In this document: positions 1 to 64,000 of the stretch, piece by piece
Layout of the letters: each line of letters starts with the position of its first letter
Position numbering within the stretch: the stretch's first letter is position 1
Assembly (NCBI GenBank): GCA_024399275.1
Contig: JAKSHS010000001.1
Span: forward strand, 62,001 to 126,000
Source: an archaeon
GTDB lineage: Archaea; Thermoplasmatota; Thermoplasmata; Methanomassiliicoccales; Methanomethylophilaceae
Length of the DNA stretch: 64,000 nucleotides
Reading direction: 5' to 3'
Translations under genes and position numbers: made by a program
The notes under the pieces: model-generated
Database searches by the model: none
Told to the model about the DNA's origin: nothing
Seen by the model: the letters and a program-made list of their open reading frames with translations, nothing else

Positions 1-284
1 ATGCTCGAGGTCTCAACTATGAGCAGCAGACCCTCTTCAATAGCTTGAAGGCAGCAGGCGAAGGAGAGACCATTAAAACACATGTCAAATCACTTCCGAT
101 CACTCATGAATTTGTTGGTAAGTCTGTCAGCATTTACAACGGAAAGGAATTTAAGAGCTTCGAAATCAAGCCCGAAATGATTGGGCACTTCCTCGGCGAG
201 TTTGTAACTACAAGAAAGATACCAATTCACTCTGGACCTGGTGTTGGTGCGACAAGATCCTCGAAGTTCATGCCTTTAAAGTGA
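1..284 (+). CDS. rpsS: 30S ribosomal protein S19 (uS19), 5' end outside the window
   Basis: This is the C-terminal part of ribosomal protein S19, a small-subunit head protein that works with S13. The reading frame is open from the first bases (complete codons from position 3) and gives about 93 residues. It includes the family signatures YNGKEF, PEMIGHFLGEF and the C-terminal GVGATRSSKF. Archaeal S19 is usually about 130-150 residues, so roughly the first third lies upstream of the window. It is followed after 11 bases by L22, as in archaeal S10/spc operons. Confidence 0.95.
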   Translation, partial: ARGLNYEQQTLFNSLKAAGEGETIKTHVKSLPITHEFVGKSVSIYNGKEFKSFEIKPEMIGHFLGEFVTTRKIPIHSGPGVGATRSSKFMPLK

Positions 285-295
285 AGTGTTAGACT

Positions 296-742
296 ATGAA
301 AGGATATACAGCAATTTTAGATCCTGACACATCGGCTAAAGCAATCGGGAAAGAAATACCAATCTCTCCAAAATTCGCGTGTGAGGTGTGCAATATGGTT
401 CGTGGACTAAAGATCAACGATGCAATAAAAATTCTCGAGGGCATTGTTTCACTTAAGATTCCAGTTCCACTAAAAAGATACAACAAACGCGTTTCACACA
501 AGCAAGGGGTTGGCCCTGGGAGATACCCAAAAAAGACCGCTTTAGCTATTCTCAACGTCATTAAAGGAGTATCCGCTAACGCAGAGTACAAAGGTTTCAA
601 CGTGGATAGTATGGTAATTCAAACTATTTCTGCAGCGAGAGGAAAAGTCACATCTGGTCATATGCCAAGAGCGCATGGACGGGCGACTCAATGGAATCAA
701 GAAACAGTTAACCTCGAAGTAATCGCTAAAGAGGTGAAATGA
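296..742 (+). CDS. rplV: 50S ribosomal protein L22 (uL22)
   Basis: Ribosomal protein L22, 148 residues, lines the polypeptide exit tunnel. The archaeal form is recognised by the KQGVGPGRYPKK stretch and the C-terminal region with GHMPRAHGRA near residues 120-130. It starts with ATG 11 bases after S19 and its TGA is followed almost immediately by the S3 start, indicating co-transcription and probably translational coupling. Confidence 0.95.
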   Translation: MKGYTAILDPDTSAKAIGKEIPISPKFACEVCNMVRGLKINDAIKILEGIVSLKIPVPLKRYNKRVSHKQGVGPGRYPKKTALAILNVIKGVSANAEYKGFNVDSMVIQTISAARGKVTSGHMPRAHGRATQWNQETVNLEVIAKEVK

Positions 743-743
743 A

Positions 744-1445
744 TTGGCAGCCGAGAGAAAATTTGTCGCTGAAAATGCCCGCAGAGTTCTCCTGAAAGAG
801 TACCTTATGAAAGAAGTCAATCGCGCGGGATTCGGCGGTCTCAATGTTCAGAGAACACCAATGGGAACAAGTGTAACACTTCTAACGGAACGACCTGGCC
901 TAGTTATTGGAAGAAAAGGCCAGATAATCAAAAATCTAACAACAGCGATCGAAAGACAATTTGGATTCGAGAATCCGCAAATTGAAGTAAGAGAGGTGGA
1001 GAATCCAAACTTAAACGCTCAAATCATGGCGGAAAAACTTGCATTTTCACTCGAAAGAGGTTGGCATTTTCGTAGAGCTGGACACTCATCCGTACGCAGA
1101 ATCATGGATTCAGGAGCAAAGGGATGTTACGTTATCGTTGCTGGAAAACTCACTGGTCAGCGGCACAGAACAGAAAAGTTTAAAGAAGGCAATATTAAGT
1201 TTTGCGGTGAGCCAAAAGCAAACTTTATGGGCCACGGCTACGCGGTAGCCAAATTAAAAATGGGTATCATAGGTGTGACGGTGCAGATCATGGCACCTAA
1301 TATAAAACTCCCAGCGGACACAGTAGTCCTTGGAAAAACAGAAGCTGCAGAAAAATTCCCGCAAATTTTTGTGGAAGAAGAAATAGTGCCAAGCGTTGAA
1401 GATACAACAATAACCGATACGCCCGAAGTAGAAGAGGAAAAATAA
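744..1445 (+). CDS. rpsC: 30S ribosomal protein S3 (uS3)
   Basis: Ribosomal protein S3, 233 residues, sits at the mRNA entry channel of the small subunit. The N-terminal KH domain includes the GLVIGRKGQIIKNL motif at about residues 52-65, and the C-terminal S3 domain follows. The last 25 or so residues are acidic and low in complexity, typical of archaeal S3. The start is a TTG one base after the L22 stop; no better ATG is available before the conserved region, so translation probably depends on coupling. Confidence 0.94.
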   Translation: MAAERKFVAENARRVLLKEYLMKEVNRAGFGGLNVQRTPMGTSVTLLTERPGLVIGRKGQIIKNLTTAIERQFGFENPQIEVREVENPNLNAQIMAEKLAFSLERGWHFRRAGHSSVRRIMDSGAKGCYVIVAGKLTGQRHRTEKFKEGNIKFCGEPKANFMGHGYAVAKLKMGIIGVTVQIMAPNIKLPADTVVLGKTEAAEKFPQIFVEEEIVPSVEDTTITDTPEVEEEK

Positions 1446-1646
1446 ATGGCACTCAAAATTCCGGAAATTAGAGATATGACTGCAGAAGAACGCAACCAAA
1501 AACTCAAAAAACTTCGTGACGAACTCATGAAAGAAAGGGGAGCTTCTGCATCAGGCGGCGCACCGACAAGCCCAGGTGTGATTCGCGCACTGAGAACAAG
1601 TATCGCTCGCATTTTGACCGTTCAAAGAGAGGAGGAAGAACTCTAA
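1446..1646 (+). CDS. rpmC: 50S ribosomal protein L29 (uL29)
   Basis: Ribosomal protein L29, 66 residues, a helical protein next to the exit tunnel. It shows the typical EIRDMTAEERNQKLKKLRDEL start and the C-terminal RALRTSIARILTV helix. The ATG directly abuts the S3 stop codon and the final base of its own TAA is the first base of the next start codon, so it is part of the tightly packed operon. Confidence 0.94.
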   Translation: MALKIPEIRDMTAEERNQKLKKLRDELMKERGASASGGAPTSPGVIRALRTSIARILTVQREEEEL

Positions 1647-1945
1647 TGGCGGAGATCTGTCCAGTATGCGGTTTACCTAAAGAACTGTGTATGTGTGAGG
1701 AAATCGCACGTGAGCAACAGTCTGTAACGATATCGGTTGATAGCCGAAGATATGGCAAAGTCGTAACGGTAATCGACGGAATTGACGAGAACGATATCGA
1801 CATCAACGATTTGTCCAAACAATTAAAGAGTAAGTGTGCAACAGGAGGCACCTCTAAGGACGGACGTATTGAGCTTCAAGGCGACCATAAGAAAAAGGTG
1901 AAAGCAGTACTGGAAGATATGGGTTTTCGAACGGAAACAAGGTAA
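1646..1945 (+). CDS. Translation initiation factor aIF1 (SUI1/eIF1 family)
   Basis: A 99-residue SUI1-domain protein, the archaeal counterpart of eIF1, which helps start-codon selection on the small subunit. An N-terminal CPVC/CMC zinc-ribbon-like cysteine cluster (residues 5-16) precedes the SUI1 fold with KVVTVIDGI and LKSKCATGGTSKDGRIELQGDH. It lies between L29 and the RNase P protein, its usual archaeal place, and its ATG overlaps the L29 stop by one base. Confidence 0.92.
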   Translation: MAEICPVCGLPKELCMCEEIAREQQSVTISVDSRRYGKVVTVIDGIDENDIDINDLSKQLKSKCATGGTSKDGRIELQGDHKKKVKAVLEDMGFRTETR

Positions 1946-1946
1946 A

Positions 1947-2204
1947 ATGAATAAAAGGAATCTCATGAGAATGGAATTCATTGGGTTAGACGTGAACGTG
2001 CTATCTGCATCGTGTTACTCTGGAATTTCTGGTGTTGTCATCGATGAAACGAAGAATACATTCGTCGTCAATTCGAATGGATTCAGAAAAATAATACCTA
2101 AACTTGGTAACAAGTTTGAATTCACACATGAGGACGAAAGGTTCGTAATTATGGGAACAGATGTTCGATATAGACCAGAAGACAGAATAAGAAAGGTCAG
2201 GTAG
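1947..2204 (+). CDS. rnp1: Ribonuclease P protein component 1 (Rpp29/Pop4)
   Basis: An 85-residue Rpp29 homologue, one of the archaeal RNase P proteins needed for 5' tRNA maturation. Family signatures visible are [13 protein letters not shown] near the N-terminus and [16 protein letters not shown] in the Sm-like barrel. Its location inside the ribosomal operon between SUI1 and S17 is characteristic of Euryarchaeota. The gene ends in TAG, used here as an ordinary stop. Confidence 0.92.
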
Positions 2205-2209
2205 GTCCA

Positions 2210-2542
2210 ATGATAACAGGAACTAGAAACATAGGAATCGAAGTTAATCCCCCCAAAACAAAATGCAGTGATCCGAACTGTCCGTTTCACGGAAATCTAT
2301 CGGTCAGAGGACAGATTATTGACGGAAAAGTTGTATCGGTTAGGATGGACAAAACTGCAATGATCGAGCGAAACTACTTGAAATACGATAAAAAGTACGA
2401 AAGGTACGAAAAAAGGACAAGTAGACATGCCGCACATGCACCAGTGTGCCTTGAGCTCAAAATTGGTGATGAAGTAAGGATCATGGAATGTCGGCCTCTT
2501 GGGAAAACAGTTTCCTTTGTTGTAATTGAGAAGAGGAAATAA
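2210..2542 (+). CDS. rpsQ: 30S ribosomal protein S17 (uS17)
   Basis: Ribosomal protein S17, 110 residues, a primary 16S rRNA binder with an OB fold. Archaeal features are the N-terminal [22 protein letters not shown] extension containing a Cys/His cluster, the [21 protein letters not shown] core and the C-terminal [16 protein letters not shown]. It starts at ATG 2210, five bases after the rnp1 stop. Confidence 0.95.
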
Positions 2543-2543
2543 A

Positions 2544-2942
2544 ATGAAGGGAGTTGCTGGAAACCAAACAAGAGGCCTTCAGAATGGTTCTGAAGTCGAC
2601 GTTGTGGACAACACAGGCGCAAAGATCATCGAGATTATTACTGTACCTGGATACCATGGAGTTTCAAGGCGCGTACCATCAGCAGGTGTTGGCGATCTTG
2701 TTATAGCGTCCGTAAAGAAGGGGACTCCTCAAATGCGAAGGCAGGTAGTATTCGCGGTCATTGTAAGACAAAAGCGTCCAATGCGACGTCCGGATGGGAC
2801 AATGATTTCTTTCGAAGACAACGCGGCTGTCATTACAACAGAAACTGGAGAGACGAAAGGAACCGATGTAAAAGGTCCAGTTGCAAGAGAGGCTGCGGAA
2901 AGATGGCCTCGAGTTGCGGCAACTGCAAGCATTATAGTATAG
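2544..2942 (+). CDS. rplN: 50S ribosomal protein L14 (uL14)
   Basis: Ribosomal protein L14, 132 residues, at the subunit interface. The [17 protein letters not shown] and [19 protein letters not shown] blocks identify it. An in-frame TTG at 2526 would add six residues, but the ATG at 2544 follows the S17 stop directly, has the AAGAGG purine stretch upstream and gives the usual family length, so I use it. The gene ends with TAG. Confidence 0.94.
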
Positions 2943-2956
2943 TGTGAGGTACAAAT

Positions 2957-3334
2957 ATGACAAGCAGTAAATCAAAAATCCAAAGAAAGACACAAATCAA
3001 CGCACCTACACACATCGCGGGAAAGAAACTTTCGGCACATCTCAGCGAAGGTCTTAAGAATCAGTTTAGTAGGCGCACAGCGAGGATATGCACTGGCGAC
3101 ACAGTCACTGTTCTCCGAGGTGCAAAGAATATACGCGGTACAGAGGGCAAAGTAACCAAAGTTTCGACAGCCAGTGGTCGCATTTCCATTGATGGAATTA
3201 CCATCAATCAAGCAGATGGAACAGCAGTTGCTCGGCCAATTCACGCCTCAAATGTCGTTATTACTAAGTTAAATCTTGATGACACGTGGAGAAAGAACAT
3301 GTTCTCAAGAAAAGGGGGTCAGAACAGTGAGTAA
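2957..3334 (+). CDS. rplX: 50S ribosomal protein L24 (uL24)
   Basis: Ribosomal protein L24, 125 residues, an assembly initiator of the large subunit. The KOW motif is visible as the GDTVTVLRGAKNIRGTEGKV segment at roughly residues 50-70, preceded by the archaeal/eukaryotic N-terminal extension with HIAGKKLSAHLSEGL. Its last codons overlap the GTG start of S4e by eight bases, implying translational coupling. Confidence 0.94.
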   Translation: MTSSKSKIQRKTQINAPTHIAGKKLSAHLSEGLKNQFSRRTARICTGDTVTVLRGAKNIRGTEGKVTKVSTASGRISIDGITINQADGTAVARPIHASNVVITKLNLDDTWRKNMFSRKGGQNSE

Positions 3335-4034
3335 TCACCTAAAAAGACTAGCTGCGCCCAGATCCTGGCCTATAGAAAAAAAATCCAGTACGTGGATAAC
3401 AAAACAATGCCCAGGGGCCCATTCTATCGCCGAAAGCTTACCCACGCTGACGGTGCTCAGAGACATACTTAAAGTATGCGATACAGCAAGAGAGGCAAAG
3501 AGGATTATTGGAAACCGCAGGCTTATTGTTGATGGACGACCTGTTAGATCTGTCAAAACACCTATTGGGCTTATGGACACCGTATCAATTCCCTTGATGG
3601 ATGTATACTGTCGTGTTGTTCTCACTGACAAAGGAAAACTCACAGCTGTTCCAATTTCCAAAGATGATGCGCTGTGGAAACTTTGCCTTATTGAAAACAA
3701 GACAAAAGTAAAAAGAGAAAAAATTCAAATTAACCTTCATGACGGAAAGAACATTCTAATTGATGAAAACGCCTACAAGGTAGGAGACGTCCTCAAAATT
3801 TCTGTCCCTGATCAGAAGATTATCGAATTGTATGAACTTCGAAAAGGAGCATCAGTCCTTGTTCGAAAAGGACGCCACGCAGGCAAAGTCGCAGTTGTCG
3901 ACGAATACGCAACCACAAATAGCCCATCACCAAACATTGTAAAATTTACAGATGGAACAGAGACAATCAAAGACAATGTCTTCGTTATCGGAAACGAAGA
4001 ATTAGCAGTTAAACTTCCTGAGGTCTCAGCATGA
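3327..4034 (+). CDS. rps4e: 30S ribosomal protein eS4
   Basis: Ribosomal protein S4e, 235 residues, found in archaea and eukaryotes only. It contains an N-terminal HLKRLAAPRSWPI signature, an S4-like RNA-binding segment (IIGNRRLIVDGRPVR) and a C-terminal KOW domain (SVLVRKGRHAGKVAVVDE). The frame is open farther upstream, but the GTG at 3327 places the conserved N-terminus correctly and overlaps the end of L24. The stop overlaps the L5 start (ATGA). Confidence 0.94.
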   Translation: MSNHLKRLAAPRSWPIEKKSSTWITKQCPGAHSIAESLPTLTVLRDILKVCDTAREAKRIIGNRRLIVDGRPVRSVKTPIGLMDTVSIPLMDVYCRVVLTDKGKLTAVPISKDDALWKLCLIENKTKVKREKIQINLHDGKNILIDENAYKVGDVLKISVPDQKIIELYELRKGASVLVRKGRHAGKVAVVDEYATTNSPSPNIVKFTDGTETIKDNVFVIGNEELAVKLPEVSA

Positions 4035-4537
4035 GTATGAGAGATATACAGATAGGAAAAATTGTTGTTAACATCGGAGTCGGCGAAGCTGGAGAAAGAC
4101 TCGTTAAGGCTTTCAAAGTTCTTGAGATGGTCACAAGTCAAAAGCCTGTTCAAACAATTTCCAAAACCGTCAACAGGGATCTCGGCATCCGCCGGGGTAT
4201 GCCTCTTGGTTGCAAGGTTACATTGAGAGGAAATATCGCAACGTCATTTCTCGAAAGAGCGCTTGCGATTAGAGAGTACCGTGTGCACGAGTACTCTTTC
4301 GATAAAGAAGGAAACATGTCCTTTGGTATTACAGACTACACCGACTTCGACGGTATGAAATATGATCCCGAAATCGGCATTTTCGGAATGGACGTATGTG
4401 TAGTTCTTGGAAGACCTGGGGGCAGAATTAATCAGAGATCATTATTAAAAAGAAAAGTTTCCAAGTCACATCGAGTTCAACGAAATGAAGCCATACGTTT
4501 CATGGAAGACAACTTCAAGGTGAGAGTGATAGAATGA
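4031..4537 (+). CDS. rplE: 50S ribosomal protein L5 (uL5)
   Basis: Ribosomal protein L5, 168 residues, contacts 5S rRNA and P-site tRNA. The [33 protein letters not shown] and FGITDY segments are diagnostic. It overlaps S4e by four bases at its start and S14 by four bases at its end, each by an ATGA arrangement. Confidence 0.95.
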
Positions 4538-4680
4538 AACCAAAAAAAGAATTTGGCAGAATCAAAGGTTGCACTAGATGTGGTCGTCGTAGAGGCATCA
4601 TCAGAAGGTACGGAATGCACTTTTGCCGACAATGTTTCAGAGAGATGGCGCCTGAACTTGGATTTAAGAAGTATTCGTGA
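4534..4680 (+). CDS. rpsN: 30S ribosomal protein S14 (uS14), zinc type
   Basis: A short gene of 48 residues, easily missed by length filters. The protein has the zinc-binding pattern C-x2-C-x14-C-x2-C (CTRCG then CRQC), typical of archaeal S14, and the family's [19 protein letters not shown] core with a C-terminal lysine-rich end. It lies exactly between L5 and S8, the expected position, with the ATG overlapping the L5 stop and the TGA at 4678-4680 nine bases before the S8 start. Confidence 0.95.
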
Positions 4681-4689
4681 GATGAGAAG

Positions 4690-5079
4690 ATGCAAAGCGA
4701 TCCATTAAACGATGCAATGTCAGTTATGAAAAATGCTTCAGAGAACGGACAAAAGGAATGCATTATCGAACCATCATCAAAACTTATTGGCCGTGTGTTA
4801 AAAGTTATGCAAGACAACGGTTACATCAGTCAATTTGAACGTATAGAAGACGGTAAAGCCGGTAAACTTCGCGTAGTCATGAAAGGTGCGATTAACAACT
4901 GTGGTGTTATCAAGCCTAGATATTCAGTCAAAGCAGTCGACCTCGAAAAATTTGAGGCAAGGTATCTTCCAGCTCAAAATTTTGGCGTCCTGATTCTCAC
5001 AACTACGGCTGGTGTTATTACGCAGTCCAATGCCAGAGAACTTGGCGTTGGTGGAAAATTACTAGCATTTGTATACTAA
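4690..5079 (+). CDS. rpsH: 30S ribosomal protein S8 (uS8)
   Basis: Ribosomal protein S8, 129 residues, binds helix 21 of 16S rRNA and in bacteria also regulates the spc operon. The DPLNDAMSVMKNA N-terminus and the GVLILTTTAGVITQSNARE C-terminal block are characteristic of the archaeal form. It starts at ATG 4690 with the purine-rich GAGATGAGAAG upstream. Confidence 0.95.
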   Translation: MQSDPLNDAMSVMKNASENGQKECIIEPSSKLIGRVLKVMQDNGYISQFERIEDGKAGKLRVVMKGAINNCGVIKPRYSVKAVDLEKFEARYLPAQNFGVLILTTTAGVITQSNARELGVGGKLLAFVY

Positions 5080-5091
5080 GAGGGGCTTTAA

Positions 5092-5643
5092 ATGACAGTA
5101 GCAGGAAAGATTGAAAGTACCATCGCTGTGCCCGAAGGGGTGCTTGCCTCCATGGAAAGTAACACCATGAAGGTCAAGGGACCTAAGGGGGAATTAAGCA
5201 GAAACTTCACACATCCTACTGTGAGTGTAGTTGTCGAAAAAGACGGTATAGTTGTAAGTTGCGAATATCCAAATACCAAGGAAAAGGCAATGATAGGGAC
5301 CTTCTGTGCACACATAAAAAATATGATTAGAGGGGTAACAGAGGGCTACATATACACACTGAAAATCGTGTTTTCACATTTTCCGATGAAGGCAACTGTT
5401 AAGGGAAATAAAATCGAGATTAGCAACTATATGGGAGGACACTCTCTTCGTTATGCAGACATTATTGGCAAATGTAAAGTTAAAATCAGTGGAGCAGACG
5501 TAACAGTCGAAGGATGTGACATTGAAGCGGTTGGTCAAACTTCTGCAAACCTCGAAAGGGCAACGTCTCGAAGAGGATTCGATAAGAGAGTCTTCCAAGA
5601 TGGCATTTATATTGTCCATAAATCACACAAGGTGAAAGAATGA
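5092..5643 (+). CDS. rplF: 50S ribosomal protein L6 (uL6)
   Basis: Ribosomal protein L6, 183 residues, two related alpha/beta domains near the sarcin-ricin loop. Visible signatures are MKVKGPKGELSR in the first domain, the HIKNMIRGVTEGY helix and the C-terminal NLERATSRRGFDKRVFQDGI block. The AGAGGGG ribosome binding site sits 7-8 bases before ATG 5092. The end overlaps the L32e start by four bases. Confidence 0.95.
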   Translation: MTVAGKIESTIAVPEGVLASMESNTMKVKGPKGELSRNFTHPTVSVVVEKDGIVVSCEYPNTKEKAMIGTFCAHIKNMIRGVTEGYIYTLKIVFSHFPMKATVKGNKIEISNYMGGHSLRYADIIGKCKVKISGADVTVEGCDIEAVGQTSANLERATSRRGFDKRVFQDGIYIVHKSHKVKE

Positions 5644-6338
5644 CTATCAAAAATTTTACGGATCTCACCGGCCTTAAAGAAAAAAATATAGCAGAGTTAG
5701 AATCAATCGGAATTACAACGATAGATGCACTTGCAAATGCACTTCACGATGAACATAGGGTTAAGGAAATAATAAAAACCCTATCTAGAATTGGGCCCAA
5801 AACAGTTGAGAAATGGAAGTCACAGATTTTTGATACAAAGGAGGTTACAGCAGAAGGGAAAGAAATCGGTAAGAACATAACCTCCGAATCCGAAAATATC
5901 AAGGTCGAAGAAAAAAAGAAATACACACCGTCAATCAAGCCATCTCTAGACGCAGAAACCAAAAGTGCGATTATGAAGAGGGAAGTTATTGATAGACGCA
6001 GACCCAACTTCAAAAGACAAGAATGGTTTAGGTACTCCAAACTTGAGGAAGTATGGAGAAGACCAAAGGGAATTCATTCAAAAATGAAAAGGAACCTTAA
6101 GAGACGCCCCCCGGTCGTAGATATAGGATTCCGAGGGCCTACTAAAGCAAGAGGACTTCACTCCTCAGGGTTTGAAGAAATCTTCGTCTGTAATGTTACA
6201 GATCTTGAAAAGGTCGTTGATGCTAAGATACAAGCAGTTCGTATCAGTGGCACAGTCGGCACAAAAAAAAGAATTGACATTCAGAACAGGGCAAAGGAAC
6301 TTGGTATAAGAATCCTCAACGAGGTGATACAGGTATGA
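5640..6338 (+). CDS. rpl32e: 50S ribosomal protein eL32 with N-terminal helix-hairpin-helix extension
   Basis: Ribosomal protein L32e, 232 residues. The C-terminal half holds the family core (RRPNFKRQEWFRYSKLEEVW, RPPVVDIGFRGPTKARGLH). The first 60 or so residues resemble a helix-hairpin-helix unit (LTGLKEKNIAELESIGITTI), followed by a charged linker. Such N-terminal HhH extensions are known for L32e of several Euryarchaeota. It overlaps both neighbours by four bases. Confidence 0.93.
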   Translation: MTIKNFTDLTGLKEKNIAELESIGITTIDALANALHDEHRVKEIIKTLSRIGPKTVEKWKSQIFDTKEVTAEGKEIGKNITSESENIKVEEKKKYTPSIKPSLDAETKSAIMKREVIDRRRPNFKRQEWFRYSKLEEVWRRPKGIHSKMKRNLKRRPPVVDIGFRGPTKARGLHSSGFEEIFVCNVTDLEKVVDAKIQAVRISGTVGTKKRIDIQNRAKELGIRILNEVIQV

Positions 6339-6790
6339 ATCTCAGGAATCAGAGAAGAATGGCAGCAGAGATTCTCAAATGTGGTGCGAACAGAGTCTGG
6401 ATTAATCCTGATAAGACAGAAGATATCGCGGGATGCATCACTCGCGCAGATATCCGCACTGCAATCGCGTCCGATTCGATTAAAGCCAAGACCAAGAACA
6501 GCACATCATATGGAAGAATTCGATATGCGCAGGGTCAAAAGGCAAAGGGAAAGAGAAAAGGCCCCGGAAGTAAAAAAGGTACAGATAATGCGCGCATATC
6601 GGAGAAGAGAAAGTGGATTTCAACGATTCGGCCTATTCGTGATGAGCTAAAAACACTACGATCTGAGGGCAAAATTACACCATCAGTGTACAGGTTGTAT
6701 TATAATAGAGCAAAAGGCGGCGTTTATAGAAGTCGTAGAAATCTCAGAGCACATATATCCAGCACAGGGAATCTAAAGGAGGGAAGTTGA
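6335..6790 (+). CDS. rpl19e: 50S ribosomal protein eL19
   Basis: Ribosomal protein L19e, 151 residues, very basic. The NLRNQRRMAAEILKCGANRVW N-terminus and the GSKKGTDNARISEKRKWI loop identify it. It belongs to the archaeal block L6-L32e-L19e-L18 and shares a base with the L18 start (TGATG). Confidence 0.95.
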   Translation: MNLRNQRRMAAEILKCGANRVWINPDKTEDIAGCITRADIRTAIASDSIKAKTKNSTSYGRIRYAQGQKAKGKRKGPGSKKGTDNARISEKRKWISTIRPIRDELKTLRSEGKITPSVYRLYYNRAKGGVYRSRRNLRAHISSTGNLKEGS

Positions 6791-7290
6791 TGGCAACAGG
6801 GCCAAGATACAATGTCGCGTTCAGGAGGCGGAGAGAAGGTCGTACAAACTATTATGCCCGCCGTAAACTCCTAACAGGCGAAAAACTAAGAGCAGTTGTT
6901 CGAAGATCTAACAGGAATGTTAACATTCAATTCGAAGAGTTCAGGATGGAAGGCGATAGATCTGTCGTGACAGCAACATCCAAAGAATTAGCTAAGTACG
7001 GATGGAATCAATCCTGTTCCAACATTCCCGCAGCTTATCTTACAGGGTATCTCGCTGGAAAGAAGGCATTAAAAGCAGGTATAAATTCAGCTATTCTCGA
7101 TATAGGAATGCAGAATCCCAAATCTGGGGGAGTCCTCTTCGCAACAGTTGCCGGAATGTGCGACGCAGGTCTAGTGATTCCTCATGGAGACAACGTTCTC
7201 CCAGAAAGAAGTAGATTGAATGGAGCACATATCAATGAAAATATTGCAGCGATGGTCATGGAAGCTATAGAAAAAGTGGAGGCTGAGTAG
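6790..7290 (+). CDS. rplR: 50S ribosomal protein L18 (uL18)
   Basis: Ribosomal protein L18, 166 residues, binds 5S rRNA together with L5. The GPRYNVAFRRRREGRTNYY start and the RKLLTGEKLRAVVRRSNRN block are typical of the archaeal/eukaryotic (eL5-like) form. I use ATG 6790, where a GGAGGGAAG ribosome binding site ends four bases upstream, rather than the TTG one codon earlier. It ends in TAG and directly abuts S5. Confidence 0.94.
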   Translation: MATGPRYNVAFRRRREGRTNYYARRKLLTGEKLRAVVRRSNRNVNIQFEEFRMEGDRSVVTATSKELAKYGWNQSCSNIPAAYLTGYLAGKKALKAGINSAILDIGMQNPKSGGVLFATVAGMCDAGLVIPHGDNVLPERSRLNGAHINENIAAMVMEAIEKVEAE

Positions 7291-7968
7291 ATGGCTGACT
7301 GGATTCCGAAAACAAGGCTCGGACAAATGGTTCTTAACGGTGACATTACTACTATGAGTGACGCGCTTGCTACGAAACTACCACTTCGTGAGGCACAGAT
7401 TACTGATATTCTACTTCCTGACCTTCAAGACAAGGTCATCGATCTCAATATGGTACAAAGAATGACAGATTCGGGAAGAAGAGTAAGGTTTGCTGTCACA
7501 TGTATCGTTGGAAATGGAGATGGCTTCATAGGAATCGGAAGAGCAAGAGGTAAGGAAGTTGGCCCTGCGATTAGAAAAGCAATTGACAATGCTAAACTCA
7601 ACATCATTGAAATCAAAAGAGGATGTGGCTCGTGGGAATGTGGTTGTCAGCAGCCCCACTCACTACCTTTTGAAGTCAAGGGAACATGTGGGTCAGTAGA
7701 AGTTACATTCAAGCCAGCGCCACGCGGCATTACACTTGCAGTCGGGGACGTTGCGAAAAGTATGCTTTCACTCGCGGGCATTAAAGACGCGTGGGGGTTC
7801 GCCAGGGGTAATACAAAAACTAAGGTGAATTATGCACTTGCGACATTTGAGGCCCTAAGAATGACTTCAAAAATGCGGGTGACAGAAGAGCAGACAAATA
7901 ATCAAAATATTGTATCTGGTCCAGTGGGACTTACAGTTAAAGAAACTGACGCCAGCATGGAGGAGTAA
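7291..7968 (+). CDS. rpsE: 30S ribosomal protein S5 (uS5)
   Basis: Ribosomal protein S5, 225 residues, contributes to decoding accuracy. The double-stranded RNA-binding domain contains RRVRFAVTCIVGNGDGFIGIG, and the C-terminal domain has the GITLAVGDVAKSMLSLAGI segment. A CGSWECGCQQ stretch near residue 110 is the archaeal/eukaryotic insertion. A GTGGAGG ribosome binding site lies in the end of L18. Confidence 0.95.
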   Translation: MADWIPKTRLGQMVLNGDITTMSDALATKLPLREAQITDILLPDLQDKVIDLNMVQRMTDSGRRVRFAVTCIVGNGDGFIGIGRARGKEVGPAIRKAIDNAKLNIIEIKRGCGSWECGCQQPHSLPFEVKGTCGSVEVTFKPAPRGITLAVGDVAKSMLSLAGIKDAWGFARGNTKTKVNYALATFEALRMTSKMRVTEEQTNNQNIVSGPVGLTVKETDASMEE

Positions 7969-7970
7969 AC

Positions 7971-8435
7971 ATGACTTATGCGGTAATACGTGTCCGTGGT
8001 CAGCCAGACGTCAATTACAACATCAAATACACCATGGATCTCTTAGGGCTTACAAGGGTTAATCACTGCATAGTTGTCCCAGAGAATGACATAGTAAGGG
8101 GAATGTTACAAAAATCTAAGGATTACATTACATGGGGAGAAATAGATGAAAAGACCCTAGCTGAGATGATTCGAATTCGTGGAAGAGTTGCTGGCGATAA
8201 AACAATTACTAATACTTATTTAACAGAAAACTCAAATTTCAAAACGGTAAATGATGTGGCAAATGCAATAATTTGTAATAAATGCAAAATGAAGGACATA
8301 AAGGGGGCTAAAGCAGTTTTCCGACTCCACCCCCCAATTAAGGGTTTCGAAGGCAACAAGCGCTCGTTCCAAAATGGAGGCTCCCTTGGATATAGAGGAG
8401 CCAAGATCAATGAGCTAATCATTAGAATGTTATGA
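7971..8435 (+). CDS. rpmD: 50S ribosomal protein L30 (uL30)
   Basis: Ribosomal protein L30, archaeal long form of 154 residues. The YAVIRVRGQPDVNYNIKYTM N-terminus and the TLAEMIRIRGRVAGDK and KGFEGNKRSFQNGGSLGYRG blocks are diagnostic. GGAGGAG precedes the ATG by five bases, two bases after the S5 stop. Confidence 0.95.
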   Translation: MTYAVIRVRGQPDVNYNIKYTMDLLGLTRVNHCIVVPENDIVRGMLQKSKDYITWGEIDEKTLAEMIRIRGRVAGDKTITNTYLTENSNFKTVNDVANAIICNKCKMKDIKGAKAVFRLHPPIKGFEGNKRSFQNGGSLGYRGAKINELIIRML

Positions 8436-8444
8436 GGTGGGGAA

Positions 8445-8888
8445 GTGCCAAGTAGAACCAAAAAATTTAGAGGATTAAGGACACACGGACGCGGAAAGAA
8501 GTCTGGAAGAGGAGCAGGAATTATTGGTGGACATGGCAATGCAGGTCTCGGAAAGACAAAGAAGATACGCACATTGAAGTATGATAGGTATCACTTTGGA
8601 CGTTATGGATTTAAGAGACCACAGCAAGCTACATACGCTGCCAATATTCTCAATGTAAATGAGATTGAGGAAAAAATCGATACTTTAATTTCGTCTGGAT
8701 TCGCAAAGAAGGATGGAGACGTCTACAACGTGGATTTAACAAGTGCAGGTATCGATAAGCTTCTTGGAACCGGCAATATTTCCATCAGAGCGAACATCAC
8801 GGTAGCTGACATATCTGCCTCCGCTTTAAAGAAAATTCAAGCTGTTGGGGGGTCAGTTTTAGGCTTCGAAACAGACGTGAAAGAATAA
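8445..8888 (+). CDS. rplO: 50S ribosomal protein L15 (uL15)
   Basis: Ribosomal protein L15, 147 residues. The glycine-rich N-terminus (RGLRTHGRGKKSGRGAGIIG) is characteristic. The start is GTG 8445 with GAGGTGGGG just upstream. The conserved C-terminal domain with a KKIQAVGGSVLGFE-like end is intact. It precedes secY by 19 bases, the standard archaeal order. Confidence 0.94.
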   Translation: MPSRTKKFRGLRTHGRGKKSGRGAGIIGGHGNAGLGKTKKIRTLKYDRYHFGRYGFKRPQQATYAANILNVNEIEEKIDTLISSGFAKKDGDVYNVDLTSAGIDKLLGTGNISIRANITVADISASALKKIQAVGGSVLGFETDVKE

Positions 8889-8907
8889 AAATACGGATCA
8901 GGGGACA

Positions 8908-10443
8908 ATGGCAGAAGAGACAAAAAGTTTATTCTACAAAATAAAGCCCTTGTCCGACAGGCTTCCGTCAGTGGAGCAGCCCGAGGGTCACGTTCACTTC
9001 AGAACGAAGATTCTTTGGGTTGCTGCCGCATTGATAGTGTACTTCTTCCTGTCCAATGTTTATATCTACGGTCTCGACCAAACAAAAACACTGGATCTAT
9101 TTGCTCAGTACAGGACAATCATGGCAGGTTCATCTGGTTCACTTCTCCAACTTGGGATTGGGCCAATTGTTACTGCCTCCATCGTCATGCAACTTCTCGT
9201 TGGGTCGAAAATTGTAAAGCTCAATTTAACAAAGAAGGAAGACAAAGACTGCTATCATTCTGTCCTCAGATTACTAGTAATATTCATGGTTTTCTTTGAG
9301 GCAATACCGCAAGTGTTCGGTTACCTCATGCCTTCAGATCAGTTTGCGTCTAGGTTTACCCTAAACGGAGCGAGAACACTTATTATCCTCCAGATTGCAA
9401 TCGGTTCGTATTTCGTATTTCTGATGGATGAAGTTATAACTAAATGGGGTATCGGTAGCGGGATATCTTTATTCATCGCGGCAGGTGTAGCGGAATCGCT
9501 ATTCACTGGAACCTTAAATTGGAATCCAGTTTTACCAAATACAGAAGTAAGTCTAGATAATCCGCCCGCCGGAACGATTCCGAAAGTGATCTATTTTCTT
9601 ATAACGTGCTCACCAGCACAATTCAGTGATTATGGTTACCAAGAGATCTTGATAGGACAACCAAATCCCTTAATTGCATTAGTAGGCACAATATGTATTT
9701 TCTTGGTCGTTGCATATCTAGAATCGGTACGTATCGAGCTTCCAATATCACATGGCAGCGCCAGAGGTGTCAGAGGAAGATATCCGATTAAATTGATTTA
9801 TGCGAGCAATATCCCGGTTATTCTCATGTCTGCATTGCTGGCAAATATCAGTATGCTAGCATTATTGTTCTACAACAACGATATTCTAAGCAAAGTTCCC
9901 TTTCTAGGACATAATTCTATGATAGGGTACTTCGAAGATGGAAGTACATCAGCAGCGGGTGGATTAGCCTGGTATCTTTCGGCGCCATCTGGTGTCATGT
10001 CATGGCTTGTACCAATTTTTAATCCGGCTGTCGAGGGAAACATACACTCACCATTGATGAATATAATGCGTGTTATAATTTACACATCTGTCATGATACT
10101 CGGATCAGTATTATTTGCAAAATTTTGGGTTAATACTACAAATATGAATTCCAAGGCAGTGGCATCCCAAATACAAAGAAGTGGGATGCAGATTTCTGGG
10201 TTTCGCAGTGATATTCGAGTCATCGAGCAGATTCTTGAAAGGTACATTCCTACGGTCACTGCTCTTTCTGGCGCAATTGTTGGAGCATTAGCCGCCTTTG
10301 CCGACTTAATTGGTACAACAGGAAGTGCAAGCGGGACGGGTGTTCTTCTTACTGTAGGAATTTTAATACGTTTCTATGAAACAATTGGTCGGGAACAAAT
10401 GATGGAAATGAATCCTATGGTACGAGAATTTCTTGGAGGATGA
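8908..10443 (+). CDS. secY: Preprotein translocase subunit SecY (Sec61 alpha)
   Basis: SecY, 511 residues, the protein-conducting channel of the cytoplasmic membrane. About ten membrane segments can be traced; the first is at residues 32-52 (VAAALIVYFFLSNVYIYGL), followed by the plug region GSSGSLLQLGIGPIV. The cytoplasmic loop ELPISHGSARGVRGRYPIKLIY that contacts the ribosome is well conserved, and the C-terminal part includes FYETIGREQMMEMNP. It is last in the ribosomal run before non-ribosomal genes. Confidence 0.95.
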   Translation: MAEETKSLFYKIKPLSDRLPSVEQPEGHVHFRTKILWVAAALIVYFFLSNVYIYGLDQTKTLDLFAQYRTIMAGSSGSLLQLGIGPIVTASIVMQLLVGSKIVKLNLTKKEDKDCYHSVLRLLVIFMVFFEAIPQVFGYLMPSDQFASRFTLNGARTLIILQIAIGSYFVFLMDEVITKWGIGSGISLFIAAGVAESLFTGTLNWNPVLPNTEVSLDNPPAGTIPKVIYFLITCSPAQFSDYGYQEILIGQPNPLIALVGTICIFLVVAYLESVRIELPISHGSARGVRGRYPIKLIYASNIPVILMSALLANISMLALLFYNNDILSKVPFLGHNSMIGYFEDGSTSAAGGLAWYLSAPSGVMSWLVPIFNPAVEGNIHSPLMNIMRVIIYTSVMILGSVLFAKFWVNTTNMNSKAVASQIQRSGMQISGFRSDIRVIEQILERYIPTVTALSGAIVGALAAFADLIGTTGSASGTGVLLTVGILIRFYETIGREQMMEMNPMVREFLGG

Positions 10444-10450
10444 ATAAACA

Positions 10451-11113
10451 ATGGATAAAAGTAAAGAAAATTCATCAAAATTATTCATATGGCGCATGGT
10501 AATTATGATGGCCCTTACTCTTGGACTCTATGCCATAGATGGGGATAAATACAGAGTTGGCCAAATTTTAAATCATATTTTTAAATTCATTGAATTAGAC
10601 GGAAAGTACCCAATCTTAACTCTTATGATTATGGGATCAATTATGATCATCTTAAGTACCGTTGTGAGAACAGTAATGACAGACTCCGTTGAACAAAAAA
10701 AGATACAAGAATTCAGCAAAGCATTCCAAAAAGAGTTCCGCCAAGCCAGAATCGAAAATAACCTTCATAAAATAAAAAAATTGGCAGATATGCAACCACA
10801 AATAATGGCAAAGACTATGGAATCAAGCGGTCAAATGATGAAAAGTATGCCCTACACCATGATAATCATCGTTCCAATTTTTCTTTGGGTTAGATATTTT
10901 GTCAATGTTACACTCGCCACGGATATTATGCGCAAAATAAGTCTGCCATGGTCGATAGTACCAGATGCTGGAGTCCTTCTGACAAGCAATGTCTGGTTCA
11001 TTCCTGTATGGATTCTCATCTATTCTTTAGTGAGTATTCCTCTAAGTCAAATTATCATGAGATTCGTTCGCTATTTCCAATTTAAAAAGCGTTTAGACAA
11101 ATTTAGTGAATAG
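10451..11113 (+). CDS. EMC3/TMCO1-like membrane protein (DUF106 family)
   Basis: A 220-residue membrane protein of the DUF106/EMC3-TMCO1 group, archaeal relatives of the Oxa1/YidC insertases. There are membrane segments at about 13-30, 55-75, 135-155 and 178-203. A positively charged cytoplasmic coiled-coil (KKIQEFSKAFQKEFRQARIE) lies between segments 2 and 3, the insertase hallmark. Its place directly after secY is conserved in archaea and suits a role in membrane protein insertion. The usual adenylate kinase and L34e genes are absent here. Confidence 0.88.
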   Translation: MDKSKENSSKLFIWRMVIMMALTLGLYAIDGDKYRVGQILNHIFKFIELDGKYPILTLMIMGSIMIILSTVVRTVMTDSVEQKKIQEFSKAFQKEFRQARIENNLHKIKKLADMQPQIMAKTMESSGQMMKSMPYTMIIIVPIFLWVRYFVNVTLATDIMRKISLPWSIVPDAGVLLTSNVWFIPVWILIYSLVSIPLSQIIMRFVRYFQFKKRLDKFSE

Positions 11114-11129
11114 ATTTAGAGAGAATTAC

Positions 11130-11666
11130 ATGAGGATAACCATCAGCGGTCCTCCAGGATCTGGTAAGAGTACGGTTTGTGAAAAACTTGCAAAAATACT
11201 GGGTATGAGGGCAGTCATCTTCGGAAGACTTTTTAGAGAACTAGCTTCGGAGAAATGTATTTCACTAACCGAATTGGGGATTTTAGCAGAAAAAGACCCC
11301 TCCATTGATGCAAGTATTGATGCCCGAATCGTTGAGATTGCCAAATCAAATGACAACATAATCCTGGAATCTCGGTTAGCAGCACACATGTGTGACAAAA
11401 ATTCAATACCAGCATTTAAAATTTACATAAATGCAAGCTTTGATGTGCGAATATCAAGAATCAGCGCTCGGGAAAATCAACCAATAGAGGCTGTTGAGGA
11501 AAACACAACTAAACGTCAGGATTCCGAGATGAAGCGTTATAAAACTTATTACAATATAGACATTAACGACAAAAGTGTCTATGATCTTGTTATTAATACT
11601 GATAATCTTGATCCAGATGGAGTTGTCAACATAATTTTAAAAACGATTGAGGGAAACAAGTGCTAA
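11130..11666 (+). CDS. cmk: Cytidylate kinase (archaeal type)
   Basis: A 178-residue P-loop kinase of the archaeal cytidylate kinase family, which phosphorylates CMP/dCMP with ATP. The Walker A motif GPPGSGKST occurs at residues 6-14; a FGRLFRELA segment and the ILESRLAAHM motif follow, with an ISARENQ lid region. The frame extends eight codons upstream, but ATG 11130 places the P-loop at the usual distance from the N-terminus. It overlaps the pseudouridine synthase start by seven bases. Confidence 0.9.
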   Translation: MRITISGPPGSGKSTVCEKLAKILGMRAVIFGRLFRELASEKCISLTELGILAEKDPSIDASIDARIVEIAKSNDNIILESRLAAHMCDKNSIPAFKIYINASFDVRISRISARENQPIEAVEENTTKRQDSEMKRYKTYYNIDINDKSVYDLVINTDNLDPDGVVNIILKTIEGNKC

Positions 11667-12640
11667 TAAAAGATCCGGATGCGATTCGGGACAGGTGGGG
11701 AAAAAAGCCATCTAATAGAACTATTGGTGAACTATTAGACGCTGGAATTATCCAATTAAACAAACCATGTGGGCCCACATCGCATCAAGTTACTGCGTGG
11801 GTAAAAACCGCTTTACATATGTGTAAAATTGGTCACGGAGGGACATTAGATCCTCACGTTAGTGGAGTACTCCCAATTTGCACAGGAAAAGCAGTCAAAT
11901 TAACAGATCTTGTTCTTTCGTCTAACAAAGAGTATGTATGTCTTATGCGGCTCCATCATGATGAACCCGAAACGAGGGTAAGACAAATAATATCAACATT
12001 TGTAGGAAAAATTTATCAGATGCCCCCAGTCAGATCTGCTGTAAAACGCCAACTCAGAGTGAGAAATATCAATACAATAGAGATTCTTGAGATAAGAGAA
12101 CGTAACATTCTATTTAGAGTATCGTGCGACGCAGGCACATACATAAGGACTTTATGCACTGATATCGGCGAAGCATTGGGATGCGGAGCTAATATGATAG
12201 AATTAAGACGCTTACGCTCTGGCGAAATGGACGAAGCACACTCAACAACGTTACAAGATCTCGTTGATGCATATATCTTCTGGCAACAGAATGGAAGGGG
12301 AGAATGGTTTCGTAGTTTAATAAAGCCCATCGAAGCATTAGTTGAACCATTACCCAAGATTGTTGTCAAGGCAACAGCCATCGACGCAATATGTCACGGA
12401 GCTAATCTCAATGTACAAGGCGTCCATATGTTAGATGACAACATACGAAGAAATGCCTTAGTTGCGCTCATGACCATAAGCGGAGAACTTATAGCAATTG
12501 GAAAAATGATGATGTCCTCTCAAAAAGTTATGATCGCAAATGTAGGACAAGTAGTAAATGTAAAAAAAGTTCTGATGAAACCAGGACATTACCCAAAAAT
12601 GTGGCGTTCTGCTTCAGTTCTAGATTATAGTATCTCTTAA
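11660..12640 (+). CDS. truB: tRNA pseudouridine synthase / Cbf5 (TruB family)
   Basis: The archaeal TruB/Cbf5 protein, 326 residues, catalytic subunit of H/ACA RNPs and modifier of tRNA U55. The catalytic segment KIGHGGTLDPHVSGVLPICTG contains the active-site aspartate. MPPVRSAVKR and YIRTLCTDIGEALGCGA follow, and a C-terminal PUA domain begins near residue 235. The start is a GTG inside the end of cmk, with GAGGG six bases upstream. A hairpin follows at 12682-12696. Confidence 0.92.
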   Translation: MLIKDPDAIRDRWGKKPSNRTIGELLDAGIIQLNKPCGPTSHQVTAWVKTALHMCKIGHGGTLDPHVSGVLPICTGKAVKLTDLVLSSNKEYVCLMRLHHDEPETRVRQIISTFVGKIYQMPPVRSAVKRQLRVRNINTIEILEIRERNILFRVSCDAGTYIRTLCTDIGEALGCGANMIELRRLRSGEMDEAHSTTLQDLVDAYIFWQQNGRGEWFRSLIKPIEALVEPLPKIVVKATAIDAICHGANLNVQGVHMLDDNIRRNALVALMTISGELIAIGKMMMSSQKVMIANVGQVVNVKKVLMKPGHYPKMWRSASVLDYSIS

Positions 12641-12681
12641 ATATCCACAAAATTAATACTAGCGCAGAACTGCAGACTTCA

Positions 12682-12696
12682 GGAGGCGGGGCCTCT
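12682..12696 (+). terminator. Hairpin after truB
   Basis: GAGGC-GGG-GCCTC (with an extra G-U pair) forms a compact hairpin 42 bases after the truB stop, followed by TGTTATTT. It is a plausible end of the ribosomal superoperon transcript, though its uridine tract is weak. It lies just before the next gene start and could instead be a leader structure. Confidence 0.4.
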
Positions 12697-12715
12697 GTTA
12701 TTTCGTAGAAAGGTA

Positions 12716-13024
12716 GTGCTTATCGAGCATCAATCGTTAACCATCGGAGAATTTGACATAAAAGCTCCCGGGTGCTATAACAACGTGAAGACGTTCGAAT
12801 TTCATGTAAAAAAGGGAAAGAATATTTACATTTTTATTAAATCTACAGGCGGCATCGACGCCTGTGTTGTTGGAATCGATGGAATAAATAAAATGTTTGT
12901 TGAATCCATAAAGAATGAGATTCTCGGCCCGATACCCACAGAGGGCAAAGGAACAATGATGTTAGTCTTGGGTGTTTTTTGTGGAGACCTAGCAAATGTG
13001 GAAATTGAAGCCTGGATGGAGTAG
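12716..13024 (+). CDS. Hypothetical protein, 102 residues
   Basis: I do not recognise this protein. It looks like a small soluble beta-rich domain with alternating hydrophobic strands (KNIYIFIKSTGGIDACVVGI, GTMMLVLGVFCGDLANVEIEAW) and no signal peptide. The start is a GTG (12716) with weak AAAGGT just upstream; no ATG exists before the first strand. It is separated by two bases from the following membrane protein gene, so the two are probably co-transcribed and may act together. Confidence 0.6.
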   Translation: MLIEHQSLTIGEFDIKAPGCYNNVKTFEFHVKKGKNIYIFIKSTGGIDACVVGIDGINKMFVESIKNEILGPIPTEGKGTMMLVLGVFCGDLANVEIEAWME

Positions 13025-13026
13025 TA

Positions 13027-14145
13027 ATGGCCTTAAGTCTAGTCACAGGAAAAAAATGGAGTTATTGGCGTGTTGACTCCCCAATAAGTCTTCTTTCTAG
13101 CGCAGATATCATTATCATACTATTATCCGTGTCATCCTTCCTTGCGCTATTTTTGTTAGACCTAATCATCGTTATGAATACCGGTAAGCAGTTTTTTGAG
13201 CTAGCATACCTGCTAGCCGTTCCATTCTTCATACTTGGTATCGTATGGTATTATCGGTTTGGTCAAAAAGAGAAATGTCGACTTTTTATGCCAATATTTC
13301 TCGTGACCTTATCGATATTGGCTTTTATATATCTGGGAAAAAGCTATCTCTCCACAATATTCTTCCTCAATTTTATCTTAATTGGATCTTTCGGAGTGGT
13401 TTACCTCGTATCACTTCTGCAAAAGGCACTGTTCTACCCTATCGTCGGAATGGTTCAAAACATGAACATGAAAGAGAAATATAATTTTCCAGAATACTGC
13501 ATAGCATTCATGTTTAACATACCTAAAGACCTCGACACACGCAGCCTCACAATGGATTACAATCTTAAAAGAGCATCCATCCCATGGAAAGAAATTAGTG
13601 ACACAATGGTTTTGAGTTTGATGTTCGGCATTTTTCTCTGGATATATCTTTCAATGAATCCAACATTCATGAAAATAGAATCATACGAAAATGTTCCAAT
13701 CAACCTTTTTACAATAGTGCTATTTATTCCTGTAACAGTTATGCCGTGGTCTATTTTTAGAGCATTAAACGTAAGAATATCAACTAAATTTCGAGATTTT
13801 CATCTATATACTGGCATCATAGAAACTATCAAAAGGATGATTTTACCAATATTCGGCACGTTTATGTTTATCCTTGCTGCATTTAATAAGAACGATCCCA
13901 TTTCTGTCCTGACTTTTATTGCACTTTCCATAATAATGAATATCTCTGTAATAGGATTAGCGTCATTAATCTATTACAGATATTTTGAAAATGAACTTGT
14001 AGACAACATAGTACAAAAATGGAAGATGTTTAGACCCATAGAGATACTTATGTCCATAGGCGATAATGAAAAAGAAGAAACGAACTACCCCGGAACTCCA
14101 AAAAGGGACCTTGATAACTACGGAAAGCTCACGTTTCAGAACTAA
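13027..14145 (+). CDS. Conserved-looking polytopic membrane protein, unknown function
   Basis: A 372-residue integral membrane protein I cannot assign. About eight hydrophobic segments are visible, roughly at residues 25-48, 58-77, 83-102, 106-130, 194-214, 228-250, 275-295 and 300-325. A large loop (137-190) with charged residues lies between halves four and four, and a polar C-terminal tail carries EKEETN. It follows the 102-residue protein directly and its stop overlaps that of the opposite-strand gene by four bases. Confidence 0.65.
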   Translation: MALSLVTGKKWSYWRVDSPISLLSSADIIIILLSVSSFLALFLLDLIIVMNTGKQFFELAYLLAVPFFILGIVWYYRFGQKEKCRLFMPIFLVTLSILAFIYLGKSYLSTIFFLNFILIGSFGVVYLVSLLQKALFYPIVGMVQNMNMKEKYNFPEYCIAFMFNIPKDLDTRSLTMDYNLKRASIPWKEISDTMVLSLMFGIFLWIYLSMNPTFMKIESYENVPINLFTIVLFIPVTVMPWSIFRALNVRISTKFRDFHLYTGIIETIKRMILPIFGTFMFILAAFNKNDPISVLTFIALSIIMNISVIGLASLIYYRYFENELVDNIVQKWKMFRPIEILMSIGDNEKEETNYPGTPKRDLDNYGKLTFQN

Positions 14146-14579
14146 TCAAGCGATGAACTATTTACCCTCCCAGGCCTTGAAAGAGACTCAAAAATAGGCA
14201 TAAAAATCTTTCCAGAACCATAGCCCTCGGTCCTATTCTTTCCTATAAGCTCCGGCTCGTCGTCACTCGTAATTACAACCTGACTTTTTTGGTAAACATC
14301 ATCTAATGAAATAAATGGTCTATCGAGATTATCCTTCGCCACGCCAAGTATAACATCTGCCATTATCTGTATTTCTTCCGACGTAGTTTCCTTTGGAATA
14401 TAAAGTATAAAATTATGGATTTCCGTGCTTCCATTAAAAAGATGTTTGACATCAGTTTTGCTCATAAGGTCCCTAAATTTTTCACTATTGTTCTGATTAA
14501 TCGAAAGTTCAACAACCTGCTGCTTCCACACATTCCCAAGTTCGACGTACATTGCGTCCTTACCAAGTGTCTTCCACAT
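14142..14579 (-). CDS. Hypothetical protein, 145 residues
   Basis: An unassigned soluble protein of 145 residues with alternating strands and helices (VKHLFNGSTEIHNFILYIP, EEIQIMADVILGVAKD) and a serine-rich, probably disordered C-terminus. A TATA-like TTTATTTAA on the minus strand at 14600-14608 sits about 26 bases before the ATG, which suggests a leaderless transcript and supports both the gene and its start. It converges on the membrane protein gene with a 4-base overlap. Confidence 0.6.
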   Translation of the reverse strand: MWKTLGKDAMYVELGNVWKQQVVELSINQNNSEKFRDLMSKTDVKHLFNGSTEIHNFILYIPKETTSEEIQIMADVILGVAKDNLDRPFISLDDVYQKSQVVITSDDEPELIGKNRTEGYGSGKIFMPIFESLSRPGRVNSSSLD

Positions 14580-14892
14580 AATGAACGTAATTCACAGCGT
14601 TAAATAAACCACCTTCTACAAAACATTCGCATCTTAACAAACAACTCAGAAAATTTAACATTTATAAAGATTACAATAGCATCCAATTCAAACAAACGCA
14701 CATATCCCTTGGATGCCTGTTCCTCAATGTATTGAATATTCATCAATACTGATCATTTTGCAGTGATGCAACTACTAACACCCCCATTCTTTCCATAATC
14801 TCTACAAAATATTTTCTGAACATAGAACTTTACATTTTCAATCCCGAGCAAGCTTTTATTTAGGTCTAGAAACTAGAGGCGAGTGCAGGTAA
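14580..14892. other. Intergenic region between divergent genes
   Basis: Three hundred AT-rich bases between the leftward 145-residue gene and rightward trpS. They hold a promoter at each end (TATA elements near 14600-14608 on the minus strand and 14853-14864 on the plus strand). I see no coding potential or RNA gene in the middle. Confidence 0.6.
14853..14877 (+). promoter_or_regulatory. trpS promoter with palindrome TCTAG-AAA-CTAGA
   Basis: A TATA-like CTTTTATTTAGG (14853-14864) lies about 27 bases before the expected transcription start near 14885. A perfect 13-base inverted repeat, TCTAG-AAA-CTAGA, occupies 14865-14877, exactly between the TATA box and that start. This is where archaeal repressors often bind. 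The function is inferred from position only. Confidence 0.45.
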
Positions 14893-16011
14893 ATGTCGAA
14901 ATTCTCTGTTACACCATGGGGAATAGTCGGAAAAATAGATTACGTCGAACTCCAAGAAAAATTCGGAACGTTTCCAGTAGGCAGTATCCTCTTCAGAAGA
15001 TTTGCCAGATACAATAAATTACATCCAATGCTCAGACGTGGAATTTTTTATTCATGTAGGGATGTGGATACGCTCCTAGATAAATATGACGCAGGCAATA
15101 AATTTTTACTTTACACAGGGCGAGGCCCGTCTGGTGACACTCATTTGGGACACATAATGCCCTGGCTATTCAACAAATGGATTCAGGATACTTTTAAAAT
15201 TCCAATGTATTTCCAGATAACAGATGATGAAAAATTTCTTTTTAAGAATCTTACGCTACATGACACCAGGAAAATGGCATATGAAAATGCTCTCGATTTT
15301 ATTGCCATTGGCTTTGACACAAAAAACACAAAAATAATTCTAAATACTGAATGTGTTAAGACACTGTACCCCATAGCACTAAAAGTAGCGAAAAAGATAA
15401 CATTTTCTACCGCAAAGGCTGTTTTCGGATTTGAAAATTCAAATAATATAGGACAAATATTCTACACCGCAATGCAAGCCGCTCCGGCATTTCTCGCATC
15501 GGAAATTGAAGAAAGAGAAGTCCCGTGTCTTATCCCCTGTGGTATCGATCAAGATCCACATTTTAGAGCTGCGAGAGACGTCGCATCTATCCTGGGATAT
15601 CCCAAGCCATCGATGCTATACTGTAAAATGCTCCCTGGGCTTAACGGAATGAGCAAAATGTCTTCTTCCGAAGATAATATAACTATTTATATGACAGACA
15701 GCCCAAATGCCGTTAGTAAAAAAATTGGAAAAGCATTTACTGGAGGCTGTGTCTCAATCAAAGAACAAAGGCAAAAAGGAGGCAATCCTGGTTCTTGTGT
15801 TATATTTCAATACAACTACTACATGTTTGAGTACGACGACAGTAAGCTTGAAGAAATAGCTCGAAGATGTAAAAATGGAGACATACTCTGTGGAGAGTGT
15901 AAAGCTATACTTTCGGAGAAGATCAACATATTTCTTGATAGGCATATGGCTAAGAGAGAAAAGGCAAAAGAAGTCATAGACAGTATGGCTTTCGGAGATT
16001 TTAAATGGTGA
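14893..16011 (+). CDS. trpS: Tryptophan--tRNA ligase
   Basis: Tryptophanyl-tRNA synthetase of the archaeal/eukaryotic type, 372 residues, class I fold. The HIGH-equivalent motif is GDTHLGH within YTGRGPSGDTHLGHIMPW at about residues 75-92, and the KMSKS motif appears as SKMSSSEDN near residue 255. The N-terminal VTPWGIVGKIDY is typical of archaeal TrpRS. It is followed after four bases by pheS, so two aminoacyl-tRNA synthetases share one transcript. Confidence 0.95.
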   Translation: MSKFSVTPWGIVGKIDYVELQEKFGTFPVGSILFRRFARYNKLHPMLRRGIFYSCRDVDTLLDKYDAGNKFLLYTGRGPSGDTHLGHIMPWLFNKWIQDTFKIPMYFQITDDEKFLFKNLTLHDTRKMAYENALDFIAIGFDTKNTKIILNTECVKTLYPIALKVAKKITFSTAKAVFGFENSNNIGQIFYTAMQAAPAFLASEIEEREVPCLIPCGIDQDPHFRAARDVASILGYPKPSMLYCKMLPGLNGMSKMSSSEDNITIYMTDSPNAVSKKIGKAFTGGCVSIKEQRQKGGNPGSCVIFQYNYYMFEYDDSKLEEIARRCKNGDILCGECKAILSEKINIFLDRHMAKREKAKEVIDSMAFGDFKW

Positions 16012-16015
16012 TCAC

Positions 16016-17539
16016 ATGAACAGTTCAGAAGTCATTGACAGTCTTAGTCACAACGAGAAAAAGCTGCTTCTTACACTTAAGCAGATGAACGGAATCGTAA
16101 CACCCACGGACATTACGAAAAATGGAATTTTTTCATCTGAGACTGAGGTAATGGGGGCCGCATCATGGCTCAATATAAAGAAATTAGTAGACATCGATGA
16201 AAATCAATCTATTTTCTACACTCTTGCTGATAGAAGTGTTGCTAAGAACGGCCTTCCTGAGAGACGTGCGATAGAGGCAATCGGCATGGCTGGAGGCACT
16301 ATGAATATTATCGACCTTTCTGCTGCGCTTCCTAATGGAGAAGATCAAATTGCCGTTGGATTTTTGAAGAAAAAAGGTTTTATAAACATTGAGAAAAAGG
16401 ATTCCAAAAAAATCCTCACACTTACAGATGCTGGGTATAAGGCGTTACACGAAAAAACAAGAGATGAAATTTTTATTGATAAACTATCCCTTCATCCAGT
16501 GCCTGCAACAGATGTTGATAAAAGTGTTGTTCTCAGCCTTAAAAATCGCCATAAGATAATCCGTGAAAATGTTAAAATTGAAAGAATCATAAAGCTAACA
16601 AGCAAAGGAAGAGAAGTATTGGGCTCTGGAATCGAGTTAGGCGAAGAAGTCGTACAAATAACTGATAATATTATCCAAAGTGGCAAATGGAGAAATACAG
16701 AGTTTAAAAAATATGATGTTCATACATTTGCACCTTCTTTTTATCCATCGAAGAAACATCTTCTTTCAAGACTCGGAGCGGAAATTAGGGAACTATATAC
16801 AAGTATGGGATTTACAGAAATTGACGGGGAGTTTGTCGAACCAGCATTTTGGGATCTCGATGTCCTATATGTGCCACAAGATCATCCCGCAAGAGAGCTT
16901 CAAGATACTTTTTACCTCAGCAATCCAAAAAAATTTGACCTATCAGATTATGAAAAATTAGTAGATACTGTCAAAAATATTCATGAAAACGGTGGAGAGA
17001 CTGGTTCCACAGGATGGGGGGGAAAATGGTCAAGAGAAATGGCTGAACAGGCAATGTTAAGAACGCACACAACTGTTAATACCATTTCGTATATTTCCAG
17101 ACACCCAGAAGCCCCTGCAAAAGTCTTCTCGTTGTCAAGAATTTTTAGAAGAGAATCTATCGACGCAACACATCTTCCAGAATTTACACAAATTGAAGGC
17201 ATAGTAATCGATGAGAATTCCAATTTTGATATGCTTGTCTCATTAGTCAAAGAATTTTATGCAAAAATGGGATTTGATAAAGTAAGGATAAGACCAGCCT
17301 ATTTCCCTTATACAGAGCCATCACTTGAACTAGAAATCTTCTTCAACGGAAAATGGATGGAGCTTGGGGGCGCAGGAATTTTCAGACCAGAAGTCGTTTC
17401 ACCATTTGGTGTAAAATATCCTGTATTAGCCTGGGGATTCGGATTTGAAAGACTAGCCATGCTAAGATGGGGCATTACAGATATTCGTGACTTATATATC
17501 TCGGATATAGACGTTATTAGAAAGAGTCCCACACTTTAA
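16016..17539 (+). CDS. pheS: Phenylalanine--tRNA ligase alpha subunit
   Basis: PheRS alpha subunit, 507 residues, class II synthetase. The N-terminal third consists of winged-helix-like repeats typical of archaeal and eukaryotic PheS. The catalytic domain begins near residue 235 with FAPSFYPSKKHLLSRLGAEI and includes VFSLSRIFRRESIDATHLPEF (motif 2) and WGFGFERLAMLRWGI (motif 3). The partner pheT is not adjacent and must lie elsewhere. Confidence 0.95.
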   Translation: MNSSEVIDSLSHNEKKLLLTLKQMNGIVTPTDITKNGIFSSETEVMGAASWLNIKKLVDIDENQSIFYTLADRSVAKNGLPERRAIEAIGMAGGTMNIIDLSAALPNGEDQIAVGFLKKKGFINIEKKDSKKILTLTDAGYKALHEKTRDEIFIDKLSLHPVPATDVDKSVVLSLKNRHKIIRENVKIERIIKLTSKGREVLGSGIELGEEVVQITDNIIQSGKWRNTEFKKYDVHTFAPSFYPSKKHLLSRLGAEIRELYTSMGFTEIDGEFVEPAFWDLDVLYVPQDHPARELQDTFYLSNPKKFDLSDYEKLVDTVKNIHENGGETGSTGWGGKWSREMAEQAMLRTHTTVNTISYISRHPEAPAKVFSLSRIFRRESIDATHLPEFTQIEGIVIDENSNFDMLVSLVKEFYAKMGFDKVRIRPAYFPYTEPSLELEIFFNGKWMELGGAGIFRPEVVSPFGVKYPVLAWGFGFERLAMLRWGITDIRDLYISDIDVIRKSPTL

Positions 17540-17696
17540 AATCAGTTCACAGGTCCCTCTCATAAATTCAACACAAGCAAACATACGACAAAGCGACAAT
17601 TCTTGACGGGACATCCATACTTGATTCACCTACTGAAGTCTAGGCACATCCTTATCCAAAGTCTTATAATATTCACACTCTACCTTCTTTAACTGA

Positions 17697-18482
17697 ATGG
17701 TTACCTCTAAACTAGTCGCAGTGGATCTCGACGGCACACTGATACAAACCAATGGAAACATTCCGGACAGCCTCCTTCGTATCATAAAAAATCTATCTCA
17801 TGAAGGCATAAAATTCGCAATAGTTACTGGAAGAATGACAGAAACTGCCGAAAAATATGCCAAAATCATTGGAGGGGCTTCAATTGTTTCCTATAATGGA
17901 TCTGTCGTGAAAAAAAAAGATGGGACATATATAAAGAAAATAATCCCTCCGCGTCTAGTGCAAACAATGGCTAAATTTTGTAAAGTTAACGAGTTATATC
18001 TCCAAATGTACCACAGTGGCAAAATATACGCTATCGGAAAATCATGTTATCTCGATTCTGATCCAGACTCAAAAATAGTAGAATCACAGATAGTAAGCAA
18101 TTTTACAAAAATTAAGACATACCCAACTCCCAAAATGATCATTGCATCAGACGAAGAAAAAATTTTAGGTCTTTCGGAGAAAATTAGAAAAATATTTTAC
18201 AATTTATGCGTCTCTAGATCAAGTGCCAAAGTAATAGAAGTAACACCCAAAGGCATCGACAAAAAATACGGTCTTATTACAATTGCAGAGGATCTAGGTG
18301 TTGACAAATCCGAGGTTATAGCTATCGGTAACGACATGAATGATCTGCCCATGATTGAATGGGCAGGAGTAGGCGTTGCAGTATCAAATGCACCCGATGC
18401 GTTAAAAAGCAAAGCCAACATTATTTCCAAAAATATTTGTTCCGCCGGTGTTCAAGAAGTCCTTGAGTATCTCTTTTACTAA
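17697..18482 (+). CDS. HAD-superfamily phosphatase, Cof/IIB type
   Basis: A 261-residue HAD hydrolase with the C2 (type IIB) cap. Motif I is DLDGTL at residues 9-14, motif II is the threonine in FAIVTGRM, and motif IV is GNDMNDLPM near residue 215. Archaeal phosphoglycolate phosphatases and Cof-type sugar or nucleotide phosphatases share this architecture; the sequence alone does not fix the substrate. It converges with the next HAD gene, the two stops overlapping by four bases. Confidence 0.85.
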   Translation: MVTSKLVAVDLDGTLIQTNGNIPDSLLRIIKNLSHEGIKFAIVTGRMTETAEKYAKIIGGASIVSYNGSVVKKKDGTYIKKIIPPRLVQTMAKFCKVNELYLQMYHSGKIYAIGKSCYLDSDPDSKIVESQIVSNFTKIKTYPTPKMIIASDEEKILGLSEKIRKIFYNLCVSRSSAKVIEVTPKGIDKKYGLITIAEDLGVDKSEVIAIGNDMNDLPMIEWAGVGVAVSNAPDALKSKANIISKNICSAGVQEVLEYLFY

Positions 18483-19252
18483 TCACTAAACACACTGTCA
18501 ATTATGTCTGCTACAGAATCAAACGTCATAGTCGGGCTAATACTGCTGTTCTTGAGATCATTTTTATCTGTTTCGCCCGTCAAAACTAGAATCGAAGGTA
18601 CGCCATTGTCTAATGCCATCTTAATATCTGTGTAAAGTCTATCCCCAACCACCGCAATCTCGTTCAGTCTAACGTTCATGACGGAAGCTGCCATATCTAG
18701 CAGAATAGAATTCGGTTTCCCAATAATTATAGGCTCTTTCTGTGTAAGATAATTAAACATTGCAATGAACGGCCCAACGTCCACATCATATCCATTTTCT
18801 GTCGGACACAGATCATCGGGGTGTGTAGCAATAAACTCTGCCCCAGACATTAGAAATTGATATGCATTATTAATTTTTTCATATGTTATTGTTTTATCAA
18901 ATGATAAGAGGACTATATCCGGATCTTTATCGCCTACCTTTATACCATACTCTTCTAACTCCTCAAGGTAGGAATCCGTCCCCAACAAATACACAGTTTT
19001 TCCTCGTCGTTTTTTCTTCAAAAATTCTAATGTCGCAATGCCTGATGTGAGTACATTCTCAACACATACATCAAATCCCATACCGACAAGCTTCTCGTAA
19101 TAATACTCTCTCTTTTTAGAAGAATTATTAGTAACAAATACAAAAGGGATACCTATCTCATTCAACTTCCTTACAAAATCTACCGCACCAGGAATTGGAC
19201 ACATTCCCTTGTAGATAGTCCCATCCATATCGATTGCAAGACCTCTAATCAT
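18479..19252 (-). CDS. HAD-superfamily phosphatase, NagD/IIA type
   Basis: A 257-residue HAD hydrolase with a type IIA cap, like NagD or 4-nitrophenylphosphatase. Motif I is DMDGTIYKG (residues 8-16), the threonine-rich motif II is FVFVTNNSS, and motif IV is VVGDRLYTDI near residue 205. Its start overlaps the end of the uracil-DNA glycosylase gene by four bases, so it is the last gene of a leftward operon carS-pyrE-udg-HAD. Confidence 0.87.
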   Translation of the reverse strand: MIRGLAIDMDGTIYKGMCPIPGAVDFVRKLNEIGIPFVFVTNNSSKKREYYYEKLVGMGFDVCVENVLTSGIATLEFLKKKRRGKTVYLLGTDSYLEELEEYGIKVGDKDPDIVLLSFDKTITYEKINNAYQFLMSGAEFIATHPDDLCPTENGYDVDVGPFIAMFNYLTQKEPIIIGKPNSILLDMAASVMNVRLNEIAVVGDRLYTDIKMALDNGVPSILVLTGETDKNDLKNSSISPTMTFDSVADIIDSVFSD

Positions 19253-19785
19253 TGTTCCATAAACGCTTTTACTATCATCATAGCCTCTATGAGTTTAACT
19301 TCTGATTCCTTTCTATAAACGCAAGACATAGGATGATATGTCGGGAGAAACACCTTCTCTCTCCCGTCTATAACTATATTCATTTTCTTGTTAGCGATTT
19401 TCCATAAGTTCCCTTCATATCCTATAAGGTCCATCACCGCTGATCTTCCGAGACCTACTATCATCGAACAATACTCTAACTCACTATTAAGAAATTGACG
19501 ACACGCACTCATTTCCTCTTCAGTAGGATCTCTATTTTTTGGAGGACGACACTTAACAGTATTTGTTATCATCACATCAGACCTTTTAAGTCCAGCCGCC
19601 GCCATCGCGCTGTCGAGTATCTGTCCCGATTTTCCGACAAATGGTATCCCTCGAAAATCCTCACTCTCTCCCGGGGCTTCACCCACCAACACTACCTTTG
19701 CTTTCAAATCTCCGCAGGGAAGGACAATATTCGTACGTTCTCTGCAAAGATTACATTTACTACAATTATTATCCGGAACTATCAT
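19249..19785 (-). CDS. Uracil-DNA glycosylase, family 4 (iron-sulfur type)
   Basis: A 178-residue family 4 uracil-DNA glycosylase, removing uracil from deaminated DNA. The catalytic motif is GEAPGESEDFRGIPFVGKSG at residues 35-54 and the second motif is PTYHPMSC. Four cysteines suited to the [4Fe-4S] cluster are visible: the CSKCNLC pair at the N-terminus and those at CRPPKNRDP and CRQF. It overlaps pyrE by four bases. Confidence 0.92.
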   Translation of the reverse strand: MIVPDNNCSKCNLCRERTNIVLPCGDLKAKVVLVGEAPGESEDFRGIPFVGKSGQILDSAMAAAGLKRSDVMITNTVKCRPPKNRDPTEEEMSACRQFLNSELEYCSMIVGLGRSAVMDLIGYEGNLWKIANKKMNIVIDGREKVFLPTYHPMSCVYRKESEVKLIEAMMIVKAFMEQ

Positions 19786-20327
19786 ACCAATTTAAACTCC
19801 GATAATTTTACAAGAGGCGTAAACTTAACACCGGCTTCCGCAAGTGCCTCTGCCCCACCTGTTTCACGATCAATAACTGAGAAAACATTCTCAACTACAG
19901 CATTCTTATCCCTAAGTGCCCTGATTCCAGCAATGGAAGAGCCAGCTGATGTGACTACATCCTCAATGACTAGAACCTTATCGCCCGAATCAAAAGTACC
20001 TTCAATAAGCTCTCCTGTCCCATGATTCTTCCTTTCCCCTCTAATCATAACGTACGGTATTCCAGTTTTGAGAGATAACGCCACTGCCAATGGAATTGAA
20101 CCGAGAACAATACCTGCAATTTTATCAACTTTAAGATCCATTTCTAGAAAATTTTCGTACATTTTCTGTGTTATAATACTCAACACTCTCGGATTCGTAC
20201 TTGCCTTTTTAATGTCTACATAATACTTACTCGTAACACCGGATTTCAATACAAATTCTCCAACCTTAAAAGCTCCACAATCTTTCAGTACTTGAATTAT
20301 GTCGTCTGTGCTTCTACCATGGGACAT
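19782..20327 (-). CDS. pyrE: Orotate phosphoribosyltransferase
   Basis: PyrE, 181 residues, converts orotate and PRPP to OMP in pyrimidine synthesis. The PRPP-binding loop VLVIEDVVTSAGSS occurs near residue 110, and KSGVTSKYYVDIKKA is typical for the N-terminal part. The frame extends twelve codons further, but ATG 20327 (MSHGRSTDD) gives the family length; it overlaps the end of carS by 14 bases. PyrK and PyrD are encoded about 15 kb away in this window. Confidence 0.93.
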   Translation of the reverse strand: MSHGRSTDDIIQVLKDCGAFKVGEFVLKSGVTSKYYVDIKKASTNPRVLSIITQKMYENFLEMDLKVDKIAGIVLGSIPLAVALSLKTGIPYVMIRGERKNHGTGELIEGTFDSGDKVLVIEDVVTSAGSSIAGIRALRDKNAVVENVFSVIDRETGGAEALAEAGVKFTPLVKLSEFKLV

Positions 20328-20898
20328 CTTTAACACCAATCCTATATCCAACAACATTAACAATCCGATGCATAATATAAGTCATAGCAACCACAGAAAT
20401 TAATGCTGCAACATGCGCACTTCCTATGTAGTTCGATCTGATAAACTCTGGGAAACATATGGTAGTAATAATCGCCGATCCAATGAAAAAATCATACTGA
20501 TCCAAAATTAATGCCTTCGCCCCTACTCTCATTCCAAATCTTCTCTTAATAAAAGCTCCTAACGTATCTCCGATGAGCGCTCCAAAAGAAAGACAGAATA
20601 ACACCCCTATATTGCTCCAAAATGGTCCAAATCCCCAGTAGTTATCAGATCCAAATTTAGCTGCAACACAAATTTGAATAACACCCACAAACACACCTGT
20701 ACAAGCTCCACCAAAAAATCCAGCCCATGATTTTCCATCACCGAGAATCCTCTTTCCCCTCCATGTTATTCCAAAATCCATCTTCCTCTTTCCAAATCTC
20801 TTTCCAATGATTGCAGCACTCACGTTCGGTATCATCGCTGGAATCCACAACCAGAATCCAACAACCATGTCCGTCAACATGTTAACAAATTCAAACAT
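20314..20898 (-). CDS. carS: CDP-archaeol synthase
   Basis: CarS, 194 residues, transfers CTP to unsaturated archaetidic acid, giving CDP-archaeol for polar lipid synthesis. It is a polytopic membrane protein related to CdsA. The conserved segment RRILGDGKSWAGFFGG-like (here KRILGDGKSWAGF) and the C-terminal LILDQYDFFIGSA motif identify it. About five membrane helices are visible. It is the first gene of the leftward carS-pyrE-udg-HAD operon. Confidence 0.92.
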   Translation of the reverse strand: MFEFVNMLTDMVVGFWLWIPAMIPNVSAAIIGKRFGKRKMDFGITWRGKRILGDGKSWAGFFGGACTGVFVGVIQICVAAKFGSDNYWGFGPFWSNIGVLFCLSFGALIGDTLGAFIKRRFGMRVGAKALILDQYDFFIGSAIITTICFPEFIRSNYIGSAHVAALISVVAMTYIMHRIVNVVGYRIGVKDVPW

Positions 20899-21114
20899 CT
20901 CTTCTGTGGCACAATATTGCCAATATAATACAATGTTGCTACACTTTAGAAAAACTTTCTATGAGCATGTTTATGAATTACGAACACTCCAAATTAGAGC
21001 GCGAATATCAACATCCTATGCCTTTAGTAGTAACATTCGGCACGTGTCTAATAAAATACGGGGTACGCCATTCTGACCTATCAAAACACCCGCATATATT
21101 TTTAGAAAACAATC

Positions 21115-21510
21115 TCACTCTGGCTGCTGAATATCCCGATCCCAAATATCTGGTGGTAAGTCATCATAAACAGTAGACTTGTCCTTGATCCTAGAACTCT
21201 TGGGCTTAACACCATTAATAAGTTCTCTAACTTTATCGCGCCGAAAAAGCCAATAGTTTATTCTCCACTCTCGACCATCATAAAGCGTCGTTTCTTCTCT
21301 CTCCGTCGTGAGAATCGATGCATCTTCCAACATATAAAAAGCATCTCTATCCTGTGTTTCGAGAATATTATCTATTATTCTATCAGAATACCCAAAAAAA
21401 TTAAGAATATGATTAGCTAACTCGTGTGCTTCGTTCCTCGCAATACCTTCATAATTAGGGCTATTCACAATAGCCTGCGTCAACTTTTCCACGGTAATCA
21501 CGTCTCTCAT
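21115..21510 (-). CDS. Conserved archaeal protein, 131 residues, function unknown
   Basis: A 131-residue soluble protein. The N-terminal half is helical (ITVEKLTQAIVNS, EAHELANHILNFFGYSDRIIDNIL), and the middle resembles a small winged-helix with a REETTLYDGREWRINYWLF hairpin. It may belong to the Thermoplasmata family DUF6015, but I am unsure. A strong GGGGGGAATGAA leader precedes the ATG, and TTATAAAGG at about 21558-21566 (minus strand) is a good TATA box. A 7-base-pair inverted repeat lies just upstream of it. Confidence 0.65.
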   Translation of the reverse strand: MRDVITVEKLTQAIVNSPNYEGIARNEAHELANHILNFFGYSDRIIDNILETQDRDAFYMLEDASILTTEREETTLYDGREWRINYWLFRRDKVRELINGVKPKSSRIKDKSTVYDDLPPDIWDRDIQQPE

Positions 21511-22151
21511 TTCATTCCCCCCAAGAAATTGTAGATTCTAAAGCCTGCCGACAAACCTTTATAACGTAGCCAAAGCCACGCAACAGACACCCCACCTGTC
21601 TGTCTAATTTAAATGTTTTCAATAACCTTAACAAATTCCACGACATCTCTATGCTAGTACTCTCATCTTTTCTGACAAATCAAAATGCGATGATTTTCAT
21701 CTCAATCACGAAAATAATAGCAGTCATAAGACAAGCCAAAAACTCAAATGAATAATTCTTCAAAAAGATTTTTTTTACCTCCAATAAATCTTCAGTAAAG
21801 ACAATAGCCTCTAGACTTCCGAATAACAGTTACGAGTATTACAAATTACAATTATGCTAGGAATAAAAGTACTATAAAAATTCAATAAAAGCAGTAAAAT
21901 CACACAATGTACACTGCAAACACCACGAACAGCGTTCTCAACATAGACTTGATACGCCCTAAAGTGGGACAACACACTCAATAAAATCAATAATAAATGA
22001 ACACAACATACAACTAGTACATCTCTATACCATACACAACCACAGGAACCAGCAACGTTCAACACGCCAATCGTCCGAACTATAAGCAAATCCTCCTCTA
22101 CCGAATACATGCGCACGACTTAAGCCTAAAGTACACTTTAAGGCCCGCTCG
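21511..22151. other. Long intergenic region, no gene found
   Basis: About 640 bases between two leftward genes. The part next to the 131-residue gene contains its promoter and an inverted repeat, ACAGACA-N7-TGTCTGT (21583-21603). The rest is AT-rich with frequent stops in all frames; a 101-codon open frame at 21811-22116 is cysteine and leucine rich, has no homology I recognise and is not accepted as a gene. No tRNA-like fold was seen. Confidence 0.55.
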
Positions 22152-23225
22152 TCATGTCATGATATCTTTAATTCTGCACTGTTTTATGGCGTTCCTGATC
22201 TCTAGGGATATCCTCCCTCCCGTGCTTAATCCGGGATATATAAGGTCTGCATAAGGCGACCCGGAAATAAAAGGATTAGTTCCAGCCACAATTCTCGTAG
22301 AAATTTCAAAAACCTTGAATTCTAATCTGTCATTGACCACAGTCTCCAAACAGAACGGGCCCCACATTCCACCAAATAGCTCATACGAGCGCTCAACAAC
22401 ATTTTCTGCCATTTTAAACGCTTTAGGAAGAAGAGACTCTCTTAGAACTGCTGGTGTATTGCCCGTTACGACAAAAGAGGGATAAAGGCCATGACGTTTT
22501 GCATCCTCTATAGAGCCAAGTTTATACACCTCGTCTATATTGCTCTCATCCCTTCTATCTATCGATAAAAGCTCAAGTGAACCCCCCCTATTCAGTTTAT
22601 ACCCCTCGTCCTTAAGTGGCGAATAAAAGAAGTGTAAATAATACCTCGTTCCAAGACAATACTCCTGTATTGAGTAGGACATCGTACTATCTATAGACAT
22701 TTTGAAATCTGGGTAATCTTTCGCGATAAAATAACCGCGCCCACCCTTAGCTCCATAATATTTCACCATAACCGGTTCCGATATTTCTTTTGCATCTGTA
22801 AATACGCGTGGCATACTCACACCAGCCGAAATGAGCCAACGCCTCTCCATATCTCTATCAAATTCCCAATTTAGAACCGCACGATTACAATATACAGGGA
22901 CGGCATAGTCTTCAAATCTTCGGGGTCCCATGTACTCTATAAACGAGCCATGAGGAATAACGATAACATTGTTAGCATAAAGTTCTTCGATACCTTTCAC
23001 CATATCATCAAAGTTATCGTATCTAACAATAGAATCGGGTTTAGCAAGAGGAAACGCATCATAGTACTTCGTGTCGTGGGAAATAGCGATACCAAGAGTC
23101 CTAAAACCCATCTTGCGCGCACCATGAAAGATCTGCAAAGACGAATGAGAACACAGCGTAGCAATTGTAATATTATTTAAGTCATAGCCATCAAGGATGG
23201 AGTCAATTTTCTTCTTCGGAACCAC
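22152..23225 (-). CDS. purP: Formate-dependent IMP cyclohydrolase-pathway enzyme PurP (FAICAR synthetase)
   Basis: PurP, 357 residues from the chosen start, formylates AICAR with formate and ATP in archaeal purine synthesis. ATP-grasp features include VMVKYYGAKGGRGYFIAK and YYLHFFYSPLKDEG; the N-terminal DUF1246-type domain has ITIATLCSHSSLQIFHGARK. The frame is open to 23351, but I choose GTG 23225. It aligns with the known N-terminus (VVPKKKID against M-I-P-K-E-E-I in methanococcal PurP), and a TATA box AATTATTTAA at 23248-23258 lies 28 bases upstream, indicating a leaderless mRNA. Confidence 0.9.
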   Translation of the reverse strand: MVPKKKIDSILDGYDLNNITIATLCSHSSLQIFHGARKMGFRTLGIAISHDTKYYDAFPLAKPDSIVRYDNFDDMVKGIEELYANNVIVIPHGSFIEYMGPRRFEDYAVPVYCNRAVLNWEFDRDMERRWLISAGVSMPRVFTDAKEISEPVMVKYYGAKGGRGYFIAKDYPDFKMSIDSTMSYSIQEYCLGTRYYLHFFYSPLKDEGYKLNRGGSLELLSIDRRDESNIDEVYKLGSIEDAKRHGLYPSFVVTGNTPAVLRESLLPKAFKMAENVVERSYELFGGMWGPFCLETVVNDRLEFKVFEISTRIVAGTNPFISGSPYADLIYPGLSTGGRISLEIRNAIKQCRIKDIMT

Positions 23226-23386
23226 ACCCTCCCATTTGGTTTCTCTGTTAAATAATTTGGGCGTAATCATAAACAATTCGTCACCTTTATGAACTAACAA
23301 GCAGTAGGTCTTCCTGTCAAAATTATATATTGGCAGATAAGAAATATCCATACCGGCAGGAAGTAGGCCCCTTGAGGAAGTATCAC

Positions 23387-24706
23387 ATGAACAAAGAAGA
23401 TTTTACACCCTACATAAAGCAGATAAAGGCAGCATCCAAAGAAAAAATTAGTGATGAGAAATTATTAGAGGAATTAGAACATCATACAACAACATACGAT
23501 ATGGGGATAGATGCAGCGGTAAGATTCGTTACAAGGAAGCACAGTAACATTGCGCCTAGTGATTTTTCCGTAGTAGGTCAGAAGAAAAAGATATCAGATC
23601 TTACATGTTCAGAAAACAATGTGAGCATTACAGGAAAAGTAATGTTGGCAAAATCAAAAAATATAATTGTTCAAGGGTCTTCCAAAACCATAGTCGAAGG
23701 CTCTATTGCAGATGAAACTGGCAGTGTGGGATTCACAATATGGGATGGAATATCTGATATTGAAGTTGGAGCTGTTTATGAATTTCGAAACTGCTATACT
23801 AAAAAGTTTAGAAATAAACCACAAATCAATGTAGGTAAAAACGGATCATTCGCAAAAATGAGAGATGTGGAGATTAATGTATCTCCAGACTTATACGCCG
23901 TACCAGAAGTCAAAATCGGAAATATTAAAGAAAACTTTGACAACATAACAACTATTGGTAACATTTCTTCTATAGAAAAAAGAACAGTCATAGTAAAAGA
24001 TAAGGAAAAAACTGTTTTCTCTGGCGTCATTGTGGATGACACTGGAACTATCCAATATTCGGCATGGAAAGACTTTGGCCTCAAAAAAGGTGAAACAATC
24101 CGTGTCAAGAATGCATATGTTCGCTCCTGGAAAGGTATTCTGCAGCTTAACTTTGGAGATAACTGTGAAATCAGTAGGGAGAGCGCTCAATTTGGAGATT
24201 TTAAAATTACAGAAATTAAGGAAAAAACAATTGCAGAAGCCATAAAGACCGGTGGTACAAACGTTACCATAAGGGGCACGATCGTTCATATCAAGCCAGG
24301 AAGCGGATTAATTCAAAGATGTCCAGTTTGCAGACGTGCACTACGTGAAAACAGATGTAGTGTTCATGATTCAGTTATGCCAGGCCCAAACGACTATGAT
24401 TTGCGATTAAAACTTGTTATAGATGACGGAACAGGTACAATAAATGCCAACATCAACTGTAATAATACCGAAAAGATCACTGGGGTAACATTAGATGCAG
24501 CCAAAAACCAAGTTAATGGCATACTTGAAAGCGAAATTATTAAGAAAATGTCATCCCAAATATTCTGTAAAAAAGTCAAAGTTGTAGGTTCAATTATAAA
24601 TGACGATTATGGTTCGACGATAATTGTTAAAGACATCTCATTTGAAAGTAGTGACATAAGCAATGATGCAAAACATCTTCTTAAGACAGTAGAGGATTAT
24701 CAATGA
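23387..24706 (+). CDS. Replication factor A (single-stranded DNA-binding protein)
   Basis: An archaeal RPA large-subunit homologue, 439 residues, coating single-stranded DNA in replication and repair. Successive OB folds are visible (around residues 70-165, 175-265 and 285-410). The last carries a zinc finger CPVCRRALRENRCSVHD. ATG 23387 is preceded by TTGAGGAAG, a better start than the in-frame ATG 57 bases earlier. The next gene overlaps it by four bases and encodes the usual RPA partner. Confidence 0.92.
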   Translation: MNKEDFTPYIKQIKAASKEKISDEKLLEELEHHTTTYDMGIDAAVRFVTRKHSNIAPSDFSVVGQKKKISDLTCSENNVSITGKVMLAKSKNIIVQGSSKTIVEGSIADETGSVGFTIWDGISDIEVGAVYEFRNCYTKKFRNKPQINVGKNGSFAKMRDVEINVSPDLYAVPEVKIGNIKENFDNITTIGNISSIEKRTVIVKDKEKTVFSGVIVDDTGTIQYSAWKDFGLKKGETIRVKNAYVRSWKGILQLNFGDNCEISRESAQFGDFKITEIKEKTIAEAIKTGGTNVTIRGTIVHIKPGSGLIQRCPVCRRALRENRCSVHDSVMPGPNDYDLRLKLVIDDGTGTINANINCNNTEKITGVTLDAAKNQVNGILESEIIKKMSSQIFCKKVKVVGSIINDDYGSTIIVKDISFESSDISNDAKHLLKTVEDYQ

Positions 24707-25644
24707 ACATCAGAGAACAAGCCTGGCGCATTTTTTCCAGAGAACTTAACGCATCATCACTCGACCAAGAAGGAAACGCCGATCTGAAAATCCCGTCGTA
24801 TATAATTACGCCCTTAGGGTCAATGGTTAATCGAGTTCTTATCTCTGGAAAATTAACTATGAAAGAAAATAGTGGATCAGAAATCAGACCAGCGTGGAAG
24901 TTAAAAGTTCTCGATCCATTCGGAAATTTCTTCTTAACCATAAACGAAGAATATCAGCCTGAAGCTAGTGCAGACCTCCTTGACGTTCAAATCGACGACT
25001 ACATAACAGTCGTTGGAAAGGTCAAAATGAACAAATTCGAGGACGGTGGAACATTTATAAATATTCGCCCCGAGCGAATTATCAAAGTTACAGAGGAAGA
25101 ATACAGAGAATGGATGCTTGACGCAGCCAAGTGCATGTGGTCCAGGTTTATTAAAATGGACAATATCGTCAAATCATCTATTATCGATCATGAAGATAGC
25201 TTCGATCGAAACACACTCTCAAATATAAAGGACGATAACCACAAAGAGCCTGAATCAAAAGGCATCATCATGGCTCTTCAGCACTATGGTGCCACTCCTT
25301 TCGATTCATGTGTGAGATCAATACAAAAAGTTTTCAGGATACTTCTTCCAAATGAAAAAATTGATCTTGGCGTCCCTATAGATATCGATGATGATATCGA
25401 CGAAACATCAGAAAGTTCAGAAAAAAGTGAGTTCCACAATAATGACTCAAATATAGAAGATACGCTCCTTGAAATAATTACAGAAGTTGGAGACGAAATC
25501 CGTGGAGCCTCAATTGAAAACATTATTAGAAGTGCAGGAACGAAAGGCATAAATGAAGGTAAAGTTGAAGAAATTATCAACTTGCTTTCGGATAAAGGAC
25601 TAATTTACGAACCAAGTCTTGGATATATCAGGAGAATTGTATAG
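24703..25644 (+). CDS. RPA-associated protein (COG3390-like, RPA partner)
   Basis: A 313-residue protein of the family found next to RPA in many Euryarchaeota. An N-terminal OB fold (IPSYIITPLGSMVNRVLISG to DDYITVVGKVK) is followed by an acidic, serine-rich linker around residues 180-265 and a C-terminal winged-helix-like domain (GINEGKVEEIINLLSDKGLIYEP). The four-base overlap with RPA argues for equimolar production and a complex. It ends in TAG. Confidence 0.85.
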   Translation: MNIREQAWRIFSRELNASSLDQEGNADLKIPSYIITPLGSMVNRVLISGKLTMKENSGSEIRPAWKLKVLDPFGNFFLTINEEYQPEASADLLDVQIDDYITVVGKVKMNKFEDGGTFINIRPERIIKVTEEEYREWMLDAAKCMWSRFIKMDNIVKSSIIDHEDSFDRNTLSNIKDDNHKEPESKGIIMALQHYGATPFDSCVRSIQKVFRILLPNEKIDLGVPIDIDDDIDETSESSEKSEFHNNDSNIEDTLLEIITEVGDEIRGASIENIIRSAGTKGINEGKVEEIINLLSDKGLIYEPSLGYIRRIV

Positions 25645-25960
25645 AGTCAAAGTTCAGTTCTCTATGCACACAGGTTCAGCCCATATACGATGATGTCACA
25701 ACCACCTGCCTATTAGTCTATCTACACACTGACTACAATGTAAATCAGTCGGTCAACTTTGTAACCCACAACTCTCAAGATATTTCATTCGCCCGCTCTC
25801 TATCACTGTTCCATCTAAATCACTTCGAAACAAATCATTGACTTTATATTTAGTTAGGGCAGAGGACATAAACATTCTTCGGCAAAAGAAACAAAACATC
25901 TCTATGGGTCTCCCAAGCAGCCAGAAATCTCCCAACACACAAACACAACGATCATATCAG
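25645..25960. other. Intergenic region, nothing identified
   Basis: About 315 AT-rich bases between the RPA partner gene and tRNA-Ile. Short open frames on both strands are shadows without recognisable content. I see no promoter or clear hairpin for a further gene. Confidence 0.5.
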
Positions 25961-26035
25961 TGGTCCCATTGTGATTTGAACACAAGACCTTTCGGTTATC
26001 AGCCGAACGCTCAAGCCAAGCTAAGCTATGGGACC
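25961..26035 (-). tRNA. tRNA-Ile (anticodon GAT)
   Basis: A complete cloverleaf on the minus strand, 75 bases without CCA. The acceptor stem is GGTCCCA/TGGGACC with discriminator A. The D-arm is GCTT/GAGC, and the anticodon stem TTCGG/CCGAA encloses loop CTGATAA with anticodon GAT. The variable loop is AGGTC, and the T-arm is TTGTG-TTCAAAT-CACAA. No intron is present and CCA is not encoded. TATA-like elements lie upstream around 26053-26076. Confidence 0.95.
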
Positions 26036-26445
26036 AGTCAAATCAAGCCAAGTAATTTAATGTATGATAAATAAGTTTTGGTAAAGCATACATTACACGT
26101 TTTAGTAATTTTTGTTTATTCCGTTCACATCCTTTGCGCGAATTACTGTCTCAAATACCCCGCCGTATAATTCAATCAAATACTTTCAAAAATCTCAAAA
26201 ATTATTTGCAATGACATAGCACCCACTTACATCTTTACAAAAAATCAGTAGCAATTATTATAACAAGAAAGTCCACAGACTATCTTTATTCAGAATTATT
26301 TGCACAGTGACCTACGTCAATATCTATCAGTAATACAAAAGAAACGCACAGCGCTAGACATTCAAACAAGGTCAAACACATGATTCGTATATATAAGTCT
26401 AAATTCTTAATATAACATATTCACAAGCAGGATATGGATTAACAC
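26036..26445. other. Intergenic region upstream of fhs
   Basis: About 410 AT-rich bases between the divergent tRNA-Ile and fhs. The left end holds the tRNA promoter and the right end the fhs promoter (TATATATAA at 26388-26396). No coding frame or structured RNA could be recognised between them. Confidence 0.55.
26388..26396 (+). promoter_or_regulatory. TATA box of fhs
   Basis: TATATATAA, an almost ideal archaeal box A, predicts a transcript start near 26418-26420 and a leader of about 26 bases before ATG 26446, which contains a CAGGAT purine stretch. Confidence 0.6.
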
Positions 26446-28119
26446 ATGAAAACAGATTTAGAAATTGCATACGAGGCAAATGTACTACCTATTGAAGAAG
26501 TCGCAGCAAAAATTGGGATCAATACAAAAGATCTTATCCCATACGGAAAGTCTATTGCAAAAGTCCCCCTCTCAGTATTAGAAAAACACAAAGACAAACC
26601 TGATGGAAAGCTCATTCTTGTTACTGCAATTACCGCAACACCAGCCGGTGAGGGAAAAACTGTAACTTCCATTGGACTTATTCAGGGCCTTGGAAAAATT
26701 GGCGAAAATGTTGTTGGAGCCCTCAGAGAACCATCACTCGGACCAACGTTCGGCATCAAAGGTGGAGCCACGGGTGGAGGATACGCACAGGTATATCCAA
26801 TGTGGGATATTGACCTTCATTTTACAGGAGATATTCATGCCGTTAGTGCAGCTCATAACTTGCTCTCATCTATATTAGAAAACCATATCACAAAAGGAAA
26901 TGAACTCGGTATAGATCCTACACAAATTACCCTAAAGAAAACTATGGACATGAATTGCCGAGAACTTAGAAACATTGTTATCGGACTTGGCGGGAAAAAA
27001 ACGGGAGGTATCCCTCATGAAAATGGTTTTATAATCACCTCTGCATCGGAAATTTCAGCAATTCTAGCATTAGCGTCAGATTTTAACGACCTTAGAAAGA
27101 GACTAGAGAACATCATTGTTGCATACACCTACGACAACAAACCAGTTAAAGCAAAGCAATTGGGTTGTGTTGGCGCTATGATGGTTATACTTAAAGATGC
27201 AATCAACCCAAATCTTGTCCAGACTCTTGAAGGACAACCTGTATTTGTTCACGGATTTCCATTTGCTAATATAGCTCATGGGACAAATAGCATTATTTCA
27301 ACGAGAATGGCTTTAAAACTTGGAGACTACGTAGTAACCGAAGCTGGTTTTGCTGCAGATCTTGGAGCAGAGAAATTCATGAATATTGTTTGCCGACAGG
27401 CCGGATACAGTCCAGATTGCATAGTTCTAGTCACATCAATTCGTGCGCTTATGATGCACGGTGGGGCAAATCTTGAAAATGAAAATACTATGAATATCAA
27501 CTCTCTCGTAAACGGATTTAGTAACCTTGACAAACACATCAACGGCCTCCGACAATATGGCGTTCCAATCATTGTCGCAATTAACCGTTTCTCATCAGAT
27601 AAGAAAGAGCATGTCGTTTGTGTAGAGAACCACTGCAAAACTATGAACGTAAACTATGCGTTCTCCGATGTATTTGTAAATGGAGGTGCGGGAGGAGAAG
27701 CTCTTGCAAAAGAAGTTATCAAGATAGTTAAAGGAAGAAAAGCAGTGTACAAACCTCTCTACGATGTTAACCTATCACTTAAAAAGAAAATCGAGATAGT
27801 CGCAACAAAAGTTTATGGTGCTGACGGTGTCGAATACTCCTCAAAAGCAGAAAATACCCTTGAAAAATTAGAAAAGCTTGGATATGGAAGCCTCCCAATA
27901 TGTATCGCAAAAACCCAAGCATCAATCTCTGATGACCCAGAAAAAAAAGGTGCTCCTACAGGTTGGAATCTCAAAGTTAGAGAGGTTAATATTTCAAATG
28001 GAGCAGGATTTATAGTTCCTGTTTGCGGAGAAATGACCCTCATGCCTGGTCTCAGTAAAAATCCTGCTGCAATGAATATGGACATTGACAAAAGCGGACA
28101 TATTATAGGATTAAAGTAG
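26446..28119 (+). CDS. fhs: Formate--tetrahydrofolate ligase
   Basis: Fhs (formyltetrahydrofolate synthetase), 557 residues, the normal family length. It makes 10-formyl-tetrahydrofolate from formate, ATP and tetrahydrofolate. The P-loop-like ATP site is TPAGEGKTVTSIG (about residues 66-78), followed by GALREPSLGPTFGIKGGATG and the C-terminal PGLSKNPAAMNMDID. Its presence implies a folate-based one-carbon pathway for biosynthesis. This is unusual among archaea but known in Thermoplasmata. The gene ends in TAG and stands alone. Confidence 0.96.
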   Translation: MKTDLEIAYEANVLPIEEVAAKIGINTKDLIPYGKSIAKVPLSVLEKHKDKPDGKLILVTAITATPAGEGKTVTSIGLIQGLGKIGENVVGALREPSLGPTFGIKGGATGGGYAQVYPMWDIDLHFTGDIHAVSAAHNLLSSILENHITKGNELGIDPTQITLKKTMDMNCRELRNIVIGLGGKKTGGIPHENGFIITSASEISAILALASDFNDLRKRLENIIVAYTYDNKPVKAKQLGCVGAMMVILKDAINPNLVQTLEGQPVFVHGFPFANIAHGTNSIISTRMALKLGDYVVTEAGFAADLGAEKFMNIVCRQAGYSPDCIVLVTSIRALMMHGGANLENENTMNINSLVNGFSNLDKHINGLRQYGVPIIVAINRFSSDKKEHVVCVENHCKTMNVNYAFSDVFVNGGAGGEALAKEVIKIVKGRKAVYKPLYDVNLSLKKKIEIVATKVYGADGVEYSSKAENTLEKLEKLGYGSLPICIAKTQASISDDPEKKGAPTGWNLKVREVNISNGAGFIVPVCGEMTLMPGLSKNPAAMNMDIDKSGHIIGLK

Positions 28120-28601
28120 ATGAGCCCTAAGCCCAGTAATTTCTGGACTAGGTAAAAGCTTGATTGGCTGTTTTTATTGAGTAACATCTAAATAGCCATC
28201 GTGTTACATCTCAAAGATAAATTTTCATGCAGTGATTTCAGTAACCAAATAATAAAATTCTAAAAGACTAACTTCAACATAAAATTAGCCCATTGCTTAG
28301 CACTGATCACATAGCACTCCCATTTATGCCAATTAAAAATGAGAAAAATAATGCTATTCTCACGGCAACAACCTTAAAATTTAGTGTAAAACACCTATCA
28401 AATAGACGGCACGTCAAGGAGTAATAACATAACAAATTACCTACAATGTCTAAAAAGAAACACAACTGTGTACCAAAATACCTGAGCCACTGCACGTATG
28501 TCGAATAAAATAACTAGTACGCTACCATGTGTACTAGTCTATCTGGGCTCACTCAGAGCCTAATCACAGATCCCTGACAAAGACGCCAACAAAACACACG
28601 T
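28120..28601. other. Intergenic region with two tandem hairpins
   Basis: About 480 bases between convergent fhs and rfcS. No gene is recognisable. Just beyond rfcS lie two adjacent perfect hairpins, ACTAGTAC-N10-GTACTAGT (28513-28538) and GGCTC-ACTCA-GAGCC (28546-28560). A weak CCAG-N6-CTGG hairpin with a later T-run (28170s) may end the fhs transcript. Confidence 0.5.
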
Positions 28602-29570
28602 TTAAGTATTGTCTCCATTGCTTTTACCTTCTGCCACGAAAAACGCTAGTAAAGATTCTAATTGTATTTTCTCATTACTTCCCTCGACAATTCGAAATTC
28701 AATTTCTCCAGTTTTATCCATAAATTTAACCTTGTCGCGGATGTCTATACTTAACTCAAAAAATGATGTGTGAATCTGTCTAATGATATCTAACCCTGAC
28801 AATCCAAATTCAATCATCACCTCATTCAATTTATTCCTAGCTCCAATAAAGTCTCCAGATAATGCGATTTCAAGCATTTTCTTTATCTCATCAGGATTAG
28901 CCATTCCAGATGTTTGATAAACTGTATCTACATCAATGCCACTGTTCAACGAGGCTGCAACTTGTAATGAGTTAACCGCACGTCTCATATCTCCCTTCGC
29001 TATGTAGGTCAGTGCTTCAAGAGCATCATCATCAATACTAGTCCCCTCATTTTTTACGATATTTTTAAGAAAGGTCCTAATGTCCTCGTCCAACAGTGGT
29101 TTGAATCTAAATATCACACATCTTGACTGAATGGGATCAATGATTTTCGAGGAATAATTACACGAAAATATAAAACGACAGATTTTAGAAAACTTTTCCA
29201 TCGTTCTCCTTAGAGCTGCTTGTGCATCGGATGTAAGGGAATCAGCCTCGTCCATAAATATAATTTTAAATTCAGCATTTCCCAACGGCGCCACTTTCGC
29301 AAATTCTTTAATTTTGCCTCTGACGACATCTATCCCCCTTTCATCCGATGCATTAAGTTCAATAAAGTTTCCCTGCCAATCATCTCCAAACATTTCTCTT
29401 GCTATTGCGAGAGAACATGTCGTCTTTCCTGTACCTGGAGAACCTGCCAAAAGAAGATGTGGCATATTTTTTGCCGCAACATAAGTCTTCAATCTTTCAA
29501 TTATCTGTTTTTGTCCCACCACTTCATCTAAATTTTTAGGCCTGTACTTCTCCGTCCATATCTCCCTCAT
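28602..29570 (-). CDS. rfcS: Replication factor C small subunit
   Basis: RFC small subunit, 322 residues, part of the AAA+ clamp loader placing PCNA on DNA. RFC boxes are clear: WTEKYRPKNLDEVVGQ (box II), GSPGTGKTTCSLAIARE (Walker A), FMDEADSLTSDAQAALRRTME (Walker B) and the SRC sensor in DPIQSRCVIFRF. The frame extends 38 codons upstream, but ATG 29570 gives the family N-terminus and follows a TATA-like GTTTATTTTAC at 29599-29609 at near-leaderless distance. Confidence 0.94.
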   Translation of the reverse strand: MREIWTEKYRPKNLDEVVGQKQIIERLKTYVAAKNMPHLLLAGSPGTGKTTCSLAIAREMFGDDWQGNFIELNASDERGIDVVRGKIKEFAKVAPLGNAEFKIIFMDEADSLTSDAQAALRRTMEKFSKICRFIFSCNYSSKIIDPIQSRCVIFRFKPLLDEDIRTFLKNIVKNEGTSIDDDALEALTYIAKGDMRRAVNSLQVAASLNSGIDVDTVYQTSGMANPDEIKKMLEIALSGDFIGARNKLNEVMIEFGLSGLDIIRQIHTSFFELSIDIRDKVKFMDKTGEIEFRIVEGSNEKIQLESLLAFFVAEGKSNGDNT

Positions 29571-29740
29571 ATAAACCAAATTGGCGATATCTCTAAAGTA
29601 AAATAAACATGCGGTGAGTATACAGCGGTCATCTGTATGATACCAAATCTCACTACAAACTAATATATATTCCACATATGACAATATAGATCCCTATTTA
29701 TCACAAATATGATTATAGTGCAGTACAATAATCCAGTACC

Positions 29741-30196
29741 ATGGAGATAACAGTAGCAACTCTAACAATCATCATTGTTGGAACATTGCTGATTGTTGGT
29801 GAAGCATTAATTCCTGGGGCATTTTTAATAATACCTGGCACAACACTTATGATAATAGGAATAATCAGCTGTGTCGTTCCCGATTTTCTGTACAGTATCG
29901 ATTCTCCAATATTGGGCATAGTTGTGGCCATTCTTGTAACCTTAATCACTACTAAAGCATACCAGCTGCTGGCTGCACCATCGCCACCCACAACGACTGT
30001 AGCTAGTTCTCTAATTGGGAAAAATGGCACTGTAATGGCAGAAACAACTTCTAACAACCTTAAAGGTAAAGTCAGAGTCGGTTCTGAAATTTGGAGCGCC
30101 AATTCAGACGAATCCTTAGAAATAGGAACAGAAGTTATTATTACTGATGCCAAAGGAGTACACATCAAAGTAAAAAAGAAGGAGAGTAACAAATAA
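29741..30196 (+). CDS. NfeD-like membrane protein
   Basis: A 151-residue NfeD family protein. Three membrane segments fill the first 80 residues (ATLTIIIVGTLLIVGEALIP, FLIIPGTTLMIIGIISCVV, ILGIVVAILVTLITTKAY). An OB-fold C-terminal domain with LIGKNGTVMAETTSNNLKGKV and GTEVIITDAKGVHIKV follows. NfeD and stomatin-type proteins are typically paired; here the last base of its stop is the first base of the stomatin ATG. Confidence 0.87.
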   Translation: MEITVATLTIIIVGTLLIVGEALIPGAFLIIPGTTLMIIGIISCVVPDFLYSIDSPILGIVVAILVTLITTKAYQLLAAPSPPTTTVASSLIGKNGTVMAETTSNNLKGKVRVGSEIWSANSDESLEIGTEVIITDAKGVHIKVKKKESNK

Positions 30197-31278
30197 TGGA
30201 TGCAGTAACTGTAGCATTACTACTTGCCGCCATGGCAGTTGCCGCGATTCTGAGCGGAATCAAGATTGTTCAGCCTTACGAACAAGCTGTTTATATGAGA
30301 TTAGGGAAATACATCAGAGTCCTCGATCAAGGCCTTAATTTTATATGCCCATTAATTAACCAAGTAGTCAAATTAGATCTTCGAACACAAGTATTAGATG
30401 TTCCAAGACAGGAAGTTATCACAAAAGACAATTCTCCAGTTAATGTAGATGCAATAATATACATCAAAATCACAGACCCAAAAAATGCGTTTTTTGAGGT
30501 TACAGATTATCGTAGAGCAACTGTATATCTAGCTCAAACTTCTCTCAGATCAATCATCGGAGAAATGGAACTAGACGAGATTCTTTCAAGCAGAGAAAAG
30601 ATTAATCTTCAACTCAGAGACGTCCTTGATGAAGCCACAGATAAATGGGGTGTTAAAATTGACGCTGTTGAGATTAGGGAAGTTGATCCAGCCGCAAAAG
30701 TCAAGGAATCAATGGAGGAACAGACCTCTGCTGAAAGACGAAGACGCGCAGCAATTTTAAGTGCTGATGGAGAAAAAAGGGCAGCAATTTTAAGTGCAGA
30801 AGGACACAGACAATCAATGATATTAGAAGCAGAAGGACACAGACAATCAATGATCCTTAAAGCAGAAGGTAAACGGTTAGCAACAATCCTTGAAAGTCAG
30901 GGAGAGGCGCAAAAACTACGCATAATGTCTGTCGGAGCATCTGTAATGGACTCAAAAGCGTTATCTATCCTTTCAATGGAGACTCTTAAAAAGGTTAGCG
31001 ACGGACAGGCATCAAAGGTGTATTTCCCATTGGAGCTGACAAAGCTTGTCGACGGCATATCTCAATATATGGGCGCAAGTATCAATGTCCCCGAAAGAGA
31101 GATAGCCAATGTATCAGACGTTGAGAAGGCAGTTGGCAGAGCTGACGATATTCTAGGATCAATACCTACAATAGAAGACATCAAAAAGCAGATTGAAGAA
31201 CCAAACAAAATCATTAAAGAAGAAGAAAGAGAATCGAAAGGAGACCAAGAAATTAATATCCCTGGCATAATCAAGTAA
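30196..31278 (+). CDS. SPFH/stomatin-like protein with 11-residue repeats
   Basis: A 360-residue SPFH (band 7) protein of the stomatin/QmcA type, anchored by an N-terminal membrane segment (residues 3-20) and thought to organise membrane microdomains with NfeD. The band 7 domain covers about 20-190 (VQPYEQAVYMRLGKYIRVLDQGLNFICP). It is followed by a coiled-coil with four imperfect 11-residue repeats (RAAILSADGEK, RAAILSAEGHR, QSMILEAEGHR, QSMILKAEGKR), then a charged tail. A terminator hairpin follows. Confidence 0.9.
   Translation: MDAVTVALLLAAMAVAAILSGIKIVQPYEQAVYMRLGKYIRVLDQGLNFICPLINQVVKLDLRTQVLDVPRQEVITKDNSPVNVDAIIYIKITDPKNAFFEVTDYRRATVYLAQTSLRSIIGEMELDEILSSREKINLQLRDVLDEATDKWGVKIDAVEIREVDPAAKVKESMEEQTSAERRRRAAILSADGEKRAAILSAEGHRQSMILEAEGHRQSMILKAEGKRLATILESQGEAQKLRIMSVGASVMDSKALSILSMETLKKVSDGQASKVYFPLELTKLVDGISQYMGASINVPEREIANVSDVEKAVGRADDILGSIPTIEDIKKQIEEPNKIIKEEERESKGDQEINIPGIIK
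30748..30854 (+). repeat. 33-base tandem repeats inside the stomatin gene
   Basis: The coiled-coil part is encoded by repeats of 33 bases. GCAGCAATTTTAAGTGC is identical at 30748 and 30781, and a 26-base unit starting GCAGAAGGACACAGACAATC is identical at 30796 and 30829. Near-identity at DNA level suggests recent internal duplication, and copy number could vary between strains. Confidence 0.75.
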
Positions 31279-31674
31279 AATATATTCCGCCTTTGGCGGA
31301 TTTTTCTTTTAATTGGAGAGGTTCAAGCATTTGCCTTGACACATTTTACGCATATCCACAATTTACGCAGAGATTCCAGATTGTTGCAATTGGCCCTTTA
31401 CTATCACATAATTTCATCGCACAGAAAGAAGCCTCACCTCTATCATATATCGTCACACCGCAAATTATCAGTATAATCATGTAAAATATAGTGCTCCGCT
31501 CACTATATCCATTTTTAACGATAGGCACAGAATACCAAAGGCGCGAAATTTATAATATACGAAAATTCTCTTCGAGAGTTGATTAGCTCACTACAAAAAC
31601 ATACAAAGTAATATGGTCTTTCAACACAAAGAATGCTTATCGTGGCACCAAAAATGAAATTAGGAGAATAAGAA
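31279..31674. other. Intergenic region with terminator and second hairpin
   Basis: About 395 bases between the stomatin gene and the tRNA thiolation gene. After the terminator the sequence shows no coding potential. A perfect hairpin ATATAGTG-N7-CACTATAT lies at 31486-31508 and is followed by ATTTTT. Downstream of it, TAATATAC-like AT-rich DNA probably contains the promoter of the next gene. Confidence 0.5.
31286..31310 (+). terminator. Terminator of the NfeD-stomatin operon
   Basis: TCCGCC-TTT-GGCGGA hairpin (31286-31300) directly followed by TTTTTCTTTT, seven bases after the stomatin stop. This is a textbook hairpin plus T-tract, noteworthy because archaeal termination usually relies on the T-tract alone. 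Confidence 0.75.
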
Positions 31675-32640
31675 ATGAAGTGTGATTTATGTCCGCACGA
31701 TGCAGTGATTTTTATCAGATATAACGGAGCACACCTCTGCGCGATACATTTCATGGAGTACGTTGAAAGACGCGTCAAAAAAGAAATTCGAAAACAAATA
31801 AATCTCAAATCGGGAAACAAAATCGGTGTTGCTGTCTCTGGAGGAAAGGATAGCATGACTACGCTCCACCTTCTGCATAAAATATTTGAAAAACGTAAAG
31901 ATATTGAAATCCATTGCATTACCGTTAATGAGGGAATCGGAAAATACAGACTTTCAGGTATAAATGCTACGAAAAAATATTGCAACGACAAAGAAATACC
32001 GTTTCATCTAGTGACATTCAAGGACATCTTCGGATTAACGATGGATGAAGTCGCTCCTATTACGAGAGAAAATTCTCCATGCACATACTGTGGCGTGTTC
32101 AGGAGAAAATGTCTAAACATTGTTGCTAAAAAAATAAACGCAAATTACGTTGCCACTGGCCATAACTTAGACGATATGTCACAATCCATCTTGATGAATT
32201 TTGTAAGAGGAGATGTAGAAAGACTGGCAAGATTGGGCCCTCATAAAAGGATTCAACCAGGCCTTATACCAAGATTCATACCATTGCGCATGATTCCCGA
32301 GAGTGAATCGCTATTGTATGCAATGGTTTCTAAAATAGAGTTTTGTAACATGACATGCCCTTATAGAAAAAAAGCCCTCAGAAATCAATACCGAAACATA
32401 ATAAACGAACTAGACAGGAGGTCTCCTGGCTCCAAATTCAGCGTATTGTCATCATACGACCAGATATATCCAATACTCACTAATAATCTTGAAAAAACGT
32501 GCCTTACGAAATGTAAATGTGGTGAACCGTCATTGTCTAAAAAGTGTAAGGCATGCGAATTGTCTGAAAAGGTCATGAAGGAGTTGAATAGAGAGCAGCT
32601 GCAAACCAGTATTAATCAACTCAAATCTCTTTCCATTTGA
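31675..32640 (+). CDS. tRNA 2-thiolation protein, TtuA/NcsA family
   Basis: A 321-residue ATP pyrophosphatase of the TtuA/Ncs6 group, which thiolates tRNA uridines. An N-terminal zinc ribbon (CDLC, then CAIH) precedes the PP-loop VAVSGGKDSMTTLH at residues 57-70. The CTYCGVFRRK segment and a distant cysteine in CNMTCPYR fit iron-sulfur cluster binding. A second zinc ribbon CLTKCKCGEPSLSKKCKAC closes the protein. AGGAGAATAAGAA precedes the ATG. It converges with cysS, overlapping it by 20 bases. Confidence 0.9.
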   Translation: MKCDLCPHDAVIFIRYNGAHLCAIHFMEYVERRVKKEIRKQINLKSGNKIGVAVSGGKDSMTTLHLLHKIFEKRKDIEIHCITVNEGIGKYRLSGINATKKYCNDKEIPFHLVTFKDIFGLTMDEVAPITRENSPCTYCGVFRRKCLNIVAKKINANYVATGHNLDDMSQSILMNFVRGDVERLARLGPHKRIQPGLIPRFIPLRMIPESESLLYAMVSKIEFCNMTCPYRKKALRNQYRNIINELDRRSPGSKFSVLSSYDQIYPILTNNLEKTCLTKCKCGEPSLSKKCKACELSEKVMKELNREQLQTSINQLKSLSI

Positions 32641-34039
32641 CGCCATCGGCTGAATCCTCGAGCTGAATTCCGGCAGATTCTAACTTATCCCTAATATCAT
32701 CCGCAAGATCATACATCTTTCTTGTTCGAAGTTTATTACGGATGTCAATGATAACTTCGATAAGAACTTTAGTTGCATCATCAGACACATTTTTACTCGG
32801 TGGGAAAATCCCCAGTACGTTATCAAATTTGTTAAACATTTTTATGATATTTTCCGTCCCTTCTTTAGAGAGTGTCTTTCCAGAAATCATCCTATTGGTT
32901 GCCCTTATAACATTAAAAATAACCTTTATCGCATCTGGTGTGTTAAAATCACTGTCCATCGCTTTTTCAAATTCTAACTCTGATGATGAAATAAGATCCG
33001 CCGCATCATCATTTCCGCTGGCACATCTAAAATAAGCTTGTAGTTCGCGATAATTATTCCAAAGTCTCTTCAATGAGGCAGCAGCCTCCCGGAATCCGTC
33101 CTCACTATAAATCAATGGGCTCATGTAGTGCGTACTTAAAAAGAACATACGAATAGTGTATTTATCATATTTTTTCGCGACGTCTCTTACTCTAAAGAAA
33201 TTTCCAAGCGATTTAGACATTTTTTCCTCTTTATTCGTACTTCCCTCCTTGACTTGCAGCATACCGTTATGCATCCAATATCTGGCAAGTTGCTTCCCCG
33301 TAACTGCCTCTGTTTGAAGAATTTCATTTTCATGATGTGGAAATATGAGATCGTTTCCTCCACCGTGAATATCAATTTGATCACCGAGATAATGTCTGAT
33401 CATTGCTGAACATTCTATATGCCATCCAGGTCTTCCTTTGCCCCAAGGTGAATCCCATGAAATTTCACCTGGTTTAGCTGCTTTCCAGACCGCAAAATCT
33501 AAAGGATTCTTTTTCTGAGAATCGGAGTCAATACGACCAAACGAAATCATATCTCCAATTTTTTTATTAGTAAGACATCCAAAATTTTTTGCCTTTTCAA
33601 CGGAAAAATATACACTGCCACCACTCGTAACATATCCATATCCATTATCTATAATTTCTCCAACCATTTTTATAATGTCATGCACACTCTCACTCGCCCT
33701 CGGATACATATTTGCCCTCATAACTCCGAGGTTTTCAATTTCTTCAAAATATTTTCCAATATATCTCTTTGAAAGCTCCAGTGGTTCGATATTCTCTTGT
33801 GTAGCTTTAATTATAATCTTATCATCCACATCTGTAAAATTTGTAACGTAAGTGACATCATAACCCTTGTATTTGAGGTATCTAGCAACAACATCAAACG
33901 AAATAATGCTCCTTGCATGACCCATATGTATGTCGTCGTATACCGTGACGCCGCACACATACATTTTGACTTTTCCTTTTTCAATTGGAATAAACTCTTC
34001 TCTCTTATTGGAAAGTGTATTGTATACTATCAATGGCAT
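32621..34039 (-). CDS. cysS: Cysteine--tRNA ligase
   Basis: CysRS, 472 residues, class I synthetase charging tRNA-Cys. The HIGH motif is HMGHARS at about residues 38-44, the zinc ligands include YVCGVTVYD, CSAM and the HHENE motif, and KMSKS is present as EKMSKSLGNF. Having CysRS means Cys-tRNA need not be made by the SepRS/SepCysS route. A tRNA-Cys gene lies about 950 bases away. Its 3' end overlaps the convergent thiolation gene. Confidence 0.96.
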   Translation of the reverse strand: MPLIVYNTLSNKREEFIPIEKGKVKMYVCGVTVYDDIHMGHARSIISFDVVARYLKYKGYDVTYVTNFTDVDDKIIIKATQENIEPLELSKRYIGKYFEEIENLGVMRANMYPRASESVHDIIKMVGEIIDNGYGYVTSGGSVYFSVEKAKNFGCLTNKKIGDMISFGRIDSDSQKKNPLDFAVWKAAKPGEISWDSPWGKGRPGWHIECSAMIRHYLGDQIDIHGGGNDLIFPHHENEILQTEAVTGKQLARYWMHNGMLQVKEGSTNKEEKMSKSLGNFFRVRDVAKKYDKYTIRMFFLSTHYMSPLIYSEDGFREAAASLKRLWNNYRELQAYFRCASGNDDAADLISSSELEFEKAMDSDFNTPDAIKVIFNVIRATNRMISGKTLSKEGTENIIKMFNKFDNVLGIFPPSKNVSDDATKVLIEVIIDIRNKLRTRKMYDLADDIRDKLESAGIQLEDSADGVKWKEI

Positions 34040-34325
34040 ATGCCATCTTATAGTTGCAATGATATAAAATGGGGATTGGAACGCACCGACTTATTCTTCT
34101 AAAAACAATCGTATCTATCATAGCAATCTAGACTAAGTTATCCCACAAACCACGCCAATCAGAATCCTGACACCACGTTTTACGAACCACTCCTCTCAGA
34201 AGTAAAAAAAGTATTCAGCAATACGCTTAGAAAATCCATACCACCAAATTTCCAGAACTCATCAAATCCACTCGCGTGAAACCCTCTGTGACGAGAACTT
34301 TATTAGCGAGAGTGAAAACCGCCAG

Positions 34326-34874
34326 TCAGGACATAAGGCTTGCAGACCTTAATTCAGTCGCGATTTTTTTAACTGCTCTTACCACATCTTCAGGTACTTT
34401 TGCGCCTGTACAAACCATCTTACCAGATCCAAAAAGAAGAACGACAACTTTAGGTAAATCTAACCTATAAACCAGCCCCGGAAATTGTTCAGGCTCATAC
34501 TCAACTTTCTCAAGTCCAAGTGTAATGGCGACAGTATTAAGATTAATTTCTTGCTCAAGGTCTGACGAGGCAACAATATTTTGAACTTCAATTTTCGGAT
34601 TAATTGTAATATGAACACTAGCTTTCTTCAAATCCTCTTTAACCTTCTCGATAGCCACTTTAATATCATCAAGGCTCTTAGCGCCTGTACAAACAACTTT
34701 CCCGCTCCTAAAGAGGAGTATAGCCGTTTTTGGCTCTTTTAATCTATAAACGAGCCCTGGGAATTGCTGTGGATTATACTCCGCCCCATCGAGTGCGTCC
34801 TCGATCGCGTTCAGGTCCAACTCTTGCCCAAGAGATGTGGACGCGACTACGTTCTCAATGTTCATCCGACCCAT
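34326..34874 (-). CDS. tbp: TATA-box-binding protein
   Basis: TBP, 182 residues from the chosen start, recognises box A in archaeal promoters. Two direct repeats of about 90 residues are clear: NIENVVASTSLGQELDL with FPGLVYRLKEPKTAILLF and GKVVCTGAKS, then VQNIVASSDLEQEINL with FPGLVYRLDLPKVVVLLF and GKMVCTGAK. The frame extends to ATG 34910, but a box TATTTAAA at 34910-34917 overlaps that codon. Transcription would then start near 34887, so ATG 34874 (or 34865) is the likely start. Confidence 0.94.
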   Translation of the reverse strand: MGRMNIENVVASTSLGQELDLNAIEDALDGAEYNPQQFPGLVYRLKEPKTAILLFRSGKVVCTGAKSLDDIKVAIEKVKEDLKKASVHITINPKIEVQNIVASSDLEQEINLNTVAITLGLEKVEYEPEQFPGLVYRLDLPKVVVLLFGSGKMVCTGAKVPEDVVRAVKKIATELRSASLMS

Positions 34875-34908
34875 CTGCCTACCCCTTACGTGACTGTACT
34901 TACACGCC

Positions 34909-34918
34909 ATTTAAATAG
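34909..34918 (-). promoter_or_regulatory. TATA box of tbp
   Basis: On the minus strand CTATTTAAAT, preceded by the BRE-like AAAT, predicts a transcript start around 34887. This excludes the longest open frame of tbp and favours ATG 34874. Confidence 0.55.
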
Positions 34919-34989
34919 ATTTGTGCAAACCAAATATTAGCCAGAACTCACAAACCTGTCAAACAGGCAAACCGCTAACTAAAAACAAA

Positions 34990-35060
34990 AGTCGGAGGAG
35001 AGAGTTGAACTCCCATCTGAGGATCTGCAGTCCCCTGCATGGCCGCTGTGCTACTCCGAC
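34990..35060 (-). tRNA. tRNA-Cys (anticodon GCA)
   Basis: Minus-strand cloverleaf of 71 bases. The acceptor is GTCGGAG/CTCCGAC with discriminator T(U)73, the identity element of tRNA-Cys. The D-stem is GCA/TGC. The anticodon stem GGGGA/TCCTC has one G-T pair and loop CTGCAGA with anticodon GCA. The T-arm is GGGAG-TTCAACT-CTCTC. CCA is not encoded. A TATA box (TTTTATATA, 35084-35092) lies about 27 bases upstream. Confidence 0.95.
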
Positions 35061-35137
35061 ACAGCGCAGCCCATTAGCGTCACTATATAAAATATTGTCC
35101 AATATAACGCTAGCCTTAATTAAATAATCACATCGCT

Positions 35138-35908
35138 TTAAAACAGAATAACAGATCCGTCAATACCTCTTTTTGATACACCAAATTCTTTCAACTTGTC
35201 TATCTCATCGTTGTTAAATACGGGCCCATCTCTGCACACACGTTTATCATCAATCATACATGAACCACACATCCCACATCCACACTTCATGTATCTCTCA
35301 AGAGACATTTGATGTCCGATATGCTTTCTATTAAGAAATTTATGAAGTAAAAATAGCATAATTTCAGGGCCACAGGCAATAACTTCATCATATTGTTCCT
35401 CTCTCATAATCCCCTTTACAAGGTCGATGACATTACCATGAAATCCCATACTTCCATCATCTGTTGCAATCCAATATTTCATGGCAAAATTTTTAACAGA
35501 AGGCACATAACATTCGATCTCTCCTAAATTCCTTGCAGCTATGGCAACATCTACCGATCTACACTTCATTACAGGTATTAAGGGGGCTGTCCCTATACCT
35601 CCCCCGACAAGAAGAATCTTTTTCTTATAACCAAAATCAATGCTATACCCATTACCATACGGGCCCCGAATATGCATCTTATCTCCATTTTTAAGATTTC
35701 CAAGAATCTCCGTATCTTTTCCAATAATCTTAAACGTAATACTCTTGATCGTCTTCACATCAGAAAGGGAAATTGGAATTTCTTCCATTCCAGGAATCCA
35801 GACCATTACGAATTGCCCTGGCTTGCAGTCAGCATCCCACGTAAAAGTAATCCTATGTGTATTGGAATTTAAAGTTTCGTTCTCTTTAACTACTACGACT
35901 CTATTCAT
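35138..35908 (-). CDS. pyrK: Dihydroorotate dehydrogenase electron transfer subunit
   Basis: PyrK, 256 residues, the FAD and [2Fe-2S] subunit passing electrons from dihydroorotate dehydrogenase type 1B to NAD. The FAD-binding region contains PGQFVMVWIPGMEEIPIS, the NAD-binding glycine motif is LLVGGGIGTAPLIPV near residue 100, and the cluster ligands are in CGCGMCGSC followed by CRDGPVF. Its start overlaps the end of pyrD by eight bases. Confidence 0.93.
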   Translation of the reverse strand: MNRVVVVKENETLNSNTHRITFTWDADCKPGQFVMVWIPGMEEIPISLSDVKTIKSITFKIIGKDTEILGNLKNGDKMHIRGPYGNGYSIDFGYKKKILLVGGGIGTAPLIPVMKCRSVDVAIAARNLGEIECYVPSVKNFAMKYWIATDDGSMGFHGNVIDLVKGIMREEQYDEVIACGPEIMLFLLHKFLNRKHIGHQMSLERYMKCGCGMCGSCMIDDKRVCRDGPVFNNDEIDKLKEFGVSKRGIDGSVILF

Positions 35909-36806
35909 GAGCTATTCCTACCATACTTTCAATCGAATCGTAACCGTATCGCTTCATAAATTTTGATATTCCGCCACAAATCTTTCTAAATATTTCTGGA
36001 CCGTCATTAAAAATAGCAGATCCAATCTGGAAAGCAGACGCACCTGCCATTATATACTCAAGGGCATCTCTATAATTTGATATTCCTCCGGTACCAATTA
36101 TCGGAATTGATATAGATTCTCTTAAATCATATACGGCTCTAACACCGACAGGTTTAATGGCATTTCCAGATAACCCCCCAATTTTATTGCTAAGAACAGG
36201 TTTTGCAAATTCCGGCTCAATTACCATAGCTTTCAATGTATTAATTGCAACTACTGCATCCCCCCCTCCATTTTCAACTGCTCTACCAATGTCTGAAAGA
36301 ATATGCGTATTCGGCGTAAGTTTCGCCCACACAGGTATTTTTATAGATGATTTTACAGCTACCACGATGTCTTTTACAATTTTTGGGTCAGTACCAACTT
36401 CGATACCATATCCTTTTGCATGAGGGCACGAAAGGTTAAGCTCAATTGCACAAGCGCCAAAATCCTCCATTTTTCCAGCAAGTTCTACAAATTCTTGCGC
36501 CGATGCCCCATAAATTGAACCAATAACTTTGCCTTTAATTATTGCCATTTCCATCTCTTTCTTATACGCATCTATACCTGGATTTGGCAGACCCATAGAA
36601 TTTATGTATCCGGACGTTACCTCAAGAAAGCAAGGGTTTACATGACCAAGATTTGCCTTTGTCCCTATTGACTTAGAGACAACTGCTCCTGCGCCCGAAT
36701 CCAAAACCCTTGCCATAGAAAGTCCCGTTTCATCCATAATTCCGGATGCGAGAATACTTGGATTAGTAAATTCTAACTTGCCAATCGTAGTTTTCAGAGA
36801 ACCCAT
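35901..36806 (-). CDS. pyrD: Dihydroorotate dehydrogenase, class 1B catalytic subunit
   Basis: PyrD, 301 residues, oxidises dihydroorotate to orotate. The class 1 catalytic cysteine lies in the IELNLSCPHAKGYG motif (about residue 130), FMN-binding glycine motifs IIGTGGISNYRDALEYIMAGA are at the C-terminal side, and NSMGLPNPG is present. Coupling with pyrK places it in class 1B. PyrE, the next enzyme, is encoded in the leftward operon at 19782. Confidence 0.94.
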   Translation of the reverse strand: MGSLKTTIGKLEFTNPSILASGIMDETGLSMARVLDSGAGAVVSKSIGTKANLGHVNPCFLEVTSGYINSMGLPNPGIDAYKKEMEMAIIKGKVIGSIYGASAQEFVELAGKMEDFGACAIELNLSCPHAKGYGIEVGTDPKIVKDIVVAVKSSIKIPVWAKLTPNTHILSDIGRAVENGGGDAVVAINTLKAMVIEPEFAKPVLSNKIGGLSGNAIKPVGVRAVYDLRESISIPIIGTGGISNYRDALEYIMAGASAFQIGSAIFNDGPEIFRKICGGISKFMKRYGYDSIESMVGIAHE

Positions 36807-36957
36807 AATTCTTCCGCTCTCGCCGTCTAACTGCCATATACGTTAAAAATGCTACGCAACGACCTATTTTGGTAGTTACGATATGCATATTGTATATTAC
36901 AAATATAATGAAGATACCATCCAAAATAATGAAATGCAAAGTTAACATTGTACGGTC

Positions 36958-38163
36958 ATGGATATGTCTTCTTTTAGGCAAGACTTCCCAACTCTCAGAA
37001 GTAGTAAGGGCGTTTACTTAGATAGCGCGTGCCAAAGCCTCAAACCAGATTGTGTCATTCAAAAAATATTAGAGTACTACAACGAGTATCCAGCATGCGG
37101 TGGAAGAAGTATCCACTCTATGGCTACTAAAGTGTCAGTAGAAATAGACAAAGCAAGAGATAAGCTTGCTACGTTTTTTGGGTGTAATAACTCTAGCGAA
37201 TTTGTATTTACCAAAGGCACCACAGAAGGTATGAACATAATAGCTAGGGGGTTTGGATTAAAAAAGGGAGACACCGTGGTTACACTTGACATTGAACATA
37301 ATTCTAATCATGTTCAGTGGTTAGATATGGCCACCAATGTCGGTATTAAGAGAAAATATTGTAAAACTTCCCCTAACGGCGAGTTTGAAATAGAAGAATT
37401 CAAAAAGACAATTGATAAAAATGTAAGGCTTGTATCTATGGGACAAACAAGCAATATCACTGGCTGTTCAATACCAGTGAAAGAAATAGTCGAAATAGCA
37501 CATGATAACAATATTGCAGTCGCAATCGATGGAGCCCAGGCAGCACCACACCAAAAAGTAAATTTAAAAGATCTTGACGTCGATTTTTACTGTGCCTCCC
37601 TTCACAAGATGCTCGGCCCAACTGGTGTCGGTTTCATGTATGGAAAATCAGAAAGACTAAAAAATTTACATCCTCTGATTATGGGCGGGGGCATGGTTAG
37701 CCTAACTACATACAATTTGGCTAAAATATCCAACATTCCTGAAAGATTTGAAGCCGGCCTAGGAAATTATTCAGGAATTATAGGGTCCTCAATAGCCCTA
37801 GAATATCTTACAAAAATAGGCATGGAGAATATAGAAAAACACGAACATTACCTTCAGAAGCTCATCCAGAAAGAAGTAGAGGACATTAAAAGACTATTTA
37901 TTATTGGTCCGAAAGATCCCATGAAAAGAGGGGGGGTATTCTCGTTTAATATTGAAGGTCTCCGTTCACATGATGTCGCAATGATGCTTGATAGCATGGA
38001 CAACATCATGATAAGATCAGGAATGCATTGTGTCCACCCATATTTTCTATCTAAGAAAATAAACGGAAGCGCTAGAGCTTCTGTTTATTTGTATAACAAT
38101 GAAGAGGACATAGCACGTTTTACAACAGCAATAAAGAAGATTGCTCAATCTCGCATGCCGTGA
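36958..38163 (+). CDS. Cysteine desulfurase, SufS type
   Basis: A 401-residue PLP enzyme of the class V aminotransferase fold. The PLP lysine is in ASLHKMLGPTG (about residue 217), and the catalytic cysteine is in RSGMHCVHPYF (about 355), the arrangement of the SufS/CsdA group. THTEG-like FTKGTTEGMNIIARG is conserved. It supplies sulfur for iron-sulfur clusters or tRNA thiolation; no SufBC or SufE gene is adjacent, so the recipient is unknown. Confidence 0.9.
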   Translation: MDMSSFRQDFPTLRSSKGVYLDSACQSLKPDCVIQKILEYYNEYPACGGRSIHSMATKVSVEIDKARDKLATFFGCNNSSEFVFTKGTTEGMNIIARGFGLKKGDTVVTLDIEHNSNHVQWLDMATNVGIKRKYCKTSPNGEFEIEEFKKTIDKNVRLVSMGQTSNITGCSIPVKEIVEIAHDNNIAVAIDGAQAAPHQKVNLKDLDVDFYCASLHKMLGPTGVGFMYGKSERLKNLHPLIMGGGMVSLTTYNLAKISNIPERFEAGLGNYSGIIGSSIALEYLTKIGMENIEKHEHYLQKLIQKEVEDIKRLFIIGPKDPMKRGGVFSFNIEGLRSHDVAMMLDSMDNIMIRSGMHCVHPYFLSKKINGSARASVYLYNNEEDIARFTTAIKKIAQSRMP

Positions 38164-38614
38164 GGAAACAATAATTTCTATATACAGGCCCCACAACCTC
38201 CCAAACCGATTTTTCACCACTCCTATTCAGATATTTCATAACTTGTTCATACGCCAAAATATACATAAAAATAGAATCCAGTCAGCATAGGTAACCCTGT
38301 CATGACCAAACCCTTTACTAAAAGTAGCCGACAACCAATACCAGTTTATGAAAAATCCATAATCTATATAGTCTCATCATCGCTCGCCACTGTTTTTCGT
38401 ATAGTATATTCAACGATCAACAATTCAGAAAATTATACAGGAGCATTTCTCTAAATAGTAAATAGAACAGTTTTTGCACCGATTCATACCCAATATGAAC
38501 AAGCATGCATCTTCAACGAGCACTTCTATATAGAAAAAATTTATGTCACAGCAATACCGCTAGCGATATGAGTTTAAAAATCATGTGCTGTGAGTCATCG
38601 AATATAATAAAGTA
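38164..38614. other. Intergenic region upstream of hypF
   Basis: About 450 AT-rich bases. A likely hypF box A, TTTAAAAA, lies at 38573-38580. No gene, tRNA or strong hairpin was seen in the remainder. Confidence 0.5.
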
Positions 38615-40801
38615 ATGCACCATTCAGAAACAATTATGAGAATGATCATTACAGGTACTGTACAGGGGGTTGGATTTAGACCTACAGTAAAACGTATTGC
38701 TTCTCTTTTAAAATTAAAAGGGGCAGTGTGGAACGATGGCTCCAGAGTAATAATAGACGCAAATGACATATATGCTTTAAAGCGGGAACTCTTAGACAAT
38801 CTTCCGCCTCTAGCTAAAATTGATTCAATTAGTATTTCGAGGTCCGATACCAGCAAATACAACGACTTCTCCATTATTTCATCGAACTGTGAAAATAGTG
38901 GTGTTAGCATACCTACCGACACTGCAATATGTAACAAATGCTTAATGGAAATTCGATCAAATAGCCGACGTAAAAATTACGCATTCACAACATGTACCGA
39001 CTGCGGTGCAAGATTTACATTATTAGAAAAGTCTCCGTATGATAGAAAAAATACCTCTATGGATGTTTTTCCTATGTGTGACCTTTGCGCACAAGAATAT
39101 ACATCAGCAGAAAACAGAAGAATGCATCATCAGACCATTTGTTGTCCCAGTTGTGGTCCGGAGTATTACCTTCTCGATAATAATGGAAACAGATTATATG
39201 GAGACCCAATATCACAGTTCGCAAAAATCATCGATAGCGGGAAAATAGGTGTTGCCAAAAGCTGGGGTGGAATGCATATATGCACAACACTGGGCAACGT
39301 ACAATATTTTAGAAAATGGTATGGTCGAAAACAAAAACCATTTGCAATAATGGTAAAAGATATTAACGTAGCAAAAAAATATGTTAGATTAACAGAAAAA
39401 GAAACACAAATCCTCACGTCTCCACACAGGCCCATAGTGCTGGCAGATATAATTAATGAATCACTGTGTAAAGACATTGCCCCTGGTCTAAACAATATCG
39501 GAATCTTTCTACCGTACACTGGAATGCAATATATTTTGTTTGATAATTTGGTAAATGATGCACTAATTATGACGTCTGCTAATCTTCCTGGAGAACCAAT
39601 GATTCTTGACAACAAGGATGCAATGAAGCTAGGTGCCGACGCTTATCTTCTCCATAATCAAAAAATAATCAATCGCGCCGATGACTCTGTTATCAGAGTA
39701 TACCAGAATAGTATACAATTTTTAAGAAAATCGAGAGGTTTCATTCCATCATATATTTATTTTCCATCAAATCACTGCGCCATCGGCATCGGGGCTCAAG
39801 AAAACCTTACTGCTACAATAGCTGCTAATAATAAAATGTACTCTACTCAATATATCGGCGAGGGTGGATCTCTGGGTGTAATTGACTATTTGGAATCTTC
39901 TACAAACTCATTCATACAATTACTAGGTAAAACACCTGAGGCCATTGGCGTGGATCTTCATCCTAATTATTCAAATAAAAAGTATGGCAAAAAACTCTCT
40001 GAAAGGTATAATGCACGTATTGTTGAAATACAGCACCACTGGGCACATGCTGCATCCTTAATGTCGGATCATGGGCTTGAAGAATCTATAACCCTCACGG
40101 TAGATGGAACAGGTTATGGCACAGATGGCAATATGTGGGGAGGAGAAATACTTCATTCAGACTACCAAAATTTTGACAGGATAGCTCATCTTCAATACAT
40201 CCCACTAATAGGTTCCGAAGCAGCGCTCTATGATCTTAAAAGACTAAAATTTGCTGTTGACTGTTTAAACGGAGAAAATAATTGTCTTGTTGATGATAAC
40301 ACAGCCAGTCTTATGAAAAAAATAATGAAAAGAAGCGTTAAAACATCTTCATTAGGGAGATTTTTAGACACAATTGCCTTCACTCTTGATATTTGCTCTA
40401 AACGTACATATGATGGGGAGCCAGCGATGAAAATAGAGCCGTACCTTTCTAAGGGAAAATATATCGAAGGGTTCGAAACCGAAACCATTAGTGGAACAAT
40501 AATGACCGCGCACCTCTTTCAAGATATACCTAAAAATACTAAGAAAGAAGACATTGCTTACTCCATAGTTCGATGTATTATCGACGAAATGACCAATAAT
40601 GCTTGTGATGCGGCGTTGTCAAAAGGAATTTCTAGAATTGGATTAACGGGAGGGGTCTCGTATAATAGGCCAATATGTGACATGTTTCTAACTGCCGTAA
40701 AGAAGAGAGGGATGAAGCCAACGCTCCATAATAAAGTACCTAATGGGGACGGAGGAATATCTGTAGGACAAGCTGCAATTGCTTTGAGATCTCTTGACTA
40801 A
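38615..40801 (+). CDS. hypF: Carbamoyltransferase HypF
   Basis: HypF, 728 residues, makes the thiocarboxamide on HypE that becomes the cyanide ligand of [NiFe] hydrogenases. Domains in order are acylphosphatase-like (GTVQGVGFRPTVKRIA at about 12-27), two zinc fingers (CNKC...CTDCG and CDLC...CPSCG), YrdC-like (about 200-380, with FLRKSRGFIP) and the Kae1-like carbamoyltransferase with HHWAHAASLM and TVDGTGYG. Translation may instead start at ATG 38636. Other hyp genes are not in the window. It implies a [NiFe] hydrogenase elsewhere in the genome. Confidence 0.95.
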   Translation: MHHSETIMRMIITGTVQGVGFRPTVKRIASLLKLKGAVWNDGSRVIIDANDIYALKRELLDNLPPLAKIDSISISRSDTSKYNDFSIISSNCENSGVSIPTDTAICNKCLMEIRSNSRRKNYAFTTCTDCGARFTLLEKSPYDRKNTSMDVFPMCDLCAQEYTSAENRRMHHQTICCPSCGPEYYLLDNNGNRLYGDPISQFAKIIDSGKIGVAKSWGGMHICTTLGNVQYFRKWYGRKQKPFAIMVKDINVAKKYVRLTEKETQILTSPHRPIVLADIINESLCKDIAPGLNNIGIFLPYTGMQYILFDNLVNDALIMTSANLPGEPMILDNKDAMKLGADAYLLHNQKIINRADDSVIRVYQNSIQFLRKSRGFIPSYIYFPSNHCAIGIGAQENLTATIAANNKMYSTQYIGEGGSLGVIDYLESSTNSFIQLLGKTPEAIGVDLHPNYSNKKYGKKLSERYNARIVEIQHHWAHAASLMSDHGLEESITLTVDGTGYGTDGNMWGGEILHSDYQNFDRIAHLQYIPLIGSEAALYDLKRLKFAVDCLNGENNCLVDDNTASLMKKIMKRSVKTSSLGRFLDTIAFTLDICSKRTYDGEPAMKIEPYLSKGKYIEGFETETISGTIMTAHLFQDIPKNTKKEDIAYSIVRCIIDEMTNNACDAALSKGISRIGLTGGVSYNRPICDMFLTAVKKRGMKPTLHNKVPNGDGGISVGQAAIALRSLD

Positions 40802-40973
40802 ACATAATAAAATCACCCTGCTTAAGCAATTATTCTCTAACACACTCATCCATATAGGGTGTCGATGTGAAAATTAGCTCTCTCCACGATTTCTGAAGAA
40901 AACCTGCAGTCTTCTCCTCACTTAAAGAGACATTCTAAGCAGTGGCAGTCATCCAATAAACTACTTCTACATT

Positions 40974-42764
40974 TCAATTTCTCTCAAAAATGCCCCAAAA
41001 TTTTCCCTCATCGCATATATCAAAAAATTCCTCTGCCAATTGATCTGAACTGGCTTCTTCATAATCGCCATAGTCTAAGGACATCCTGCTAACACCATCC
41101 GCGTATATTTTCGAAATAAAATATTGTCTAAAAGCGGCTCTTTCAAAAAGTCCATGAATATGAGTGCCGTAAAGTTGCCTCTCTTCATCAACTAAACCTT
41201 CAGAAACATCCTTACTCAATGTTCTTATCGTAAATAGCGGAGCACCTTTGTAATTTTCCGTATAAACATTGCGTATTTCGTATCCTTCTATTTTACCACA
41301 ATCACCAACATTCAGTGTTACGTAATCTTTTGCCACACGAATGCTATTTTTATCTTCCTTAAAATTTACATCAATAAGGTTCAAACCCTCTAATTCTGGT
41401 TGTCTTCCACTGTTACTTACTAAACAGTACTTTGCCATAATCTGGAAACCACCACAAATTCCGAGAATTGGGATTTTCCCTGCCATTCTCTTTATAGAAT
41501 CAAAAAGTCCAGTAGTCTTTAACCACCGAAGATCTGCTGGTACATTCTTTGTATCCGGAATAATTATCGCATCTGTGGCAATAAGATTTTGCGGATTTGT
41601 CGCGTATTCAACAGCAACATTTTCCAAAGACAATGGACTAACATCCGACAGATAAGATGCCTCTGGAAACTTAATAACCGAAATTTTTTTACTGTGCACA
41701 TTTACGTCATTAAAAGATGAAAAATTCTTCAAATTTTCACAAGAAAAAACGTTAACATATGAAACAACCCCAATAACAGGAATTTTAGTTATTCTCTCTA
41801 ATTGTCCAATAACTGATTCAAGACTACCAGAATCTTTGTTAAGAGTTCTCAGAATAATTCCTTTGATTTGTTGCCCTCCATTCTTAAGAATAGGCTCAAT
41901 TTTACACAAGACATCTCCAAAATTTTTTTTATTATCCACGTCTACAACAAATATACAGCTGGCACCAACAACTTTTGCCATTTCAATATTCACATTATTA
42001 ATATCTTGAATATCCACACTATCTGGAAAGTCCGAACCCTCCATTATGATACAATCATATCTTTTCCTTAGAAAATCCACACTATCTCTCGCAATATCTC
42101 TTCCCCATTCCCAAATGAAATTTCTGAGATAGTCTTCCGCATTATATTTTCCGATATTTTTCCCATTGACGATGACATGCCAAACTTTATCGTTTTTTAA
42201 TTTCAAAAATATTGGATTAACATCCATTGAAATATTAGTTAGGCCAGCAGCTTTACATTGAAAATCCTGCGACATTGATATGTAACTACCAATCCTGGTA
42301 ACTCTTGGGTCATTGTAAATGCTCTGCAGTTTAAAGGGTGTGATAACATAACCTCTTCTTAACAACAAGCGGCATATGGCTGCAACGATAAAACTTACAT
42401 CTGATGTCACCCCAAAAACCATAACGCATTTTCCCAGTTGAAAAATGCTCCTTTTTGCCTCGATAAACACATCCTTTATTCTTGGATCCCTGGCACTAAT
42501 AATTCCAAGTTTTTTGAACTCTCTAAAAGAAAATTCAACCACGTTGTTATTATGATTAAACAAGCACTGTGAACAATCCCATATGCCCCCATCCTTTGCC
42601 GGAATCATTTTCCCTAGGTCTGTATCTTCACATGGATAAAATGGACAATAGCAAAATGAGCAATTCTGTCCCTTATAGTGACATGGATAATATTCACAGC
42701 AAGTGTTACAACGAATATTTCCCATCTCTAGAGCACGATCAACCTTCTTTGTAATACACTTCAT
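40974..42764 (-). CDS. CobQ/CbiP-like protein with N-terminal cysteine-rich domain and degenerate synthetase motifs
   Basis: A 596-residue fusion. Residues 1-75 form a cysteine-rich domain (ten cysteines, 19-67; CNTCCEYYPCHY, CSFCYCPFYPC, DCSQC) like the Cys-rich small domain PF04071. Residues 110-340 resemble the synthetase half of cobyric acid synthase. However, the P-loop reads GVTSDVSFI (normally ending D-x-G-K-S), the SQNMALNS equivalent is LQSIYNDP, and D-R-G-G-V-F is DNKKNF. The glutaminase half (395-545) keeps Cys437 in GICGGFQ and His537 in GTHIHGLF. It lies beside cobT, cobY and cobS, so a corrinoid role is likely, but ordinary CobQ activity is doubtful. Confidence 0.8.
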   Translation of the reverse strand: MKCITKKVDRALEMGNIRCNTCCEYYPCHYKGQNCSFCYCPFYPCEDTDLGKMIPAKDGGIWDCSQCLFNHNNNVVEFSFREFKKLGIISARDPRIKDVFIEAKRSIFQLGKCVMVFGVTSDVSFIVAAICRLLLRRGYVITPFKLQSIYNDPRVTRIGSYISMSQDFQCKAAGLTNISMDVNPIFLKLKNDKVWHVIVNGKNIGKYNAEDYLRNFIWEWGRDIARDSVDFLRKRYDCIIMEGSDFPDSVDIQDINNVNIEMAKVVGASCIFVVDVDNKKNFGDVLCKIEPILKNGGQQIKGIILRTLNKDSGSLESVIGQLERITKIPVIGVVSYVNVFSCENLKNFSSFNDVNVHSKKISVIKFPEASYLSDVSPLSLENVAVEYATNPQNLIATDAIIIPDTKNVPADLRWLKTTGLFDSIKRMAGKIPILGICGGFQIMAKYCLVSNSGRQPELEGLNLIDVNFKEDKNSIRVAKDYVTLNVGDCGKIEGYEIRNVYTENYKGAPLFTIRTLSKDVSEGLVDEERQLYGTHIHGLFERAAFRQYFISKIYADGVSRMSLDYGDYEEASSDQLAEEFFDICDEGKFWGIFERN

Positions 42765-42797
42765 TGAGAATCCCTAACCTGTCCTCTAATAACATTA

Positions 42798-42831
42798 ATG
42801 TGATGCTAGTATAATTTCTAAATGTAATGCT
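42798..42831. promoter_or_regulatory. Direct repeats ATGTRATGCT between cobQ-like gene and cobT
   Basis: ATGTGATGCT (42798-42807) and ATGTAATGCT (42822-42831) are direct repeats 24 bases apart, flanking AGTATAATTT in the 106-base divergent promoter region. ACATTAATGT, a palindrome, overlaps the first. This may be an operator for a corrinoid-responsive regulator; that is inference. A further TATA-like TAAATTATAA at 42841-42850 fits a leaderless cobT start. Confidence 0.4.
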
Positions 42832-42870
42832 CTCAATAAGTAAATTATAAGAAACATACATCTAAGCCCC

Positions 42871-43986
42871 GTGTGGAAAGAATTTGAAATACCGCCATCG
42901 CTCGGTATATATGGCAGCAAAGAGACCGCAAGTGAAGCTTTATCAAGAATATGGGGTAAGAGAGGTGCATTTACATGCACAGTCGCAAGTACTTTAACAT
43001 CAACAATTCCTGGAATATCCGATGCGGGTAATACTCCCGAACTTACACTCTTCACCGGTCCTGCTGATGCCGAGATTCTTTTACATGGAAAAGCACTTTG
43101 CATGAATGAAATCCCAATCAATCCTGGAAATATCCCTACGCCCGCGACTCTTACAATGGCAGCACTACAACTATCCGATATGCCCTGTTATATTATAAAC
43201 GGGGGATGTAAAATTGCACCACAAATACCCTTCTTCGATGTCGGGGCAACATATGGAGAAAAAATTACAACAGGACAATCTGTAAAAAACGTCAAAGAAA
43301 TATTCGAAAAGGGGAAAATTCTAGGAAAAAATCTTGCCAAAGGAAATGATTTCATTGTTATTAGCGAAAGTATTGCAGGAGGCACAACTACTGCCCTAGC
43401 AGTTTTAATGGCTATGGGGGTTCTAAAGGAAAATCTCGTTAGCAGTAGTTCTCCAAAGAATCCAAAAAAACTGAAAACCTGTGTTGTAAACGAAGGTCTT
43501 AAAGCGGCTGGAATCAAGATAGGAGATTTAATTCACGATCCTCTCAAAGCCATTGAATATGTAGGTGATCCAATGCAAGCAGTTAATGCTGGGATGTTAA
43601 TAGGGGCCGCAAAAACAATTCCAACGATTATGGGAGGAGGTACACAAATGGCAGCAATTATAGCAGCTGCTTTAGAATTGGATCCCTCAATTGAAGGAAA
43701 TATTCTTCATGGCACAACACGGTGGCTCGTAGAAGACAAATACTCCGATATCTGCGGTATTATGGACAGAATAAACAGAAACATTCCACTAATTTATACA
43801 AACATCAACTATTCCACTAGCCAATACGAAGGACTACGAGCGTATGAGAATGGATTCATTAAGGACGGAGTAGGATGTGGAGGCTCAAGTATCGCCGCAA
43901 TTGCAACTAGTTCTGGAAGAATTGACTGTGATGCCCTCTTTAACAAAGTACAAAACATCTACAGGGATATCATAAACGTTTACTAG
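42871..43986 (+). CDS. cobT: Nicotinate-nucleotide--dimethylbenzimidazole phosphoribosyltransferase, archaeal CobT type
   Basis: A 371-residue protein of the archaeal CobT family (formerly UPF0284), which activates the lower-ligand base of cobalamin as its alpha-riboside phosphate. Visible signatures include the glycine-rich ISESIAGGTTTALAVL, GDPMQAVNAGMLIGA and MGGGTQMAAIIAAA. The start is GTG 42871, about 26 bases after TAAATTATAA, indicating a leaderless mRNA. It is the only plus-strand gene in the corrinoid island and its end overlaps cobY by four bases. Confidence 0.9.
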   Translation: MWKEFEIPPSLGIYGSKETASEALSRIWGKRGAFTCTVASTLTSTIPGISDAGNTPELTLFTGPADAEILLHGKALCMNEIPINPGNIPTPATLTMAALQLSDMPCYIINGGCKIAPQIPFFDVGATYGEKITTGQSVKNVKEIFEKGKILGKNLAKGNDFIVISESIAGGTTTALAVLMAMGVLKENLVSSSSPKNPKKLKTCVVNEGLKAAGIKIGDLIHDPLKAIEYVGDPMQAVNAGMLIGAAKTIPTIMGGGTQMAAIIAAALELDPSIEGNILHGTTRWLVEDKYSDICGIMDRINRNIPLIYTNINYSTSQYEGLRAYENGFIKDGVGCGGSSIAAIATSSGRIDCDALFNKVQNIYRDIINVY

Positions 43987-44585
43987 CGTAAAAACAAATC
44001 CGCCACTTCTAACTCTCTTTGAGTATTCACATTAATAGCAAGATCAATTTGATTCAGCACGAAATAATCGCAACTGAGAACTTCATCATCCAAAAGTCTT
44101 TTACGATTCATAATACTCATACCGGAGATCACCCATCTTTTCCCATTCATTTCAAATGAGTAAGATGGTTTAAAACCCGCCTCAATAACCGTGTCCTCCT
44201 CAATAATCGCTACCACAGAATCGTTTTTGTTTCTATTAAAATATTCAATAAAATAATCTATTGTACGGGACTTTATCAATGGAATATCAGACGGAAGACC
44301 TAAAACATAATCCCCTCTCAACTTCGAGAATGATTTATGGAGATCGCCGACATAATCCTCTCCACTAGTCTTTACAGTTTTAATTCCTAATCTATTAAGG
44401 TAAATCTCAGTGCTTGGAGTGTTGGGACTAACTGCTACAAGTATTTCATCCACCATTCTGGCCCCCCTTAATGCCTTTATTACTCTTCCAACTGCACACA
44501 TTCCTCCAATCTCAATCATAGGTTTTTCTACATTAAGTCCCGCCATACGGGTTCCTTTTCCTCCCGCCATAACCAAAGCTTCCAT
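43983..44585 (-). CDS. cobY: Adenosylcobinamide-phosphate guanylyltransferase CobY
   Basis: CobY, 200 residues, the archaeal GTP:AdoCbi-P guanylyltransferase replacing bacterial CobU. The nucleotidyltransferase signature MAGGKGTRMAG lies at residues 6-16 with KPMIEIGG following, and LGLPSDIPLIK is the metal-binding part. It is separated by six bases from the upstream cobS, so both steps of nucleotide loop assembly are co-expressed. Confidence 0.92.
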   Translation of the reverse strand: MEALVMAGGKGTRMAGLNVEKPMIEIGGMCAVGRVIKALRGARMVDEILVAVSPNTPSTEIYLNRLGIKTVKTSGEDYVGDLHKSFSKLRGDYVLGLPSDIPLIKSRTIDYFIEYFNRNKNDSVVAIIEEDTVIEAGFKPSYSFEMNGKRWVISGMSIMNRKRLLDDEVLSCDYFVLNQIDLAINVNTQRELEVADLFLR

Positions 44586-44591
44586 TTCTCC

Positions 44592-45407
44592 TCATTCCAA
44601 AAATGAATCTACAAAAATCATAAAAAATATAGCAATAACGCGGGACGTCTCATTCGTAGCACCAAGAACATCTCCATTAACAATTCCAAAGTTTCTATTG
44701 GCCACATTAGCCATTACCAGTCCCCACAAAATTGACATTGTAAATCCTACAATTATGGAGATCCCGGAATTTCCCACAATATTATAGTTGGTGAATATAC
44801 ATCCAAACAAGTATTTCCACAGAAAACAAAGCGCGAGAATAATAATTATCGACAAAGCTGTAGACTTGATGAGGGATAGCGGTGTCGTATATCTTACAGA
44901 ATCTCCAGCCATGCCGTTGCCCGCATTTCCAAATGCAGCCGTTGCAACCTGCGTATTTTTTGCTATTACTTCCGCGTTAACTGCAAATAAAACAAATTTA
45001 ACAATATTTAACGAAGAATATTCCGCAAATAGCAGAAGTATAATCATTGTACCCGTAACAATACCGCCAGCACCTACTAAAGTATCTTTCAATGCTCTAA
45101 TATGATCCTCTCTTTTCCCTGACACGACAAGACCATCACCCATATCCACAGTTCCATCAAGGTGAAGAAAGCGATTCATTGCACTTACACAAAATATAGT
45201 AACAGCTGCAGCAATAAACTTCGATGTACACATGTATGTCAGACAAAAAACAAATCCTGCAAATAGTCCGTAAAACAAACCCACTATCGGCACTAGCCAA
45301 AATTTTTTATTCATATTGTCTACGTGTCTTTGTTCTACATCTATCGGGAGCACAGTAAAAAATGAAAACATTCCCTTAATTGCCAACAAAATTGAAACAC
45401 AACTCAC
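44592..45407 (-). CDS. cobS: Cobalamin 5'-phosphate synthase CobS
   Basis: CobS, 271 residues, joins AdoCbi-GDP with alpha-ribazole phosphate in the membrane. The family motif HLDGTVDMGDGLVVSGKREDHI (shortened from HLDG-x2-D-x2-DG) lies near residue 82, followed by KDTLVGAGGIVTG. About seven membrane segments are visible. The frame extends to GTG 45434, but GTG 45407 has CAGGGGA at ideal distance and gives the usual N-terminus (LLAIKGMFSFFTVLPI), so I prefer it. Confidence 0.9.
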   Translation of the reverse strand: MSCVSILLAIKGMFSFFTVLPIDVEQRHVDNMNKKFWLVPIVGLFYGLFAGFVFCLTYMCTSKFIAAAVTIFCVSAMNRFLHLDGTVDMGDGLVVSGKREDHIRALKDTLVGAGGIVTGTMIILLLFAEYSSLNIVKFVLFAVNAEVIAKNTQVATAAFGNAGNGMAGDSVRYTTPLSLIKSTALSIIIILALCFLWKYLFGCIFTNYNIVGNSGISIIVGFTMSILWGLVMANVANRNFGIVNGDVLGATNETSRVIAIFFMIFVDSFLE

Positions 45408-45716
45408 GAGAATCCCCTGCCCTGTGTAACACACCCACTACTCCTCGCAACACGACGCATAAAATAGCTTTCTTCATCAAAATTCTTTGCACTGGGAAAA
45501 AACGATCTAAATTCCTCTCCGTGCCTTATTTCACATTTCTAGTTCTAAGTTCTTGGAACGTCTGTGCGACTAAAACTCCTACTCATCTATTACGCAACTC
45601 AACACTGACGCTGTGACGCTTCTATAAACGCCCCCAATAACCCAAAATAATAGCACAGCAACACTACAGGCGACCTCTCCGTATTTAAAATATCATCCGT
45701 CAACTCATAGTAAAGA

Positions 45717-46526
45717 TTAAACACGGGGCTTCCCCAAACGATATCTTTTTGGAAGAACATACAACTCATTGTCGTCATCCAATCCTACCGAAGCCGACAC
45801 CCCATAAACATCCTGAATCAACTCGGTAGTAATAACATCCTTCGGTTTACCGGTGGCAATAACTTTTCCTTTCTTCATTATTATACAGAGGTCGCAATAT
45901 CTCGCCATAAGTGAAAGATCATGTTCCGCCACAAGAATTGTCATGTCTTTTCTAACCATTGCGGTTAAGTATTCCATGACGTCAAGCTTGTATTTCATAT
46001 CAAGATGAGATGTCGGTTCATCAATGAGCATTAACCTCGGCTGTTGAACATACGCCTTAGCAATGAGAGCACGTTGTTGTTCTCCAGAAGATAACATGTT
46101 GAATTCTCTCTCTCGAAGATCGTAAACCCCAAACTTCTTTAAGGCATTATATACTAGTACTTCATCCTCAGCAGATTCCCACCACATGTTACTAACATAC
46201 GGGTATCTGCCCATCATAACTGTCTCAAACACAGTTAGCCCAAAACCTATATGAAATTCAGCCGGAACATTCGCAATCTCTTTAGCAATTTCTTTTGAAG
46301 ACTTGCTTAATATGCTCTTTCCGTCTATTAGAATATCCCCCGACGAAATGTCTCGCGTTTTATTAATACATCTCATCATAGTAGTTTTTCCACACCCGTT
46401 TGGGCCAATAAGGCCCACAAGTAGTCCAGGCCCTATTTCATATGAAACGTCACGTATAGCGTGATACCCGTCAGAGCAAATTAGATTGAGTTCTCTCAAT
46501 TCCAGCAGTGGAGTGTTTTCATCCAT
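45717..46526 (-). CDS. btuD: ABC transporter ATP-binding protein, corrinoid/iron-chelate type (BtuD)
   Basis: A 269-residue ABC ATPase. Walker A is GPNGCGKTT near residue 42, the signature is LSSGEQQRALIAKA, Walker B is RLMLIDEPTSHLDM and the H-loop is VAEHDLS. The start ATG 46526 overlaps the end of the permease gene by eight bases and is preferred to the longer frame. With the FecCD-type permease and BtuF-like receptor and the cob genes nearby, the substrate is most likely a corrinoid. Confidence 0.88.
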   Translation of the reverse strand: MDENTPLLELRELNLICSDGYHAIRDVSYEIGPGLLVGLIGPNGCGKTTMMRCINKTRDISSGDILIDGKSILSKSSKEIAKEIANVPAEFHIGFGLTVFETVMMGRYPYVSNMWWESAEDEVLVYNALKKFGVYDLREREFNMLSSGEQQRALIAKAYVQQPRLMLIDEPTSHLDMKYKLDVMEYLTAMVRKDMTILVAEHDLSLMARYCDLCIIMKKGKVIATGKPKDVITTELIQDVYGVSASVGLDDDNELYVLPKRYRLGKPRV

Positions 46527-47781
46527 TGTACATTTTTCCCTTTTTAACAAAAAGCCAGATAAATATCGGAACACCGACGATAGTAGTTATGGCACCAACA
46601 GGCAACTCCACACCTGGATACATCATCCTCGCAATAAGATCCGCAACTATCATTATCAATGCACCGACAAATATTGACGCTGGCATAACTATCCTATGAT
46701 CACTTCCAACAAACATCCTACATAAATGTGGAACTATCAATCCCAAAAACCCAATAATCCCGACAAATGACACACAAATTGACGTTAATACAGATGCATA
46801 AGTTAGCATGAATCTGTTAAACCACTTAACATTAAGTCCCATTTGTTTTGCTTGATCTTCTCCAAGAAGTATAATATTGAGTTCTCTAGCCCATATAAGC
46901 GGTATGACAGACATTGTTATTATCGGAACGAAAATAAATTTAAGCTGTATCCATGAAATATTAGCAAATGATCCATACAACCAGGTAAGGACATTAATGA
47001 TTTTATGGCCCGCCATGATCATCATTAATGTCTGAACAGCACTAAATGCCATGCCGACAATAACTCCAGAAAGGACATAGTTAACCGATAACCCTCCTGC
47101 TTTCTCAGCCAATATCATCGTGCAAGCAAACGCGACAAGGCCACTCATCATTGATGCTATCGCAATTAAATACGGAGAATGTGACGAAAACAGGCCAAAA
47201 AAAGTAAACTCAAATGCTACTACGGCTACCGCTGCAGTTCCTGCGCCTGACGAAACTCCCATAATATATGGGTCCACTAATGGATTTCTGATGATCGCCT
47301 GATATATCAGTCCTGCAATTGACAATCCAATACCAACAGATAATGCCGCTAATGTTCTTGGTAGTCTAGAACCACAAACGAGTATCTCGTCATATGTTAA
47401 GTCTTGTCCACATTTTTTGACAAATGAAATTAGAGCTAATATCGTCTTGTCTGGTGACAGTGTACCGGCTGCTCCACAACACAAAGATAAAAACAGCATT
47501 GCAAGCACTGCAACAAGTCCTGAAAACAACAAAATCTGGAGCCTACGTCTATTCCTCTCAACATGCAAACAGACATAATTTGTTGGCCGATTAGTATTTC
47601 TCATCAAGAAGAATCTACGATACAACAATACAAACACAAATGAAACGCAAATAACTACAGATAAGAGTGTAACATGCGCAAGCCCAGCACATATATTGGC
47701 TGATAGATTCAGTAAAACGCATACACTCATGGATAAGAATAATGCAAGAATCAATGCGCTTAGCGCTTTCTTTATTCTCAT
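46519..47781 (-). CDS. btuC: ABC transporter permease, FecCD/BtuC type, with N-terminal extension
   Basis: A 420-residue permease of the BtuC/FhuB/FecCD family with about ten core membrane helices. Signature stretches are RLPRTLAALSVGIGLSIAGL, NPLVDPYIMGVSSGAG and the coupling-helix region GIIGFLGLIVPHLCRMFVG. It is about 90 residues longer than usual because of an N-terminal extension with two extra hydrophobic segments (residues 8-28 and 36-54) and a basic loop. Five bases separate it from the receptor gene. Confidence 0.9.
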   Translation of the reverse strand: MRIKKALSALILALFLSMSVCVLLNLSANICAGLAHVTLLSVVICVSFVFVLLYRRFFLMRNTNRPTNYVCLHVERNRRRLQILLFSGLVAVLAMLFLSLCCGAAGTLSPDKTILALISFVKKCGQDLTYDEILVCGSRLPRTLAALSVGIGLSIAGLIYQAIIRNPLVDPYIMGVSSGAGTAAVAVVAFEFTFFGLFSSHSPYLIAIASMMSGLVAFACTMILAEKAGGLSVNYVLSGVIVGMAFSAVQTLMMIMAGHKIINVLTWLYGSFANISWIQLKFIFVPIITMSVIPLIWARELNIILLGEDQAKQMGLNVKWFNRFMLTYASVLTSICVSFVGIIGFLGLIVPHLCRMFVGSDHRIVMPASIFVGALIMIVADLIARMMYPGVELPVGAITTIVGVPIFIWLFVKKGKMYNG

Positions 47782-47786
47782 TCTAA

Positions 47787-49124
47787 CTATACCAACAGGT
47801 TCTCGTAGTCATTGCCTATATATTTTGGAACTACAGATAGATGAAATACTTCTGGATGCAAAATCCTACCAAGTAGTCCCATCAACTGCGTCACCCTTGG
47901 ACTAGGGCGTTGCATCATGTCTCCAGCATCCTCGCACATCATGTATATTTCTCCGTTCCTGTAAGCATCTGTGGACTTCCAATCATCTGGTAATATCGAT
48001 AACATACAATTGTACTCCAACTGAGTAGCCTTATAAACTGTCGTAAGAACTATTATTTTTGAAGGATTGTTCTTCACAACAACCTCTCTATCAACAGACA
48101 ACCATCCATCGAGGTTTGCAAACGCATTTTCCCCCAACAATCTTGCTATAATGTCCCCTACATAAGTATGGCTCCCAGCAACAAATGGAGACGAATTTAA
48201 TCCTAGGACGACCATCACAGTGCCATTATCAGAAGTCTCTGCCTCCTCTATTAAGCTTATAATTCTCAAAGTTTCATTTTCAATCTGGCTTATTTTAATA
48301 TTAGCATCACTGCCCCGCCCGAGCACGGTTCCTACGATGTATATATTATCAATAATGTCGTCGAACGTCTCTTCAGTACAAAGGACAACTGATTCAATTC
48401 CACTGCTCCTTAACCTATTCGCAATTTGTACATGGTTATACTGCAAACCGTCACAAAGAACTATGTCTGGCTTAGCTCCAAGAATTTCTTCGAATAAAAC
48501 CGTTCCATAGTCCCCTACTACAGCCAGCTTCTCCTCATTCCGCATCTTCATTATCTCAATAGGATAATCGCTATGTCTATCCACTCCAACGAGCAAGTCT
48601 GCTGCCTTTATGTTGCTTATAATTTCCGTAATAGAAGGTGAAAGAGACACAACTCTCTGCACCTTACCATGTCCATATATTGATCTTCCAGACTGATCTA
48701 CAGCGACTGTGGGTTCTCCATTTGAATCACAATATGCCCATGATGAAATAGTACAGTCTGTCAAACTAACCGAATAAGGCGCAGACATTTTCACCCACTC
48801 AGTCGTTCCACACTTAACCACCCAAAGATTCCATGTAGCATCACCAGGTACTGAGTATATGCTGTCAATCTCGACAATACTCCCATTCCCGTCTATAGAA
48901 AATGAATACCCATTGTCTTTACAAATATAATCAAGTGAATCTATAGCTGTAGGGCACTCATCAAAATTGATGGTAGTCCATGTCACATTCCTATTCCCAA
49001 AATCGACTGTTATCTCCCCAAACTCGCGCGTAACGGTGTCTTGCTCAATGCCAGCAGTTATCGCTATTGCGGAAGACAGCAAAACAGCAACTATAATAAC
49101 TCTCTTTGCCAGGTTACTGATCAT
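47787..49124 (-). CDS. btuF: BtuF-like substrate-binding protein with N-terminal DUF4430-like domain
   Basis: A secreted or membrane-anchored receptor of 445 residues. A signal-like hydrophobic segment is at 8-25. Residues about 35-135 form an extra beta-rich domain with ITVDFGNRNVTW, VPGDATWNLWVV and a WAYCDSNG end, resembling DUF4430, a relative of the transcobalamin C-terminal domain. The BtuF/FepB-type domain follows (RVVSLSPSITEIISNI, KPDIVLCDG). A TTG at 49160 opens a longer frame, but a TATA element at 49161-49172 argues for ATG 49124. It is the first gene of btuFCD. Confidence 0.87.
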   Translation of the reverse strand: MISNLAKRVIIVAVLLSSAIAITAGIEQDTVTREFGEITVDFGNRNVTWTTINFDECPTAIDSLDYICKDNGYSFSIDGNGSIVEIDSIYSVPGDATWNLWVVKCGTTEWVKMSAPYSVSLTDCTISSWAYCDSNGEPTVAVDQSGRSIYGHGKVQRVVSLSPSITEIISNIKAADLLVGVDRHSDYPIEIMKMRNEEKLAVVGDYGTVLFEEILGAKPDIVLCDGLQYNHVQIANRLRSSGIESVVLCTEETFDDIIDNIYIVGTVLGRGSDANIKISQIENETLRIISLIEEAETSDNGTVMVVLGLNSSPFVAGSHTYVGDIIARLLGENAFANLDGWLSVDREVVVKNNPSKIIVLTTVYKATQLEYNCMLSILPDDWKSTDAYRNGEIYMMCEDAGDMMQRPSPRVTQLMGLLGRILHPEVFHLSVVPKYIGNDYENLLV

Positions 49125-49893
49125 AAAACGCCACAAAATGAGTCGCACAACGTTCCTCAAAAATACAAATATCCAGCACCACGCGAACGCCCAACTTCAT
49201 AAGCTCTTCCCTGACATTTCTAATTCCCAGAATAAGCACCAATTCAATTCTGTACTGTACGATACTTATCCTCCCTGTTCTATTGCCCCAGACGCAACTC
49301 TTACGCTGATATAAGAAAAGCGCATCACGTATAACCTGCCAGGACTACCAACCAATTAAATGACCTCGATCCTCACAATAACAAAATTTCATTATAAATC
49401 TTTGGACTATCCATCCAACTCATAACTTTTTCTTTTTTGCACTGTTTTTCTGAAAAAGTAATTTTAAAAATGTAGTCCATATAGAACAAACACATTAACA
49501 CACAAAACAGACGATCAATGCTAGCACGCAATAACAATCGGTCTTTTTGGAATAAAATTCAACCCATTATTGACAAGCGCCCAGGTCCTATAGAAGTCTA
49601 GTAGTTCCACGAGCACTAGGAACCCCAGCAACGGTTCAACACTTGTATTAAAACTTTTTGTAAAAGATCATATGCCTGCAACAATTACTTCAAACATCTT
49701 ATACACATCTTTGATCTAATGCAGTAAAGCTGTATGAATGACACCAAAAGGTATACATTTCATCTAGAATCACAATCAACTTTCACCCAAATAAGTAACA
49801 TGACCTTCGCAGGATCAATCTATATTGTCCAATACTAAACTCAAATACAATAGAATAAAATTAATAAAAAAGGGGAATTAAACCCCAATTAAA
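49125..49893. other. Long intergenic region, no gene found
   Basis: About 770 bases between btuF and apt. The left end holds the btuF promoter (ATATTTGTATTT on the minus strand at 49161-49172), and the right end the apt terminator. No corrinoid riboswitch-like fold, tRNA or convincing coding frame could be identified in the middle, which is AT-rich with many short stops. Confidence 0.5.
49870..49886 (-). terminator. Terminator of apt
   Basis: On the minus strand GGGG-TTTAATT-CCCC followed by TTTTTTATTAATTTTA, 7 bases after the apt stop. The stem is short (4 GC pairs) but the T-tract is strong. Confidence 0.6.
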
Positions 49894-50418
49894 TCATGCG
49901 CCTGGATAAGTTATTAGAGAAAAGACATCATACCCTCGAAGTTTATCTCTTCCCTTGAGGCCCGCAAGCTCCATTACGAAGCCTACTTTGACAACCTTCC
50001 CCCCGCCTCTTTCGACGAGTTTAATTGCTGCTTTAGCAGTGCCACCTGTGGCTATAAGATCGTCAATCACGACCACCTTCTGCCCACTCGAAATAGCATC
50101 CTCATGCATTTCAACCGTCGCAGTACCATACTCTAGTTCGTAGTCTTCAGAATATTTTTCTCTTGGAAGTTTACCCTTCTTTCGAATAAGAACAAATGCC
50201 TTATTCAGCACATATGCTACGGGTGCACCAAAAATGAATCCTCTGGATTCGGATCCTACAACCACGTCAAAGTCTACATCTTTTAATCTTTCAACTAGCT
50301 CATCAATGACAAGTCTAAATCCGTCTCTGTCATTGAGTATGCTAGTCACATCGCGGAACATGATCCCCTTTTTAGGGAAGTCAGGAACTGTCGTTACATA
50401 GTCTTCCAACGCCTTCAT
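49894..50418 (-). CDS. apt: Adenine phosphoribosyltransferase
   Basis: Apt, 174 residues, salvages adenine to AMP with PRPP. The PRPP loop VVVIDDLIATGGTAKAA is near residue 120, and DFPKKGIMFRDVTSIL and VVGSESRGFIFGAPVAY are family signatures. A minus-strand box GTAAATAA at 50440-50447 lies 25 bases before the ATG, so the transcript appears leaderless. Some archaeal relatives prefer hypoxanthine or guanine, so substrate range is not certain. Confidence 0.93.
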   Translation of the reverse strand: MKALEDYVTTVPDFPKKGIMFRDVTSILNDRDGFRLVIDELVERLKDVDFDVVVGSESRGFIFGAPVAYVLNKAFVLIRKKGKLPREKYSEDYELEYGTATVEMHEDAISSGQKVVVIDDLIATGGTAKAAIKLVERGGGKVVKVGFVMELAGLKGRDKLRGYDVFSLITYPGA

Positions 50419-50818
50419 AAATGACGTACCGGCTAGTTCTTATTTACCAGATTCGTCTAAGTTGCTACTAAATTCAATCTTTTAATCAAATCAACAGCCA
50501 ACATAGTGCCCTTTGAGAATATTTTTATAAGAGTAGTGTGCAAAAAGTCCGAACAAAATTTAAAACTGACAACCACCCAACAATAAACAAAAAGCAAAAC
50601 TAACCGTTAAATCTCTGGAAAACAGTAACGTTCCAATTTCCACTGAAATGGATTTCTTCCCACTTTAAATATTATCAGGCTGCCCACATCACTTAAACTA
50701 AGGGTTGCACTTACAAAAACTTCTAGAGAAAAACGAAATCAAAACATGTTAAGCATAGACATGGACCACCAACAATCTCAAGAATCTGTTTTAATATGTA
50801 AAGTGAAGATGTCTATTT
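50419..50818. other. Intergenic region between divergent apt and HxlR genes
   Basis: About 400 AT-rich bases holding the apt promoter near 50440 (minus) and the HxlR promoter TTTTAATATGTA at 50789-50800 (plus), 25 bases before its ATG. Nothing else recognised. Confidence 0.5.
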
Positions 50819-51196
50819 ATGCGGAATGAGCTCAGACTTGGTTGCGCTGTTGATGCCGCGATGTCCGTCATAGAGGGTAAGTGGAAAGCCGTCATCATAT
50901 GCAAACTTGCACACAATGGGCAAATGAGATTTAGCGAATTAATGAGGGGAATTCCGACGATTTCTTCCAAAGTTCTGGCAAATCAACTCAAAGAATTAGA
51001 AGAAGATGGAATCATCTTTAGAAAATCTACCATTGCAGCCAAGCGTGTCACTTATTCACTCACAGAAAAAGGATATGATCTCGGCCCAGCTTTAGTTGAA
51101 CTCGTGAAATGGTCTTTAAGAAACATGTCACTCAAGGAAGCAAATCTCAACAACACCGCATGTATCAATTTTGAGTTACCTTCAATAAAGGCGTAG
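50819..51196 (+). CDS. HxlR-family transcriptional regulator
   Basis: A 125-residue winged-helix regulator of the HxlR/MarR-like group. The family N-terminus CAVDAAMSVIEGKWKAVIICKL, the recognition region MRFSELMRGIPTISSKVLANQLKELEEDGII and the wing YSLTEKGYDLGPALVEL are all present. HxlR proteins often sense redox state or aldehydes through a conserved cysteine near the N-terminus, here Cys9. It lies 68 bases upstream of a flavin-barrel protein gene it may control; the spacer contains tandem repeats. The gene ends in TAG. Confidence 0.88.
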   Translation: MRNELRLGCAVDAAMSVIEGKWKAVIICKLAHNGQMRFSELMRGIPTISSKVLANQLKELEEDGIIFRKSTIAAKRVTYSLTEKGYDLGPALVELVKWSLRNMSLKEANLNNTACINFELPSIKA

Positions 51197-51199
51197 ATT

Positions 51200-51219
51200 G
51201 TTACTTTTTCGTTACTTTT
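51200..51219 (+). repeat. Tandem repeats GTTACTTTT before the flavin-barrel gene
   Basis: GTTACTTTT occurs at 51200-51208 and 51211-51219, one helical turn (11 bases) apart, immediately upstream of a TATA-like CGATAAATAC at 51226-51235. This arrangement fits an activator or repressor site, perhaps for the adjacent HxlR protein. Function inferred from position only. Confidence 0.45.
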
Positions 51220-51264
51220 AGTTATCGATAAATACTATCATCCCAATGTCAGGCCGGTGATACA

Positions 51265-51657
51265 ATGGTTGTAATACCGAAAAATGTCTTGGATATTATT
51301 GCGTCAAAGGAGGCAATAAAAGTACTTGGCACTGTTTCTTCAGATGGAATTCCACACGCAATCGTATGTGGAAGCTTTTTCGCAACACCTGATGGAAAGG
51401 TTGGTGTTGGTGAAATACTTATGAAGAGAGCCGCGGAAAATCTCAAAAAAACTAAAAAAGCGACACTTCTCGTTGAGAAAGATCACGCATCATTTGAGCT
51501 TATTCTCAAGGACGCTACTCGTCTTACCGGTAAAGAACTCACAGACTTCAATGGAAAGCTACCACCAAAGCTCCAAGCCCGCGCCCTGTGGATGTTTGAT
51601 GTCTCCGAAATCTGGGACGAAAGTGCGGGACCAACGGCCGGCTCAAAAATAGCATAA
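51265..51657 (+). CDS. Pyridoxamine 5'-phosphate oxidase-like flavin-binding split-barrel protein
   Basis: A 130-residue protein that looks like a small FMN-binding split barrel (PNPOx-like): LGTVSSDGIPHAIVCGSFFATPDGKVGVGEI matches the first two strands and MKRAAENLKKTKKATLLVEKD the following helix-strand unit. Substrate and cofactor cannot be told from sequence. Association with an HxlR regulator suggests a stress or redox role. GGCCGGTGATACA before the ATG contains the GGTGAT ribosome binding site. A two-way hairpin terminator follows. Confidence 0.78.
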   Translation: MVVIPKNVLDIIASKEAIKVLGTVSSDGIPHAIVCGSFFATPDGKVGVGEILMKRAAENLKKTKKATLLVEKDHASFELILKDATRLTGKELTDFNGKLPPKLQARALWMFDVSEIWDESAGPTAGSKIA

Positions 51658-51672
51658 GCACACAGACCAAAA

Positions 51673-51723
51673 GGCCCGGCTAACGGGCCCACCTTTTATT
51701 AGCCGCCTCCGCAAACCCGGAGG
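51673..51723. terminator. Bidirectional terminator between convergent genes
   Basis: Two hairpins, GGCCCG-GCTAA-CGGGCC (51673-51689) and CCTCCG-N6-CGGAGG (51706-51723), separate the flavin-barrel gene from rpsB. On the plus strand the first is followed by CACCTTTTATT, on the minus strand by TTTTGGTC, so it can serve both transcripts. Confidence 0.65.
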
Positions 51724-51754
51724 AAGCAAAAGGTATCAGGGAATCTCCAGCTAG

Positions 51755-52366
51755 TCAAAGCTTCGACTCGAAGTCATCAATTTCCATAGTAAAGTCAGCA
51801 GGGTCCTTAAGATTCCCCCTTGCGATGAGAACTTCCCTTGTAAGAATCCAATAGATACATGCAAGCGCTCGCCTGCCCTTATTGTTTGTAGGTATAACAA
51901 GGTCTACATTTCTCGTCTCATTATTCGCATCGCACATTGCAACAATTGGAATTCCAACATCAAGAGCCTCTTTCAGCGCCTGTTTGTCTGCCGCAGGATC
52001 TGTACAAAGTATAACTTCAGGCTCTACAAAAGCGCTGTTCGTTGGATTAGTAAGTGTACCCGGAACAAAACGGCCCGCGAATGCAGGTGCACCAATTGCC
52101 CTCGAAAATTCTCTTGCCGGCTTCTGCCCATACTGCCTTGCTGACACGACAAGAATCCTCTTAGGATCATAACGTGCAAGGAATTTCGCAGTTGCCCTAA
52201 TTCTATCATCAGTTCTCTTAACATTAAGGACATAAAGTCCATCCTGTCTAACCTTATAGATAAAATCCCTCATGTCGGCACTTTTCTGCTGTGTTCCAAT
52301 GTGCACGCCAGAGGTGAGGTAGATATCCTCCTCAATTAATAACCCAGTGTTTTCCATCCCATCCAT
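51755..52366 (-). CDS. rpsB: 30S ribosomal protein S2 (uS2)
   Basis: Ribosomal protein S2, 203 residues, archaeal type. [20 protein letters not shown], the [18 protein letters not shown] segment and [24 protein letters not shown] are diagnostic. Translation might start at the second methionine (52357). It lies six bases after rpoK, a common archaeal pairing. Confidence 0.95.
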
Positions 52367-52372
52367 ATTTAG

Positions 52373-52543
52373 TCATTCCTTAACCACTGAAATCGGTATA
52401 ACGCCTTTCTCGAATTCTCGCATAGCTATGTCAATGGGATCCAGAACATCTACCACATCTATAAGAACGGGCGCACCGGATGAAATCTGGAGTGCTCTAG
52501 AACCAATAATCCTAGCCTTCTCAAATTTAGTGTACCTTGCCAT
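52373..52543 (-). CDS. rpoK: DNA-directed RNA polymerase subunit K (Rpb6 homologue)
   Basis: A 56-residue protein, short enough to be overlooked. It begins MARYTKFEKARIIGSRALQI, the conserved Rpb6/omega fold that clamps the largest subunit, and ends with IAMREFEKGVIPISVVKE. The ATG is at 52541-52543 and the TGA at 52373-52375. A minus-strand TTTTATAG near 52582-52589 is a fitting TATA box for a rpoK-rpsB transcript. rpoN, often adjacent, is not here. Confidence 0.94.
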   Translation of the reverse strand: MARYTKFEKARIIGSRALQISSGAPVLIDVVDVLDPIDIAMREFEKGVIPISVVKE

Positions 52544-52644
52544 AGTTCACCATATCAGGGTGGGCCCCGATTGATATTGATGCTATAAAACTTATTCTTC
52601 GAGTTTAACAACAAAATTCACAAATAGAAATTCAGCTGAGCATT

Positions 52645-52744
52645 GTCAGGTAGGACGAATATACTAATACACTAAATCATCAGCGTTCCCCTACTACACA
52701 TTAATAAGTGTAACGGACATCCCCCGTCCTACGGTGATCCTGAC
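52645..52744 (+). promoter_or_regulatory. Structured leader enclosing the ribosome binding site of the DUF2240-like gene
   Basis: GTCAGG-TAGGACG (52645-52657) is perfectly complementary to CGTCCTA (52725-52731) and CCTGAC (52739-52744). The only interruption is CGGTGAT on the 3' side, which contains GGTGAT, complementary to the 16S rRNA tail and nine bases before ATG 52748. The ribosome binding site is therefore a bulge in a 13-pair helix closing a 67-base domain with inner ACAC-N8-GTGT and GTT/AAC pairings. This suggests translational control. Confidence 0.5.
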
Positions 52745-52747
52745 AAT

Positions 52748-53257
52748 ATGATGAACAAACTCACAGTTTGCGCGGCAGCATTCTTCCGTAGCCGTGGTAG
52801 GAATTTTGTTACAGGAAAGGAATTTATCAACGAAATCTCTCTCAATCTTCGTTGGATGTCCAAAAGTGATGCAGAGTATATCTTATTTACATTAGTGGAA
52901 AAGAATATTCTAAGGAAAAATGGAGATTATTTCCAGCCAACATTTGACATATTGTCAGTTAAGAATATTCCAATCGGATACAAACCAGAACAAAATTTCG
53001 TCAGTGAATTAAGATCCACTATGCCACTCCAAAGCACCAAAGAAAGCTCCTTTTCATCATTAATCGTTGAGGCTGAAAAGTACGGGACAAGAAAAGAAGA
53101 TTTTATATCCGAATCATCAGCGATCCAGGACAAGTTAGGTATCGATATTCTTGTAGCAGGATTAATAATTCTAAAGAACAACGGAGCCGACGTCGACAAA
53201 GTATCTGATATCGTATACGAGCAAATATCAGTATCAAACCAACCTAGCTCTTCCTAA
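52748..53257 (+). CDS. DUF2240-like protein
   Basis: A 169-residue soluble protein, probably of the archaeal DUF2240 family. The N-terminal half looks like a winged helix (VCAAAFFRSRGRNFVTGKEFINEISLNL, then YILFTLVEKNILRKNGDYFQPTFDI), suited to nucleic acid binding. A serine-rich linker and a helical C-terminal segment with KLGIDILVAGLIILKNNGADV follow. Its 3' end overlaps the convergent MBF1 gene by 14 bases. A structured leader precedes it. Function unknown. Confidence 0.72.
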   Translation: MMNKLTVCAAAFFRSRGRNFVTGKEFINEISLNLRWMSKSDAEYILFTLVEKNILRKNGDYFQPTFDILSVKNIPIGYKPEQNFVSELRSTMPLQSTKESSFSSLIVEAEKYGTRKEDFISESSAIQDKLGIDILVAGLIILKNNGADVDKVSDIVYEQISVSNQPSSS

Positions 53258-53747
53258 TAAAATCTGCAAGACTCATTTTTGCTATCCTGCCATATCCTAT
53301 CCTGCCACTAACTGTAACTGTCTCTGTGAGCTTGATACCAAGAGCCTTTTCCAACTTTTTAATTATTTTATCGTCAGGAGCAAGGTCCTCAGACTCAATT
53401 TTTGCAAGTGTTCCCTTCTTTTCAAGAATCGACACTGCAAACTGATCTAAATCCATTCCTTTTGAAATACGAGCATTTCGAATAACACTACCATAGTTCG
53501 CTACTAACTCTACAGATTCAACTCCACGATACACATCTTTAGTTTGCATGCGCATCTTACGTTTCTGTAATCTCTGTTCAATAACTTGGGCACTTGCTAT
53601 TGGTGTAGATACGGAAGTTTTACTGGAAGATCCTCTATACTCATCCCCGAACTTTAAACAGCTCTGACATACACTGAGCTTCGTTCCCTCAATAAAAATT
53701 AGCTTTGTGAGTGGAACTTCCTTCCCACACATCTCGCAAATTTCCAT
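53244..53747 (-). CDS. Multiprotein bridging factor aMBF1
   Basis: An archaeal MBF1 homologue, 167 residues. It has an N-terminal zinc ribbon (CEMCGKE at 4-10 and CQSC near 31), a basic linker (QRLQKRKMRMQTK) and a Cro/C1-type helix-turn-helix (VIRNARISKGMDLDQFAVSI to KIESEDLAPDDKIIKKLEKAL). It is thought to link the basal machinery with translation or stress responses. ATG 53747 lies 26 bases after a minus-strand TTAATATATTT box (53768-53778), so the mRNA is probably leaderless; the longer frame is rejected. Confidence 0.9.
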   Translation of the reverse strand: MEICEMCGKEVPLTKLIFIEGTKLSVCQSCLKFGDEYRGSSSKTSVSTPIASAQVIEQRLQKRKMRMQTKDVYRGVESVELVANYGSVIRNARISKGMDLDQFAVSILEKKGTLAKIESEDLAPDDKIIKKLEKALGIKLTETVTVSGRIGYGRIAKMSLADFIRKS

Positions 53748-53891
53748 ATGCAATCCATACTTCAACAAATATATTAAGCATGGGTGTATACGCTGGAGAC
53801 CCATATATATGGATTCAAAACAGTTACTGCATGGTAATCATCAAAACAATCTATTTAGTAGAGTGCGGTGTAAAGACAGGAGGTGTATTCA

Positions 53892-55100
53892 ATGGGAGAT
53901 TTTCAAGAAGGTGAGCTTACATCAGAATTAAAAGCTAAAATAATGGATCTAGAAGAAAAAAATACTAGGCTCATGGAGGATCTTCAAGAAGCAGAGAACA
54001 ACAAGCGTTACTCTGAAAGTGAAATTTTCAGACTGCAGAGAGACCTCACAAAAGTCAGATCTGAACTTGAAAAACTAAAAAGTCCACCTCTTGTCATCGG
54101 TACAGTCAAAGACATCTTGCCAGACGGACACGTTGTTGTTAAAAGTTCCGCCGGACCGGATTTTGTCGTTTCTGTATCCACATATTGTCCTTCAGAAAGC
54201 ATTACTATTGGATCAAGGGTAACCCTAAACAAACAGTCTTTAGCCGTAATGGATGTTCTTCCAACTCCTTTTGACCCCATTGTAAGTGGTGCAGAAATTA
54301 TAAGTGCACCTAAAATTTCATACGAAGATATAGGTGGTCTAAAACAACAAATGCTAGAACTTCGAGAGGTAGTAGAAGATCCCCTTTTGAGGCCCGAACT
54401 CTATAAAAAAGTAGGCGTTGAGCCTCCAAAAGGTGTTCTTTTAGTAGGCCCTCCTGGAACAGGAAAAACCCTAATGGCAAAGGCTATTGCGAGCAACACG
54501 AAGGCTACTTTCATAAGGCTTGTTGGATCTGAACTAGTTCAGAAATATATTGGGGAAGGTGCCAGATTAGTTCGCGAGCTCTTTGATTTGGCCAAAGAAA
54601 AGGCGCCAAGCATCGTATTTATCGATGAGTTAGACTCAGTGGGGGCAAAAAGGCTTGATGGTACAACTTCTGGAGACAGAGAGGTTCAAAGAACACTCAT
54701 GCAACTTCTTTCTGAATTAGACGGTTTCACGCCTCTAAGTGATGTTAAGATTATAGGTGCTACCAATAGGCCAGACATCCTTGACGATGCTCTTCTTCGA
54801 CCAGGACGATTCGATCGTATAATTAAAATTGGGCTCCCCGATGTTGATGGCCGCATCGATATCTTCAAAGTTCACACTGCTCACATGAACATAGATGATA
54901 AAATTGTATTAAAGGAACTGGCAAAAGCCACAGAAGGAGCATCAGGCGCAGAAATAAAGTCCATTTGTACAGAAGCAGGAATGATTGCAATTAGACGCAA
55001 TCGTGATATAGTCACTATGGATGATATGATAAACGCCAAAGTTAAAGTTTTGGAAACAACCAAAAACACCAAACAAGCCCCGGCTGTAATGTTCGGATGA
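53892..55100 (+). CDS. pan: Proteasome-activating nucleotidase PAN
   Basis: PAN, 402 residues, the hexameric AAA+ unfoldase feeding the 20S proteasome. It shows an N-terminal coiled coil (about 5-62), an OB domain (65-130), Walker A GPPGTGKTL (about 185), Walker B IVFIDELDSVG, and GATNRPDILDDALLRPGRFDR. The C-terminus ends M-F-G, a phenylalanine variant of the HbYX gate-opening motif. ATG 53892 follows AGGAGGTG at six bases. A TATA box ATATATAT lies at 53803-53810. Confidence 0.94.
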   Translation: MGDFQEGELTSELKAKIMDLEEKNTRLMEDLQEAENNKRYSESEIFRLQRDLTKVRSELEKLKSPPLVIGTVKDILPDGHVVVKSSAGPDFVVSVSTYCPSESITIGSRVTLNKQSLAVMDVLPTPFDPIVSGAEIISAPKISYEDIGGLKQQMLELREVVEDPLLRPELYKKVGVEPPKGVLLVGPPGTGKTLMAKAIASNTKATFIRLVGSELVQKYIGEGARLVRELFDLAKEKAPSIVFIDELDSVGAKRLDGTTSGDREVQRTLMQLLSELDGFTPLSDVKIIGATNRPDILDDALLRPGRFDRIIKIGLPDVDGRIDIFKVHTAHMNIDDKIVLKELAKATEGASGAEIKSICTEAGMIAIRRNRDIVTMDDMINAKVKVLETTKNTKQAPAVMFG

Positions 55101-55174
55101 ATAAAACATAATTGGATCAATCACTACACGCCCAATCAGGCACTGCAAAAATCATTCAGAGGCCATACGCGGAT

Positions 55175-55921
55175 CTAGGTTTCTTCCTCGCTGAGATCAG
55201 TTAATTTATAGATATCCTCGAACCCAATGTTCTCAGCGGCGGATGCCATGTGAATTTCTCCGAAAACCCCTATGTTCTCTAATGCCTTATATAGCTCCAT
55301 CCCGACAATTGTTTGAGAGTCAGAATCATCTTCTAAAAGCGAATCATGCAACGTATCCAAATCTTCAAACCAATTCGTTATACGCGCCTTTTCTTGATTA
55401 CTAAGAACATCCGATTTTGTGACAATATTTATCATTGGAAGATTAAGTCGAAACTGGACTAAAGAGGCAAGCATCATGTTAGAAACAAATCCATTAGGTG
55501 TCTTACAAAGTGTTGGGTCTATGAGATAAACTACAGCAGATCTGTCTTTTCCAAATGCATCAATAATTACGTCAGATGACTGTCTAAATGCAAAAAGTTC
55601 TAACTGTCCTGGAGTATCTACAAGCACATAGTCTGTCTCTTCTGTATCTAAAATATCCGTAATTTTTTTGACATTCACTGCCATTAAATCTGTCGCAACA
55701 ATCTGTGCACCATTAGGCCCAAGCTTATACTCACTCATAATCTCGTTTAAGGAGACCCACTCCCTAATGTCTATATTTGTCTCATAAGGAAGAGCGTCTG
55801 ATCCAGGATCAAGATTAACTATTATCGAACTTATCCCTGCACAGTCGAGCCAATTCTTGTAAGCCCCTACCAAAGTACTTTTCCCGCTTCCTGCAGTTCC
55901 AACAAAATACAGAAACTTCAT
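55175..55921 (-). CDS. GPN-loop GTPase
   Basis: A 248-residue archaeal GPN-loop GTPase. G1 is GTAGSGKSTL (about 8-17), the GPN insertion is in KLGPNGAQIVATDLM, G3 is VDTPGQLELFAFR and G4 is TKSD. Eukaryotic relatives assemble RNA polymerase II; the archaeal role is not settled. A short acidic insertion (LLEDDSDSQT) and an acidic C-terminus are present. It stands alone between pan and dnaJ. Confidence 0.9.
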   Translation of the reverse strand: MKFLYFVGTAGSGKSTLVGAYKNWLDCAGISSIIVNLDPGSDALPYETNIDIREWVSLNEIMSEYKLGPNGAQIVATDLMAVNVKKITDILDTEETDYVLVDTPGQLELFAFRQSSDVIIDAFGKDRSAVVYLIDPTLCKTPNGFVSNMMLASLVQFRLNLPMINIVTKSDVLSNQEKARITNWFEDLDTLHDSLLEDDSDSQTIVGMELYKALENIGVFGEIHMASAAENIGFEDIYKLTDLSEEET

Positions 55922-56027
55922 AGTCTCCTCGACCTCTATTCTCCTCTCGATTCCGAACTCCCGAAATAACGTCTAATTTATAGGGGGTGAATCACTACCC
56001 ATACCTTCCTACCAATGCAACAACATC

Positions 56028-57179
56028 TCAAATGCCAAGCTTTTTACGAAATGTACTCTTCCACTTACTCTCCGTTGCGGAAGAGCACTCACTATCCAAC
56101 TTCTTTAAAAGCTCCTTTTCCGCTTCCGAAACTTTTACCGGTACATCGATTTTTACACGCACAAAAAGATCGCCACGTGTCTTTGGTGAATTAATTTTAG
56201 GAAGGCCCTTTCTCGGAATCCTAAGAACGGATCCTACTTGTGTCCCAGCAGGAATCTTAAGTATAGCAATCTCTCCATCTACAGTCGCAACCGGCACTTC
56301 CCCCCCAAGAACGAGTTTTGGGTACGTAGTCACAGCACTTGCCCAAAGATTAACACCATCACGTTCGAACTGAGCGTCTTCTTTGATGTGCACCACAACA
56401 TACAAATCACCTGGTGAACCTCCGTTGTACCCAGCATTCCCCTGACCAGAAACCCTAATTCTCGAGCCTTCATCTACACCTGGAGGAATATTTATACTAA
56501 CTTTAGACGTCTTCTCAACACGACCCCGACCCTGACATTTTTGGCACTTCTCTTTTGCTATTTTTCCGGCTCCGTTGCATACTGGGCACTCACTTATAGA
56601 AGACATCTGTCCAAAGGGCGTCCTTCTAACCTGCTGTACTTGTCCCCTTCCACCACATTGTCCACATACCTCTGTTTTTCTATTTTTAGCACCCGTACCA
56701 CTGCAATCAGTACAGTTAATAACACGTGAAACAGCAATTTCGATTTGTTTACCTCTGAGTACATCAACAATTGTCAGGTCAACGTCATATCTCAACGATT
56801 CTCCGGATCTGGAACCATTTCGAAATTGCTTTCCCCCTCTACTTCCAAAAATACTACCAAATATGTCATCACCGAAGAAATCTCCAAAGATGTCTCTGAG
56901 GTCATCAGTATGGGTAAAATCACTCCAACTAAATCCCCCTCCGCTAAATTGCTGATTTACTCCAGCATGACCATATTGATCATACAATTCACGCTTTGAT
57001 GGATCGGAAAGCACTTCATATGCCTCAGAGATCTCCTTAAACTTCTCTTCGGCAACATCCTTCGCCTCCTTCGACACATCCGGGTGATACTGGCGTGCAA
57101 GCTTTCGATACGCACTCTTTATCTCACTTGCAGATGCTGTTTTCGACACACCAAGTATTTCGTAATAATCTCTTGGCAT
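56028..57179 (-). CDS. dnaJ: Chaperone protein DnaJ
   Basis: A full-length type I DnaJ, 383 residues. The J domain ([23 protein letters not shown] in YHPDVSKEA) is followed by a Gly/Phe-rich linker (about 75-95) and four CxxCxGxG zinc repeats ([32 protein letters not shown]). The C-terminal substrate-binding domain follows. It is the last gene of the leftward thermosome-grpE-dnaK-dnaJ run, two bases after dnaK. The system is of bacterial origin, as in other archaea that have it. Confidence 0.95.
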
Positions 57180-57181
57180 AC

Positions 57182-59044
57182 TTACTGATCATCCACAATT
57201 TTATAGTCGGCGTCTACGAAGTCCCCGCCCTTTCCAGCTTTGGATTCTTGACTCTGTTGCTTTGTCTCTCCACAACCGCAATTCTCCTTCGGATCTCCCT
57301 GCTGTTTGTAAATCCTCTGAGAGACCGGACCCATTAATTTATAAACAGCATCAATCTTGGCCTTGATCTCGCTGATATTTCCGTTCTTCCTGGTACTGTC
57401 AAGGTCGTCAACCGCAGCTTGGATTTTAGTCTTCTCATCATTAGTTACCTTATCCCCGAGTTCACTAAGAGACTTCCTCACCGAATACACAGTTGACTCA
57501 GCCTGATTCCTGACCTCAATCTCTTCCCTCTTCTTTTTGTCAGCATCTGCAAACTGTTCTGCTTGCTTAACCATCTGATCAATTTCTTCCTTGGACAGCT
57601 TATTGGACGAAGCGATAGTTATTTTCTGCTCCTTTCCTGTCCCTTTATCCTTTGCGGTCACATTAATAATACCATTAGCATCAATATCGAATGTGACTTC
57701 AATTTGAGGCACTCCTCGTGGAGCAGGAGGTATTCCATCAAGCATAAACCTCCCAAGCGATGTGTTATCCGAGGCCATTTCTCTCTCCCCTTGAACAACA
57801 TGAACCTCGACCGAAGGCTGGTTATCTTGCGCTGTCGAGAACACCTGCGATTTTCTCGTTGGAATAGTGGTATTCCTTTCGATAAGTTTAGTTGCAATAC
57901 CACCGAGCGTTTCAATTCCTAGTGAAAGAGGTGTGACATCCAAAAGAAGAACATTCTTAATTTCCCCAGAAAGGACTGCTCCTTGAATTGATGCTCCCAT
58001 TGAAACACATTCCATTGGATCGATTCCACGCTGAATCTTCGGTCCAACAATGTTCTCTACAAAATTTTGAACGATCGGCATTCTTGTGGGGCCACCGACC
58101 ATAATTATCTTGTTTACACCATCGACCCCTAACGAAGCATCCTTAAGTGCTTGCGTAATAGCATCTCTACAGCGAGCAACAATTGGCTCAACAATGTCCT
58201 CCAACTTCGCGCGAGTGATAGTCTGAATAAGGTGCTTTGGACCAGAACTATCTGACGCTATAAATGGAAGATTCAACTCCGTTTGCATAGTAGTCGAAAG
58301 TTCTATTTTCGCTTTCTCACACGCTTCCCGAACTCTCCAAAATGCCATATTATCCTTTGAAAGATCAATACCCGACTGTTTCTGAAACTCACCTATAACG
58401 TACCTAGTAAGTGCTTCATCCATATCTGATCCACCAAGATTTGTATCTCCAGAAGTTGAAAGCACTTCGAAAACTCCATCACTGAAGTCCATAATTGTAA
58501 CATCTAGAGTTCCTCCTCCGAGGTCAAATACAAGAATTTTCTGTGATGTATTGCCCTTATCAAGACCGTACGCTAACGCTGCTGCCGTTGGCTCATTTAT
58601 TATACGAACAACATCAAGTCCTGCGATCGCTCCAGCATCTTTAGTCGCTTGTCGCTGGTTATCGTTAAAATAAGCTGGCACAGTAATTACGGCCTTATCC
58701 ACCGGCTCCCCAATATACGATTCCGCATCTCTCTTAATCTTTTGAAGGATGAAAGCTGAAATCTGCTGAGGTGTATACTCTTTACCAAGCGCCCTTACTT
58801 TTTCACTGGTGCCCATCTTTCTCTTAATATTTTTAATCGTACCATCTGGGTTAGTGACAGCCTGTCTTCTTGCCGGCTCCCCAACTAGGAGTTGTCCATC
58901 TTGTGTAAACGCTACATATGAAGGGAATGATTTTCCACCTACACTCGTCCCTTCTGCACTAGGGATCATAGACGGCCTGCCACCCTCCATAACGGAAGCC
59001 GCAGAATTACTCGTCCCCAAATCAATACCAATAATTCTAGACAT
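57182..59044 (-). CDS. dnaK: Molecular chaperone DnaK (Hsp70)
   Basis: DnaK, 620 residues, ATP-dependent Hsp70. The actin-like ATPase domain has [61 protein letters not shown] and [11 protein letters not shown]. The linker [18 protein letters not shown] and the substrate domain with [19 protein letters not shown] follow, and the C-terminal tail ends acidic. It overlaps grpE by eight bases. Confidence 0.97.
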
Positions 59045-59573
59045 CTTTACTCTCCTGTGTTTCTTTTATTTCTTGTTTTTTAATTGTCACTTTAACTTTT
59101 GAATATCTGAGTATTTTATCGCCAATACGGTATCCTTTCTGAAACACCTCTGCAATATTACCTTCACTATCAGACTCCGTCGTACATAGAGCCTCATGAC
59201 AACTTGGATCGAACTTACCATCTGTAGGAATCTCTTTAAGTCCCTTAGATTCCAGAATCTTCAAGAGATTCTGCCTTATTCCCACAACGCCTTCTACAAA
59301 ATCGTTCTCCTCTTTAACTTGCCTAAGAGCGCGGTCGAAGTCGTCGACTATATTTAGCATCTCTGAAACAATACCAGCTACAGCGAATGCCCTAAACTCC
59401 TCACTTTCTCGTCGTGTCCTCTTTCGAAAGTTATCAAAATCTGCTTGGAGCCTCTGAGCCATATGAAGATACTCTGAAGCCTCACTCTCAGCCTTCTTAA
59501 GTTTCTCTTGGAGTTCCTCCACCAAAGACTCCTTTTCAGTACTCGACTCAGCCCCTTTAAACTCGTCAGCCAT
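59037..59573 (-). CDS. grpE: Nucleotide exchange factor GrpE
   Basis: GrpE, 178 residues, releases ADP from DnaK. A long N-terminal coiled coil (about 10-95, with [30 protein letters not shown]) precedes the C-terminal beta domain containing [19 protein letters not shown]. It is 67 bases downstream of the thermosome gene, separated by a GNRA-type hairpin, and overlaps dnaK. Confidence 0.95.
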
Positions 59574-59609
59574 CTAAATCATTCCCTCAACGTCCAAGCA
59601 CTAGGCGGT

Positions 59610-59625
59610 GAGGGATTGCTCCCTC
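59610..59625 (-). terminator. GCAA-loop hairpin between thermosome and grpE
   Basis: On the minus strand GAGGGA-GCAA-TCCCTC, a 6-pair stem with a GNRA tetraloop, sits 15 bases after the thermosome stop. No T-tract follows (ACCGCC), so it is more likely an mRNA stability or processing element, or a partial terminator separating thermosome from grpE-dnaK-dnaJ expression. Confidence 0.45.
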
Positions 59626-59640
59626 TCCCGTTGCTACTAT

Positions 59641-61284
59641 TCAGTCACCGGACATGTCTGGCATGCCATTGCCTGCTCCGCCAGGTGGTCCCGAAGGTGT
59701 AGGTGTACCGCGAGCAGCAATAACATCATCGATTCTAAGAATCATCACAGCTGCATCCGTTGCGGAATTAATAGCCTGTTTTCCTATTCTATGCGGCTCA
59801 ATAACGTTAAGACTGAGCATATCCTCGATTTTTCCAGTAAATAAGTTCAACCCAGCATGTTTATTGCCTGCTTTATGTTGCTTTCTCATTTCAATAAGAA
59901 TATCGATCGGATCCAGACCAGCATTTTCTGCAAGTGTAGAAGGAATTGACTCCATTGCTGACGCAAATGCATCAATTGCAATTTGTTCTCTGCCACCCAC
60001 GGATGCAGCGTAATTTCTTAATTGCATTGCAATTTCAACTGCTGTTGAGCCACCACCCGTGACCATCATCCCATCCTCGATTGCAACCTTTGTAACTGAC
60101 CATGCATCTATGAGTGATCTTTCAATCTCGTCAACAATATGCTTAGTCCCGCCTCTAACAAGAATCGAAACAGACTTCGCATTATCCACACCACTCACAA
60201 AGGTCATTGCTTCATCCTGAATCTTTTTTACTTCGACAAGTCCCGCTTTTCCAAGATCTGATTCTTCAAGTTCTGCAATCTTGTTGACTATGCTACCCCC
60301 GGTAGACGCCGCAAGTTTCTCCATGTCTGACTTCTTAACGCGTCTCGCAGCGTAAATGCCCTCTTTCGCAAGGAAATGCTGCGCCAAATCATCGATTCCT
60401 TTCTGGCAAAAGACAACATTCGCACCCGTCGCCTTGACATGCTCGACCATTCTTCTAAGTATGTTCTCTTCTTCCATAAGAAAATCATTAAGCTTCGCGG
60501 GGTCGGTAATTTTAATTTTTGCCTCCACTTCTGTCTTTTTAATTTCAAAAGCAGCATCAATAAGAGCCACTTTCGCATCTTTAATAACCTTAGGCATTGC
60601 CGAATGAACCGGCTCCTTGTCAATTATTAGGCCTTTAACAATCTGAGTCTCCTCCATAGATGCCCCGGTCTTTTTCACTGTCTGAATGTTATTCAAGTCT
60701 ACTTTATACCCGCCATCCCTTGTCTTCTCCGTAACAGTTCTGACAGCATCAACAACTATGTTTCCAAAGAAATTCTTCGACGAACTGATCTGCTTACTAT
60801 TCATAGAGGTTTCCGCAATTTGCCTAAGAGTCTCTGTATCATCAATCGAAACTTTCATAGAAATGTCTGCAAGAATCTTCTGTGCTTCTGCATTTGCAAG
60901 TCTATATCCTCCTGCAATAATCGTCGGGTGAACATTTGCATCAATCATATCCAGAGATTTTTTAAGAAGCTCTCCTGCAAGAATAACTGCTGTCGTTGTT
61001 CCATCTCCAACCTCCGAATCTTGTGTCTTAGCAACCTCAACAAGCATCTTCGCTGCTGGATGTTGGACATCGATTTCCTTAAGAATTGTCACGCCGTCAT
61101 TGGTGATAACAACATCGCCCATCGAATCGACAAGCATTTTGTCCATTCCTCTAGGTCCCAGACTGCTCCTTACTGCATCGGAAATAACTCTTGCTGCAGC
61201 TATATTGTTGAACTGAGCGTCCTTTCCCTTGTCTCTTTTAGTACCTTCCTTGAGGATCACTATAGGTGTATTACCCATTCCCAT
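59641..61284 (-). CDS. Thermosome subunit (group II chaperonin)
   Basis: A 547-residue group II chaperonin subunit. Equatorial ATP site motifs are [26 protein letters not shown] and [15 protein letters not shown]; the apical helical protrusion lies around 240-275, and a second equatorial part has [14 protein letters not shown] and the [10 protein letters not shown] region. The C-terminal tail is glycine/methionine rich ([10 protein letters not shown]). A TATA box (ATATTTATATA, minus strand 61335-61345) and GGAGGAGGAAGAG ribosome binding site precede the ATG, suggesting strong expression. Confidence 0.96.
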
Positions 61285-61334
61285 GCTTCTCTTCCTCCTC
61301 CAATACGTTACTGCGACGCCTAAAGTTGTTCTTC

Positions 61335-61345
61335 TATATAAATAT
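61335..61345 (-). promoter_or_regulatory. Promoter of the thermosome gene
   Basis: ATATTTATATA on the minus strand predicts a start near 61313 and a 29-base leader containing GGAGGAGGAAGAG just before ATG 61284. No CIRCE-type inverted repeat is present. Confidence 0.6.
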
Positions 61346-61442
61346 CATTTATCTCTTCAAACAAACAAGCGGACAAGTACTCAATTACTCACGTAGCTAT
61401 ATGTAAAGATTAAAGGAATGTGAGTCGATTAGAGATAGCCTA

Positions 61443-61952
61443 GTGAGGCCTATTCGTATGAATAAAATACCATTTTCAATCGAAGGTTACACTCTCACAA
61501 AAATAAAAAAAAGTGATGACGTAAACTACTTCCTTTCATGCATCAAAAAAACGATCCTCGAATCTGTTTCCGACATAGAAAAAAACTTGTCCGATTTTTG
61601 GATAGACGATATAATGTCCGTGGCAAATTGCAAACTATCTAAAGGTATAATGTTCAACGAAGCGTTTAAACTTAGTAACAAAACACAAAACATTGGAATA
61701 CTCTGGATGGGAAAATCTAAGGATCAATATACATGCGACGATACAGGGTATTTACTAGGCATATTTATTGAAGAGAACGAAAGAAGGAAAGGGCTCGGTC
61801 AAGCATTGCTTAACTCAGCAGAACTTTGGTGTAAATTCAATTCTCTTATGAGCATAACTCTGAACGTGGGAGCACACAACAGAGAAGCCCTAAGCCTTTA
61901 TTTGTCATCCGGATATAAACCTCAATCCACGGTTATGAAAAAGTTCATTTAA
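61443..61952 (+). CDS. GNAT-family N-acetyltransferase
   Basis: A 169-residue GNAT acetyltransferase. The acetyl-CoA-binding motif is EENERRKGLGQALLNSAELW (about 112-131), preceded by the strand GYLLGIFI and followed by SLMSITLNVGAHNREALSLYLSSGYK, the typical C-terminal half. Acceptor unknown; single-gene context gives no clue. The start is GTG 61443, or ATG 61458 if GTGAGG serves as the ribosome binding site. Confidence 0.85.
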   Translation: MRPIRMNKIPFSIEGYTLTKIKKSDDVNYFLSCIKKTILESVSDIEKNLSDFWIDDIMSVANCKLSKGIMFNEAFKLSNKTQNIGILWMGKSKDQYTCDDTGYLLGIFIEENERRKGLGQALLNSAELWCKFNSLMSITLNVGAHNREALSLYLSSGYKPQSTVMKKFI

Positions 61953-62375
61953 CATCTTCGCCACATATCTCAATCTGTACACTAATCCCCCTAGTCTCTA
62001 AAGTGTATCATTGGAAGACACGTGACAAACTCTTACCGCGCATATTCGATAGCAGCATCCATGCTCATGTAAAGCATGGTTCTTTATCTAAATTCTTCCC
62101 CTGCATACCCCTTTTGTTAAACTATCTAACCAATAGACCCAAAAATGTATGAATTTCTAATAGGGTGAATACAAGCATTCCATAAACATACATGCATAAG
62201 TTAAACATAACTTCCAGGCCCAGTGTAGTTATCAACTATATACTTGTACAACACGTTTAATTACAACTCAAAAATTTCCCAACCACTTTTGCAGTACCTA
62301 ATTACTACTACCTTATTCAACACTCAACCAAAATGGTTATTAAACGAAACAGTAGTAACCACACTGGGTACAGTT
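61953..62375. other. Intergenic region, nothing identified
   Basis: About 420 AT-rich bases between the acetyltransferase and the small membrane protein. A reading frame extends leftward to 62244 in frame with the membrane protein, but this part is unlike it and is taken as non-coding. GGTTATTAAAC at 62336-62346 is the likely promoter of the next gene. Confidence 0.45.
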
Positions 62376-62741
62376 ATGGCCAATAGACCAAAGACCGCCG
62401 CCGGAGCTTCCGCCTTAGGAACCATTGGTGGCATTATAACAGTTACCGGAATGGCATATAATCTCCATGCGGATGGGGACACTCTAATGTACATCGGGCT
62501 TTACTTGCTAGTCGCGATTTTGTTTTTTTCATCGGCAGGTTTTTTGTATTGGAATGGGAAAAGTAATTACCCCTCACTTATCTTCATCGAATTACTGAAC
62601 ATTGCTGTGATCATGACAAGTATTGCTTTAGAAACAGATTTCAAAAATCTAGGAACTATCCTCGCTGTGATTGCTGTTCTTATTGCTTTGCTATCCATTC
62701 CGGAGTCAGTTAGAAAGTGGATCGCTTGGGATAGACTGTGA
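62376..62741 (+). CDS. Small four-helix membrane protein, unknown function
   Basis: A 121-residue membrane protein from ATG 62376. Four hydrophobic segments are visible (about 14-32, 38-60, 67-84 and 92-110), and the C-terminus is basic (ESVRKWIAWDRL). I do not recognise a family. The longer frame from 62244 is rejected because a TATA-like GGTTATTAAAC about 35 bases before ATG 62376 suggests a very short leader. It precedes the riboflavin kinase gene by 81 bases on the same strand. Confidence 0.62.
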   Translation: MANRPKTAAGASALGTIGGIITVTGMAYNLHADGDTLMYIGLYLLVAILFFSSAGFLYWNGKSNYPSLIFIELLNIAVIMTSIALETDFKNLGTILAVIAVLIALLSIPESVRKWIAWDRL

Positions 62742-62806
62742 TTCCTAACCCTTTCAACCTATTTTATACGCTATCATGCTCCGGGGCAAGCTTTATTACC
62801 GCACCA

Positions 62807-62821
62807 GGGCTAATCTAGCCC
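62807..62821 (+). promoter_or_regulatory. Palindromic operator candidate of the riboflavin kinase/regulator gene
   Basis: GGGCTA-ATC-TAGCCC, a perfect 15-base inverted repeat, ends one base before ATG 62823. A TATA-like AGCTTTATTACC (about 62789-62800) places transcription start at about 62821, so the palindrome sits between TATA and start. The gene encodes a DNA-binding winged helix fused to riboflavin kinase, so autoregulation is likely. Confidence 0.6.
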
Positions 62822-62822
62822 G

Positions 62823-63479
62823 ATGGACGAGAAGTACACCCTAGTCCTCAAAAAGATTGCTCTTCTTGGCGGCCTAGACGACTATGTTGTAGTGTCATCG
62901 GGAGAATTAGGAAACGAGCTGAGAATAAGTCAACAGTCTGCCTCTAAAAGAATCTTAAGGCTTCTGGACATGGGACTTATAACTCGTGATCTCGGCGCAA
63001 GGAGGCAGCGCATCAGGCTTACAGACAAAGGAATCGAAGCCATAAGGAAGGAATATATAGAATACCGGAGAATTTTTGAATCTGAGGGCTGCATAATTCT
63101 TCACGGAGTAGTCACGTCCGGAATGGGTGAAGGCAAATATTACGTTTGCCAGAAAGATTATATGAGCCAGTTCGAGAAAGTTCTTGGTTATATCCCATAT
63201 GAAGGCACTTTTAACGTTGCTATCAATAAAGGTGAGCTTGGAAAATTAGACATCATTAAAAATGCTGAGGGAGTAGTCATTAAAGGATTTTCCAGCACAA
63301 GTAGAAGTTTCGGAGACGTTACTCTATATAAAGCGAAAATACACAATGTAGATTGCGCAGTCATAGTACCGAAAAGATCTCATTATAAGGAAATACTGGA
63401 GATTGTTTGTCAATTTCACATTAGAAGAACATTCGGCCTTTCCGAAGGAGATCCAGTAGACCTCAGAGTAGAACTTTAA
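62823..63479 (+). CDS. ribK: CTP-dependent riboflavin kinase fused to a winged-helix regulator (RbkR type)
   Basis: A 218-residue two-domain protein. Residues 1-85 are a winged helix (SSGELGNELRISQQSASKRILRLLDMGLITRDL). Residues 90-218 are the DUF120 kinase, which uses CTP to make FMN (GVVTSGMGEGKYYV, GYIPYEGTFNVAI, LRVEL at the end). This is the architecture of RbkR, a regulator of riboflavin genes in archaea. A palindrome overlaps the expected transcription start, consistent with control of its own gene. No riboflavin synthesis gene is nearby. Confidence 0.93.
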   Translation: MDEKYTLVLKKIALLGGLDDYVVVSSGELGNELRISQQSASKRILRLLDMGLITRDLGARRQRIRLTDKGIEAIRKEYIEYRRIFESEGCIILHGVVTSGMGEGKYYVCQKDYMSQFEKVLGYIPYEGTFNVAINKGELGKLDIIKNAEGVVIKGFSSTSRSFGDVTLYKAKIHNVDCAVIVPKRSHYKEILEIVCQFHIRRTFGLSEGDPVDLRVEL

Positions 63480-63516
63480 ACTATTTCCTCACTATTCTAA
63501 CGTATCGTGGGGACAT

Positions 63517-63553
63517 TGCGCAATCACTCACTCTGGTGAGTTCACATTGTGCA
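63517..63553 (+). terminator. Long hairpin after the riboflavin kinase gene
   Basis: TGCGCAAT pairs with ATTGTGCA (one G-U) outside, and ACTCAC-TCTG-GTGAGT inside, separated by a 1x4 internal loop. This makes a 14-pair hairpin 37 bases after the stop. No T-tract follows, so termination is not certain; it could be a processing or stability element or part of a small RNA. Confidence 0.4.
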
Positions 63554-63702
63554 CACAGAATTCATAAACTGGAATAAGAGTAAATTTCACGCTTATCACA
63601 TCATGTTCTATTCAAACCTAAAACCACATCGCACACAACACGCAAATAATTCAAACTATCGTTCCCTTTCCAAAAATATGCGCTGCACAGTCCAACCAAA
63701 TA

Positions 63703-63712
63703 TTTTTAAATA
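63703..63712 (+). promoter_or_regulatory. TATA box of tRNA-Glu
   Basis: TTTTTAAATA centred about 26 bases before the first base of the mature tRNA, the standard distance for archaeal tRNA promoters with little or no 5' leader. Confidence 0.6.
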
Positions 63713-63733
63713 GTATCTATCATGACCACCGGA

Positions 63734-63806
63734 GCTCATGTAGTGTAGCGGCCAATCATTCGGCCCTTTCGAGGCCGGTACTCGGGTTCGAATCCCGACA
63801 TGAGCA
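63734..63806 (+). tRNA. tRNA-Glu (anticodon TTC)
   Basis: A complete 73-base cloverleaf. The acceptor is GCTCATG/CATGAGC with discriminator A, and the D-stem is GTG/CAT with one G-T pair. The anticodon stem CGGCC/GGCCG encloses loop CTTTCGA, anticodon TTC. The variable loop is GTAC, and the T-arm is TCGGG-TTCGAAT-CCCGA. There is no intron and CCA is not fully encoded (CCG follows). Confidence 0.95.
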
Positions 63807-64000
63807 CCGTGACATTCACCCTCACACCGAGTGGTCGTACACATCTGGCATTCCAATTGGCAGATCGCGCGGCAGACATGAAACATGATGGTGACACACA
63901 TCTGTCGAATCCCAAGAGGCGTCTCAGAAAATGCACTCTCTGCACATCCTCACTGACAGTCCCAGCATTCTATTCTGCACACCATACATTAAGATATAAT

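Follow-up and report, generated by a model that had tools for sequence, protein, structure and literature searches.

A degenerate CobQ fused to a conserved Cys-rich domain is under purifying selection in one clade of Methanomassiliicoccales

Within a 64,000-nt stretch of archaeal DNA (referred to here as the window), the 596-aa product of an intact ORF at 40974..42764 (− strand) joins a Cys-rich zf-like domain to a CobQ/CbiP body in which all four synthetase motifs that we examined were altered. What is new is that this decay was limited to one clade, accompanied the loss of CobD, CbiB and CbiZ, and affected a gene that is under purifying selection. The decay was also domain-specific, with the Cys-rich domain being the best-kept part of the protein. 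On balance we think it probable, judging from the sequence and its neighborhood, that this pseudo-CobQ carries out no catalysis, is kept for its Cys-rich domain and works in corrinoid salvage.

Results

On re-reading, the coordinates, the length and every motif quoted in the original prediction were exact. Pfam placed PF04071 at residues 18–78 (42531..42713, − strand, as for all parts of the gene below; 81.6 bits, gathering threshold 27), with the ten cysteines that had been counted falling within residues 19–67, and the glutaminase domain GATase_3 at residues 360–544 (41133..41687; 97.9 bits), consistent with the proposed Cys-rich domain followed by a CobQ-like body. The degenerate synthetase (ATP) domain occupies residues 113–345 (41730..42428), and AAA_26 scored 32 bits. 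The protein passed the cut-off of the NCBIfam cobyric acid synthase model NF001989 (286.4 bits, cut-off 273) and stayed under the stricter cut-off of TIGR00313 (272.4 bits, cut-off 309.9), compared to 535 and 509 bits, respectively, for an intact relative. It shares with CobQ/CbiP, as represented by these two models, the synthetase-then-GATase_3 order, the body length, the glutaminase Cys/His pair and homology over the full length, but it lacks the P-loop, SQNMSLNS, EGAGSPAEIN and WGG motifs, carries the extra N-terminal PF04071 domain, and resides in a genome without CbiB as the user of the product. No second, intact CobQ was found among the contigs of the window genome (G000; 16 contigs totaling 750,557 bases, completeness 79%), where the other GATase_3 matches were CfbB (F430) and a PurQ-like protein adjoining a PurL-like one. 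An AlphaFold model built with two sequences (pLDDT 31) was too poor to view the nucleotide pocket.

The loss of the P-loop Gly-Lys-Ser noted in the original prediction was borne out by comparison with the consensus of the order, in which GATSDAGKS corresponds to GVTSDV--S of the window protein (GVTSDVSFI, 42387..42413), two codons, for Gly and Lys, being deleted. The same comparison upheld both further alterations that had been proposed, LQSIYNDP for SQNMSLNS (42306..42329) and DNKKNF for EWGGAF (41919..41936; order consensus xEWGGAF), and revealed a fourth, previously unmentioned one, EGSDFPDSVD for EGAGSPAEIN (42012..42041). The window protein does not fit the Walker A pattern G-x-T/S-S-x-x-G-K-S/T, nor does it contain the SQNMSLNS, EGAGSPAEIN or GG(V/A)F motifs of CobQ/CbiP. 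A 68% identical homologue from a separate genome (G003; JAKSHT010000001.1, a horse faeces MAG) showed the same two-residue deletion, the same departure from the Walker A pattern and alteration of the same motifs, which ruled out both a sequencing error and an intact P-loop merely shifted in the alignment. In a third genome, G002, the four motifs were partly altered and the P-loop reads GATPYIWKS. The P-loop was intact in 50 of the 53 genomes read, and the three exceptions belong to one clade of one genus, whose fourth sampled species, G001, retains it.

The corrinoid connection proposed earlier from the neighboring genes was supported. The pseudo-CobQ gene adjoins genes for a CobT-type nicotinate-nucleotide phosphoribosyltransferase (42871..43986, + strand; NF003372, 360.7 bits; TIGR00303, 319 bits), a CobY-like guanylyltransferase (43983..44585, − strand; NF045495 match under the cut-off), CobS (44592..45434, − strand; profile matches) and the corrinoid importer btuD, btuC and btuF (45717..49160, − strand; names taken from the original prediction, with orthologues in G002, G003 and G025). 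In the window genome, G003 and G002, btuD and cobS are neighbors ~300 bp apart (282 bp in the window, 45435..45716) and cobQ abuts hypF (172 bp in the window, 40802..40973). The first gap is the site of CobD-CbiB-CbiZ in G025, whose cluster consists of zf-CobQ, CobQ2, BtuF, BtuC, BtuD, a CobD-like aminotransferase, CbiB, CbiZ, CobS, CobY and CobT, and in G001 the CobD-like, CbiB and CbiZ genes lie directly before cobS. The second gap is the site of a second, glutaminase-less CobQ gene in nearly all relatives. The genes between btuD and cobS and between cobQ and hypF, namely CobD, CbiB, CbiZ and the second CobQ synthetase, are gone in the degenerate clade.

The second CobQ gene, located directly after zf-CobQ (L011:3216-4142, L015:608-1456(-), L029:3245-4123 and equivalents), encodes about 280–310 aa with an intact P-loop, no glutaminase and an end resembling the CobQ C-terminal helix. 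We found no description of this gene in the literature; in the relatives, the two synthetases may share one glutaminase. Elsewhere at this locus, G002 carries two tandem BtuC-like genes (L080:2928-5118) compared to one in the window, and in G001 an ORF that by eye resembles a TnpB-type transposon protein (L142:4944-5999) adjoins the CobD-like gene, within the segment that the sister genomes have lost.

CbiC, CbiB and CbiZ were absent from all three degenerate genomes (G000 and G003, each 79% complete; G002, 96%), where single absences from the two less complete genomes are weak and the argument is carried by G002 together with the gene order. Corrin-type methylase matches in the three genomes comprised a SUMT, with a further full-length match in G000 and G003 that we read as diphthine-synthase-like by its length and score, and a short fragment in G003. 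CbiB was present in 31 of 31 genomes tested that have an intact CobQ and in none of the three degenerate ones, an association that is not statistically independent because the clade represents one evolutionary event seen in three genomes. Taken together, the four lost motifs and the missing CbiB and ring genes make it likely that the protein has ceased to be a cobyric acid synthase, as had been suggested. An active synthase with an unusual nucleotide site, for which the passed NF001989 cut-off (286 versus 273 bits) could be cited, would have to operate with all four examined active-site motifs gone and in a 79% complete genome where neither the upstream corrin ring genes, as the source of substrate, nor CbiB, as the downstream user of the product, were found; judged from these features, it appears very unlikely and we discount it.

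Decay caused by the loss of ring synthesis alone was rejected, since nine genomes lacking CbiC (G025, G008, G010, G016, G026, G027, G030, G033 and G039) keep an intact zf-CobQ together with CbiB, indicating that CobQ integrity follows the user of cobyric acid rather than the maker of the ring. It also suggests a role of zf-CobQ in corrinoid salvage, beyond ring synthesis, in the CbiC-less genomes. The constraint on CobT, CobY and CobS and the two corrinoid methyltransferase proteins encoded in G000 argue that the organism still uses corrinoids, and the latter proteins, along with the F430 genes, suggest a methylotrophic methanogen, probably one of the Methanomassiliicoccales, in line with the original prediction. 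CbiR-type remodelling was considered as a source of cobinamide phosphate and rejected, with the best matches reaching 67–68 bits (67.9) against the NF041277 cut-off of 105; such sub-threshold matches turned up in each of the 25 genomes examined, as well as in 12 of 14 controls, and therefore carry no weight. One protein of G000 with CbiR as its best, sub-threshold NCBIfam match belongs to the AP-endonuclease-2 family (G000:C9:63648-64409(-)).

In the glutaminase half, the nucleophile Cys437 (41454-41456) and the catalytic His537 (41154-41156) are kept, as originally reported. However, the Gly404Asp substitution (41553-41555) converts the PGTKN loop to PDTKN in all three degenerate genomes, and the window protein additionally carries His498Arg and Tyr535His; both of these residues are also replaced in G003, and Tyr535 is replaced in G002. 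By analogy with class I glutaminases, this loop would contribute to the oxyanion hole, and its alteration makes glutaminase activity doubtful and probably lost as well. The closest solved relative of the glutaminase half in a PDB sequence search was GatD of the lipid II amidotransferase MurT/GatD, which differs in having another kind of synthetase, pseudo-CobQ being one polypeptide. A mirror image of the window case was seen in two relatives with an intact synthetase, where the glutaminase Cys is replaced with Gly and the His with Asn (G004; L028 / L141) or the Cys with Ser (G010; L019).

These observations weakened the earlier idea that the protein delivers ammonia to a partner. The part that stood is the conserved Cys/His pair, to which a dN/dS of 0.195 for the glutaminase, a sign of purifying selection, can be added. 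Against it are the loop substitution shared by the whole clade, the changes at residues 498 and 535 in the window protein and G003, the disappearance of the second synthetase gene, which would be the obvious user of ammonia, and the decay of the glutaminase elsewhere in the family (G004 and G010), which marks it as dispensable. We regard a still active glutaminase feeding a partner as improbable.

Selection was assessed by comparing the window genome with G003 using our own pairwise maximum-likelihood codon-model script. The dN/dS of the whole gene was 0.18, with a likelihood-ratio statistic of 144 against a value of 1, and the individual domains gave 0.193 (synthetase), 0.195 (glutaminase, residues 346–596) and 0.127 (zf) at a dS of about 1.2, which is not saturated. 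Both genomes already lack the P-loop, indicating that the purifying constraint acted after its loss. Seventeen other genes compared between the same genomes had dN/dS values of 0.016–0.16, with 0.16 for both cobY and btuF; the ~0.19 of the synthetase and glutaminase is barely above the latter, so the CobQ body may also serve a separate function. When neutral evolution of the body (487 codons) was simulated to 1.2 substitutions per site, a mean of 23 stops and a minimum of 11 arose, compared to zero observed, and the reading frame is intact in all three degenerate genomes. A pseudogene was rejected on the basis of the dN/dS and the missing stops. That the gene is being lost, with no real selection acting on it, might be argued from its being the fastest-evolving of the genes compared (68% identity; others 75–98%) in a reduced genome, yet the same dN/dS, the open frames, the absence of the ~23 stops expected under neutrality and the full conservation of the Cys-rich domain make this quite improbable.

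The loss of conserved residues differed strongly between the domains. At positions conserved to at least 93% outside the genus, retention in the window protein was 16/16 for the zf domain, 36/77 for the synthetase and 26/39 for the glutaminase (Fisher p = 4e-5 for zf versus synthetase and 0.01 for zf versus glutaminase), the corresponding counts being 16/16, 49/77 and 32/39 in G002. G001, of the same genus, kept 15/16 and 75/77 in the first two domains, its glutaminase lying off the contig. Compared to the intact G006, the G001 synthetase (72% identity) is better conserved than the Cys-rich domain (60%), and this pattern is reversed in the window protein (39% versus 55%). Summed branch lengths from the genus ancestor were 0.16 for the G001 synthetase versus 1.0–1.3 for the other three, and 0.25 versus 0.43–0.51 for the zf domain. 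Similarly, the CobQ profile score falls from 535 bits in G006 to 382 in G002 and 286 in the window protein, whereas the Cys-rich domain remains steady at 80–84 bits. This result strengthens the significance attached to the Cys-rich domain in the original prediction.

Continued purifying selection on the body after the loss of catalysis, together with the adjoining btuFCD, cobS, cobY and cobT genes, could also be explained if the CobQ body had been repurposed to bind incomplete corrinoids, such as cobinamide, which is cobyric acid plus aminopropanol, and to hand them to CobY/CobS, the Cys-rich domain being auxiliary. The intact zf-CobQ of the nine CbiC-less genomes, which points to a possible function of CobQ in salvage, and its position at the head of the salvage cluster with CbiB and CbiZ in G025, fit this explanation. 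On the other hand, the motifs that likely contact the substrate, SQNMSLNS and EGAGSPAEIN, were lost along with the ATP site, and the synthetase evolves about 6–8 times faster than in G001, compared to about twofold for the Cys-rich domain. We therefore consider a corrinoid-binding body rather unlikely.

The 16 order-conserved positions kept in the Cys-rich domain are C23, H29, Q33, C35, C38, C40, P41, Y43, P44, C45, D47, G51, W62, C64, C67 and H71. Among these order-conserved residues are 7 Cys and 2 His, which point to a putative metal site. In a phylum sample of 196 genomes, PF04071 was confined to this order and nearly always fused to CobQ; the fusion, which had been presented as a peculiarity, is the norm in the order and is itself no novelty. 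A match to the protein was present in 34 of 41 near relatives, including the window genome. Other zf-CobQ fusions of the order (e.g., G006, L011) have the same architecture and the same Cys-rich domain (83 versus 82 bits), but in these every catalytic motif is preserved, and the second synthetase gene follows in nearly every case. The domain of the window protein is a full PF04071 match with every conserved Cys and His present, and differs in its context, being placed on a catalytically degenerate CobQ, whereas elsewhere it occurs on an intact CobQ or alone.

Stand-alone PF04071 proteins were seen in G008 and G007 (L109, L120, L091) and also in G004, G019 and G020. In genus g5 (G007 and G019), CobQ lacks the PF04071 domain and separate copies exist instead, one of which adjoins corrin methylase genes in G007. 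PDB sequence searches returned no solved relative of the domain, and literature searches, with most subscription journals outside their reach, returned no characterized PF04071 protein or paper on one, and nothing on COG2158 or on this order in combination with cobyric acid synthase.

Discussion

Our analysis suggests the following scenario for the probable retention of the pseudo-CobQ through its Cys-rich domain. Within a single clade of a genus with reduced genomes, the branch of corrinoid metabolism that runs through cobyric acid was deleted, including the second CobQ synthetase gene, CobD, CbiB and CbiZ, and ring synthesis is absent too. The remaining fused CobQ would have lost ATP-dependent amidation and probably its glutaminase activity, leaving a protein without enzyme activity that, as we infer, is still expressed and is selected. 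The best-supported reason for its retention would be the N-terminal Cys-rich domain, whose rate has barely changed, with the CobQ body persisting as a folded, non-catalytic carrier, scaffold or binding surface. The likely setting would be corrinoid uptake and lower-ligand attachment, together with BtuFCD, CobT, CobY and CobS; both this salvage role and metal binding are predicted from residue conservation and gene neighborhood.

More tentatively, and with less confidence than in the retention of the protein for this domain, PF04071 could be an undescribed metal- or corrinoid-handling factor that serves archaeal B12 salvage, normally as part of CobQ, and is needed even without amidation. If true, pseudo-CobQ would represent a natural separation of functions, dividing the PF04071 domain from amidation. 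It offers a natural experiment in which the enzyme chemistry is lost, selection stays, and the fixed part is a small Cys-rich domain, which makes the role of PF04071 testable. Because the protein passes NF001989, automatic annotation would credit these gut archaea with a B12 step that is very probably beyond them, and such misannotation affects predictions of which organisms make B12 and which need it in animal guts.

Follow-up and report, generated by a model that had tools for sequence, protein, structure and literature searches.

The perfect inverted repeat GGGCTA-ATC-TAGCCC that lies between the TATA box and the start codon of the archaeal riboflavin kinase/regulator gene rbkR is very probably a chance repeat and not an operator of RbkR, which most likely acts through a different palindromic sequence, cTACcA-N6-TgGTAg. 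The initial annotation of this DNA had read the repeat as the site of a bound repressor, with RbkR controlling its own gene according to riboflavin or FMN status. That reading was not upheld: the repeat is unlike the motif of the lineage's riboflavin promoters, its frequency is that of chance, and it is unconserved in the closest relative (G003) and before the 59 other rbkR genes. The features concerned are listed below, with positions in the window (the whole stretch of DNA that was analysed, 64,000 nucleotides) unless a contig is named.

62792 to 62798, forward strand: probable TATA box TTTATTA of the rbkR promoter, within the block TTTATTACCGCACC, unchanged in G003, and at the A+T peak of the family.
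62796 to 62813, forward strand: TTACCGCACCAGGGCTAA, a degenerate look-alike of the riboflavin-promoter motif, probably non-functional, with one intact half, TTACC, and a chance-level score of -1.2 bits.
62807 to 62821, no strand assigned: the perfect inverted repeat GGGCTA-ATC-TAGCCC, GGGCTAATCTAGCCC, taken here as chance.
62823 to 63479, forward strand: rbkR, encoding a winged helix-turn-helix and a CTP-dependent riboflavin kinase (218 aa), from profile and PDB matches.
Contig C10 of the same genome, 85396 to 85413 (1397 to 1414 of locus L229): motif site TTACTAAGAAATAAGTAC before the ribB operon, probably a true RbkR site, 10.9 bits.

The identity first given to the gene, a winged helix fused to a CTP-dependent riboflavin kinase of the RbkR type, was borne out. 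The kinase domain covers the whole of PF01982 (profile positions 1-121, E=1.9e-38, 131.6 bits against a cut-off of 25), and a winged helix-turn-helix was found at the N-terminus, where MarR_2 matches with E=8.3e-5, under the MarR_2 cut-off. The combined model NF010762 (winged helix/riboflavin kinase) matches residues 5-217 with 220 bits, under its cut-off of 279, and PDB entries 3cta/5trd, which we take to be Thermoplasma acidophilum TA1064, match residues 2-216 with E=2e-46. The start codon at 62823 is supported by the homologous starts of relatives, which align at M/V-D/N-E-K. An A+T peak at -24 to -30 from the rbkR start codon in 37 family genomes coincides with TTTATTA. The usual archaeal TATA spacing would put the transcription start at or near the ATG; the repeat therefore lies between TATA box and start, as the initial annotation had placed it, and the transcript is probably leaderless. 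A small open frame at 62379-62741 ends 81 nt before rbkR, its end aligning with G003 DNA upstream of rbkR, and gave no match in Pfam or NCBIfam. A tRNA-Glu gene (anticodon TTC) lies downstream of rbkR at 63734-63808.

The genome that contains the window (G000) comprises 750,557 bases in 16 contigs and is 79% complete. Among the relatives that match its RbkR protein are records labelled Methanomassiliicoccales and Methanomassiliicoccaceae; the closest relative, sharing 85% of its residues, is an archaeon found in horse faeces. The order of the motif set, Methanomassiliicoccales, was assigned by these named relatives. Upstream regions were taken from the 60 genomes, among 61, in which rbkR is present (G020 has only 73 nt before the gene), and from 56 of the 57 genomes with a ribB match, G030 being omitted (match from profile position 73, contig edge). 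For arfC (PF01872), 31 of 57 matching genomes were scored. Two genomes, G002 (96% complete) and G053 (95% complete), have rbkR and arfC, and ribB and ribH were not found in them; either a contig is missing or these are riboflavin auxotrophs that retain the regulator/kinase.

The letters of the repeat and its perfect symmetry, with arms of 6 bases (4 of them G or C in each) around a spacer of 3, were confirmed, and one base separates its end at 62821 from the ATG. Perfect 6-3-6 palindromes occur 21 times in the 64 kb window, against a mean of 20.4 in base-shuffled copies, and 0.07 perfect 6-arm palindromes with a spacer of 0-8 are expected in any 25 nt. Some 6-arm palindrome is present in the last 40 nt before rbkR in 5 of the 60 upstream regions; these five differ in sequence, apart from a common core, GGTAGCTACC, in G056 and G060.

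The region of the repeat was aligned base by base with one close relative, G003, whose RbkR is 85% identical to that of the window. The palindrome is broken in the aligned sequence, CACCCAAGATAGTCTACCCG: three bases of the left arm are substituted, one base of the right arm is deleted, and nothing compensates for these changes, whereas two stretches beside it are preserved, TTTATTACCGCACC just before it and CCCGATGGA. A search for the same palindrome before riboflavin genes, proposed at the outset as a check, yielded no other copy in the 60 rbkR and 56 ribB upstream regions, the ribB operon of the window's own genome included. As far as we could look, the repeat thus precedes no riboflavin gene but the rbkR at which it was noticed, an outcome that the initial annotation had itself named as counting against its reading. 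A second exact copy is absent from the contigs of its own genome, where matches with up to two mismatches number 4, against 6 for a reversed control. The exact pattern occurs in 3 of 102 family genomes and the control pattern in 19 of them, and neither of the two other copies of the exact pattern is tied to a rib gene: in G011 it lies on contig C112 and rbkR on contig C13, and in G093 rbkR was not located.

De novo analysis of the ribB upstream regions gave a palindromic motif of width 18, cTACcA-N6-TgGTAg (cTACcAattaatTgGTAg), with a log-likelihood of 284 against 34 for shuffled sequences. Training used 55 ribB regions, with the window's genome kept out. Sites of at least 9 bits, ranging from 9 to 21 bits, precede ribB in 52 of 56 genomes, a count that is partly circular since the same regions, other than that of the window's genome, served for training and counting; the remaining four ribB regions have no site of at least 9 bits. 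Free of this circularity are the results for rbkR, with sites at the same threshold in 16 of 60 genomes, for arfC, with none in the 31 regions scored, and for the window's genome. Random 180-nt segments taken from the window reach this threshold in 2.5% of cases. A conserved palindromic operator candidate, which RbkR would presumably bind, accordingly precedes riboflavin genes in this lineage. With rbkR present in almost all genomes, the motif is tied to RbkR through genes and promoters only.

Two variants of this arrangement were seen. In G056 and G060 (loci L189 and L190), a tight palindrome at most 40 nt before rbkR, reading AAACTGGTAGCTACCAGTTT in G056, sets the half sites of the motif back to back as GGTAG-CTACC instead of TACC-N8-GGTA. 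At many ribB sites of families f2-f6, an extra TAC-like half directly follows the motif, as if a third half site.

The ribB site of the window's genome, TTACTAAGAAATAAGTAC, is among the weaker ones of the set, and background reaches its score 0.008 times per 180 nt. It stands before an operon with the order ribB, a cytidylyltransferase-like gene (possibly the FAD synthetase RibL), ribC and ribH. Upstream of rbkR in the same genome there is no motif site, the best score being -0.5 bits. The palindrome is likewise no member of the motif: all overlapping positions score below 0, the best being that of TTACCGCACCAGGGCTAA at 62796, whose counterpart in G003 scores 2.2 bits. The top three motif look-alikes in the window (37124, 41824 and 45185) are inside open reading frames and were set aside as background.

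Exact searches of the 61 genomes with a strict form of the motif gave matches in 25. At 11 of 16 loci examined off ribB the motif falls within an open frame 90 or more codons long, and no riboflavin gene was recognised among the neighbouring frames, as read, of the 16. The reversed control of the strict pattern was commoner than the pattern, which by itself is therefore no regulon finder. A loose search of the window's own genome, allowing one mismatch, hit 200 places while its control hit 514, and no regulon was drawn from it. Of 48 named rbkR loci, 45 were scored (L154, L156 and L172 were omitted as partial); motif sites were found at a few from other archaeal groups and no general match was seen, which is what lineage-dependent operators would give. 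Strong matches upstream of rbkR were observed at L150 (Euryarchaeota SZUA-158, 15.1 bits) and L171 (Methanomicrobia CSMAG_1224, 15.6 bits).

With its perfect symmetry, its place between TATA box and start, and, behind it, a gene whose type is known for autoregulation, the palindrome has the outward features of an operator by which RbkR would repress rbkR in response to riboflavin or FMN, and an operator specific to one species would look as unconserved as this repeat does. We nevertheless regard this as extremely improbable, given the unlikeness to the riboflavin-promoter motif and the absence of the palindrome from G003, from all other rbkR promoters and from upstream of the ribB operon of its own genome. 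The recognition stretch of the protein also argues against it: all 17 genomes read, the window's and 16 others, have the winged-helix sequence SQQSASKRI in identical form, and SQQSAS is present in 3cta too. A shared operator is therefore expected; that one and the same reading head should turn, at a single promoter, to an unrelated GC-rich site is not. Two other roles of the palindrome were also considered and are very improbable, as a lineage-specific site for a different DNA-binding protein or as a hairpin in the RNA directly before the start codon; perfect arms rich in G and C, and a comparison with one close relative, leave room for either, to be set against the chance frequency in the window and the single copy in the genome. 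The leaderless transcript expected from the TATA spacing would, moreover, not contain a hairpin formed by these bases.

The symmetry of the palindrome could also be incidental to a decayed true operator that overlaps it, ATTACC-N8-GCTAAT at 62795-62814, with weak autoregulation remaining. This site is one mismatch from ATTACC-N8-GGTAAT, both the window and G003 retain the half site TTACC, and G003 reads ATTACC-N8-GATAGT, so that each second half is one base off GGTA(A/G)T. The motif scores of the two sites, however, are reached by 180 nt of background about 0.9 and 0.3 times, respectively, and TTACC overlaps the TATA box, which could alone explain its conservation. We consider a decayed operator unlikely, and favour a chance repeat at rbkR with cTACcA-N6-TgGTAg as the sequence that RbkR would use.

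Spacing was measured from motif centre to TATA centre, with a simple A+T criterion to place the TATA box. The 52 ribB sites have a median of 24 bp. For the 12 rbkR sites within the family the median is 13 bp; 11 of these lie at 13-16 bp and the one of G001 at 29. At the four rbkR sites outside the family the 13 bp pattern is less clear. At archaeal promoters, a site ending some 10 bp before the TATA box does not cover the BRE, as fits an activator, and one touching the TATA box does cover it, as fits a repressor. The two spacings therefore suggest opposite effects, and promoter anatomy suggests an activator at ribB and a repressor at rbkR.

In the window's genome, then, RbkR would most likely act through cTACcA-N6-TgGTAg at the ribB-ribC-ribH operon. 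Bound roughly 25 bp upstream of the ribB TATA box, the protein could aid the transcription machinery instead of blocking it. Roughly one relative in four has the same motif before rbkR; in the family it mostly abuts the TATA box there, a position from which a bound protein would rather repress. RbkR may thus activate biosynthesis and restrain its own gene, and FMN or CTP would presumably have a part in this control. Of the autoregulation proposed initially, what stands is that it is plausible in the 16 of 60 relatives that, judged from their promoter sequences, carry the motif before rbkR, whereas no such site precedes the rbkR of the window's genome. A bolder scheme, which we put forward tentatively and hold to be possible rather than probable, would let RbkR of the Methanomassiliicoccales switch genes either way depending on spacing: bound about 24 bp before the TATA centre it would recruit the transcription machinery to ribBCH, and at about 13 bp, one helical turn closer and over the BRE, it would shut its own gene, autoregulation having been lost in the species of the window, which would keep the biosynthesis arm only.

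These results remove a false operator and put in its place a testable candidate, the motif of the ribB promoters. The motif and its two spacings yield a direct prediction as to whether one kind of site serves an archaeal vitamin regulator for both activation and repression. The order consists of methanogens, at least partly of the gut, as with the relative from horse faeces, and transcription control in them is little studied. The palindrome itself would be of consequence only if binding were shown.

RbkR is reportedly a bifunctional riboflavin kinase/transcription factor of archaea, and its DNA binding is said to be stimulated by CTP and suppressed by FMN, which would fit activation of biosynthesis at low FMN. 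The same problem of control is solved in bacteria by the FMN riboswitch, an RNA element. RbkR-type control of riboflavin synthesis is thus a known kind of system, to which the motif and its spacing add as side results. In PMC8305020, TA1064 is named as RbkR, the Haloferax protein is termed bifunctional, and the CTP-dependent riboflavin kinase MJ0056 of Methanocaldococcus jannaschii is described as lacking a winged helix, unlike the RbkR of the window, of which residues 91-215 match its similar kinase domain (2p3m, 2vbs-2vbv). A passage of PMC10746257 gives RbkR as the predicted regulator of the riboflavin operon of Pyrococcus furiosus, with no sign of the effect stated there. Compared with archaeal RbkR systems, the window differs in that its palindrome is, very probably, not the operator and that the motif in its genome stands before ribB only and not before rbkR. 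The protein has the same domain architecture as archaeal RbkR, with 3cta/5trd as its best solved relative, and in the order its probable targets are the riboflavin biosynthesis genes and rbkR.
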